From: Mugil cephalus
Taxonomy: Eukaryota > Chordata > Actinopteri > Mugiliformes > Mugilidae
Length of the DNA stretch: 64,000 nucleotides
NCBI RefSeq assembly: GCF_022458985.1
Contig: NC_061786.1
Coordinates: 18,668,974 to 18,732,973 of the forward strand
Direction: 5' to 3'
Below the pieces are notes generated by a model. That model did not search any database, was not told where the DNA came from, and was given only the letters and a program-made list of their open reading frames with translations. Made by a program: the position numbers and the translations under genes. Shown one piece after another: positions 1-64,000 of this stretch (its first letter is position 1; each line of letters begins with the position of its first letter).

Positions 1-311
1 ACAGTTTGCTCCCCGTCGTTCCTGTCGGAGGGCTCCAGATGTTACACTCCCCGCCCTCCTCCAGCACTGATGTCAGCCCCTCTTCAGCGCCGAGCCCCCA
101 GAGCAGCGAGGGCCAGCGCTGCAGCAGCAGAGAGGGGTCTGTCCACGGGCCGGAGATGGCAGGAGAGGACATCAGAAGCCAGGGCCAGCTGTCCTGTCAT
201 CAAGAGACAAGCCTCGAGCCCGGAGTAAGGGACAGCGGACAGGAGGAGAACGTCCAGACCTGCTTGAAAGCCATCGCCTCGCTGAAGATTACCACAGAGG
301 ACCCTCATTAA
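1..311 (+). CDS. hivep2: HIVEP2-like (schnurri) zinc-finger transcription factor, last exon, partial
   Basis: The frame is open from base 3 to a TAA at 309-311 and gives the last ~102 residues of a larger protein; the 5' part lies outside the window. The fragment starts with a hydrophobic P-V-V-P-V-G-G-L-Q-M stretch, runs through a Ser/Pro-rich stretch and ends in CLKAIASLKITTEDPH. From memory, HIVEP-family proteins have a PV(V/I)P(V/I)GGIQM motif and finish with a similar C-K-A-I-A-S-L segment. HIVEP2 is favoured over HIVEP1/3 because the next gene is a taxilin resembling TXLNB, and HIVEP2 and TXLNB are near neighbours on human 6q24. No zinc finger lies in this piece. HIVEP proteins are large nuclear C2H2 factors that bind kappaB-like enhancers; that role is family knowledge, not seen here. 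An unrelated Ser-rich C-terminus cannot be fully excluded. Confidence 0.65.
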   Translation, partial: SLLPVVPVGGLQMLHSPPSSSTDVSPSSAPSPQSSEGQRCSSREGSVHGPEMAGEDIRSQGQLSCHQETSLEPGVRDSGQEENVQTCLKAIASLKITTEDPH

Positions 312-837
312 GACACGCTTTTTCTGTCTTCTCGATTTGATCCAGGAACAGGCGCCCCCTGCTACACCTGCAACCTTGTCATCTTCGGCCCTTTAGGCAC
401 ATAACCTCGTCTGTATCCCATTAGAGGCAATATAATAACACTTCCTCTGGTCTCGCACATAACCCCAGACAGCTTCTTTTTAAATACAAAGAAGAAACCT
501 ACCCCGTCTGATGTGCTCCTCCTCTTCAGAGGCTCTTTGGAAAAATTAGACGAGCAGCAGGATGTTCTGCAAGGTGGAGAATCATTATTGGGTGCAGGTG
601 CAATATGGAAAGATATTATGCTAATATGCCTTTGTCTGACATAGTAGTTTGCGTACAATTGCACATAAATTATATTTATGGATTCTGTACAAATGTCCTT
701 AACATATACTCCTTCTTAGATGCATACAAACAGTGTATTTTACTGTGTGTACTTTCAAAAATAGACTGTTGTTTATGTAATCATATCAAGGTGTGATGCA
801 GTAGTGCAGTAAATAAAGGCTATTTATAAGGGGAAAA
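312..837 (+). other. 3' UTR of the hivep2-like gene with polyadenylation signal
   Basis: Non-coding sequence after the TAA. A canonical AATAAA at 812-817 is the first plausible poly(A) signal. A second candidate (AATAAA near 2,781) would make the UTR about 2.5 kb long. A CTCF-core-like motif (reverse strand) sits at 350-365. Confidence 0.45.
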
Positions 838-3800
838 GTATGTGTATTATGAAACAGTCTGACCAAATTTTAAGTAGACGCTTCTTGTGCAGTTTGGTGC
901 TTCTGATCAAGCGGCAAGGGTCTGTGCCTTTACTTTGCTTTTCATCGTTTCTTTATCAGACGGCCGTCAGCGAATATTGAAAAATGTACTCTTTATTCAG
1001 AGGAGTCTGCGGTTACGTAGAGTTTGCTCAAAGGAAGGCCTTTTCTTTTTTTTCTTTCTTTCTTTCTTGTTCCGTCGGTGCGGCTGACGGATGGATGCAG
1101 CTTGGTTATCTTAAGGAAAAAAAATTGTTTCTTATGTTGCGTTTTTCTTAATGTTGTGGTTTTTATCTTAAATGCATGGGATTTGCTATTGCACAAAAAT
1201 AGAGGAAGTAATTATGTAATTATGAATACTGTAAGATGTATTTATATATTAGAACGTAAGCACTTATTGATACTGGTAAATATTTGACTACTATTTATAT
1301 GGTATATCTGTACTTATGCAGCAGTGATGCAGTTATGCAGTGAGCCACGCTGGCATTGCTTTTGATCTCATGATAAACAGACAGCTTCTTCTTCTTCTCT
1401 TCTTTTTTTTTTCCCCTCGCTTATACAGATGACCATTTTATGCGTTTTAAAGATGCACTTTCATCCTTTCATCTTTGATGTTTCAACTGACTTGGTCAGG
1501 GGAGACGAGGGAGGAGTAAAACATGTCACGTTCTCTTGTGGTTTTTGAAACATTCCAGTTGTTTTTCATATTTCTCGTTGTGTGAAACGTGTTGCACACA
1601 AATCCAAGGGGCTATGATGATCAGTCAATAGTACATTTTTCTTGCATTTCAAGTGTAACTGGATTAATCAATATCACTTACTGTAAGTTATACTAAAGTA
1701 ATGATGTTAACAGCATGAGATGGTTGGCTATTACTGTGCTTCGGCTCGAAATGTAAGTAATCATTCACCAAATGCATTACTTCTTCTCTGTATATATACG
1801 TGTATTTTTATGATTTAAACTATTTTTGCAGTGTTGAATTATGAAAAAAAAAAACTTTTTATGTGGATTGTTTATATCTCTTTAAGAGGTAAAATGTCTG
1901 CAGCTGATGCAATGGCGGAGGTTTAAAGAGGGCGAACATAGCACAGTGTTGATCGCTAACAGTGTGTCACATCTTTAAAAAAAAAAAAAACATCTAATGT
2001 ATTCAAGTGGTTTGAGAATGGATTTAAATTTTAAAAAAAAAAAAAAAGAAGAAAAACCCACTTTGTTCACTCATGTTTACATAAAAATTTTTTAAAGGTG
2101 CACTGCTTTAATTTTTTGTGTTTTCCCTCTCCGGACTTGTATGTAGCTTTGATTTCAGGTAATTTAATTTGTCGTGGTATCGGTGCAGAACGCTCATAAA
2201 AATGTGAAGGGAAAGTGAAGCCTTTTATTTGCTTTTGCATACAGTACATGTATTCAGATTGTGTTCTGTTTTTTATCGTGTATTCATATTTACTGAACTG
2301 CATTGTGCCTCTCATGTCTATGGAAATTCCCTGTAAAACACACAGAGGACAAATCATTTTACCTCTCAGCTAAGATTTCTTGAGGGAAAAGACCTCAGTA
2401 GCCAATCCGTTGTTGTTTTCATCAAAAACTGGTTAGTCAGGAAGGAGTGCCTCTTTTATGCTATGAGGAATTTATTGTTTGGTGCTCTACTTTTTCAAAT
2501 TAAATTCAAAATTGTTTTAAAAAGAATATACTTCTAACCCAAGGACGTGTGTTGCTGCTTCTTTCGTTGCGTTTTAACTCTTATTATTCAGCGTGCAGCC
2601 TCCATACCTTCTCCCTCCCCCATGCATAATTCACCACAGTTTAAATTAGATCTCACATGAAAAGGTTTTCAGATGAAATCATTCACATTTTATCTTTAGG
2701 GGAAGCTGAGTGAAGAATGGGAGGAACTCCTACCAGTGACATCCTCTGGTGAAAAATCATCACTGCAGTCACAACAGGAAAATAAATGAATGCTTTCCAA
2801 AAATAGTGCTCGTAGATGATGTTAAATCATCTTTGTTTTCACATTCGGTAAATGCACCGTATTTTTTTTTTACAGTTTATCTGCAGTGCACAGGGCAGTG
2901 CGCATGAATACTGCATGTGTTGGACGTGTATTAAGGGAGGAAGTGATCTTACAGCTTGATGCTCTTCTCTAGATCAGGGGGAGGGTCTGTTCTAATTCTG
3001 TCCAATCAGAGTGACACATCGTTATTTTTTTTTTTTTCCTTCTCCTCTCTCCTGCTCAGTCACCAGGCTCGTCAGGCCCATTTGTTAGAATAATTATATG
3101 GCTGTTAACAGCAACCCAGCTTAAAAATAAAACGAGCAATGCGTCGGTTTTAAAGCGGCCGAGGCGTCAAATAAAATGGCTGCTGGGTATTTTGATGCGT
3201 GAATGATGATGTGAATGCATTCACAGAGCGTCAGGATTCACACAGCTAGAAATTCCTGCCAAGATTACAATCAGAGGAGGTCAATGAGCTGTTTTTTTTT
3301 CAAGTGTCCTGGACGGGACGGACACAGCAGAGTGTCTCTGTCCTCCCTCTCTCTGCTCAGAGTGAGCTCCTCTGGTTTATTTTGAGGTGGTCTTATCACA
3401 GCTGTTGTATTTGTGGTGGCAGCCTCCTGTCCGAGCCCCTCGACACTCTTTCTTTTCCCCTTCTGGCCCTTGGTCCCGGTAAGACCCTGTTTGCTTATTA
3501 CCCCGCTTCTTTGGAGACATTTACACTTAAATGCCATAAGGCGAATCTCTTTGAAACATTTTCAAACCTCTAATTGTTCTTAAATGTACTGATTGGCGAG
3601 TCACTGGGTTTTACAGCTGTTTGAGGCTCGTCAAGTTTGTTGAAGATGAGGAGGTTGTTAGCAGGAGTGAGCCTCGCTGGTCTCATGCTACCGAAAGGAT
3701 ATTTACTAGAACTTTGTTTAAGAAACAACTTTAATTGCTCTGATTGTGCTCTACAGCTGTTGTGTCCTTTAAAGAAATCAATAATGCCTTTTCCTATAAT

Positions 3801-4760
3801 TATATATTTTGATCAGTTTAAATATCTGCCACCTTTAAAAGTGTGTTTTTTTGTTTTTTTTTTACCGAGTATTAGTAGTTGAAAAATGCAGCTTTTCTAC
3901 TCACAGCCACTGACGCTGACATCAATAAGAGTGGATTAGAAATAAATAAATAACGTGCCCATATTAAGAAGTTCCTAAAATAGCCTGCGGGTCTGGAACA
4001 GGTGCCATGTGCTCCGGTTGTGAAAGCGCAGGCAGTGTGAAGGCTGCACTAATTTTATGCGCGTACGTGAGCTTGCACAACACAACACAGACGCAACCAG
4101 AAATTAAGGTACTACAGCATTCACGCGACAGCTTTAATACATTAAGGAGCTTAGCTTTTACCTTAGCTTAGCTTAGTTTTCAACCGTGTTTCTGCCACAA
4201 ACAGCACATTTTTGCTGTTTTCAAGGCCACGGAAAGGAAGTTTGTCTGCAGTTTGAGTTATGAAAAAGGGGGATATCATATTTCTCCATCTGTGTGCCTT
4301 GCTCAAAGGCAACGTGGTGGAACCTGACAGGGGTAGTCACTTCTGCTGCTGAGCAGTCGCCTCTCCTCTGCCATCAAGTTGAGAAGCAGTAGTTAAACTT
4401 TTCTGATATTTTATGAAGAATTAGTAAAGGAAATAACTGATAATGAAATTCGCAGAGACAAGAAATATGTAGTGGTAGTTGCATATGTCATGTGTGATGG
4501 ATACACAATGAAAAGACGATCCCCGACCCATCTGAGCTATTAGCTAAGATTAATACGGTTCATTTCATGTAATTACATCTGAATGTATTGCCGGCTAAAT
4601 TAGAGGCTTACACCCAAAAAGAGGAATCCACAAGGGCAAAGTACTTGAATGTACTGCACAGTAGTTCACAAAAAAAACAAAAAAAAACGTGTCAGATTTA
4701 ATCCTACAGTAATCCTAACCCTCCTGAAAATGATTTATTTATTCCTGGGGTCCATTACAG
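838..4760. other. Spacer between hivep2-like gene and txlnb; no coding gene seen
   Basis: Mostly AT-rich sequence with short homopolymers, such as a TTTC tract near 1,047-1,073 and A-runs near 1,978-2,046. No recognisable protein or RNA gene. A unique, balanced-composition block at about 3,070-3,250 stands out from the AT-rich surroundings. A polypyrimidine/AG acceptor (CCATTACAG ending at 4,760) implies that txlnb has at least one non-coding 5' exon somewhere in this spacer. Confidence 0.5.
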
Positions 4761-4796
4761 AAGCAGCAGTCTCCCTCTCGGCGCTAGCTCAGAATA

Positions 4797-8092
<3,296 letters not shown>

Positions 8093-8140
8093 TGGTGAAA
8101 CCACTGTGAAAACAAACCTGGTCCATGTGAAGTTGATAGC

Positions 8141-8146
8141 AATAAA
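8141..8146 (+). terminator. Polyadenylation signal of txlnb
   Basis: AATAAA 49 bases after the txlnb stop codon, in the expected place for a short 3' UTR. Confidence 0.6.
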
Positions 8147-9041
8147 AAGGGAAATGTCGGCTTCGTGTTGAGTGTATGACCCTGATATGTTAACATGTAA
8201 GGAGAGGTTCATTTTAACTAAAACACAGATAAAACCTTCACTTACATTGTGAGACTATGTATCACAGCTTGATGACAACAGCATCAGAAAATGAACTAGT
8301 TCAGTGATTACGCAACGAAAGCACATGACACAAGAAGCAAAACTGCTACATCCCCCAAAACTTATTCACAGTTAATTTTTATTCTTACTGACACACTTTC
8401 TCCACTGTGGGACAGTTTTTTAGGAAGTAAAAGATTCTGATATCACTGTTTAGATCCAAAGTAACAGATTAATTCCTTTCCCATGACTCTACAAAACAAA
8501 TCTGTTTTCTAGGCCTCAGATAAATCCAACTAGAGACATTAAAACACAACGACGCAACTTCATAGATGCAGCACTATGCTGAATTTGTCCAAAAAAAGTG
8601 AAAGTCCAAATCTGCAGTAAATGTCTCATTAAGCCACGTTTTTACACCTGATTAAAACATCAGGACTCTCTCTTGAGTGAGGAAGTCCTTCCCATAATTA
8701 CCTTTCCTCCTAAATAAGAGTGTTTGAGTCTTCCTATGTTTTTAAATGCAAGGCTTCAGTTTGTAGCCTTTTTATTATAAAATGCATCAAAGCCCATTCT
8801 CAGACTTCACAAAGCTCCTGCGTACCCACACAGGGAACATTATAGAAATGTTTTCACAGACTTCTTGTCAACTGATGACCGTGAGTAGAATCAGTCGAGT
8901 GCCCCTTTGAACTGAGCTTCAAAGGCAAATCTTTAGTGGCTAAATGTGCCCAGTCTGGACTTTGAGAGAAAGCTGGGGTTGTTGTCGCTCCGGACGACGC
9001 ATATCTCGTGAAACTACAGCAAGTTTACATTGGAACATGAA
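8147..9041. other. Spacer between txlnb and the PRXL2-like gene
   Basis: About 0.9 kb. The last few hundred bases presumably hold the promoter and 5' UTR of the downstream gene. No TATA box or repeat is evident, and no ORF is supported. Confidence 0.4.
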
Positions 9042-11437
9042 ATGGCTGAAGGAGTAGAGTCGACTGCGGCTTCTCGTGCTAAAGCCCTCGCGGCTTTTGT
9101 CCAGAGAGGAAAAGCTCTGCTGGACCTCGCCGAGAGGGAGAGCGGGGAAGGTAGGCAGCGTTTTACAAGGCCAGACAAGTGTGCTTAAAAATAGACACGC
9201 AGACGGCCTGCGATTTACTGTCGGTTCCTACCACGAGTGGCGGCAGCAGGAGGCCTGTCAATCATTACGCATTACGATTAAACCTATAAACACTGTCACA
9301 CGCTAACTTCATGCACTTTGTGTCGCACAGGTTCACGTCAGGACTTTATCAGGCGGAAAATCCGGATAGAGGAAAAACAGTGTCTGCTGGGTCTGATCGA
9401 AGCAGCCGCAGCTTTGTACAGCAGGTTGTGGGCAGTAGATTCAGCACATAAACAGCATCTAACTGTAAAAGCAGTCAGCTTTACATTTAGCTTTTTATTT
9501 TATTTCCCAGCCTCTCTGTAACGAGGAAAAGAGATGCAGAGGATCTATGGCGACGAAACAATCAGTAGGCTTCTCTTAATAGTTTGGCCTCTTAACATTC
9601 AAATATGTGTAATCATCCATGAACAGCCTCCGTGAACTCAAATAAAACTATGCCACTCCATGTTTCAGCTGTGCTGCTTTGCGGGAAGCCGTTCAGGGTT
9701 TTCATCAGCTAGAAGTGAGTTATTGAAAGCAAAATAAGAAACTCCTGCTACTGCCCGAAACCCTCTTATATTTACCGACTGCAGCCAATGTAACACAGGT
9801 GCAGTGGGACGCCTTTCTCCAGCGTTTGGACGATGAGTTACAACTGAGTGTGAAAACACTGGACGGGGACCATCGGTCAAAATGTATTTCACCAGACACG
9901 CCTCTCGTCGATGCCAGAACCGCAGAGTGAGTTTGATTAAAGCCTTTTTCTTTTATGGCCTATGGCTAAACATCTTTGACAGTTCTGTGCTATTTTCTTC
10001 TGTTCCTCTGTTTCTTCACAGAACAGTGACGCTGGAGAAATATCTTCGGAGAGGTAAGAAGACCTTGCTGGTGTTGATCCGTCAGTTCTCCTGCCTGCTG
10101 TGTCGGCTACATATTAAAGATCTGGAGAAGAACCAGGTGAATACCAACCGCACGCTCGTCCAAATAAGACTTCAATAAAACATCTTGTCCACCTGTGCTG
10201 CTCACATTTTTAACCTACAACCCCGTCTGCTGTGTGTCTGCTGGTGGAAACAGTCATTATATTTGCATGCAGTGAAAACGAGGTCACTTAAATGCTGCTC
10301 TTGGAAGAGATGTCCTGTTAATGATCACATGAAAGTCAGTGATTTGATTCAGTCTGCAGACACAGGGACTTTAGAGTTCAGCAGAGGTCACGCTCAGGAA
10401 TCCATGTATATCAAAGATCATATGAAAGGATACTCTCTAAAATCAACATCTAAAACATCTTGGCACTTTTCAGTCAGTCACGTCCACATAATTGCTGGTA
10501 AAGTGGTGTAAAAACAAAGAAAAAAAAGAAGAAATAAGCTAAGAATAGATACTTCTTAAAAATGTCCAATTCTACAGCAGAAATAAACGTGTTTACAGCC
10601 TAGTGTTGGTTTCTGTGGCTCATTTTTCCATATGAGACACCTTTATTATTGTAAGACTTAAAATGACTTTAAGTGCCAGACAATTACACCATCTTAGAAC
10701 ATTTTTGACTTAGCAGCCAAGACCAACAACACACTAAGGTCCAGAACACCTCTCTACTAATCATATGTGTTATATTTTTATATTTAATTTTCATTTATAT
10801 ATTTTGCAGACTTCCCTGGATGCACACTCAATACAAGTGGTGGTTGTGTCATTTGGTTGTCATGAGGGAGCTTCACACTGGCTACAGGGCACAGGCTGTC
10901 GGTACGACATGCTGCTGGACGCCGACAGAAAGGTCAGGGGTCAACACCAGGTGGCAGATTCGCTCTTTCGTTATGTGTGTGACTTGATAAATAAAGAAAT
11001 TCTCCGTCGGGCGTCCTAGATGTACGCAGCATTCGGCCTCGGAGCGTCTCTGAAGAAAGTGTTAAACTTCGGCAACATGCTGCTCTACGCTGAATACGTA
11101 GCAGACAACATGGAGTTTCCACGAAATCTTCCGACGATTCAAGACGACATGTTTCAGGTGCGAAGGAGCAAACAGTGAGAATAAAGTGCATGTGTAAAAG
11201 TATGCAAGATGTTCAGGTATTTCAGCTATTGACGCATTAAAACCGCATATTTTGTCCCATGAAGAAAGAACGTTAAGTCTCAAATAACAATTAAAGTACC
11301 TGTTACTGTCTTCTCTGTTTTTGTTTCAGCTGGGAGGTGACTTTGTTTTGGACGAACATGGAAAGGTGCTGTTCTCTCACTGCTGCCAGAGTCCGATAGA
11401 CCGACCCACGGTGGAGGACATTTTATCTGCAGAGTGA
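9042..11437 (+). CDS. AhpC/TSA thioredoxin-fold protein, PRXL2-like (possible Cys form of selenoprotein L)
   Basis: Nine exons join in phase: 9042-9150, 9331-9424, 9511-9564, 9669-9714, 9799-9926, 10022-10136, 10810-10932, 11020-11157 and 11330-11437, giving 304 residues. Residues 1-140 are an extension of mostly helical character that I do not recognise. Residues 145-304 have the AhpC/TSA-type pattern: strand LLVLIRQF, redox motif SCLLCR (Cys168 and Cys171 in a CxxC), a second strand VVVVSFG, the acidic turn LLDADRKVY, and a final GGDFVLDEHGKVLFSHCC strand pair. This matches the PRXL2/AhpC-TSA_2 family, whose members have peroxiredoxin-like folds. Fish selenoprotein L has a UxxU in a related domain; here both positions are Cys codons (TGC, TGT), with no in-frame TGA. 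Small hand-called exons 3-5 are the least certain part. Confidence 0.65.
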
Positions 11438-11642
11438 AAATTAAACTCTTTCAGCAGAGGTTAATTAAAGACAGAGCAGAAACAGGTGATATCAGCTGAT
11501 TCATTTAGCTGTTACACCTGGTAAATGTTGTTAATTATTTTTAATATGCGGGTTTACGCATATGAGGAACCACAAATACAACACGCATTTGGAGATTTTT
11601 AAAGGTCTTAAAGGTTTATTAAACTGATTAAACTCACTTTGT

Positions 11643-11648
11643 AATAAA
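11643..11648 (+). terminator. Polyadenylation signal of the PRXL2-like gene
   Basis: AATAAA about 205 bases after the TGA at 11435-11437; the nearest canonical signal. Confidence 0.45.
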
Positions 11649-12937
11649 AATCAAATTACAAACATAAGTGTGTTTGCAGTATGTCTTAAGAGTATTGTAT
11701 TTTACTTAGGTTGAAGCAATGGCGCTGTGTTACATGGTGTAATTTAGTTCCTATTGAGTAACACTGTAGACAAGACCAACTCAATTTAAAAGTGTGGTAT
11801 AATGCTCAGTAATGGCAACAAACAAGCAAATAATCTAAACTCAACTCAACTAAAAAAACAAGCTCCCTCTGTGAATCCTTTAAAAGTGTTGACGTGGTCT
11901 TCTTATATCTGTCTTTTGCAGGTGTTCTTATTATTTTGTCCAGTCCAAAAAGTACTAATAACACTGGTGCAAGGTTTTCAAAAGTTAAAACTGGAAATAT
12001 CAACTGAATCCACCTGCAATTATCTGCAGACCGACGAATCAATTAAGTGACTCATCAGTGCAGCTCTAGACACGAGACAAGACGGGGCTTTGGTATCAGC
12101 CCAAGACGCCTGATGTACAAAGGAAGACACACAAATCAAATAAAGTTTAATGTATATGAGCTGTGAATGTGGCACAAGAATGTGGCTCAACATTTTTTAG
12201 CCGCCTGCACTGTTGTTACTCTTTCAAACATTTACAAACTGGTTCACCACAATAATCACTAATTTAAAATAAGCAGGACACGCTGGAACAAACGAATGTT
12301 GTGCATCAAAGTATTTGGGCTCCTGGGTCGAGAGGAAAAGAATTAATTATTGCTAACATCTGCAATGTGCTGATGTTTAGATGTTATCATCATGTGTGTT
12401 AGCTTGCTAACACAAAGTAGGGTTATGGCTGATGGGAGTGCTATTCATTTTCTAGGTATCCTGTTATAAATCACAGAAGAGGATTAGGATTCCTCCTCTG
12501 GCGAACACATGTACAACATTTCATTGACTTTTTTGAGATATTATAATCCGGAAGTTGCATTTGGTAAATTCTGTAAATGTAGTAAAGGATGTTGGAAGCA
12601 AAAAATGTTAAGACTTAAGTTCTTTTATTGGATGGAAAACGGACGGTGTAGAGAGAGTGAATGAGAAACCATGACCCCTGGAGTTTTGTAATCTGGGCAC
12701 GTAAATTGCAGGCAGTGAATTTATGAAAATGCTGCACTTTTAAGGTCCACCATAAGGCTCCTCAATTCCCTGAACAGCTGACTAGTAAACTCAAGTGTGA
12801 AAGTAAGAGGGACTTTGATCAACGCTCGGGGGCCCAACTCGTCACTTTAAAAAATGCTACTCTTCTCGGACAGTCTCAGAGCGGAGCTGCTTGAAAGGAA
12901 TCCACATTTCATAACCGGCTTTTAAATAACCAACGAG
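11649..12937. other. Spacer upstream of the slc22 transporter
   Basis: AT-rich, with no supported ORF, RNA gene or clear repeat. The last 150 bases before the ATG at 12,938 are likely 5' UTR and proximal promoter. Confidence 0.4.
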
Positions 12938-15900
12938 ATGGCGAACGCAGACAAACTCATAGAACACGTCGGAGACTTTGGACCTTTCCAGAAGAAGATT
13001 GTCACACTCGGTTCATTTCCGTGCGTATTTTTTGCTTTTGTGCTCGTCGGAGTGGTTTTCTTGGGTAACACTCCGGATCACTGGTGCTTAAGTCCAGGGA
13101 CTGAGCGACTCCAGGAGGAATGTGGCTGGACAGAGGTTGAGGTGCGAGTCGCGACCGTTCCCCACGCTGAGGAGCCGGCATCTTTCAGCCGCTGTCAGAG
13201 ATTTGCCGTGGACTGGAGCAAAAGCCAAAACAAGTGCGTTGAGATCGACTGGTGGCTGACTTCTAACGAGACCCAGCCGGTCCGTTGTGACATCGGGTGG
13301 GTTTTTGAGAACAGCCACACAACTATTGTTTCTGAGGTAGGACATCCTTCATTCTAACGACACAAACATTGTTAGAGGTCTGAAATGTGAGGCCGTAAAG
13401 TTTCTTCATCACAGACCATAAAATTCAGAAATTTATCTTCTGGGGACAGAAATCGTTAAGTTGTGCAACACGACCCCAGTCGCCCTACAGCTAAAAATAA
13501 CACAAACAAACGGCGTTACAGTGAGATTTAACAAAGACATTCATATAAGAAATGCTCTGCCCTGGGTAGAAAAGTTTTCTCTTGCTCCTTTAATAATCTT
13601 TTTCTTTTTAATTTGTGTACCTTAATCGAGTTATTTCAGTGTGCTAATGTGGCTTTTCGATGACATTTATTCTCCAGTTTTCATTGGTCTGTGAGAAATC
13701 CTGGCTCGCTGATTTGAATCAGGTTCTGCTGGCAAGTGGATTTTTTGTCGGCTCATTTGTCACTGGCTATGTGGCTGACAGGTTTGTTATTTAACCAAAA
13801 AAAAACACAAATTTTCTCTTCGCTAACTATTTTGTTAAGTGATAAATACACGTGGCCTTTTCACAGGTTTGGCAGAAAGCCATGTTTCATTGTGTCGATG
13901 GTTGGCCTGAGTATTTCAGGCATAGGTGTCGCGCTGTCTCCATGGTACCCGCTGCTGCTCGTCTTTCGATTCTTACAAGGCTTTTGGGGAAAGGGAGCGT
14001 GGACGGCCAGTTATGTGCTCGGTACGTTCAAACAAGTTTGTATCAGTCATTAGTCAAGTCAATAAACTATATGCTGAAGAGATTGATCTACCTAAACATA
14101 CTGTCTTCTTTCACATAGTGATCGAATTCTTCGGATCAGGCAACAGGAAATTTGTTTCCATGGTCGGTCGGACATTCTACTCCACCGGCATGGTCATCCT
14201 CCCTGGCCTGGCTTACTTTCTGATCTCTTGGAGGTCTCTGCAGCTGGCCATGAGTCTTCCTTGTATGCTGTTCATCTCATACCACTGGTATGAATACACG
14301 ACAATCCCCAAATACGCCTCCTTTAGCTTCAGTCTTTATGCGCGCTTTGAACCTGATACCCAGTCCAATACAAAGTGTGTCTGTTTTTTTAAAGGCTTGT
14401 TCCTGAATCTGCACGCTGGCTGATCTCACAGAAGAGAACAAAAGAGGCCATGAAAATTGCTGCCGACATTGCAAAATGTAATGGGAGATGTTTACCACAT
14501 AATCTCCAGGAGGTACTTGATTCTTCTTGATTAGAAACCGCGATTTTGCAAATGTAGATTCTGGAAAATTGGTCCTCCAGATCAGACTGAGTGTTTATTT
14601 TTGTTTTGTTCTTTTAATTTTCAGGCAAGTCTCCTGGAGGAAAAGAAAGAAGTGCATCCTGTGTCCATTATGGATCTGTTGAGGACACCAAACATGAGAA
14701 AAAACACACTCATTTTAACCTACGCCTGGTAAGTCGGATTTTATTCGGTCATTTTATACTAAACGACACTAACACATCCTATTGATTGTTCCTGGAGGGG
14801 AAACTGCGGTATAAATTTCACTCTCTATTCCTCTGGTGCAGGTTCACAAGCACTGTTGTGTTTCAAGGCCTGGTCCTGCGGCTGGGAATCACAGGCGACG
14901 ACCTCTTCTTGGATTTCTTAATCTCCGCTGTAGTGGAGCTTCCCACCGGGCTCATCTTCTATCTGGTGGTCGACAGAGTCGGCCGGCGCTCCCTGATGGC
15001 CATCACTAACTTCACTGCTGGTATCGCCTGCCTCGTGGTTCCCTTTGTGTCCAGAGGTAGGTATCGTTGAACCATTAAACCATTAAGAAAAATTCCTCGA
15101 TGATGCTTGATGATGCGTCTGCTTCAGCCCTGTTTTCATTCTGTTGAAACTACAGATTTTGCCTGGTTGAAAAAGTCGATCGCGATCATCGGGAGGCTCG
15201 CTGTTTCGGTTGGACTTGAGACTGTGAACTTTGCAAACACAGAGATGTATCCAACAACTCTGAGGTGTGAAACCATGTAGCGTTGATAGGGGTTTGGATT
15301 TTCTGTGCTGTGAAAGAGAACGACGAAGCGATGAATAATGTGTCTATCAGTGCATAATTAAAGTTAAGTGAAATCCAAGCGAGAAGCAACTATTTGAAAT
15401 GACCTGAGCTACTCTATCCACCTGTAGAACAGCTCATCTTTTTGTAACAATTAAGCCATCATGACCAACTAATTTCCCTTGTGGATCATTGATGTAAACT
15501 CAGATGGTAAATATGTCTAATTGTGAGGATTTTAGCTTTGATGTTGCGCATGGGTTAGCTCGTTCTAGTAGAGTGTTTAGAGTCATTCTGGCTTTGAGTT
15601 TTGCATTAATTTATGTTTACTGTAGACGCAACATAATCAAGAAGGAAAAGTGAGATAAAATTGCAGTTTTTACTTAATTTCTGCTTTTTAATTCCTCACA
15701 GAAACTTAGGTGTGTCAGTGTGTTCATCGGCGAGTGACATTGGAGCCATTGTGGCTCCATTCCTGCTCTACAGACTGGCCAACATCTGGAAGGAGCTGCC
15801 TCTTTTGGTTTACGGTAAATTTGATCTACTTAACTATTCAAACATGCCAACTTAAAATGTATGACTTGCCCTCTGAGATGAAGATGTGTGTGTATATTGG

Positions 15901-16283
15901 TTTAAGGTGTGATGTCCGTGGTGTACAGTGCCCTGGTGATGATGTTGCCCGAGATGAGTGGAGTCGTCCTGCCAGAGACCGTGGAGGACGTTGAGAATCT
16001 GGGAAGGTAAATTATGAAAATGACCTACAAAACATGGCGCAAGGGAAAAGTACTAGAAGTGTTCGGGAATAGCTGCTTAGTGACTGAACTGAAAGGAGAG
16101 AAACTGTGAAAGCTGTGATGTGACAGGCATCTGTAAGTCAAGGACTTGTGACTCTAAATTTACAAAGAGTGAATTGCAACAAAAAGATTCATGCTTGAAT
16201 TCTTAAGGTGTGTTTTTTTTGTGTTTTCTGACAGGAGGAAAGGAAAATCAAGGAAAACGCAAGGACACAGCGTGATAATATGA
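12938..16283 (+). CDS. Organic cation transporter, SLC22A1/2/3 clade (MFS)
   Basis: Eleven exons: 12938-13336, 13678-13781, 13867-14021, 14119-14287, 14395-14512, 14625-14728, 14842-15056, 15156-15264, 15702-15814, 15907-16006 and 16235-16283. The total is 544 residues, the usual SLC22 length. After a short cytosolic start with the [11 protein letters not shown] pattern and TM1 comes a large extracellular loop (about residues 45-125) with several Cys and an N-E-T sequon. The MFS signature GYVADRFGRK lies between TM2 and TM3. PESARWLIS precedes the central loop, a second VDRVGRRS follows, then [12 protein letters not shown] and [11 protein letters not shown] near the C-terminus. The exon layout and loop content fit plasma-membrane polyspecific cation carriers (SLC22A1/2/3), close to SLC22A2 as I recall it, rather than the anion-carrier branch. 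The exact orthologue is not assigned. The substrate is inferred from the family. Confidence 0.88.
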
Positions 16284-18030
16284 AGACACTGAAGCTCTGA
16301 AGAGCAGCGACATTGGTGGATTATTTCCTGCAGTTCTGTGTTTTAACATCACGTCTTGTTGGAGTCTGCTCATTAGATTTATAACCAGTTGTTTATGGGT
16401 TATGCAGCCTTGAGTTACATTATTATTGAGTGTTTATAGAGTTTTGCACTCTGAAGAGATAAAACTAAGAGGGTGCAGCGACGCTAATTTTCGGGCATTA
16501 ACATTATTTATAACTGATGAATTAACATCACCATCCACTAATGGCAATAAGGGTGACGGGACTTACAACACTCAGATTTCTTAAAACAGCGATTAACCTT
16601 TGCTTTAAATATTTGTCTGTTACCTGACACAATATGTCCAAAGCTCACATTAAAGAAATTAGAAGGAAATTGATGGCTTTTTTTTTTTTTTTACCATTCT
16701 TCTTTTTATCATTATCATTCAAAAGGGGGAAGAACTGCAGACCATTGCGTAGACCTCTCCCGGCTCATGTTGATCAGTTGGTCTAGTATTTGAGAGATGA
16801 AGATGAAACACAAGATGAGTCGTCTCGTGGACATTTGACTTAATCACTCCCGTTTCTTTTTTGGTTAACGCCAGTCAGAGTGATCTCTTTCCTGAACGAG
16901 CTAAAACTAAGGCCACTAAAACTAAGGTCACATTCACCATCAGCTAACCAGCTTGGGGTGCTTGGTCTCTTAAAGGATATATGTGGTGTCAACAAATCCT
17001 ATGTAAGGAGTCTGATACTGATTATTCCTGTGGCATGGAGCATTGCTATTGACTAAAAACTATCAAAAACACATCAATGGACTACACTGATCTACTGACG
17101 AAGCTTTTCCTTTGTTAGGATGAACATGAGAGTTCCACTTTACTGTGATTCAAACTAACATTCACAAACTACTATGCACTCTGACTTCTGAAGTGCAAAC
17201 CAAAAATGGGTTTGAATCATGCTGATGCAGCCTTTCATCTGTTTCTTCAATGAATTCTTATAGTAGAAACTATAATGTTTTTCCAACTAACAGATCTTCT
17301 GTGTATGTTCCAACATCCAGACTACAATACCCTTGATTGTTTAGTTTTCGTTTGCCTTTACTGTATATTTAATTGAGGGTTGTTTTTTTGTTAAGGCCTT
17401 TGTCCCATTGTAAGTTTACCCGGGGAAGCGTCGCCGCAGACAACAAAAGCTGCCCCACATACATACCGCTGACTGAATGGGAAGACATGTAACCATAAAT
17501 TGCGCTGAAAATCACTGGTATGCATGAGAAGTGGGATTCCCTCAAGCGTAAATATCCGTGTCGCTGCGAAACGGAGGATGAAAATCTCTCATGGTGACTG
17601 TGAAAAGGTCCCTGGGAGCGATGCACACAGTCGGCATCACATGATGTCTTCTGGATTATTGTTAAAATACACAATAAACTGTCAAACTTTGCACTTTTGC
17701 TGATAAAAATGGCTGGAAATATCTAAAATAAGTTGTCTATTTGGATGCCGATTGTCAGATTTAAGATCAGGAAACTGTTTTTCATGCATAACAAAGAGCC
17801 ACTGACCTGTTAAACGAGGTCAGAGGGGTGTGGGGGCTTCAAGAGGGTATGAGGATGTGGCAATTTTTTTTTTAAAACTCACTGCAGAGGATAAAGAGTT
17901 TATTGAAAAAGAGGTGGGGTCTATTGATAGATGTCAGGCAACTCATGAGAACGTTTCTGGCACAGAATACACCTCTCCTGTTTCAGTGGCAGAGCTGGTT
18001 AGATTTACAACTTAGAGCTGGTTGTTATTA
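16284..18030. other. slc22 3' UTR and afadin upstream region
   Basis: No coding gene is supported. A poly-T run lies near 16,679-16,692. An AATAAA occurs at 17,673-17,678, rather far from the slc22 stop. The block at about 17,400-17,680 has more balanced composition than its surroundings and could be promoter or first-exon sequence for afdn. Confidence 0.35.
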
Positions 18031-18052
18031 AAAAAAAAAAAAAAAAAAAAAA
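18031..18052 (+). repeat. 22-base A tract ending in the afadin start codon
   Basis: An unbroken run of A whose last A is the first base of the ATG at 18052-18054. An in-frame TAG at 18013-18015 just upstream supports this ATG as the start of the open frame. Confidence 0.8.
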
Positions 18053-21000
18053 TGCCAGAGGAGGAGAAACGAGAGAAATTAGCCAAAATCATCCAACAGT
18101 GGAACAACAACAGACTGGACCTGTTTGAAATTACCCAACCTGATGAGGTGAGTCTTCTGCAACCACACATCAAGATTTTGAGATGATTGTTTTAATTACC
18201 AATTAATATTTATAATAGTTACAAATCCAAATACATTGAATAGCTGTAATGTCCTCTGCAGGATGTGCTGTTTATCTAATTTTAGGAAGATATCTGATTC
18301 TTTTTCAAGTTCTCGCCATGTTCTTGACTTTTCATATCAAACAATAATGAGAGTTTATGCCACGTCTGATTTAATGTTTTATATAAACTTTATCTCATAT
18401 CTTGATAATATATTTCAACACAAACAAAAATATTATTCACCAAATAAGAACTTTACCCATATCATATAACAGTGACAACATTTACAGGACGACAAAGCTC
18501 TAACACATAGTGGCTGTGTAAACTTTAAACACAAAAATTGTTAAATCTCATAAACAGAGAATTTATTACACCATTAGTTGATTGTGATTGTGGCCTATGT
18601 TCATTGCGACAAAATAATAATTATTTTACACATAATGAAGTAATTACGTCTACTAAAGCATCATCTTCATCACGCCACTTTTAAAAAATGACAAAATTCA
18701 TTGTCGTTGATTGATGACTACTTCTAATTAAATAATCAGGCAGGTTTTAAGCAGCAATCTATGTCATGAATGGAATATATTTAGCTTCTTGACTGAGGTT
18801 TAGTTTCCTATTAACCCTCAAGTACATACTATTTATCTCTCAGCATCAACTGGTTTTAAGTTCAGATTTGAAGTTTTCTCTTACAGTCTTTTCTCAGGGA
18901 AAAGGTTTTTAAACTCCTAAATAGTCTGTCTAAAGAGTCTAAACATTAACACGTGTGTTTTCTTGCAGAAGCTTGAGTTTCACGGCGTGATGCGCTTCTA
19001 CCTGGAGGATCATGTTGGAGACAACGTGGCCACAAAGTGCCTGCGCGTTTGCAGCAACTCTGCAACTCGCGAGGTCATCGAAACTCTTTCCGAGAAATTC
19101 AGGCCTGATATGAAAATGCTGACTACTAGTTATTCTCTGTTTGAGATCCATAAAAGTAAAGGTAAGCAGTACTTCGCCTGTATTCAACAGAATACAGGTG
19201 AAGAAAAGAGTCTGTCTGCCTCTTTGGTGTGACGATGTTGATAATAAACTTTGATTTTGATAATTTATGTTTTTTTGAAGCAAAATGCTGCTTTCAGACT
19301 CTAAATTTGGAAGATTTCTTGTTTCATTTTAATGTGATAGTTAATCTGTTGCTAGGATGAAAAAAATATGTAGGACAATGTGACATTTTCTGACATTTTA
19401 TAGATGAATCATGGAACTGAAATTATTTTTAAGGTTTATTTGATATTGAAAACAGCTGTAGTTGCACGTCTCGTTTATAAAACATAATGAAGAATTAAAA
19501 ATATCCACAGATTTTTTTGTCTGTCTGTTCTGCGCAGCATGCAGTGAAAGCTGTGTTCACTCAGTCGTGTTTTTTTTGAATGAATATGAATGAATATGCT
19601 TCCATTATTTCTAAGTGTTTTTTGTTTGTCAGAACGCAAATTAGATCTGGATGAGAGGCCTTTAGTCGTACAATTAAACTGGAGCTCAGACAACAGAGAA
19701 GGACGTTTTGTGCTCAAGAAGGACAAGGACAGTTCGCAGGTGACCCTCAAACATGCTACATGTCTGAATTATGAAATAATGAGCCATCTGATATTGATAT
19801 CTATGCTTTGTTTATGTGTTGGTCATTGAAGAAAAACAGTCAAGAGAAAGGAGGTGTGATCCAAAACTTTAAGAGGACGCTATCAAGAAAAGGAAAGAAA
19901 GAGAAGAACAACACTAATGCAGCTGACAAGGTTTCAGAGGAAGAGAACAGGTAAAAATTTGTCATTGTTTGCTTTTTACTGATGGCAGGTATATACTGAT
20001 ATACTGTGCATAACCATCTGAATACCACTCTCTCCTTTCAAATTAATATCCAGGTCAAATGACAACCCACTGAACAACAACAGCATTTATTTGTCTCATT
20101 TTGAAACGCGTAAAAGACAACAGATGCCAACTGCTGCAGGTAAGTGATCTTACACGGACAATATTTAACCTCCACTCAAAAAAGACTGTGTGATAAAAAC
20201 ATATTTTATTCTCAGATCAACCTGGATTACCAGTTGGAGTTACATTCTGTGATAGTTGTGAGTATAAAACTCAAACACAAATTGCTTCCACAACTGTATT
20301 TCCTTTACGTTAGTGCCTCTCCATCTCCCTCTCACAATGTCCTCCTGCCCCCTGCTGGCGTCTTTTACATTTCAGCCGAGGATCCCTTCCTGTCCGCAGT
20401 CATAAATTACACCAACAGCTCCACAGTCCATTTCAAGCTCTCACCTGCATACGTCCTTTACGCCGCGGGCCGGTTTGCCCTGCGACACCATTACGGCCGA
20501 GGCTCTCAACCCTCGGGAGACGCACACAGAGTAGCCTCAATCACAAACAAAATGGTGGCCATGACAGGGACGGTCATCGAGGCAAGTCCATAAAAAACTT
20601 TTAGATATTCTAGGTCTGCAAAGGCAGAATTTATCAAATGGCCTCATTTATAAACATTTAATCTTTAAATGAAGCTATATTTCACCATCACAATATGACA
20701 TGCTGCCATGTTAAAATCATAGGTGCAGGTGTTTCTATGTGGGTTTACATTAATTTATTTGCCTTTCCAGAGGCAGAAGACCATCGCTGGAGCTCTCGCC
20801 TTCTGGATGTCCAACTCCTCCGAGCTGCTAAACTTCCTGAAGAATGACAGAGACCTCAGCCCACTCACGCAGCAGAGTCAGCTGAACCTGTCTCACCTGG
20901 TGCACAGAGCCTACAGGTACAGACCACAACATTCTCCTGAAACATGCACGAATGCAACACTACGTGACTTCTTCAACCTTCTTCCTACTTTGTAAATACT

Positions 21001-24000
21001 GCCCTATACGCAGTATTCACAGTAATAATTCACTCACATAAGTGCATGTGTAAGAGTGCAACTGCAGAAATCTTCACATCTGTTTACATTACAAGAAAAC
21101 AAGAGAATTGTGTATTTTAACTCTAATTCATTTGATGCACAATTCACAGAGAGATGTTTCATTTTTATTTATTCCCTGAAGCTACCTGCTACAGTGTCTA
21201 CAGAACGAGTTAAAGAAACATCTGCCAACTTTTCTGATTGATCCTGAGCAACATGGTGCGTTGCCAGCTGGTATAGGTAAATGTCTCATTATAAATAGTA
21301 CAGCTACAATTGATATTACTCAGTCCTCTCTTGAAAAGATGATTTTCTTTTATGCTGCTGTTACAGAGATGGTGCTCAACACCTTGATGAACGCCATGTC
21401 TCTGTTGCGCCGCTGTCGGGTTAACCCTGCCCTCACCATCCAGCTCTTCTCCCAGCTCTTCCATTTCATCAGCACCTGGCTCTTCAACAAGCTCATGAGC
21501 CCGGAGGCCGGCGCTCCAGGCCTGCGCTCACACTACTGGGGAGCTTCTTTCCGCCAGAGGCTCACCGCCATCGAAGCCTGGGCGGAGAGGCAGGGCCTGG
21601 AGCTGGCTGCCGACTGTCACCTCGGACACATCATCCAGGTATACCCATACCTTCTCTCCATATCTGAATACTGGTAAAAAACGGCACTTGAGCTGCACTT
21701 TTGCTCTGAATTATAATAATAACACAAAGATTTCTACCTCCAGATTTCCACCTAAAATACTGCTGTAAGAACTTCTTACAAGCCAATTCATTTTTTTGAG
21801 CCCTCTGGTTTCATTTAAAGCATCAGAGCATTCATTTCATTTGGTTGTTTCTAGGCAACCACCCTCCTGAAAATGAAAAAGTACTCAATGCAAGACGCGA
21901 AGGACATCCAGAGTACCTGTTTCAAGCTGAACTCGCTGCAGCTGCAGACGCTGCTAGCCGGCTACCTCTATGCAACCAATGAGCCTCACATCCCCCCTGT
22001 GAGTACTTTCAGTCGACTATTACCCTCCACCAATTCCAGCAAAGTCATGTAAGAGAGGAGGATAGCTTGCAAAAATCCACCTAATACTACTGCCAACCTA
22101 AATCTCAACGAGTCAACTCATGTGTACCACAGTCTTATGTGATAATAGCTGGAACAAAATCTCATTACACTATACAACACGTGTCCTGCGATGACAATAA
22201 TGACCATTCTCATTCTTAATTTGATTTTAATAATAGATATAAGCTCAAGGTTTATTGGGAGAGTTTTTTCTGCATGGCAGGAGGTCAGCTGTGGAGTTAG
22301 TAGTATGAATAATTAATGAGGAATGTGTTAATAAATAATATATGAAGGATAGTAAAGTGAGTTGTCACAATACTCTATTGCTATTGAGTGAAACATTGCT
22401 GCGTATGCTGACTGTGAGGTGTGGTGTGTCTAGTCCAAGACGAGACAGGGTAATTATTCTGTAAATGGGCATTAGCCCATGTGCCACAAACCTTAGTCAG
22501 TCAGTAATATTAAAACATTCCAGTCCACATTGTATCAGTATTAACTGCATGAAAGCATAGAGCAAACAACAATGTGTATTTAAATTTATTATTATGTGTA
22601 TCCTTAGCCTTACCGCTATAATTCGTAGTCTTGTGTTGATGGAGGCATTGATTACATTTCAGAGACTCCAGTTTCCTGGACTATTTATTTATATTAAAGT
22701 GTAAGATTTAATGCAGGACTGCTGTGTTTTCCTATGGTAGCTTTCACGAGGCTACCTAATATACAGCTGCTTGGAAAAATATTTGAGGACACTGGATTTT
22801 GTTTTTGTTTTTTTGAAAAAGTTTGTTGAGGATCAGATGTTAACATTAATACAGATATTAACTCATCTTTTCGAAGCAATCCATTCACACATACTGCTTA
22901 ATACAGAATGATGTGTCACGAGGTAGTTAACAAAAGTAAAACCTTAAATTAACAGCACACAAGCACAAGGTTAAGCTGAGACAAGTTCTCAAACACAACA
23001 CAACAGAGCTGGAGGGAAGTCTTAGCTAGCGGCTTAATGCCGTTAGCTTAGGCAAATACAGACCTAACGTTACTACCTGAATATGGACATTTGTAAATAC
23101 AAAACAAAGCAGCGAATGGACAAAAACATATTTACCTCGCTTAAGTAAAGAAAGCAGTCTTGTTCTCCAAGTTCTTCTCAAAACAGAACAGGAGTTCACA
23201 GCAGGAGAGGGAAATCCAGAGGCCCAAAATGGAAGAAATTAACATTAGCAGTAGTTCGTTCAAAAGGGGAAATGAAGCACTCAGTCAAGTTAACATTTGA
23301 CAGAAGGGATTTCGCTCTTTAAAAAAATATAAATATAATTACAAATGTTAGTATATAAGGAGAAAACACGGCGGCCGTTACATGTTTTTAGCTATCTAGC
23401 TAGGAAGCTAACAAACGGCTAACTAGCTAGCTAGCTAGGAAGCTAACAAACGGCTAAGAAACTGGGAATTTAAATAGACCGCTTTCTAAAATATGATATT
23501 GTTTCTAATGATTCGCAGTTTTGGTTATATTATGGCAGAAAATAAAAATACGTTTCCACTGCTGATAATTGTGTTACTAATAATATCACTGTTGCCGGAG
23601 AAAAAAGGCTAAATTGAATCGTGGTGTTACCATGACGACCATACCGCACTTTAGAAATAAGAGAGAAAAAGCTAATATTATTATTATACATTTATTTTTA
23701 CTGTTTAATTTAAATAATTATTAATTATTATTTCATGTGATGTTAAAAAAAAACGTCTGATTTGTTGATCTAAATTATGTTCTAAATAAATCTGCACCTA
23801 TCTTCAACTAGTACAACGTCTACTACTAGCATCTCTACTTAAAACTAGGAAATCAAATCTAATTGGGAAATAAAACAGAAACAAGGACAAATCACCACTT
23901 TTTTTTCTTTTTTTAATGTGTCACTTTGGTTTTCAGTGGCACTGCACAGGTTGTAATTTTTGTACCTAAGTCAACATAGCATTGTAATACTTCACTACAG

Positions 24001-27000
24001 CTAAAAGTAGCGCTTTGGTGCAAGAATTAACAACGTAACTGCACACAAACCAGTGTGATTTATTATTAAAACATACAGTTATATTGCGGAATTTATGCGA
24101 TAATAGATAAGATGCACCTTTATTGATCCATGTTGGACAAATTCCAAATAAACCGTAGCAATAATATAAAAATTTGTAAGAAAAAGCAGAAATCTGCACA
24201 TACAAATGTTAAGAATATAGCAATAAGAATAAATATTATGTGTGTGCACCTTGTGTATTCATGCGACCATGTGCAAAATGAAAACGAAGGAAATCACTTA
24301 ATAATTACTTACCTCAGAATTACTTTGAGCTACAACATACATAAACATTTAAAGCAAACTTACAAGCGGCTTCATCGTTATCAGCATTATAACATCACTA
24401 TGTATGTTGTCCTTCTCCACCTGTGCAGGGAGGTCAGAGGTCAGACTCATCTTCAGTGCTGTACAGCAAGCAAATTAAATGTCCCCTTCGTGATGCCCTG
24501 TCACAAAATGACGAACGTCGATCTGGTCCCATCCCCTACACCGACCTTTTCCTGATATATTTCCGCTGTCTAATCCCGTGTCTGTCATCAGGACTTGATC
24601 GATGCCGTAGTGACGGCCGCCTCGGCCTCAGCAGATAACCTGATTCGGAGTGAAGGACGGGACGTCCAGCTGGAGGAGAGCCTCGACCTCCACTTGCCTT
24701 TCCTGCTGCCGGAGGGAGGATACTCCTGTGACACCGTGAAAGGAATCCCTGCAGGGTTCAGAGAGTTTCTGGAGCCAATTTGCCAGAAAGGTATAAAAAC
24801 TTATCCTTCAGCTCCCAGCTTTGTCACGTATTTGTATTATATTACATCTTTTTCTTGCAGGTCTCTGCTCTTTGACATCTCAACCTAACCCTAAGGGCGA
24901 CTGGACCGTGTTCTTCAGTGAATCTATTGCTGCTGAGGAGAGGACGTACCTGGTAAAGTAAAACGCTGTTTATATTCTGCAAGATGTGTTAAAATTTAAG
25001 TTTAACTGCATCTTCTACCACAGGCAGCGCACAGACAACCAGAGATTGAGACGATCATACTGAACAAACCCTTGAACAGTGGGATGGGGATCAGCATTGT
25101 GGCAGCCAAGGTGACCGCCTCGATTCAGTCCACCCCAAACGTGTCGACCAATTAACCAGCCTCCGTGTTGTTTTGACAGGGAGCAGGCCAGGGAAACCTC
25201 GGCATCTACATTAAATCTATCGTCAGAGGAGGACCGGCTGAGATGGTGAGATCTGACACAGGTTAGATCCAGCTGAACTTGTAGAAAACACTGTTCAACT
25301 TAAATCATGTGTGTGCAGAATGGAAGATTAACGGCTGGGGATCAGCTGATCAGTGTGGACGGTCAAAGCCTGGTTGGATTCGGCCAAGAAAGGTAGCTAC
25401 GTACATAAATAGTGGGGGAAAAGTTAATGTTTTTAGTCTCTCGGAGCTCTGAGCTTTTCATCCTGCGCCACTTGAGGTAGATGCTTGTGGTTTCTGAAAG
25501 AAATCATCGTCCTTACGATCCACAAACTAATGATGCATTTTCTTTGCTATGCTCACTAATTTAGGGCAGCAGCTATCATGATGCAAACCGGCCCCATTGT
25601 GACCTTAGAGGTTGCGAAGTTTGGAGCGAGCTACCACGGCCTGGGAGCTCTGCTGAGCGAACAAGACAGAACTACAGGTAAAAAAAATACGCTTTTAGTC
25701 AAAACATAGTCACTTTCTGCTCTTTAGTGCATCATCTTTTTAAAATTTTCTTCTCAAGGTGATAGAGGAGATGCTAAGTCCAGCAGTGAAGCAAACCGGC
25801 TGTACAGTCACGGATGCAGCAAAAGAAAAAAAGACCAGATAATGCAGAGAAACAGACAACTGTATCGCTCCAACCCCAACGTGACCAGTGAGTGCTTCCC
25901 GTTTTTTGGTTCACTCGTTGCTGCCAGGCGCAAGCAGCAGCACAGATTCCCTCAATGTGAAATATGCTAAAAGCTCCAGGGTGAGTCATTACGCGAGCTG
26001 CAGTATTTTTACCTTCTCCTTATTCCAGCAGACTTTCGCCTGGAGGAAGGGGATGAACCCGGTGACCCCGCCGTGAGAGGAAACAACATCGTTTCTGTCT
26101 CCAGCGCCAATCTCTGCGCCGATGTGAGGTTTTTCCACATTTAGTTGACGTTTTGTCGAGTTTTTTTTTTTTACTTTAGTTGTTAGTGGTGACAAACGAT
26201 AGGAACTGAATCAACGGCGAAAAAGATTTTCCACATTTTCAGTGTAAAAATACCCATATAATTAATCTGCTCGGACAGTTCTTTGGACATTTTGAGAGTA
26301 CAAAATGTGAGAAACAAAATACCGATAATTAAACTACTGCTGCTTTTATTTCACAAAATATTTACATTTTGTCTCTATTCAGTCATTTCACAGGCAATGC
26401 CTGACACTTCCCAACCCTAAATCCCAGGATAAGAAGGCAGCTGAACCAGGTCGACCTCAGCAAACATTCAAAGCGTCTTGGAGACCTTTAGATGCTCAGA
26501 GCTCCAGTAAGAGGACCTACATGGTATGTCCTGACGTAACTTTCATCATCATTTGTTGCATTTACTTGCACTTGTCGGTAAATGCTGTAAAAATCTCCAT
26601 AATCTTTCCCAAGCGCCAAGCCCTCTCACAGGAGAACTTGTGTGTGGACAGTGGAGGCCCCCTGCTGGACGAAAAGCAGAACACGTGGGCCCTCACGGAC
26701 CAGGGTGCGAGGCAAACAGCGAGCCACTACTCGTCTTTCCCAATCCGCTCGAGCGTTTCCAGTCACGACATCCTCTCTGACGAGCAGCGGGGGGGCAGCC
26801 GGACAAGCGGCGCCGGTGTGTGGAGAACCCCTTTCTCGCAGCTTTCAGCGTCCACACCCTCCATCCAGCCAATACGCATCGACATCCCCATAACCAGAGC
26901 CGTGAACTCGCACTCAAACCCTCCACTCACCACCTTCCGGCAGAGCTCGTCCGTGCTGGCGGCGAGGAAGTGCCAAACTCTTAAAGTCGGCGGACACAAG

Positions 27001-28246
27001 CCTCAAAGCCACATTTATGTGTGTCCCATTGCTGCGACAAAGAAGAAATCGCTCCTGCAGCCGCAGCAGCAGCAGCAGCAAAGATGCAGCGCGCGGAGAG
27101 ATCAAGCAGTGAAACCCCAAGTGAGCATCACTCCAACCAAACACGTTTCCTTCCAAGAACCTCCCCCTCAGCAGGCGAGGAGCCCCGAGAGGCCGAGGGA
27201 GCCCCGCCAGCTGCCCGACCCGTGGAGGAGGGAGGCCCAGGAGAAGCTGGAGAAGCAGCGGCGGCTCCGGGTGGTGGAGCTCCTGGGGCGGGAGGTGCGA
27301 GAGCTCCAGGCCAGAGCGGAGCGCACGGCGGAGGAGAGCGAGCGGCTACGCAAGCTCAGCCTGGAGTGGCAGTTTCAGAGGAGGCTGCAGGAGATTCAGC
27401 AGAGAGGAGAAGACGAGGAGGAAGATGAGGACTTGGACATGATGGTGACGTTGCAGCAGCTGGAGGCGAGAGCGCAGGTGAAGGTTTAACGGGGAAATAA
27501 GCTTTAAATGAGCTTTTAATTTATAACTGAAACGCTGAAGACCCCTGCTTAAAAACTAAATTTAAAGCCACAATAATTTCATATATTTATTTATTTTCCC
27601 TTTAGAACAAGAGCAGCTCTGTTGGAAATGACAACAAGGAGCAGAAAGAGGTAGAGAAGGCGACAAGAACTCATCTCCCTGAAAAGGAGCATGAGGCAAA
27701 GACAGGTAATAAATTCACATGAAAGAAGGGTAAATGTTTTGCCGTCACTTTCATTTATTTAACACAGTTTGCGTTTTCGTCATTTCATTTCAAACGTCCT
27801 TATTCTTGGCAGCTGGAAGACGGAGCGGGCTGAGTCACGACGGTCACAACGTGGCATCGGAACAGTGAGTGTACAGTTCTTGGCGTATGGAGATTGAAAT
27901 GTAATCCACTTTAATGGGCAGCTCTTTGTGCAGCGCTTCCACTCGCGATGACACAGCCACGCACAGCAAGAAAGCAATTATGGCCTTTCGCACGCGCTCT
28001 GTTTGCAAGCGTATCCCTGAGTAAAAGAAACGTACAGAACCACACCCCAAAAAAAAAAAATCAGTTTTTTTAAAACAGCACAGTTGTTTTTGGTTCCCCA
28101 TAAGTAATGCTATTCAAGTATTTCCACTGCTGTCGTGGTTTTATATTTGCAGGAACCAGCGAGAGAAAACGAGGAGGCTGTCGGCTCCTGAGAAGCTCAC
28201 TTTCAAGGAGCGTCAGCGTCTCTTTTCCCTGGCGTCCAGTGCATGA
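18052..28246 (+). CDS. afdn: Afadin paralogue lacking the RA2 and FHA domains
   Basis: Twenty-three exons join in phase: 18052-18147, 18969-19161, 19633-19739, 19832-19950, 20054-20139, 20376-20581, 20771-20916, 21182-21276, 21367-21638, 21855-21998, 24592-24790, 24861-24952, 25024-25110, 25180-25245, 25319-25392, 25565-25677, 25759-25887, 26029-26123, 26383-26523, ~26614-27477, 27606-27705, 27813-27864 and 28153-28246; 1,189 residues. Residues 33-130 form Ras-association domain 1 (LEFHGVMRFYLED). A basic linker has GVIQNFKRTLSRKGKKEK. The dilute domain starts at about 201 (FLSAVINYTNSSTVHFKLSP) and runs to about 560. The PDZ lies at about 590-685 with GMGISIVAAKGAGQ. A coiled coil at about 1022-1105 starts at DPWRREAQEKLEKQ, and the end is LTFKERQRLFS plus six residues. 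Afadin links nectins and Rap/Ras signalling to actin at adherens junctions. Compared with human afadin (about 1,820 residues), RA2, FHA and the final F-actin-binding tail are missing. The start of exon 20 and the 26029/26032 acceptor are uncertain. Confidence 0.9.
20140..20375 (+). other. 236-bp afadin intron at the site of the missing RA2 and FHA domains
   Basis: GT at 20140, AG at 20374-20375, phase 1 on both sides; the junction codon reads GCC (Ala) before E-D-P-F. At this point canonical afadin has roughly 450 residues containing RA2 and FHA, but no coding similarity to them is seen in these 236 bases. A CTCF-core-like motif (reverse strand) lies at 20344-20360. Confidence 0.75.
20576..20587 (+). 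other. GC-AG intron donor in afadin
   Basis: Exon 6 ends ATCGAG (last base 20581) and the intron starts GCAAGT instead of GTAAGT. The next exon resumes at 20771 with RQKTIAGALAF in frame, as in other afadins. The remaining donor bases fit the strong consensus expected for GC donors. Confidence 0.8.
21999..24591 (+). other. Longest afadin intron (2.6 kb), AT-rich, no nested gene seen
   Basis: It lies between coding exons 10 and 11. It contains the CTAGCTAGG repeat pair at 23399-23457 and a stretch near 24,095-24,140 ('CACCTTTATTGATCC') that resembles the 3' tails of teleost non-LTR elements. No other gene is supported. Confidence 0.5.
23399..23457 (+). repeat. Two direct copies of a 24-bp CTAGG/AAGCTAACAAACGG unit with a CTAG microrepeat
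   Basis: The same 24-base unit starts at 23399 and at 23434, separated by an (ACTAGCTAG)-type spacer; both copies are identical by eye. Confidence 0.85.
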
Positions 28247-28473
28247 ACGAAGCTCAAAGCGTCAAAAAGAAAAAAAAGGAAATGTTATAACTTGCCAACA
28301 CTGTTATACAAAATGTACAGCACTACGTTAATGGCAGTGTGTATGAAACTGCTGTAGAATTGTTAGTTAAACAGGTGATGCTGTGGTAATTTCACTTCGG
28401 CTTATTATTTTTGTCGTCCAGGACAAACATGTTTTTTTGTGTTTAAACTTCTTGTATTTTCCTTCTCACGAAT

Positions 28474-28479
28474 AATAAA
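28474..28479 (+). terminator. Polyadenylation signal of the afadin gene
   Basis: AATAAA 228 bases after the afadin TGA, and only 100 bases before the stop codon of the convergent dusp23. Confidence 0.6.
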
Positions 28480-28578
28480 ATATTTTCCTAGCCGAGGCAC
28501 TTTTTATATGTTTAAATGAATTGTAAACTCCACAACTTGCTGCATCTGCCTCCGCGATGTTAATCCCCTCTGTTAAAG

Positions 28579-29358
28579 CTACTTAGTGCGCTGATAAAAC
28601 TGCACCACAGCTTTCTCCTGCTCCTGAGTCTCAATCGAACCTCGTCGAAGCCTGCGGATCTCGTTGATGGCGTCGATCCCCGACATCTTCCTGGTCTTCA
28701 CCAGGTAGCAGGCGAGCATGGTGCCCGTCCTCCCGTGGCCGTGCATGCAGTGAACCGCCGCGCCCTGAAGACAAACAATTCCTTCGTTAATTTGCCTGCC
28801 CGACATCCTGCGGTCGCACGCTGGAACGTCATGAGCTCACGGTTTGGGATCAGGAGGAAACAAGGCTCTTTGTTAATTGAGAAGATAACAAGCAGACGGT
28901 TTATCTGAGCCTTCTCGTAAACTGGCAAATGGTTCTTGTAATTTTATTCCCGGCCACTAATCCGGGGCTTTAATGGACGTCGACCGAACGTGATGACTGT
29001 GGATTGTGAGTGAGAATTCGTCCCCATAAGAGTTCTGAGAATACTTGACAAGCATAAACGTCCATCAAGTCTGCGATCAGATGCTCACCTCCCCCTTAGA
29101 GTTGGCCTCCTCCACGATGGAGAGGAACCTGTCGATCTGAGTCGGTGTCGGAGGAGTGAAGTCGGCTATCTTGATGTGGTGAAGCTGCAGCTCCGGGCAG
29201 GTGTCGTGGTAGGGCGGTTTCCTCTCACACAGGCACACCAGGTGCTTGATGCCGTTGTCCAGCAGGTACTGGTACTCGCAGGTCATCCTGGGCATGGCCA
29301 GTCCGGCCACCTTACCTGGATCCACCCAGGAGAAGTTGTGTGGAGCGCTGGAGGACAT
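28579..29358 (-). CDS. dusp23: Dual-specificity phosphatase 23
   Basis: Two coding exons on the minus strand: 29358-29089 (90 codons) and 28764-28579, giving 151 residues, almost the same as human DUSP23 (150). The P-loop is HCMHGHGRT with catalytic Cys96 and Arg102. The general acid is Asp66 in KIADFTPP. Flanking family blocks NFSWVDPGKVAGLA, TGTMLACYLVK, EIRRLRRGSIET and the C-terminal QFYQRTK are all present. It is a small cytosolic phosphatase acting on phospho-Tyr/Thr substrates (family knowledge). A splice acceptor (T-run plus AG) just upstream of the ATG implies a non-coding first exon, probably near the CCAAT boxes at 29.9 kb. It converges with afdn: 332 bp separate the stop codons. 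Confidence 0.96.
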
Positions 29359-29910
29359 GACAGCTAAACTAAAAAAAAAGAGGAAGCACGTGTTTTATTT
29401 AAGAATAAAAACATAAATACAAACTTGAGCTTAGTCCGAACTTAGCCTGGCTTTGATATTTTGTCTTTTAAAGCAAATATTAAGAGAGATTAAAAAGTAA
29501 ACATACTCTACAGGATCATCTGTTTGTCTTGTCAACATAGTTACAACACTACCTGCTAGGCTAGGTGGTTCAGTGACTTACAGAGGGATTAGTTTAACGA
29601 CAGTACACATTTCAATATAATAAGACACGGGGTGTGTAAATACGCTGCAGACATAACCACACTACATCTACTTCTACACAAGAAAACACGATCTACCTTA
29701 ACGTTAGTTATGTATGTATGCGCAGCTAATGCTTTGCATGGATTGAGATTTTTTTTTAGAAGATAATGTGTTAGTATATGAATCTATAAATTCCTTTAAA
29801 CCAAATAAATTGCTTTATTTACGACTTGCTGTGGGTAAGAAAAAAAAATAAGTGCGCATTTGTAGAAGGTGTCATTACGGCGCTGCTATTTCACCTGGCA
29901 ACGAGAAATA

Positions 29911-29965
29911 CTATTTTCCGATTGGCTAATAGGTCGCTGCTATTTTCTGATTGGTTGATGGGTCG
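29911..29965 (-). promoter_or_regulatory. Probable dusp23 promoter with duplicated CCAAT box
   Basis: Two imperfect copies of a 26-bp unit at 29911-29936 and 29940-29965 (period 29). Each contains ATTGG (CCAAT on the minus strand) at 29921-29925 and 29950-29954. Position and orientation suit NF-Y sites upstream of dusp23, about 550-600 bp from its ATG. Confidence 0.5.
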
Positions 29966-30723
29966 AAGACTCAAACAGAACGGCCTGCCTTCGCCTCGTC
30001 CGCCTATAGATCATTAATATATTTTATATATTTACAGTCTATGTTCCTAATGCGTGCGGCGAGTTGTATCTCAGAGTGAGAAATGTCAAGTGTGGCGCGT
30101 GAACTTATTGAAATGCGTGTGCGAGACTTAAGAGTCCTGCTAATGCTTCAACTTCGCTAGCGGCTATATAGGTAATACGAGTCACTGCAACTTTAATGCA
30201 GTGAAAACACTTATGGTAACACATTCATTGCATATGTATTATTAATTACAGCCACATACATGCCTCACAAATGATCAACAACATTACTTACAGTTTTTCC
30301 TTGGGTAGGAAGTGACGGTCCGTTATCAAGCTACCTAGCAGTCACTTTCTCTCCCCTTTAGGTACAAACTACTACTGTAAAACGGGGCACATCGCCTTAT
30401 ATAACCGAGGTTATCGGGTTTAAGACTGCGTTAAAGCCGGCAGCCACTACGGAGAGCACAGTCGAGCCAGCTGCTCACGTTTTTTTTCTGCACTTTGCCC
30501 TTATTTGAAGCATTACGGTAATCGCGTGCAAAAACAGCCCTTCAAAATAAAAGCGTCATTCGTCGACGCTGCCAATTAGTAAATGGTGAACAAATAATCT
30601 AATGAATGACTTACTATCGTTTGCAGCACTGTTATATCCTATAAATTAGGCTGCTCTCATGGCTTGCAGTAGTTTACATTTCTAAAATGTCTTCAGTATG
30701 TTTAGATATGCTGTCAATGAAAC

Positions 30724-30724
<1 letters not shown>

Positions 30725-30754
<30 letters not shown>
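30725..30754. repeat. (TTA)n microsatellite
   Basis: About ten perfect trinucleotide units. Confidence 0.95.
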
Positions 30755-32334
30755 CCCGGGTGACATTCTGATGTTGTGCACTATCAGGGTGAAGTAAAAT
30801 TAGTCTGTGAATACAGGTTAGCTGGTTGCCTGGCAACACGCTTTAATGTTTACTGTAACACTATATTTATTATTTTTGAGTAGGTCACTGGGTCTGTTTT
30901 TACCGTCAACAATAGCAGTCCAGGTTCTTATTTATCTTATTTAGTTTCCTATTTATCCCAACTATAAAAAAGTCTACATGTCACCTATTATCATCAACAT
31001 TTATAATCTAATATTCCTAATTTTACATCTAAAATTAGAAATAATTTTAGAGTTGGTCATGAAGATGGAGAAGCTGTCTTAATAAAATTAGTTTTCAAAC
31101 TTTATTTAAAACTGTAAGAGATCTGAAAGTCTGAATGCTAACGAAATATGTATAAAAATGAACTAAAACTTGTTCCATCTATTAAGACTGAAGTTGAAAA
31201 CAACTCAAAGTGTCCTGAAATAATTTATCATCTAATTATTGTATCATATTTTTAATTTTAGGTCTTTTCCTTATGGGCTACTTAGCACATGTCTGACAGA
31301 CACGTCTGTACAAAGATGTTTTTAAAAATATCACGGTCTGCGAAATAAACATACAGTGATGATTTTTCATTCATTGAGTTCTTTATGTTCAAGCTTTATT
31401 TCAAACTATAGTAGAGACGTAAGAGTTTATATGCTAAAGAATATCTGTTAAATTATGTTTTACGTGAGCAGATTGAGATTAAATTAGAGAAACCAGTCCC
31501 AGTCGTGCACAGAGGGATTAAAAACTACAAACAATCTGCATGAAAGAAATCCACAAATCCGAGCCCCTCCTATCACGTAATTATCAGAAAGCTGCAGCTA
31601 CTGTTATTTATATTTGAGAGACGCCCCTGTTGAGTCTGTCGTGAGTCATTCTTCTTTTAATATATATATTCCTTCATCACTTCCAGATCGAGGCTGCCCC
31701 TTGTTTCACACATGAAAGCAGAGAAAGCGTTTTTTTTTTTCTTTTTTTGTCCATTTCATGCAATAGTTAATGATACAAACACAAACGTTCAGAACTCACA
31801 GCACAGCACATTTTACTTGCTAGTCATTTTATACAAATAGTAGAAAGAGGGTTTGTATCTTGAAGGAGACAAACTGCATCACATTTGCCAGATAGATGTC
31901 GATACACGGAGACTGATCTTCAGAAAGGTAAAAGGCGTAAATAGAGTCACAGAGTCGAATGTTTCAAACATCCCATTAAAAAAGCTTCCACTAACTGTTT
32001 GGTGTAAAAAAAAAAAAAAAGAAGAAGAAGAAGAAGAAAGAAAGATAGATAGAGAGAAAGAGGCCGACGTTATCATGTACAGTTATAGAAAGATATCTAG
32101 GTAAAGTTGGGTAAGCACAAAATAAACAACAACTTAAAAAACATTCCAATAATCAGGTGGTAGGCGTAGTTGTGTTCGCGTTGTCTACGGCGCTCGACAC
32201 ACCCACAAACCATTAACAGAACATCTGGAAGTCCCAACAGAACCACAAAACAGCTGTATTCTCATTGTATCTATTTTTTTTTTGTTTGTTTTGTTTCGTT
32301 TTAGTTTGTACACATCACAACCTGGAGACTTGGT

Positions 32335-32382
32335 AGACTGACTGACTGACTGACTGACTGGTTGTCCATCACTTCTTCTCTG

Positions 32383-32413
<31 letters not shown>
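32335..32413. repeat. (GACT)n and (ATC)n microsatellites in the presumed gng2 3' UTR
   Basis: (GACT)n at 32335-32361 and (ATC)n at 32384-32413, about 280-360 bp downstream of the gng2 stop codon on the minus strand. Confidence 0.9.
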
Positions 32414-32414
<1 letters not shown>

Positions 32415-32694
32415 CTAAAAGCGCAGACCCCTTCAACATGCCGCACACACCCCTCAAAAAGCAATCACTTTAATGGTTACACGTTAACTCTTGTGGTTTT
32501 TTAAATTTTGCACCGTTTTTTTTCGGTGCCGCTCGACAAAAAGGGGGTCGGCATTAACGGTCGCCCCCCACCCCCACCCCCCGCTAGAAGATTTCTACGT
32601 GTTTTGAACGTCCAGGTTCAAAGTCCCACACTGAGCCGACTGCTGAAGGGCCATGCCGAGTTTTTTTTTTTTTTATCTTTTTCGTTTTTCTTTT

Positions 32695-34443
<1,749 letters not shown>

Positions 34444-35654
34444 TCAGGTCTCGTATGCTCTGTCTGGGTGGAGGAGGGAGAGATTTAAACACTCCAGACA
34501 TCTTAGCTCACGGGCGAGCGCTGCAACATACTGTAAGAGGCATGCAAAGAGGAGGGCTAGTAACAGATACCCTGTTTATTATCACACACACACACACAAA
34601 CCACCGACACAGGCATATTATTTATGGTGTCAGTTGCTAGGCAGCCCCTGACAGTAATGGGGGGGGGGGAGGCAGAGAAGGTGGGAGGACAGTGAGGGGG
34701 CGGCGCTTTGTCCAGCACTATATTTAAAATAGATAAGAAACGTTACTGATTTCAGATATAAAGGCTCCTATTCTGCAGCGACGCGGCGACTATTGACACA
34801 CAAGGGCACAAGGGTGAGTCTCAAGTGAAGGACGATCGATCAATAAATTGATGTATTTTGTCTTTGATTCAAGGTGACACAGTCGTTAGTCATACAAAAA
34901 AAGAGAAACTTAATATCCAAATAGTCGTTCTCCATCATACTAAATAAATGAATAAATTGATATGTACTTCCTTACCTCTAAAGGATTGTCTCCCCCCTCT
35001 ATTTCTGCATGTCTCATTTCTCCACAACATTAATAAAAACCTCCTTACATCAACAGGTTTTGAGTTGAACACCTACAACATCTATAACATATATAACAAC
35101 CACGCCACACGGAGAATAAATTCATAAAAACAACTGTACTATAATATAATAATATCAAACGATAAGTCTTTGCTTTACACATTTTCTGTTACAAAATGTG
35201 CAGAAAAAAGCTCTTAAATGTGTTTTCTTGACCAAACTAAGGTTATTAAAGTTATGATTACGTTCATTGTTGCTCATCCGAACACTTTACACCAACTGTA
35301 TTTGTTAACTGTGGTGTGAATGTCCATCCATGTACAAACGGAGGTAAGCTGTGTGCCTTGGCGGCCATTTTTATCATTTATTTTTTGACTAACATGCTCC
35401 TTTTCCAATTATAGAGTGTAATAAAAAAATGCTATTTGCTAAAAGCTATTTGGGCCGGTGTCACGTCATGAATCCCAAAGTTGCAGTAACACTATTTGAC
35501 CACTGCTCCAAAGTAGCATCACTTTTCCAGAAGACTATGTTTACACCTAATGGGTATTTCTCAACATGTGTCCTCGTTTATACTCGTGCTCTTGTGGAGT
35601 TAGTCTAGTTTTATCTAGTGCTATTTATAAATATACATTATTATCATCATGTTG

Positions 35655-35850
35655 CATTCAGTATTAAGCTGTATAAATAATACACAGGTCCAAATACTCA
35701 TTTTTTTTGTTTCTAATGTGCAACAATAAGGTGGTCGTGCTAGAAAATTGTGGAGGAAAACTTAAAAAAAAAATATATATATATATAGATAAAAAATGTC
35801 TAATCAACTAAAAGATGTTGCGACCCCCTGCCGGCCTTGAAGACCTATGC
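35655..35850 (+). repeat. Interspersed repeat family R1, copy B
   Basis: Same block order as copy A, with an (AT)n insertion at about 35,772-35,786. Flanked 5' by AT-rich sequence (ATTCAGTATTAA) that also appears inverted in copy C. Confidence 0.65.
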
Positions 35851-36734
35851 TTTAAATGATTTAGATGCTTCAAAATATATTGTTTGGAATTGGCAGAAGC
35901 TGCACTATGGCTGATCTTGGTTGCAAAACTTTGTCTTAATTGTAAACACAATTTACAGTAATTTACTTTCTACTAACTGCAGAAATGGTGACCACACTGC
36001 TGAGTAAATAATTAATGAAAATCCACACATGAAGAACAGCTTCAATACTTTCTTATTCCTCATTCATCCATTTATTCCTCGTTCTTTAAGTCTCTATTCA
36101 GGTGAGTTTGGTGTCCTCAGATCCTCTCCTATTTTCTATAACCTTTTTTTTCTGAAGCAGCATCATGCTTGGTGTTGATCAATGCCCCCCCCCCCCCCCC
36201 GTGATCCGGCTGTAGGCGCAGTGGTTCGTCCCAGCGAGGGGTCAACACTGATCTCAGGGAGGGGCGTGAGGATTAACGCTCCACGGTGGCTGCTACTATT
36301 AAAAGCTCGGTATCTATCCATCTATCTCCTCCGTGAAGACCATCATCCATCACCCACCCAACACATCCAGCGCCCTCATCCCTTCCCTTCAGCCCCATTC
36401 ATTCGTTCATTCGTTCATCCCCCCCGACCCCTCTCACCCCTCCATCCAATTTCCCTCAAGTCCTGGCCCCAATAAACTCCCTTTGCAGTTGAATTTAATG
36501 TAATCGAAAAGACCTAAACATCCAAATTTCATGTTTATGTCATAGATAATAACATTGTGCATGAACAGTTAAACGATATTACTAATATTAATAAGTTATT
36601 ATATTAATAACTTCTCACGAACAATAACTCTTTATTAATTATGTATATTTACTGTCCAAGTTCATTTTATATATCTGCTCCTGACCTTTATTTTTTCTAT
36701 TTATTTTATTCTTTTTTTTTTACACTTTTATTTT

Positions 36735-36965
36735 TAGGGGGTCACAAAATTTTTAGTTGATCACACATTTTTTTTATATTTCTTTTTAATTTCCCCCCAA
36801 ATTTTCTGGCACAACCACCGTACAGTTAAACATTTGAAATAAAAAAATGAATATTTGGACCTGTGTATTGTTTGAATAGTTTAATATTGAATGCAAAATG
36901 ATAATAATAAAGTATAAATAGCACTAGTTTAATATAGGTAGGGGTCCCTACTTAACCTCTCCTTC
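36735..36965 (-). repeat. Interspersed repeat family R1, copy C (inverted)
   Basis: The reverse complement carries GTGGTTGTGCCAGAAAATTT, TGATCAACTAAAAATTTTGT and a terminal GACCCC, collinear with copy B. The AGGTCCAAATA and TATTGAATGCAAAAT blocks are also shared. Confidence 0.65.
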
Positions 36966-38004
36966 AGTTTGAGGGTCATTGGCCTGAAAGACATTGAAAA
37001 AACCCCGGGTTTAAGTGCTTTGTTTTATACCAATGAGCCAATAAAGCTGATTCTAATATTACTTATGTTTCCCAATTGTCTTTAATTTTCTATTTTTGTC
37101 CCTCTACTGTTCCACTGCTGCAAATCTCCCCACTATGGGACCAATAACTACTAAGATTTACAGTGACACAATTTCATTCCATCTCGCACTTATAACAATA
37201 AAGCGTAAACAAAGTCCGTCTAGAAACCAAACTGGAGTTTAAAGAAAGAGTGTTTCTTATCGTTTTCAGCCCGGATTTCTGCGAGGATCTCCAGTATTTA
37301 CCTAACTCCCACTCTTTCAGGGCCGAACCCATTTCCTCCGGGGTCGAGCTGGAACGTCTCTGAACGATGTCGGCGCAAACTAAGTGACAATCTGAGGAGG
37401 ATTTATGGGCCCGACCTGCAGCGGTCTGCACGCTATCCACAGCCTGACATAGACAAGACGTTTTACAGTCACTACGGCCGAGGGACCCTGGTTATTCTCA
37501 GCGAGAGGAAAACACCACCTTGTAGGGTCATAGTGTGTAAAAAAAATGTTTCTTAAAAAATTATAAGAAAATTACAAGAAATGTGAACATGCTCAGTCTA
37601 TATTTTGTAATATATGGATTTGAAATTAACACAAGAACTACGTGATAAACCCTCAGGCTTGAATGCAAACCTCACCAAAATAAAAAATAGGACAAAAACT
37701 TGAAACAGAGGCTTGATTGACAAGTAGAAAAAATTCTTTTGTCGTGTCAAGGCCGTATTATTACTTCAACGCTCAGGGGAGGCGTCAAAACAGGCCAGTG
37801 TTTAATCAGACTATTGATAGGGATAGATGTCACCCTTAAAGGTTTCTGGGATGTCTGTAGAAAAGTAGGTCTTTTTTTTTTTTTTTTGGTGCGTAAAATA
37901 CTGTGGTACAATAGCCTAGTTTGTCTAAAAATTGCCAAGGAGCGGCGACGCTTTCAATAAACCAAATTAAGAACGGCGTATTAATAGGCTGTAAGAAGTG
38001 GAGT

Positions 38005-38532
38005 ACCGTATTTCCTCTAATAGTAGCTGGTGTTTTAATTAGTAGCCGTAGTCTCTTATGATGGCCGGGGGCGTGGCTTACGTGAACAAATAAAGGCCGG
38101 GTGCACTAGTAGTCAGACAATCATAGGTGTAGTAACACGCAGGTGCCACAGGTGGCAGTAGCTATGTTTGAAGTGACAGATAAACCCAGATTTTCAATGA
38201 AACGCTGTCATTACAACTGAGCTTAAAGAAGAAAATTTGACGGGAACTTCAAGAAGAAGGTTTTGAAACATGCACAGAAAAATACAGGAGAGGAAGCTGC
38301 AAAACGCTTTAATGTTGACCCCCAAACAATACGTTGTTTTGATACCAGGACGTTCTATGGCCATTGTAAATGCTAAAGGGAAAAAAAAGGTGTAAATGGT
38401 AGGAAAACTGAACAAATATATCAGTATGAAACAATGGGACTTAGAAATAAAGGCCTCCATCTAATAAAATGGGCGTGTATTCTGGACAACGGAGTAAATA
38501 AAGGCCTCGGCCACTATTAGAGGAAATACGGT
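38005..38532 (+). mobile_element. Non-autonomous pogo/Tigger-type DNA transposon (MITE)
   Basis: A 528-bp element with terminal inverted repeats of about 20 bp: ACCGTATTTCCTCTAATAG at 38005-38023 and its reverse complement ending at 38532. A frame at 38266-38333 encodes KHAQKNTGEEAAKRFNVDP followed by QTIR, which fits the start of a CENP-B/pogo-type helix-turn-helix (ARHFNVDPKxIR pattern). Upstream frames carry stops, so this is a relic with no intact transposase. A TA is present at the left flank but not cleanly at the right, so the target duplication is uncertain. Confidence 0.8.
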
Positions 38533-41124
38533 TCTTCTACAGCTAATTCCAGTGACTTGGTTAGTCTTTGTTTTGAGCAAGATGGCGGTCTTAATTTAGC
38601 ATGTTAGCATGCTAATGGGCCACGTCACTACTACCAAAGCGACCAGATCTCCAGTGCTCCTAAATGTTTAATTTGAAACGTAGTCGCACAAAGAGCAGAA
38701 TAAAACGGGTGAGAGCTGTCACCGCGACTACGAAGTGGCTTTCCTGCTGATTATCGTTGGGAGTGTGCGAAAATGCCACCCTGACATTTTCATATCTACA
38801 GAGGGAGGGGTGAGGAGATGGTGACATGTAGCAGATGGCCATGCTGGAATGGGCTCGTATCTTAAAAAAAAAAAAAAACACCCGACGCCGAATAAAATGC
38901 TTTAAAACGAATGATGAATGAAGTTCATTATTGGCTGCAGTTTAGGTTTGGGGTGTCCTGTATCTGTATCACAAAACCTCTTTCACTTCCTTCTTTCCTT
39001 CCTTCCTTCCTTCCTTCCTTTCTATCTGTCTGTCAGCAGCTGAAAATACCATCCTGAGATGTTGCATGTGGTGTCAACATGCTGATACGACTGTGACATC
39101 CCAACAGGCGCCGATTAAATAATGCATTCGAAACAGACACGGACCTCGACCCCGGATTCACGGGAGCCGCCACTATTAGTTCGCAAACTGACCAGCTTGT
39201 GCGGTAATGGTGAGCTCCTTCCTCCTTCCTCTTACCTCGTCTGCTCACTCCTCCGCGCTCTGCCCCCGGTGTCGCCCTTTGCGGTTCAGTCAGCAGCTTG
39301 TGTCCGCCGCGCTCTCTGGAAGACAGAAGGAAGGGGATGAAGCCGGGAGTCGAGGAGCAGCGAGAATCAGAGCTCTGCACGCGCCTTTTCGTTCCTGCAT
39401 TCCAGATAAATTACGCAGAGGCGTTCGCGTGTCGCCTCTGATCACCGGGTGTCAGAATGTCACGGGTCCGCTCAAGAGGAAAAAAACGGGGATGGAGAAA
39501 CAACACCCCACAGAGGGAGAAATTCATTGTTTGGAGGGGACGGGTTTGACATGCACGAGGGTGGAGTGAAGGAGCAGGACGTACGCGGCTCAAGTGGCCC
39601 ACTTTGCTTTGAGCGCGCTCACTATTTCATATGTGCGCTTGAAAATGCAAAGGTCAAATTTCCAAATGTGTAAAGCGTGAGGACGACAAAGAATCTTCTT
39701 CTTCTTCTTCTTCTATGTGTGCGTCTGTTTCTTGGCTTGTAAAGGGAACCTCATGTCTGCAGAAACTGGTTAGCCTAGCTTAGCCTAACCTAGCATTAAG
39801 ACATTATTTGCCATTAAACCACCATGCATCCTAGTTTACTCTTTGTTTTTTGTATGCATTAAACAAACAACGATATGAAGTGTTGATCTGTGACTATTTT
39901 CATCCCCCCTCTGTTTTTCTCTGACCCCTCCGTGCTCTCTCTTTCTTTCTTATTCTGGTCCCTCGGATTCACTCTTAATGCATCTGTGACTCTGCACCTC
40001 GGTTCTCTCTCTCGGCCTCTCTCCTGATAAATGGGACAATTACCCCGCATGAGCAGATCTGCAGTGGAAGGGAATTCCGCCCGTCGTAAATCACGGCCGT
40101 ACACAACATCGGAGCCACGTTAGCCATTAACAGAACCTCGCCGACAGCGGCCAAAACCCCAGAGCCAAAAGCATCTTCGCAACTCTGAAAACTGCTTACG
40201 AGCGGGAGAAAAGAGAGAATGAGATCTTGGTTTGCGATTTCTACATTCACCTACACTGTTACGCTGCGTTATGCAAGCTGTTGGCTGTAATTACTGTATC
40301 ATTCCTTCATGGACAGTGGTTTCTTTTAGGGTTTTGGCCACTTGAAAACACTTGAAAACAGCCCACTGCCGTACATTCTTCAACTGCACGAAAGGAAATA
40401 ACTCCTGATACCAGCAGGTGGCAGTATCTGTAATAGTCATTCACAACTGGAAACAGGAAGAGCTACTATTAACTGAGAGGCTAGGAAGCTAAGGAGAGCT
40501 TTGATCTGACTACAGAACTAGCCTCTAGTTTGAGCTTTATTCATTTTAAATATATTCAAAAGAAAAGGATAAACAACAGAAAGTTATTTAAATACTTCCA
40601 TATTTTACAAAAGGAAAACAGTTTCTACATCATACAAAACAATAACAACCCACAAGACAAGGCTAAATCTTTAATTCAGTGCGATACTTTTTTTTTTTTT
40701 TCCATATATCTACTGAGTATTTTTATAAGTTTTTTTGTAATTGTTTTAGAAGTATCTCCATCTCCACCAAAGGATCCAATGTGGCAAGTTTAAAAAAAAA
40801 TTACATAGACAACATTAACTGCAGTTTTTTAATAAAAGTATCTGTCATTCATAGTTTTTAGAGTTCAGAGTTGTGGACATGACGACAACGTGAGAACATT
40901 GGACAGCAGAAATTTAGTTTAAAAAATGTTTTGTTAAAGTTCAAGTTCATTTGGATTTGTCCTCTATGGTTATTAGGCTATTGGTCCGGCCTTGAGATCA
41001 TACTAGGTTGTTTGGACTAAAATGAGTTTGACGTTCCTGTTCTAGAGGATCATAATGTTGGGAAAATATTTGTGGATTTACATGTGAAATGAAGTTTACT
41101 TTCATTGCTACAGGTGATGCCGTC
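38533..41124. other. gng2-frmd6 spacer, segment 1
   Basis: No gene. Holds (TTCC)n at about 38,986-39,021, (TTC)n at 39,692-39,714, a CpG-containing balanced block at 39,050-39,480, and a unique-looking block at 40,020-40,260. A CTCF-core-like CCAGCAGGTGGCAGTA is at 40411-40426. Confidence 0.4.
40411..40426 (+). promoter_or_regulatory. CTCF-core-like motif
   Basis: CCAGCAGGTGGCAGTA, a close by-eye match to the CTCF core in plus orientation. Confidence 0.35.
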
Positions 41125-41675
41125 TGACAACTTTTTTCCAGTAACGAGTAATCTAACGTGTTACTATTTCTAAACTAACTAATAATCAGATTAAAGTTAC
41201 TTATCCAAGTTAATGCGTGTTACTATTTTTCCCATTTTTATTTTTTTTGCTTTCTTCTTGCATCTCAGTGAGTGACGTCACGTATGCAACAAGTCACGTT
41301 TTCAGCATGAGGGCAATTCACGTGTAATAACCACACAGCAACAAGAGTAGAGTAGTAGTTGCAGACTCAGCTTGGAGGCCAGAGGGTCAAAATAGACTTA
41401 AAAGTCTTTAAGTCAAGACTTTTGAGCAAAACCAGTAATTTGGGGAGAGTTGAAGAACTTGATCAGGCAGAATGTTGCAGAGGAATTTATTTTGTTTTAT
41501 AAAAACATGTATTATATTTCATTTATTGGCAGCTGCTGGATATAACTAATAAAGTAAGTTACTCTAACTCGAACTTATTTTTAAAGGAGTAATCAGTAAA
41601 GTAACTAAGTCACTTTTTAAAGGACTAATCAGTAATCAGATTACTTTTTCAAGGTAACATTGTCCACCACAGATT
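41125..41675. repeat. Degenerate teleost repeat rich in GTAAC/GTTAC and AATCAGATTACT motifs
   Basis: The left end has CCAGTAACGAGTAATCTAAC and GTGTTACTATTTCT. The right end has AGTAATCAGATTACTTTTTC and AAGGTAACATTGTC. The ends are partly inverted relative to each other, and the centre is unrelated unique sequence. I recall this pattern as common in fish genomes and suspect a hAT-like non-autonomous element, but cannot name the family. Confidence 0.5.
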
Positions 41676-44164
41676 CAGCTGAAAAGTCCAAATTATCTGG
41701 GGTCCAACTAGTGGTAACAGCGCACCACCATTACCAGGGGCCACATACGCTCATCCAGTACAAAGACAAAGACACTTTATTTATCTAACCTCACACTGAG
41801 ACACTTCAGCTAAAATGTCTGTATATCTCATGTCTCTATATAAAAATTTGTATATCTCATGTAAACTGTACATTTTTTTGTAATTTATCACTTCTACCTC
41901 ATTCTCATTATTATTTTATTTTCATTCTTGTTCTTATGTCTATGTCTGGCTCATATATGTTCTTTCATATCTTGTGACGATTAAGCCGTTTTATCTCGTC
42001 TCCTGGAACATCTGATCTTTTTGTTTGACTAACTCTTGTGTCTTCAGTTAAAACAACAGAGGCAGCTCACACCACCGTCCTCTGGTTATTTACACGTTAA
42101 CAGAAGGGACCTGAAGGCGCTCACATGGAAAGCTCAGTTTGACCCATCCCAGCGCGAGGATGGCCTGACAGGACAAACAGTGACAAACAGTCAGAGTCAC
42201 GTGACCTGAAACTTGTGACCGAGCCATGACAGGTTTTATTTGTACAGAGCACGTTCTCCCTCAGAGACACATCCGGCTCGTCACATTTACATTTAGGAGC
42301 TTCCAAAGAAGGAGAACCACCCACTCATGTCTTGTTGTTTGCTGCCGGTTTGGAATTTGAGTGATGGTATTAAAGTAAAAGAGGCTTTGATATTTCTGGA
42401 GAGGTTGTGCAGTTTATACATTAATTAATAGAAGAAGAACATTTTAGTCCAATTGTGTAAATTAATGCTTTGATGATTTAGACATTTGGATGTTTTTCAA
42501 TTAATTTGTTTACAAAAGCATATAAAATCTGTATGAAATCGGGAATTTGAACATAAATTTACATTTAAAGCTGCATTAATAGATTGTTTGGCCACTTGGG
42601 GGCAGCAGAAACGAGCAGTAAATAGGAATTTCCTTGGCACACATAAATATCAGCATAAAATAAATGTTTAGGATTAATTCTATGTCATGTTTCCCGTTGC
42701 GTTTTCTCCTCAGCTGTAAATTCTCTAGCATATTCAGAAGCTAAAAACGTTCCAGATACTAAAGATGAAGAGACGCAAGAAGTGGCGTGGTTCATTATGA
42801 AACTAAAAATGCTGATTACAGCCACTAATTAAAGTCTTTCGTAGGCTCTTTGGAAGTTTTCACATTTTCATAACTTTTTAGCGTTAGCACACTCGTGTAC
42901 TAAAGTCATGGCTCTTACGTCTTTCTATCCATCTTTTCAGTCACAGATCAGTTCTCATTATTTAAAAATAAAAACTTGCTGAACTTGATTTCCTCGCGAA
43001 CCGTTTGTGTCATCACATTTCAGTCGTCGATTAGCAGCGAGATCACACCGCACGCAAGAGTATTTTTAATGTTGATGCTTTGGCAACTTCTGTCCTCTAC
43101 TTTTATGCCAGTAAAGCATCTTGAGCTTGAACTCTACTGAGGGGAAAGACAAGGAGACAAAGGAGCGTTACGGGACGCGAGCGGCGATCCATTTCTCTCC
43201 CGTGTTCCAGCCTTCTGCTTCCCGTCCCTCCCTCTGTGGCCGACAGGTGTTCGGTGATGGGACTGAAACACCCCCAGCTGGCTCCGTCCTGCTGCTAACA
43301 CCATCGAATCAATCTGACCCCCCGTGCCATCCTTCCCCTGCCCTTTGGCGCATTTTTGAACCCCCTTCCTCCGGGTTTTCGGGGGGTCTGTTATCGTGAC
43401 GAGGTGCCTCCATAGATGTGATTATAGCTGCTGTTCGACTCTGGGTGTTCGCTGACTTTGGGTGATTAAGCACCGCAGGAAACATCCTGCTGAGGAAAAT
43501 ATAATTCCCGGCCTGTCCAGAGAAGACGATCACTCCCCCACATACGCCGACTCTCAGTGCTCCCGCCCCCTTTTCTCCCGCTATCTCTTTCTGTAGCGCA
43601 CACCTTATTATCCTGTCTCTTTTTTCTTTACGCCAGCCAAAGAGAGAAATTAAGGCGGCCAGGCAGGGACTGTTCTGTCCTCGGTGATGCCCAGGGTGTG
43701 AAATCAGAGCGTGGTAATTAAAAATGTGTCCCTGGCTCAGCCATCTGGGCCCCGGAGAACTGGTGATTAACCTGCGAGGGTCTGCGAAGAGTAACGCCTG
43801 ATCAGAGCTGAGTTTTTTTTTTAACCTTCTGAATACGAGAACACGTGCAGACCTATTGATGTTAGACCTGGACAGGACTTGGACATTTTGTGAAAACACA
43901 TGGCCTTTCCCTCCAGAACTCTAGATAATTACGATAACTAAATAACATTTAATGCTTCTGACATTGAGAATCCTCCAAAAATGGGTCTTAAATTAGTCAA
44001 TTGTAACTGTGTACAAAAGAACAAGCAGAAAGATTGCCACCAAAATGGCCAAAAGTCATCAGTCATCGTTCCTGTGCAGCCAGTTTACTACACGTTTAAA
44101 AGTAATTTCCTGATTCCTTCATTTAACATAACATTCAAATGTTAAAATGTTTGGCTGAGAGGTT
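41676..44164. other. gng2-frmd6 spacer, segment 2
   Basis: No recognised gene. A CTCF-core-like CCACTTGGGGGCAGCAG lies at 42592-42608. A balanced-composition block at 43,150-43,830 contains the longest open frame of the spacer (minus strand, 196 codons), which matches nothing I know. Confidence 0.4.
42592..42608 (+). promoter_or_regulatory. CTCF-core-like motif
   Basis: CCACTTGGGGGCAGCAG, same orientation as the motifs at 33,303 and 40,411. Confidence 0.3.
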
Positions 44165-45000
44165 ACGCACGTGACGTCACAACTAGTGAAGTCTCCATGG
44201 TTACAGCCAGTGACAGTTGATCATGGAGATTAGCAGCATTAGCTTGAATCATAGGCTTTAATAGCGTCTAAGTTGTAAAATTAATTTAATATATATATAT
44301 ATAAATGGCTGTTATACGATTGACTTTATCTGAAAAGCAGTCAAAGATATATTTTTACAAATATCTGCCAAAGAAAAGAGAAGCAAATGGATCGCTGCAT
44401 TAGAAGAAACAACTGGAATCCAGGCAACAGGTTTAGTGTCAGGTAATTTAAATTTATGCTGTATTTTATTTTATCATTTATTTATTTATTTATTTATTTA
44501 AGTAATTTCTTAAGTTACGCTCTGGGGGGCTGTCAAATAAGTTTGTGGATGTTGTTGTTTTGGCGAAGTTACGGCCGACAGTAACTATTTCAGTTCTAAA
44601 AAATAAATAACAATAAAACAAAATTGCTATAAAAAATAAACGGAATATTTGCGATCACTCCTCGTCATCCTTTTAACGTCCGGTCAGACGCTACAGTATT
44701 ATATGACTAACGGTTACGTCTCAGTAAAGCTATTAGCATTAGCATCTTTTAATTAGCTACATTTATCAGAACTGAAATGACCTAAAACTAACTTAAACTT
44801 ACTGAAACTGAAGCTAATCCACTTTTCCAAATCCATACTAGTTCGTATGGATCCTTGTCGAGTCCGGTTGTTCTTAATTTGATCTGATAATCCACATTTT
44901 GCCCGGTCTCGCTGTAGGTATTTACTGATACGTTTCACCTTGTTTTTGCCACTCAGGGGGGCGTGGCCCCAGGCAGCAGTGACGTCAATGCACGTCCTCT
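44165..45000. mobile_element. Possible degraded DNA transposon
   Basis: The two ends share a short inverted block (GTGACGTCAC on the left, CAGTGACGTCA on the right) beside GCACGT. Inside, a plus frame at about 44,370-44,432 reads KWIAALEETTGIQATG, faintly like a THAP-domain core. A minus frame at 44753-44938 (61 codons) has a basic, protein-like composition. An (AT)n and an (ATTT)n tract lie inside. The family is uncertain. Confidence 0.3.
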
Positions 45001-48000
45001 ATATTTAAATAGTGTAGTAGAATATAATGTCTTTATTGTCATTGCAACAAAATTATAAGATGCATTCCTATATATTATATTACAAGTATAATAAAAACAC
45101 ACAAGAATAAAAGCATAAAAGAGTGAACTGTAAGAATAAATAAATAATACGCCACACAACATTCAAACAGGAGCCAGTGTTAAAATGCTAGTTAAACGCT
45201 CTTGTCCTTTTTACTAAATGCATCCTTAAAAATTGCAGCACACTCAATGCGCTGAATCAGCTGAAAAGAGAGCAAACTGGGTGCGAAAAGAGACCGGGGT
45301 CACAGGCACTCAGCACTGGCCTGGCACACAGCCGAGCATTAGCTTAGCCTTAAAGGAAAGATCGTGATTCTTCTTTGTTTCCATAAAAGCTGACGCAGTT
45401 ATTCTCTGTGCTGACTTTCTTTTTGTGTTTTACTACAAAAACTCCACTGCACATTTTCGAAAAGTGCAAGGCTGCTTTTTTTTTTTCTTTATTATTAGTT
45501 CATCAAAGACATAACAGCAGCGGCGCATGAGGAAGGAAAAAAAAAAAAAACACTCACGCCTGCAGAAAGTTCAGCCCTCAGAGTACGACTGAGTGACTGC
45601 ACCGTGCTCAGTGTCGTAGGACAAAGAGCTGCATGTCACCGTGAAACAAGCACTCGGCCCGAAGAAAGATTTACGGAGCCGTAAACCGATAGAAGAGAAC
45701 ACGAAAGCTAGGAATAAAGTTTAAGGAAGACAAAAGAGACAGTGTGATGGTAATACCGTCTTCCAGAGTGGCTTTCACAGCAACCGCAGCAAGGAGAGGT
45801 AACATAAAACTGACCTCCGGAGTTATTAATGAACACGATCAAGACGATATTGACTATTGAATGTAATACAGCACGCAGCACTGTCCTTGAACAGGAGAAG
45901 GGACACACGTCCCTGTGAACACAAAGTGATGGGACACAGAGAGCTGAGCCGTCAGGTGATGGTTGCCTGTGCAGAGTGGGACAGCTGAGTGTCCTTCTCC
46001 TGGACTCGGAAAGGGACATGGAATCTGCCTCCAGGGTCACCACATTATACACAAATAGTCTGGAAAAGATGTTTGAGCTTTAAAACAACACCAAAACCAA
46101 ACTAGACAGACAATAGACAAAGAATTATTTGTATCTTATTCCAATGTGTTCGTCAAATTTGTATTTTTAAGAAAGTATTCATTACTTTAATAGGTATTTA
46201 ATAATATATAGCTACTTTTCTGGCAGCTACTCCACCAGTAACTAGGGATGATACTGTATTTGTGTTATATTGTTATGCAAAATGCTCAAAATACTCTTCC
46301 CACTGGCCCTTAGTCATGTCCTTGCTAGGTTGTCGCTAGGTTAGCCAAATGATAGTCATGCATGCGTTCAAAATTTGTAGATTTATAGCATTAAAACTCA
46401 TGATTGTGCTTCTTCAAAAACATTAAAAAAACATTGTGCATGCAGCAAATGGAAAAAACAAGAATAAAAAGTGAAAGCTGGTAAAAAAAAAACAGTTAGC
46501 ATGCTTGCTAACATTAACTGCCTCCCCTCCACATTACCTCTAGTCTCCATTAGCAATTATTTCTGAAGCTAGCGGCCTCAAATATCTTCAATATGTAGAC
46601 AACAGGGGCTTTAATATGCTGTGAAGTTATAGCTCGTTATATATCAGACTTTAATGATCCACAGGGGGAATTGTTTGGTTAGCTTAACTGTGACAAGTGA
46701 CAAATGCTAAATGCTACATCATGACTGATTGTGACCGGGCAGAACTGTTTGTGTTTTCATAGATAAGTATCAAAACATTATTTTAACATGTTGCTAGGTG
46801 AACTGACATTTCTAAATATTCATTTTCAGTTTGGGAAAAGGCATAAAAACCTCTCAAGGACTGGGTTCTGGATATCATGAGGGAAACTGCGTGATTATCG
46901 TAGCTTAATTGTTACCAATGCTAAATGCTACAGTACAGTCACAGGGGAGAACTGGTTGTGTTGTTAATTCCTTCTGTTCTCACCCACAGTTCCTGTCTTT
47001 ATTTTGGTTTTGACTAACAGGAAGTGTGTTAGCACATGTAACCATTAATAGGAGCCCTGTGGTCGGTGGCCCACCGTCCAATTTGGTACATTTTTTTTTG
47101 AGATATTTGCGTCCTATCTTTGGACTAAACCAAAGCTGTATTGTCTGAAACCTGTGCAGTGAATATCATAAAGCATCTCACTGTTGTAAACCTCAAACAT
47201 CTATTAGTGACGACTAAAAACTTGGATCAGTATTTTGAGAAAATTTAACATATTTGACACAGAATGAGAAACAAGTTATGTGTAGGGACGGATTTATCAG
47301 TGGCACGTTATTATGTGTCTAGAAACAGTCGTGTCAAAGCGCGACTATCGGGCTAGTAAAAAGATATATAGAGATATTTTTTTTGCATTGAATGCCAATG
47401 CATGTTATCATGAAGTTATATGGCAAGAAACTCTCATGTAAAAGCCTCTAGTAAAGCGAGAGCATTCACACTCTTTCAATTTCTGCCTCTCGGTCAAATC
47501 ACCACCACCCGCGATCATTCGATTAGCCCGGACATCTGTGCCACCCCCCAGCATGTCCTGCCCATCCTACCATCCTAGAGTTTGGAGCGAATGTGTGCGT
47601 ACGCATAAATGCACGTGTGTGTGTGTGTGTGTGTTGGGGGTTAATCTAGGTCCCAGAAGGGGGGAGAAGAAGGGAGAAGGCAGTGGCCCAGGAAATTATG
47701 CATCCCCTGGGAGTCAAGGAGGCAGCGGGGAGGAGGCTTATTGCCCCGGGGAGCGCAAATGTGGTCTATTATGTTTATTAAATCAAACGATCAAGGCCTG
47801 GTGTGTTTCTTCTTTGTTAAAGCAGCCGCCAAGTGGTTTTCTTTTCCTCGGACATTTAAAGCTTTTAAAACCCTTTGATGTGCGTGTTATGCGAGCAGCA
47901 GTGTAGTTAGCGGGCTATAAACAATGCCCGACGCCGGCTGCCTGTCGCAGGACCGTACACGAGTCTCTGAGTGACCACGGAGGAAAATTTTAACATGGTT

Positions 48001-48499
48001 TTGGCCGAGAGTTGGAGATTTGTTTAAAATTCTTCTGTCCAGTTTAGAGGAAAACCAGACACTGTGTGCTGCTTCTTTTCCGCTGTGTAATATCATATCT
48101 GGAGGTCTGCGATCGCCATATTTAATTAGCTCGTTTTCGCCAGCGTCAATTAACCTCTCGTCTTTGTGCTCGGAGTGTAAAGGAATCAGCAGGATTTTTG
48201 CTTTCGCCTCGAGTGAGCCGGCATAAACATACTTTTCCTCTGGAATCAATCAGTGCGCAGCGAATAACACGGCCAGATTCCTGGGCTGTTAACAATATTA
48301 CAAACATCCGGACTTGTTTAGATTCTGCAGAGAGTCTGCTGCTTGGACCATTTCAGATGCCAACTTGCTTTAACTTGCTTTGCTGAAAAGGGATCAGTGT
48401 GTATCTGGATGTCATAGATCTCACCCAAACCACCACAGAGACATAAAGGCTGCTTGTAAGTCGGCAATTACAGTTGTTGCAGTTGGCGTGCAGTTCGCA
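45001..48499. other. gng2-frmd6 spacer, segment 3
   Basis: No gene. Stretches at 45,020-45,060 ('GTCTTTATTGTCATTGCAAC') and 46,640-46,685 ('CTTTAATGATCCACAGGGGG') resemble 3' tails of teleost non-LTR elements. A (GT)n tract is at 47615-47634. A GC-balanced, apparently unique block spans about 47,480-48,300. Confidence 0.4.
47615..47634. repeat. (GT)n microsatellite
   Basis: Ten dinucleotide units inside an otherwise unique block. Confidence 0.9.
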
Positions 48500-49710
48500 G
48501 GTTGCCCCGAAAGGACTCGGATCATTGGAGCATTTCTGGTAAACTCAAGTCTTGCACAAGTCTTAGTTTGGATAAGCTTCAGGCCTGAAGACTTAATTGG
48601 ACATTTGGGGCATTTGGTCGAGAAACAATTCAAGACTTAACTCACATTTTCAGACTTATAACATTTAGAGTCAAAAGAAATGCACCTGAGATACAACTCA
48701 AACTTGGCTCGAATCCCCTCAGACTTCACTTACAAAAGACTTTTTTCCCTAAATGACATGAGTCGCAGCTTTGGACTTTGTTGAACTTGGGACTCGAGTT
48801 AATTTGGACTTTAATGAGACTTTGCAATATTTGACTTCATTCAGTTTGACCTTTTCTAGGAGACTTAAAAACGGCTCGACTTGAGGATGTGAATCTTTAT
48901 TAGAAAAAGACTTAAAAACTTACGCAGCTTAAAAACAACTTCTGAGACAATTTTCCCAAACTTTACTCTCTAAAGACTTGACTTACCAGAGATTATTCAC
49001 AGCATGTCTTCAGATGTGTTTTAAGACCTGGTTGAACTCGCTCTGAGAAACTCTGGTAGACATAAAAATCTTTAGATTGGACTTTAGACGGTAGGTTTGG
49101 GCTCGCATTTGTTCCAAAGGAATTAACCTTCAGTTTGAGGCTTTAACGTCTTTTCTGGGACAAACTTCTCAGCAGACTTTCAACTAAAAACACTGATGTT
49201 TTCCTCTGAATGACTTATTTGGAAAAGAAACATAATTCGAGTGAGTCACACTTTAGTCATAAGAAAGAGCAGCTTTGAGACTTGACTCTCTACAGATTTG
49301 ACTTAGCAAAGACTTTTAGTTTTTACCACAGCGATGTGCAAATGTGCTCTAAGAGATTCAAAAACAACTCGGGTAAACATCCGACTCACCGGAAAAGATT
49401 CGTACCTGTGTTTGGTTCAGAAAAGGTTTGAAAGTTGAGACGTGAATCTGAGATATAAATCACAAAAGGTTTGACTTGTTAAAGTCTCAGCTTAAGCAAA
49501 AACATTCACGTCTTGCTGAGAATGTGACACTTGTTTTCATGAGACTTGAGACGTGGACTTAAGTCACATCTAGTCACAAAAATACTAACTTAGGAGACAA
49601 ATTCACTTGTACTAGAAAAGTTAAATGTTGCATCTTGACTTGTTTACAATTTTCTAGACGAGTGACTTCACAACTTTTTTCCACGGATTGAGACTTGAGG
49701 CTTTCACCAA
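48500..49710. repeat. Degenerate satellite rich in GACTT/ACTTGAG motifs
   Basis: For about 1.2 kb, GACTT, ACTTGA, GACTCG and GAGACTT recur every 15-40 bases, e.g. GGACTTTGTTGAACTTGGGA and AGACTTGACTCTC, mostly in the same orientation. No clean period is left. It resembles the ACTTGAGACTTG minisatellite common in teleosts. Confidence 0.7.
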
Positions 49711-52700
49711 CAGCCTCGTCTCTGGGTACTTTAATCAGGCCAACCACAGCACGCTAGATTTAGCTTAACAACCTAAATCAACACTGTTAGCAGCAAGTAG
49801 GTGCAGTGAGTACAAAGGTCAGAACCCTTCGCTACAACCACATCCTTCCTACCGCACGGTGCCTTCACTCTGAAGTCTTTTACATCTCAGAGAGACAAGT
49901 TAGTCCGGTTCACATTTCAAATAGAGAAAACGAGGCCGAGCGTTCGGGTCAAAGCGAGCGGAGGGAGGTCAGCTTCACTAAGCCGCGGATGGCCGCTCGT
50001 TCTTCTCTTCTTCCATCTCTTTTTTACTATACTCTCTTTGCTTTCTTTCTCTGACACTCAGCACTTTCAGTTCCAACAAAGTCTCAAGGTTTCGTTGTTT
50101 TTTTTTAATCGCGTGAGCCGCTCTCCCAGCCTCAACATCGGCCCCGTGGCCTCGCAGCCTCGTCTCGTCTTCCAGATACAGTACGAGAGCCGCCTGGACA
50201 CGAGCTCTTGCGTAATTCTGACTCGCTTGCGCGTTTGTAACGGGCCTGGATATGTGACACAACCGCACGCACGTGACCGGGTGATTTAAATGCGAAGCTG
50301 TGCGCGCGGTGACGACGCCTTCGTGTTAAAAATCTGTGTCGATTTTCTTGGATTTTCCTGTGAATGCGTGCAGCCTATCAGCAACATAAAAACACCAAAC
50401 CCCCCCTCCTCCTCCTCATCATCTTCCTCCTCATCCTCCTCCACCTACTCCTCTTCCTCCTCCTCCTCCTCCTCCTCCTCCACCTCCTCCCCGGCCATCT
50501 GCCCGATACAACCACTACATGGAGCTTATGCGTGTGGTCGACTGCTTTCTCCTCGCGAGGGCGAGAGGGTCAAGAATGGTCGGAAAACCTCAGGGGAAGC
50601 TCTCTCTCTCTCTCTCTCTGGCTTCTTCTGCCTCCGTCTTCCACATCCCCTACAACCAGCCACATCCCCTCTTCTCTCTCTCTCTCTCTCCACCCACCCT
50701 CCCTCGCCTCCCTTGCTTGTGTAAATACCCCCTGAAACAGATGCCCTTAAATTCTCTTGCTTCACATTTCAAGATTCCCCTCAAGCCTTTGTGGAGAAGA
50801 TGGAAAAGGGGTGGAATCGAGTCCGTTCTCCCGTTCTACTCACTCATACACGTTTGTGAAAGGAGGCAATGGATGAGGTGGTGGTGGCGGTGGAGGTGGT
50901 GGTGGTGGAGAAGGGGGGGCGTTGGTATTAAGCAGCAGCAGCAGCAGCAGCAGCTCACCTCGGAGCGAGGAGCTTTTTAGTTATTTTAGAGGGAGGAGGG
51001 GATTCCATGATGTAAACCAGGCAGCAGCATCAATCTCAGCCCCTTCGGGCGCTGACAGAGAGCGTACGTATGGAAGGAAAAAACAAAAACCTCTGGAACA
51101 CACCCTGATTTGGATGCGATTAAATAAACTACATGATAAAAAAAAAAAAAAAAAAAAGTAAAACAATAAACCTTACCTTCGTTGCGTGTTTTCCTTTCCA
51201 AACACATCCAGTCCCGCGGTAGTAGTATCCACTCCTTCTCCTCGTCCCCCAGATCTGTTAAACACACAGTGGGTCAGTTCGGTGTGCGAGGAGGCAGCCG
51301 ATTACATCCACACTCACAACACACACACACACACACTCCTCTCTCTGTGTATGCCTTTCTCTGTCTCTCTATCTACTCCAGCTGAGATCCTCCCTGCCTC
51401 CCCTCCTCACTGCTGCTCTGAGTCTCCACCCTTCAGCCAAACGCTCAGGCTGCAAGAAGAAACTACCCTCCCCTCTCCTCCCTCTCCTCCCTCCCTCTTT
51501 GTGTCTTCTTCTCTGCTATTAAGCCACGCTCCCTCTGCCTCCCAGAGGTCCACAGGAAAAGTCTTAACTGTCTCTCCAAAAACTGCTACGGTAAACAAAT
51601 GCATACCAGGACAGCTTGATGGTCTGGGGCTACAAGCTGAATTTCTTTCTTGCCTTGCATAGATTTCAACATTTGAATTTCTTCCTCTGCGGGTATAACT
51701 TCAAAAAAAAAAAAAAACCTCAACAACAACAACATCCTGTATTGCACCCACGACATGAGCGCTGCCAGAACGGAAGCTTTTAATCTTTGGTGTACTTGCA
51801 TATTACAGTGAGGCAATCAGAGATTTAAAAAAAAAAAAATAAAAAAACGAAAAGAAAAAGCTCCAGCAACCACACACCAGAGCTTTAAACCAAACAGCGA
51901 GCCGTACATCTGGGTATTTGTGTGTAGGGAATATTCTGCGTGCTGCATGTACAGGATACGCTCAATTAGGGAGAGATCTGCAAGATTAAGCGCGCGATGT
52001 ATGCCTACGTGAGAACGGGTGTTGCCTTCGAGAGGGAGGTTGTTTTCGGTCCCATATGTGTCTGCGCGTGTGTGTGTAGGCAGGATGTTTGAAACCGAAC
52101 AGATTTAGGGAAAAATCTGGTGACGGTTGCAGTTGCCAAAGAAAAAACAGATTATTTTGTAAAGTGGAAAATGTTAAAGATGTTTCAGTATCCGGCTCGT
52201 AATTTAGTTTATAAATCAAAAAACGTATCAAGATCAATATCCTCTACACAGCAGTTTTAAATTTGTATGTTTTTCGGTGTATTTTGCCACATTAGCAGCA
52301 GCAGGATAGAAAAATGTCTCAAAAACTATGATCAGTACGGTTATTATTACACTTTATTTTCATGGTGCACAAGCCTTTTTTCACTGTAGAATGATTTTGA
52401 GTGAAATATTTTATAAAATGCTGCACGAAGAACCTGAGAATTTCAAATTGTCCACCTATTTAGACAGAAATGTCAAGTCAGTACTTTTTCCGGCAAACAC
52501 ATTTGTTTTTACAGCTTGACACTGTGTGCTACTGCAGCCAGCAGCCAATGATAAGGCCACATATCTACATTACACGAGGAAATCCTCCTCAACAATACCG
52601 AGAACTGATGTATTAATACATTTGCATTCTCCGAAATTTCATGACCCAATCAACCCGATTATCTCTCAACTTGTTATATATGTTACGAGGCCACTTAGTT

Positions 52701-53199
52701 CATGCGCTATTTGAAGGCTTCCTAGCAGCAAACACACAGAGCTCTTATCTATGTATCTGTGTTTCTGCGAGCGTATCACACATCTGCTTTCATGCATGTT
52801 ATGTTATTCGCCTGCAGGTTAACTGAGCCAACGTTCATATTTCTCTTACTGTCTGAGCGTCACGTTTTCTGTGAGTCACATTTTCCTCGGCTCCATTCAC
52901 GCAGATGTTATTTTCTGTGAATCTTACAGTAGCAGTGCACATCCAGGCGAAGAGGAGGAGGAGGAGGAGGAGGAGGAAGAGCAGGATGAAGAGTTAGTGA
53001 GTCATGGTTCCTGTGAAGGCGAGGATAGAAAGCTTCTGTTAACAGGATACTACAGAGATCTGGGATAGCCCTTCCTGGGTCCATTAAGATAGTGGCTCTA
53101 GCCTTTTTTTTGTCTGACACATGTGCTTTATGTCTATGAACTCCTGACTCGCCATCGGCTATGATCCAAATATGTTCTTATGATTAATCTAAATGCACC
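49711..53199. other. gng2-frmd6 spacer, segment 4: microsatellite cluster
   Basis: Holds a CpG-containing block at about 49,900-50,300, then dense simple repeats: (TCC)n 50404-50492, (CT)n near 50,599-50,621 and 50,675-50,692, (GTG/GGT)n near 50,876-50,910, (AGC)n 50930-50953, A-runs at 51138-51157 and near 51,702-51,716, (CA)n near 51,318-51,336, and (GGA)n 52951-52976. The CpG block could be a distal gng2 promoter or first exon. No coding gene supported. Confidence 0.4.
50404..50492. repeat. (TCC)n microsatellite
   Basis: Imperfect trinucleotide array with ATC and ACC variants; long Ser-, Leu- or Pro-repeat ORFs here are artefacts of it. Confidence 0.95.
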
Positions 53200-54310
53200 A
53201 TTGTATCCAAGTTTATATTGCAGTTCTATTGGACTACTTTTAGCTAATTATTTAGCTAACTATTTCTGCCATTTATCTTTACCTTGTGCTAACTACTGGC
53301 ATTTTTAGAAGTATTTTGTATGGCTGTCCATTAGTCTGCAGTTATTTAAGTGTTTAGCTTTTCATCTAGTTGCCTAATTTATGATAACTACTGATATCTT
53401 ACATCTAACAGTTTTACAGTTAGCCTACTTCTATGTAACTATTAGCATTAGCTTAACATTTACACTGTTTACACATTAGCCTACTTTTGGGTCAATACTT
53501 TAACCGTTCCTCTAAATAATTATTAAATTATTTAATTTAATTCCAGTCATTTATCTTCATTGTACTTACTGCTAACTGTTGACATTTTTTATACTCTACT
53601 TTTAGCTAGCTGATGGTATTATTTCGCTAACCATTCTGACAGTTTATCATTTAGCCTACTTTTAGCTAACTACTGGCAATGTTTAGCTAAACGTTTGACT
53701 GTTTATCACTTAACCTACAGTTAGTTAACTATTTAATTCTTTATCGCTTTACCTACTTGTAGCTAATTATCGCTATTATTTAGCTAAACGTTTTTCCAAC
53801 TTAGCCGTCCGTTTACTTTTAGCTAACTATTTTAACTGTCCATTCGTTAGCCTACTGTTAGCTAACTACCGCTATTTTTAAGCTAATAGTTTTGGCAGTT
53901 TATCCTTTAGCTTACCTTTAGCTCGCACCTTTGGTCACTTTGTCAATTATTTTAGCTAATTTTGGCTAACTACTGATATTTATTCAGACTAGCCATTTGC
54001 ATACAGTTAAGAAACTATTTAACCCTTTATGGGCCACTCATTGAAATACCTGGAAATAATAAATTTTAACCAAACAGTGTTATGATAGCATTTTTAGGCT
54101 TTTTTACTTCTGTGAAATTTTTTAAATTTCTTAATTTTCTTGGAGAAAATCAAGATTATTAAATTTACCGCATATGGTTCCATGTCCTTAATTAGTAAAC
54201 AACATACATTGTACCGGTCTTACTTTTAGCTAGCTATTTTGACTTTTTTTTACATTAGCCTATACATTCAGCTAACTATTTCACCCATTAGTTGGTCTTT
54301 CCGCTTATTT
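53200..54310. repeat. Degenerate tandem repeat, ~70-bp unit with TTAGCTAACTA core
   Basis: The blocks TTTTAGCTAACTA, GTTTATC(A/C)(T/C)TTAGCCTAC and GCTATT recur in the same order about every 65-80 bases for 1.1 kb (clearest at 53,600-53,960), with heavy divergence. A different sequence at about 54,030-54,215 interrupts the last part before one more copy. Confidence 0.75.
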
Positions 54311-56900
54311 TAGTTGGGTGAATGTAGTTAATGTAAGTAAATACCCCAGGTTGGGACTAATTGCTCGAGCTACTGGACTTTCTGAGCATCAGCAATAACA
54401 GTAATAGACTCAGTCCTCCATCACTATCTGGAGCAGGGATAAAACCAGAGATTTGTTCATATGTAATCTGATTACTATGTTTTATTATCGGCTCTGGGGA
54501 TCATCTCTGGATCTCTTGGTGTCCGTGATGCTGTTTAGGTTAATTGGCTGCTTTATTAAATGCTGTTAATACGCCCAAGCAGATGTGGCAACTTCAGACT
54601 TGCTATCAAATGGAGAAAAAAAGGGCCTTTTCTGCAGCAGGAAGCACTGCGTTGGATTGAGATAAACCACCTTATAAAAGGGTTTTAGCCGCGATACATT
54701 TTCCTGAACCTAAAAAGCTGACTGTAATCCGTTTGCTCACGTTTAACAACCCATCGACAGAGTCATTATGGGTGAGTAGGAGGAAGATGAGGGATGTTGC
54801 ATCGGGTTCCGGGCATGCAGTGTTTGCATGTGTGCACCGAGTCCACGAGGGGGGATGGGCTCTGGATTTCATTTCTGATTTGAGACCATCTGCCTCCTCC
54901 AGGCAGCTGCCGGCCCGAGCCCGAGCAGAGCCGCCCCGCCTGTCCCGTCCCGATGGCCCACGGGATTTACAGGGAGGTCACCGCTGCTGTTGGAGACACA
55001 CTGTCACCTAATACTCTCAAACAATCAGCTCAAATGATCACCCACACACTAGCAGATGGGGGGGGGGTGGAGACGTCAGAGTGGGACTGCAGCGTTATCA
55101 GGATCACGCGTGACGACTTGTCTTTAATTAAAAATAATAATAATGATGAACAAAAATAAATAAATAAATAAAAAAAATGAGCCACACTTCATTCAACAAG
55201 ACAAAAGAAAGGAGGGGGGAGAAGTGGCGGCGCTGACAGTGGACGGAGAATGGATTTCCCCCTCTGTGTTGCCATGGCGACAGCAGTGGATGGTGGATGA
55301 CTGATTTCCTGTACAGCTGTGGAGCTTGAAGGGGGGAGAAAAAAAAAGGGAAAGAGGCGGAGCTCGTCCCGGGGAAAGCATCCATGTGTTTCTCCTAAAC
55401 TGTACGTCGTGTGCTGTTTGTTTTTTTGTTGTTGTTGTTGTTGTTGTTGTTTTTCTGCCCAGTGGTTGAATATTTTTGAAGAGGACAGTTACAGAAACCA
55501 GGGTGCAGCATTTAAGAGGACGGATCTATTTGCAGACACTGGAATATAGTGTTCATGGTTATGTTTTCATAATCACCTGCAAATTAATAATAAAAATAAT
55601 AATAATACATTTTATTTATAAAGCAGTTTTCATTGTGCCACAGTAAAAACCCAGAATACACAATAAAAACACTATGAACTATGAAATGTTTTAAATTAAC
55701 TGTTTCATTATCAGAGCATTTGAGCAAATTTACTATCTCAGCAACTTGTACTAGTTTGTTATTTATTTTTGTTGTGCATACACTGCACTTTTCTGGCTAA
55801 AACGAGCAAAAACAATCTCAATCGCTGCCAAATTTCTCGGACGCATCCGGGATAATTAACTCGTCTTAAGTGCGGATAAGAATGTTTTTATAAGCCACAC
55901 CAAAAACTTTTAAGATCAAAATCAAATTAGCGTCACACCGGACCCTTGGGGATTGCCAAGTCGGGGGACAATAATAACAGCTGGGACTCGAGGAAATGGA
56001 GGAAAACAGGAACACATCTATCACTCACCACACCGGGGTCAATAATGCTGCGTCGCACCGGATTTATGAGGGAACAGATGAGGACGAGAGGGAACCGAGG
56101 TCAGCTGGCCACGGCGGTTTTACTAGCTTCGCTTTATATACCCATTTGCCAAAACATTAGGGACGCCCAATGGAAATTAATGCATTCTAATGCAACAGTC
56201 CTGCACTAAATCCACATTTATGACTGTTGTAATGTTCAGTTTATGTTAGAACGGCATCAGAAAGGAGGTGATTTAACTACGTGGCCGTTGTTTACAGAGC
56301 TCTGATCAAACATCTACTGCTGTCCCTCATAAGACACAGCTGAACGTTAAAGGGTTAAACATTAAAGAAAAGGAACGACCGAATCAGCAGCTCTGTTATT
56401 CTAAACAAATGCTGAATGCTATAATTTCTTCTGAAGATAAGAATTAGTGCATGACTGTGTTAGAATAGTAATACTAGTGTACTTAATGAACTGTATTTAC
56501 ATGTATTTACATTGTTCCACTCCCATTTTAACCCACTCATTCTTCTCCAAATAAAAAACTATATATATTTACAGTATATTTCTTCAGCTTTTTCACACAC
56601 AAGAGTAATTTTTGTGTTTGATCTGAACGAATTTGCATTAAATCCTCAGTCGACAGGTGGACAGAGGAGAGGACGGGCTGTCTCATGTATCAGACAACAC
56701 TGCCACCTTCAGGACAAAGTGATATATACGTGACAGTGACTGTGCTGCAGCAGAGGGCAGCATCACCTAAAGAAAAAACACCAGGCGCGTCACAATGAGA
56801 ATGTTTTGATGTGGTTTAATGGTAGTTTTATGGGAGTTTATTAATATTAATATAATAATTAGCAGCACTCTGAAATGACCAGACAACAGCAGACGCTCGT
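54311..56900. other. gng2-frmd6 spacer, segment 5
   Basis: No gene. A unique-looking block lies at 54,540-54,720. (TTG)n at 55428-55451. The remainder is AT-rich with scattered G-runs. Confidence 0.4.
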
Positions 56901-59370
56901 TAGATAAATGTACCTATTATTTATTGGGGTATTGACGGCATTAGTACCAAGAAGGCACAAACCAGACTTCATTATAACAAATCTTTTTTCTTTCTTTTTT
57001 TTCCGTTTTTTTAACAACAAGTTGACAAAAAAAAAAAAAAAAAATCATTTCTTCCCGCAGGGAGATCCTTTCACAGAAAGGATTAAAGACACACAGACAT
57101 ACAGACTCTTACGAAGTGTAAGTACGACCATATATGTTTTATAGCCAGAAAAAGTAAGTTTAGGAACAAATCATGAACACTTTTAAGGACACGGGTTATG
57201 ACTTGTATGGCTATGTACCTTAACACATGCTGTTTTTAACACAAGAAAAACCGTCGACCATCAAATCATGACTTTAACGAGTAATTATAAGTTGATAAGA
57301 CACATAGAAGTTGCTCTTAGTTACACAGAAGAAGTGTCAAATCCGTGTGTTTGTTACGCATTACACTGAAAATGCAGCTGAGAAGACATGGGAATACTTG
57401 ACTCCGACCTGGGACGACTGGAAAAATAAAGGGCTGCTAACAGCTTTGCGGATTAAAAAACAACGTCATACAGCGCGGCTCAAGAGTAGCTGGAGCTTAA
57501 CCGCATTTACCAACTCAGTTTTTGTATCTTTTAAAAACTGATTGATTGCCAGGATTTAGGAGTTTGTTAGCTTAGCATGAAGATTGGAAACAGGCAAATT
57601 CCATCGGCGAGGACGTCCAAAGCTGATGGATTCACACGTTAATTTACCAAAGACAATAAAAATAAGACGTTCGCTGGGTTAGCTTTTAGAGGAGCTACGC
57701 TAACTGTTGCCTGCCTTTATGCTAAGTTGAGCTGCGGCTGTTTATGTCCAAGTGGTTTTATCGTCTTGGCAAAAAAACACTGAATAAATTACACAAAATG
57801 ACCCTTAATTATAATAAAACAGCAGAATTCAGTCTCTCTCTTTTTCTTTTTTTTTTTTTTTAAATAAAATAAAATGTTTAAAGGTGATTTGACCTACTTG
57901 AATGTTTTTAAAAATGTAAATGAAAATGCATTTCTGTGGTTTTTTCACCTCAGTCTTAGTGTTAAAAATGGTTTAAAAACAAACAAGTCACACAATGAGA
58001 AGGCAAATCAAACACTTTGCTCGTCCTGTCCTCGTTCCCACCTCTCGTAGTGTTGTTATAGTGACTCAGTAACAGCTCCTGTTACGTCCTCTCAACTACC
58101 TCCTGATTCTCCTCAATCTTACTGTGAAATTAAAACGATAAAAACCAGTCTGTCTTGTTCGAGCCTCAGGTCCTTAATACTGTCACCTACATTTGCTCGT
58201 AATACTGAATAACAGTTCAACGCAACGACAGTGGGTGGAATTAAAAACAAACAAACAAAAACGATTTCCAGTTTAAAATAGCAGATGACGAGTGGAAGGA
58301 AGACGTGGGACGTGTGCGCGTCGACATGTGTGCGTTTTTTCGTTCTGGCCGGCGACCAAACCGGGCTCCATTTTGAGTCGAGATTACAGAGAAACTTTTG
58401 TGGCCACGAACTCCAGCGTCGAGTCTGAACACGCAGGGACTCACTCGGCCTCATTCCTGCCGCGGAGCTCGGGCCGGATTTTAACAGAACACAAAGCGGG
58501 CGTGAAATCCGGATCTTTTTGATGTTTGAATGCTGAAAAACTAGCGTGACCTGCTGGAGACAATGTGTTGGACAAAAAAAAAAAAAAAAAAATATATATA
58601 AAGCAGAGAATTGAATTCTGATGGCTCTTTAAAGTTGAACAAGGTGTGTGATTGTCAAGGCGACACCTGCATAGTGTGATGAAGGCACGTTGGGTGTGTG
58701 TTCACGTGACTACGAGTCCAGAGAGAGAAGGTGTTGGCACTCTGCACTTCCTGTTGAGGTAAAACGAAGCCGCTCTCTTGCAGAGGATTACGGGTCCATC
58801 CCTCCCTCGCGGCGTGACTCTGAAATGTTCTGTCACGCAGCGGGAGCGATGCGGACGTAGAAAACACTTTATTTCCACCTCTTTTCTTTGGTTTGTAGCT
58901 CAGTCCGTCCTTTGTGTCCTCCAGAAGATCTCGTACGACACGTTGCTCGTCGTGTCTGTGCATGCGAGCCTCCGTCTTATCGTCACTCTTTTTTTTTTTT
59001 TCTGTAAAGTTAGTATCTATGGCCGACCTTTAAACCAGTTTGGAGGAGTTTATTCAACGATGAAAAGATCCCTTTTTGTTTATTTTGACACAGGAGAGCA
59101 GTTTATATTTTAAAGACACAGCTTCTCTTGAGCCCAGTGTTCCTTCTTAAAAATCGCAGCCAGAATCCTCCGTGTCAGCTCGGTTATTTATGTCTGTAGT
59201 GGCACATGAGGGGTCAGCCTGCGGTCCTTGTTGCCAGTTCACTCGCTGAAACCACCTCTGAAACTCTCCCGTCTCGCCCTCGTTCCCCCCCGAGGCCTGA
59301 AACGTCCCCACATCTGACACGGAGGAGCGAAGCCGGTTCCACCCTGAGCTCGCCTTCGTTTCTGCCTCCG
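56901..59370 (-). other. Probable frmd6 3' UTR and downstream flank
   Basis: On the minus strand this follows the frmd6 stop codon. Several minus-strand AATAAA candidates (TTTATT on plus) occur, for example near 59,049, 58,867 and 56,918. It is A/T-rich with runs at about 57,028-57,045 and 58,575-58,590, and carries one teleost repeat copy at 57,560-57,760. The UTR end cannot be fixed from sequence. Confidence 0.35.
57560..57760 (+). repeat. Teleost interspersed repeat (GTTAGCTTAGCATRAAG type)
   Basis: Starts GTTAGCTTAGCATGAAGATT, then GGAAACAGGCAAA, and later CGTTAATTTACCAAAGACAA. I recognise this order as a very common fish repeat. Its far end (GCTACGCTAACTGTTGCC, TTTATGCTAAGTTGAGCTG) also fits. 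Confidence 0.6.

Positions 59371-64000
<4,630 letters not shown>

Follow-up and report, generated by a model that had tools for sequence, protein, structure and literature searches.

Mammalian afadin (AFDN/AF6/MLLT4) is about 1820 amino acids long, as against 1203 in the fish protein described here, and its short isoform, s-afadin, retains RA2 and FHA. RADIL and RASIP1 carry RA and DIL domains, as the fish protein does. Canoe/afadin function is currently dissected one domain at a time, and the engineered Canoe ΔRA2 allele reportedly retains FHA. PMC11698047 reports that in flies deletion of RA1 virtually eliminates Canoe function and that the RA2 deletion is viable; testing of FHA is stated as future work there and in PMC11006394. 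In mammals, the FHA domain of afadin binds Scribble PDZ1, according to PMC9355967.

An afadin homologue is encoded in Mugil cephalus on the forward strand at positions 18052-28246 of the window, the 64-kb stretch of DNA analyzed here, which contains no N. The gene model has 24 coding exons and 1203 codons, with consistent phases and no internal stops. Its 23 introns, predicted from sequence and homology, all have GT-AG or GC-AG borders, the donor of exon 7 being GC rather than GT, and splice scores are low at some of them (e.g., −0.6 for the acceptor of intron 16). The locus appears to be an intact-looking afadin gene without two of the five classic domains. With a probability of roughly 70%, we read it as a protein-coding, divergent and slimmed afadin that has kept αN-RA1, DIL, PDZ and CC-C and has neither RA2 and FHA nor an M3 helix or charged tail.

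The order of the retained parts (αN-RA1, linker motif, pre-DIL, DIL, PDZ, CC-C and FKERQRLFS) is that of mammalian afadin, from which the fish protein differs in having no RA2, FHA, recognisable CC-N (the α-catenin M3 helix) or charged tail. As in the Canoe ΔRA2 allele (PMC11698047), the single RA domain left is RA1; that allele was engineered, whereas the loss in the fish is genomic and also takes FHA. Since RA1 is essential and RA2 dispensable for viability in flies, the RA domain kept in the fish would be the critical one. The absence of a C-terminal actin-binding tail is shared with s-afadin (PMC9355967 and PMC10399776); unlike that isoform, the fish locus shows no RA2 or FHA exons.

Exon 1 (18052-18147) encodes the start codon and the αN helix (LDLFEI at residue 22), including at residues 24-25 the Leu-Phe motif described in PMC5653649, and RA1 is encoded by exons 2 (18969-19161) and 3 (19633-19739). 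The same division, with αN in exon 1 and RA1 in exons 2-3, is found in human and Trichoplax afadin (PMC5653649). Residue K58 of human afadin RA1 is a RAS-contact residue, according to PMC5653649, and sequence comparison indicates that these RAS-contact features are retained in the fish, as the Leu-Phe motif and as Lys55, the K58 equivalent in exon 2. Fish RA1 is identical to the human domain (6amb) at 63 of 97 positions, and an RA1 probe matches its exons in the window (tblastn, E 1.4e-24). Pfam places a single RA region in the spliced protein, at residues 37-128; two weaker RA-type families also match, both within RA1. The linker follows in exon 4 (19832-19950), which contains QEKGGVIQNFKRTLSRKGKKEK, identical to a provisional human afadin sequence at 19 of 22 residues, and in exon 5 (20054-20139), the last exon preceding the missing RA2/FHA block. 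A human RA1-RA2 linker probe matches significantly only in exon 4, over these 22 residues, so the flank RKRQQMPTAA at the end of exon 5, contrary to the preliminary description, is not well conserved.

That description also had the linker joined to the dilute region across one 236-bp intron (20140-20375). This stretch actually consists of two introns, of 76 bp (20140-20215) and 118 bp (20258-20375), flanking an overlooked 42-nt exon 6 (20216-20257) that is in frame, has phase 1 at both ends and encodes DQPGLPVGVTFCDS. The acceptor score of exon 6 (12.4) is the highest in the stretch, and its donor score (5.9) is second, behind that of the exon-5 donor. Together with exon 7 (20376-20581), in which the DIL region starts (SEDPFLSAVINYTNSSTVHFKLSP...), exon 6 is identical to the provisional human afadin sequence directly before DIL at 26 of 34 positions. 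The junction residue taken for Ala is Ser, and a count on provisional human pieces puts the missing segment at about 370 residues instead of about 450.

The DIL region continues through exons 8 (20771-20916) and 9 (21182-21276), the domain core in exon 10 (21367-21638), exon 11 (21855-21998) and, after a 2593-bp intron, the C-terminal part in exon 12 (24592-24790). Pfam assigns DIL to residues 389-493 (88.9 bits), and a DIL probe matches its exons in the window (tblastn, E 5.8e-41). Identity to a provisional human sequence is 59% (222/375); no afadin DIL chain was among the 8 PDB matches at a cut-off of E 1e-20. Exon 13 (24861-24952) encodes the linker to PDZ (residues 610-691 by Pfam), which spans exons 14 (25024-25110), 15 (25180-25245) and 16 (25319-25392) and ends in exon 17 (25565-25677). 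The PDZ is identical to the human domain at 63 of 98 positions, and its six top PDB matches, among the best 60 of 183, are afadin, AF-6 or Canoe. By sequence, the RA1, DIL and PDZ domains of the fish protein are of the afadin/Canoe type.

Downstream of PDZ, exon 18 (25759-25887) encodes a region that is disordered in afadin, and exon 19 (26029-26123) encodes IVSVSSANLCAD. Exon 20 (26383-26523) is followed by exon 21 (26614-27477), which includes the C-terminal coiled coil CC-C at 27214-27468, then by exons 22 (27606-27705) and 23 (27813-27864) and by exon 24 (28153-28246), which carries the APEKLTFKERQRLFS motif and the stop codon. CC-C is 58.6% identical to human over 87 residues and matches 9dva_G with 92 bits (among the best 60 of 183 PDB matches), the above-noise match being restricted to chain residues 127/129-216. 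At the positions of the afadin residues that contact α-catenin and actin (W1514, R1516 and D1517), the fish has W, R and E; 14 of the 15 C-terminal residues are identical to human, with FKERQRLFS retained. These features predict that CC-C, the α-catenin/F-actin bridge of afadin, has been kept. A provisional sequence of CC-N, the α-catenin-M3 helix, gave no blastp match in the protein at E 1, and the charged tail of vertebrate afadin was not found in it. The loss of RA2 and FHA first described is borne out but understated, since neither an M3 helix nor a charged tail was found.

An afadin reduced to RA1-DIL-PDZ is supported by the Pfam domain content of the 1203-aa protein, in which FHA has no match up to E = 1 and the only RA region is RA1, and by a negative probe for RA2-FHA. 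This probe, a human sequence in agreement with PDB entries 1wxa and 1wln, gave nothing significant in the window (tblastn, best E 0.65), a check proposed in the preliminary description; the RA1 and DIL probes matched in the same run. Its one blastp match in the spliced protein (14/32 identical, E 0.015, residues 95-126) lies within RA1 and is taken to reflect kinship between RA1 and RA2. Exons for RA2 and FHA are absent at the DNA level within the window. Across the 24 contigs of the genome, the probe gave three weak matches at 35% identity (E 0.158, 0.488 and 3.94), a result that would also fit a local assembly error in which the RA2/FHA exons of a true five-domain afadin were dropped. Such an error is very unlikely: the window is continuous, and a conserved, in-frame 42-nt exon with good splice sites lies between the two short introns. 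Moreover, RA1, DIL and PDZ are alike diverged, as is the coiled coil, and the protein also has neither M3 helix nor tail, which argues that the loss is not one local artefact.

The RA1, DIL and PDZ domains are 59-65% identical to human, whereas the published zebrafish-human identity is 80-96% for most folded domains of afadin other than FHA. This difference points to a diverged afadin copy. Fast divergence, domain loss, a shortened tail and the low splice scores at some introns would also fit a locus that is no longer transcribed or a pseudogene of recent origin. When neutral change was simulated to an amino-acid difference of 32-43%, with the fish-human difference as a crude yardstick, it produced a mean of 20-27 stops and a minimum of at least 12 in any run (60 runs per rate), compared with none observed, which speaks against an old pseudogene. 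As 1203 codons without a stop or frameshift, 23 introns with regular borders and the retained functional contact residues all weigh against a young one as well, we regard a relic as quite unlikely. Expression and function of the slimmed afadin are predicted from its sequence.

A Pfam DIL scan of the genome (24 contigs) gave 14 matches, one of them the window locus. The provisional human DIL sequence was compared with the loci of the first 12 matches and with 10-kb stretches (six on contig C20, one on C16 and one on C11). The DIL genes on C16 and C20 were rejected as a second afadin, as human afadin DIL matched them at just 40% over 58 aa and 36% over 66 aa, respectively, the longest matches apart from the window locus. 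There were three further short matches on C11 and C20 (14-18 aa, 57-69%, E 0.03-0.4) and one on C10 (39 aa, 33%). The DIL matches on C3, C10, C6 and C19 were set aside as myosin-V-like by their profile pattern alone. The window protein itself has a PDZ match on C20 (36 aa, 47%).

Because RADIL and RASIP1 also combine RA and DIL with other domains and the genome has other DIL genes, the locus might be placed on their side of the DIL family. This is hardly credible: among the best 60 of 183 PDB matches, the top ones are afadin RA1, afadin/Canoe PDZ and the afadin coiled coil, and CC-C and the C-terminal motif are both present. Identity to human afadin DIL (59% over 375 residues) also exceeds that of the C16 and C20 genes, the presumed RADIL/RASIP1 representatives in the comparison.

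A Pfam RA scan of the 24 contigs gave 22 matches, one being the window locus; the other 21, compared with window and human RA1, reached at best 23.1 bits (E 0.19, 24 aa). With an E of 4.6e-4, the RA1 exon of the window itself barely passes, and the scan might overlook another such exon. The preliminary description raised the possibility of a subfunctionalised afdna/afdnb copy. The RA2-FHA, DIL and RA scans reveal no second afadin across the 24 contigs, which counts against a simple paralogue picture. Titles and abstract starts in the open-licence PMC literature, among the matches listed, mention no short or duplicated fish afadin. That the gene is the sole afadin of the animal, the canonical copy having been lost, seems unlikely to us.

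We infer a duplication origin for the slimmed afadin from its divergence alone. Once duplication had released one copy from constraint, that copy may have lost a phase-compatible block of exons between the introns after exon 5 and before exon 6, both of phase 1. At the junction, active Rap1/Ras would bind αN-RA1 and recruit or activate the protein, its PDZ would bind nectin-type tails, and CC-C would bridge adjacent α-catenin actin-binding domains along F-actin. The FHA-dependent link to Scribble and the second GTPase input would be gone.

If this reading is true, a natural gene would show which core is sufficient in one cell context or more and what is left once FHA is gone, and it offers a natural counterpart of the laboratory-truncated proteins that probe the grip of junctions on the cytoskeleton. 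Were it the sole afadin, this would be a vertebrate lineage whose junctions rely on one Ras/Rap-binding domain and are FHA-free.

We assembled the afadin homologue of the window (G000:C17:18668974-18732973, in an assembly of 634,849,253 bases and 24 contigs) as a model of 24 coding exons at 18052-28246 (+), with 1,203 codons plus a stop, consistent phases and no internal stops. Each of the 23 introns has an AG acceptor. The donor is GT in 22 of them and GC in the remaining one, intron 7, whose non-canonical donor at 20582 (+; GAG/GCAAGT) follows exon 7. A run of 22 A residues (18030-18051) lies immediately 5′ of the start codon.

The preliminary description joined the exon of the RA1 linker to the DIL domain across one 236-bp intron (20140-20375). 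This key junction was misread: the stretch is really two introns of 76 and 118 bp around a conserved 42-nt exon with high-scoring splice sites (20216-20257, +), and the junction peptide AEDPFL becomes SSEDPFL once this exon is read in. On a matrix built from the gene's own introns, the exon's acceptor has the top score of the stretch (12.4) and its donor (5.9) is second only to the exon-5 donor at 20140; excluding the exon's own site from the matrix lowers these values to 10.4 and 4.6. The exon is phase 1 on both sides and the reading frame is open whether it is included or skipped, so conservation decides the call. It codes for DQPGLPVGVTFCDS. Read together with exon 7, this gives LPVGVTFCDSSEDPFLSAVINYTNSSTVHFKLSP, identical at 26/34 positions to the pre-DIL region of human afadin.

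Pfam domains in the spliced protein are RA (58.1 bits), DIL (88.9 bits) and PDZ (57.6 bits); the remaining Pfam matches are to relatives of PDZ or RA and fall where these two domains lie, and FHA has no match. Among the best 60 of 183 PDB matches, the leading ones are to afadin RA1 (6amb, 132.7 bits), to PDZ chains of afadin/AF-6 and Canoe, and to the afadin coiled coil (9dva_G, 92.4 bits). No significant match to the window DNA was obtained (best E 0.65) with human RA2 and FHA probes that agree with 1wxa and 1wln and score as Pfam RA and FHA; in the same search, the RA1, DIL and pre-DIL probes recovered their own exons. When the spliced protein was searched instead, the RA2-FHA probe gave a single match (14/32 identical, E 0.015), located in RA1. 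The loss of RA2 and FHA, as first described, is real in this assembly, with ~370 residues absent between exons 5 and 6, counted on segments of human afadin.

Downstream of the PDZ domain, 217 columns align to the human disordered region (26% identity, E 5.8e-7). The C-terminal coiled coil (CC-C; 58.6% identity over 87) and the C-terminal APEKLTFKERQRLFS (14/15 identical) are retained relative to human afadin. The only stretch of the disordered region reported as conserved between mammals and flies takes in helices 2-3 (PMC10399776), and going by residue numbers the retained part would, on our reading, fall within it. Probes for the α-catenin M3-binding helix (CC-N) and the tail gave no matches in the homologue at E 1; this helix (1403-1455) is described as conserved in vertebrates and not found in flies (PMC10399776).

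Across the 24 contigs, the RA2-FHA probe gave three weak matches, at 35% identity, in a search that scores best candidates only. By the comparison made, only the window's match among 14 Pfam DIL matches is clearly afadin-like, and none of the 21 Pfam RA matches outside the window (of 22) resembles afadin RA1. Neither canonical RA2/FHA nor a second afadin-type DIL was seen in these scans of the 24 contigs. The RA2-FHA scan picked up sequence only 35% identical to its probe, so a canonical copy of at least 75% identity should have shown in the placed, gap-free sequence that was covered. The gene could be the sole mullet afadin; because afadin loss is seemingly lethal in mouse embryos (PMC11482809), it is more likely a second copy beside a canonical afadin missing from the assembly. 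Our main reading, a protein-coding, divergent, slimmed afadin lacking RA2 and FHA, has a probability of about 0.70, reduced from 0.72 because the genome-wide negatives had no positive control with an afadin probe.

Upstream of afadin lies a taxilin gene (frames 5422-5958 and 6153-6647, +; Pfam Taxilin); the frame at 7481-8092 (+), with no Pfam match, is presumably its last exon. We take 12926-14423 (+) to hold exons of an SLC22-type transporter, where the frame 13718-14050 (+) matches Pfam MFS_1 just below the cut-off and two other frames have no match. A small DUSP-type phosphatase gene (28579-29394, −), presumably DUSP23, is arranged tail to tail with afadin; its frame 29077-29394 matches Pfam PTP-SAK and its second exon was placed by eye. 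Exons at 59371-62038 (−), two frames of which gave no Pfam match, appear to encode an FRMD1/FRMD6-like C terminus. Human AFDN lies close to FRMD1, which hints at synteny conserved between human and mullet.

Identity to human afadin is 63/97 in RA1, 222/375 in DIL and 63/98 in PDZ. Zebrafish and human afadin reportedly share 75% in FHA and 80-96% in the other folded domains (PMC10399776), with 89% in DIL (PMC11006394). Fly and mammalian RA1 are given as 74% identical (PMC11698047) and Trichoplax and human RA1 as 66% (PMC5653649), which places mullet RA1 farther from human than fly RA1 and at roughly the Trichoplax distance, with domain borders differing between comparisons. Simulated neutral change (0.1-0.35 substitutions per site, 60 runs per rate) introduced on average 11.5-29.6 stops (minimum 5; 12 at rates of at least 0.2). 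The absence of stops in the real gene is evidence for past selection on the frame, short of proving present function.

AF6 RA1 binds RAS via K58, aided by an αN Leu-Phe motif (PMC5653649), and mullet afadin keeps both (L24-F25; K55). RA1 alone has a binding profile very similar to that of RA1/2 (PMC9355967). In fly Canoe, RA1 loss is reported to virtually eliminate function and RA2 loss to be viable with junctional reinforcement defects (PMC11698047). CC-C bridges two αE-catenin actin-binding domains through contacts including W1514, R1516 and D1517 (PMC11482809), equivalent to W1038, R1040 and E1041 in mullet. The FHA domain is described as the partner of Scribble PDZ1 (PMC9355967). Activation of α-catenin may be weaker for want of the M3 helix, which counts against full afadin-like function. 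From these retained contacts and the cited roles of RA1, RA2, FHA and CC-C, we infer a slim junctional adaptor that would have a single GTPase input, would keep nectin binding and actin bridging, and would have lost its coupling to Scribble.
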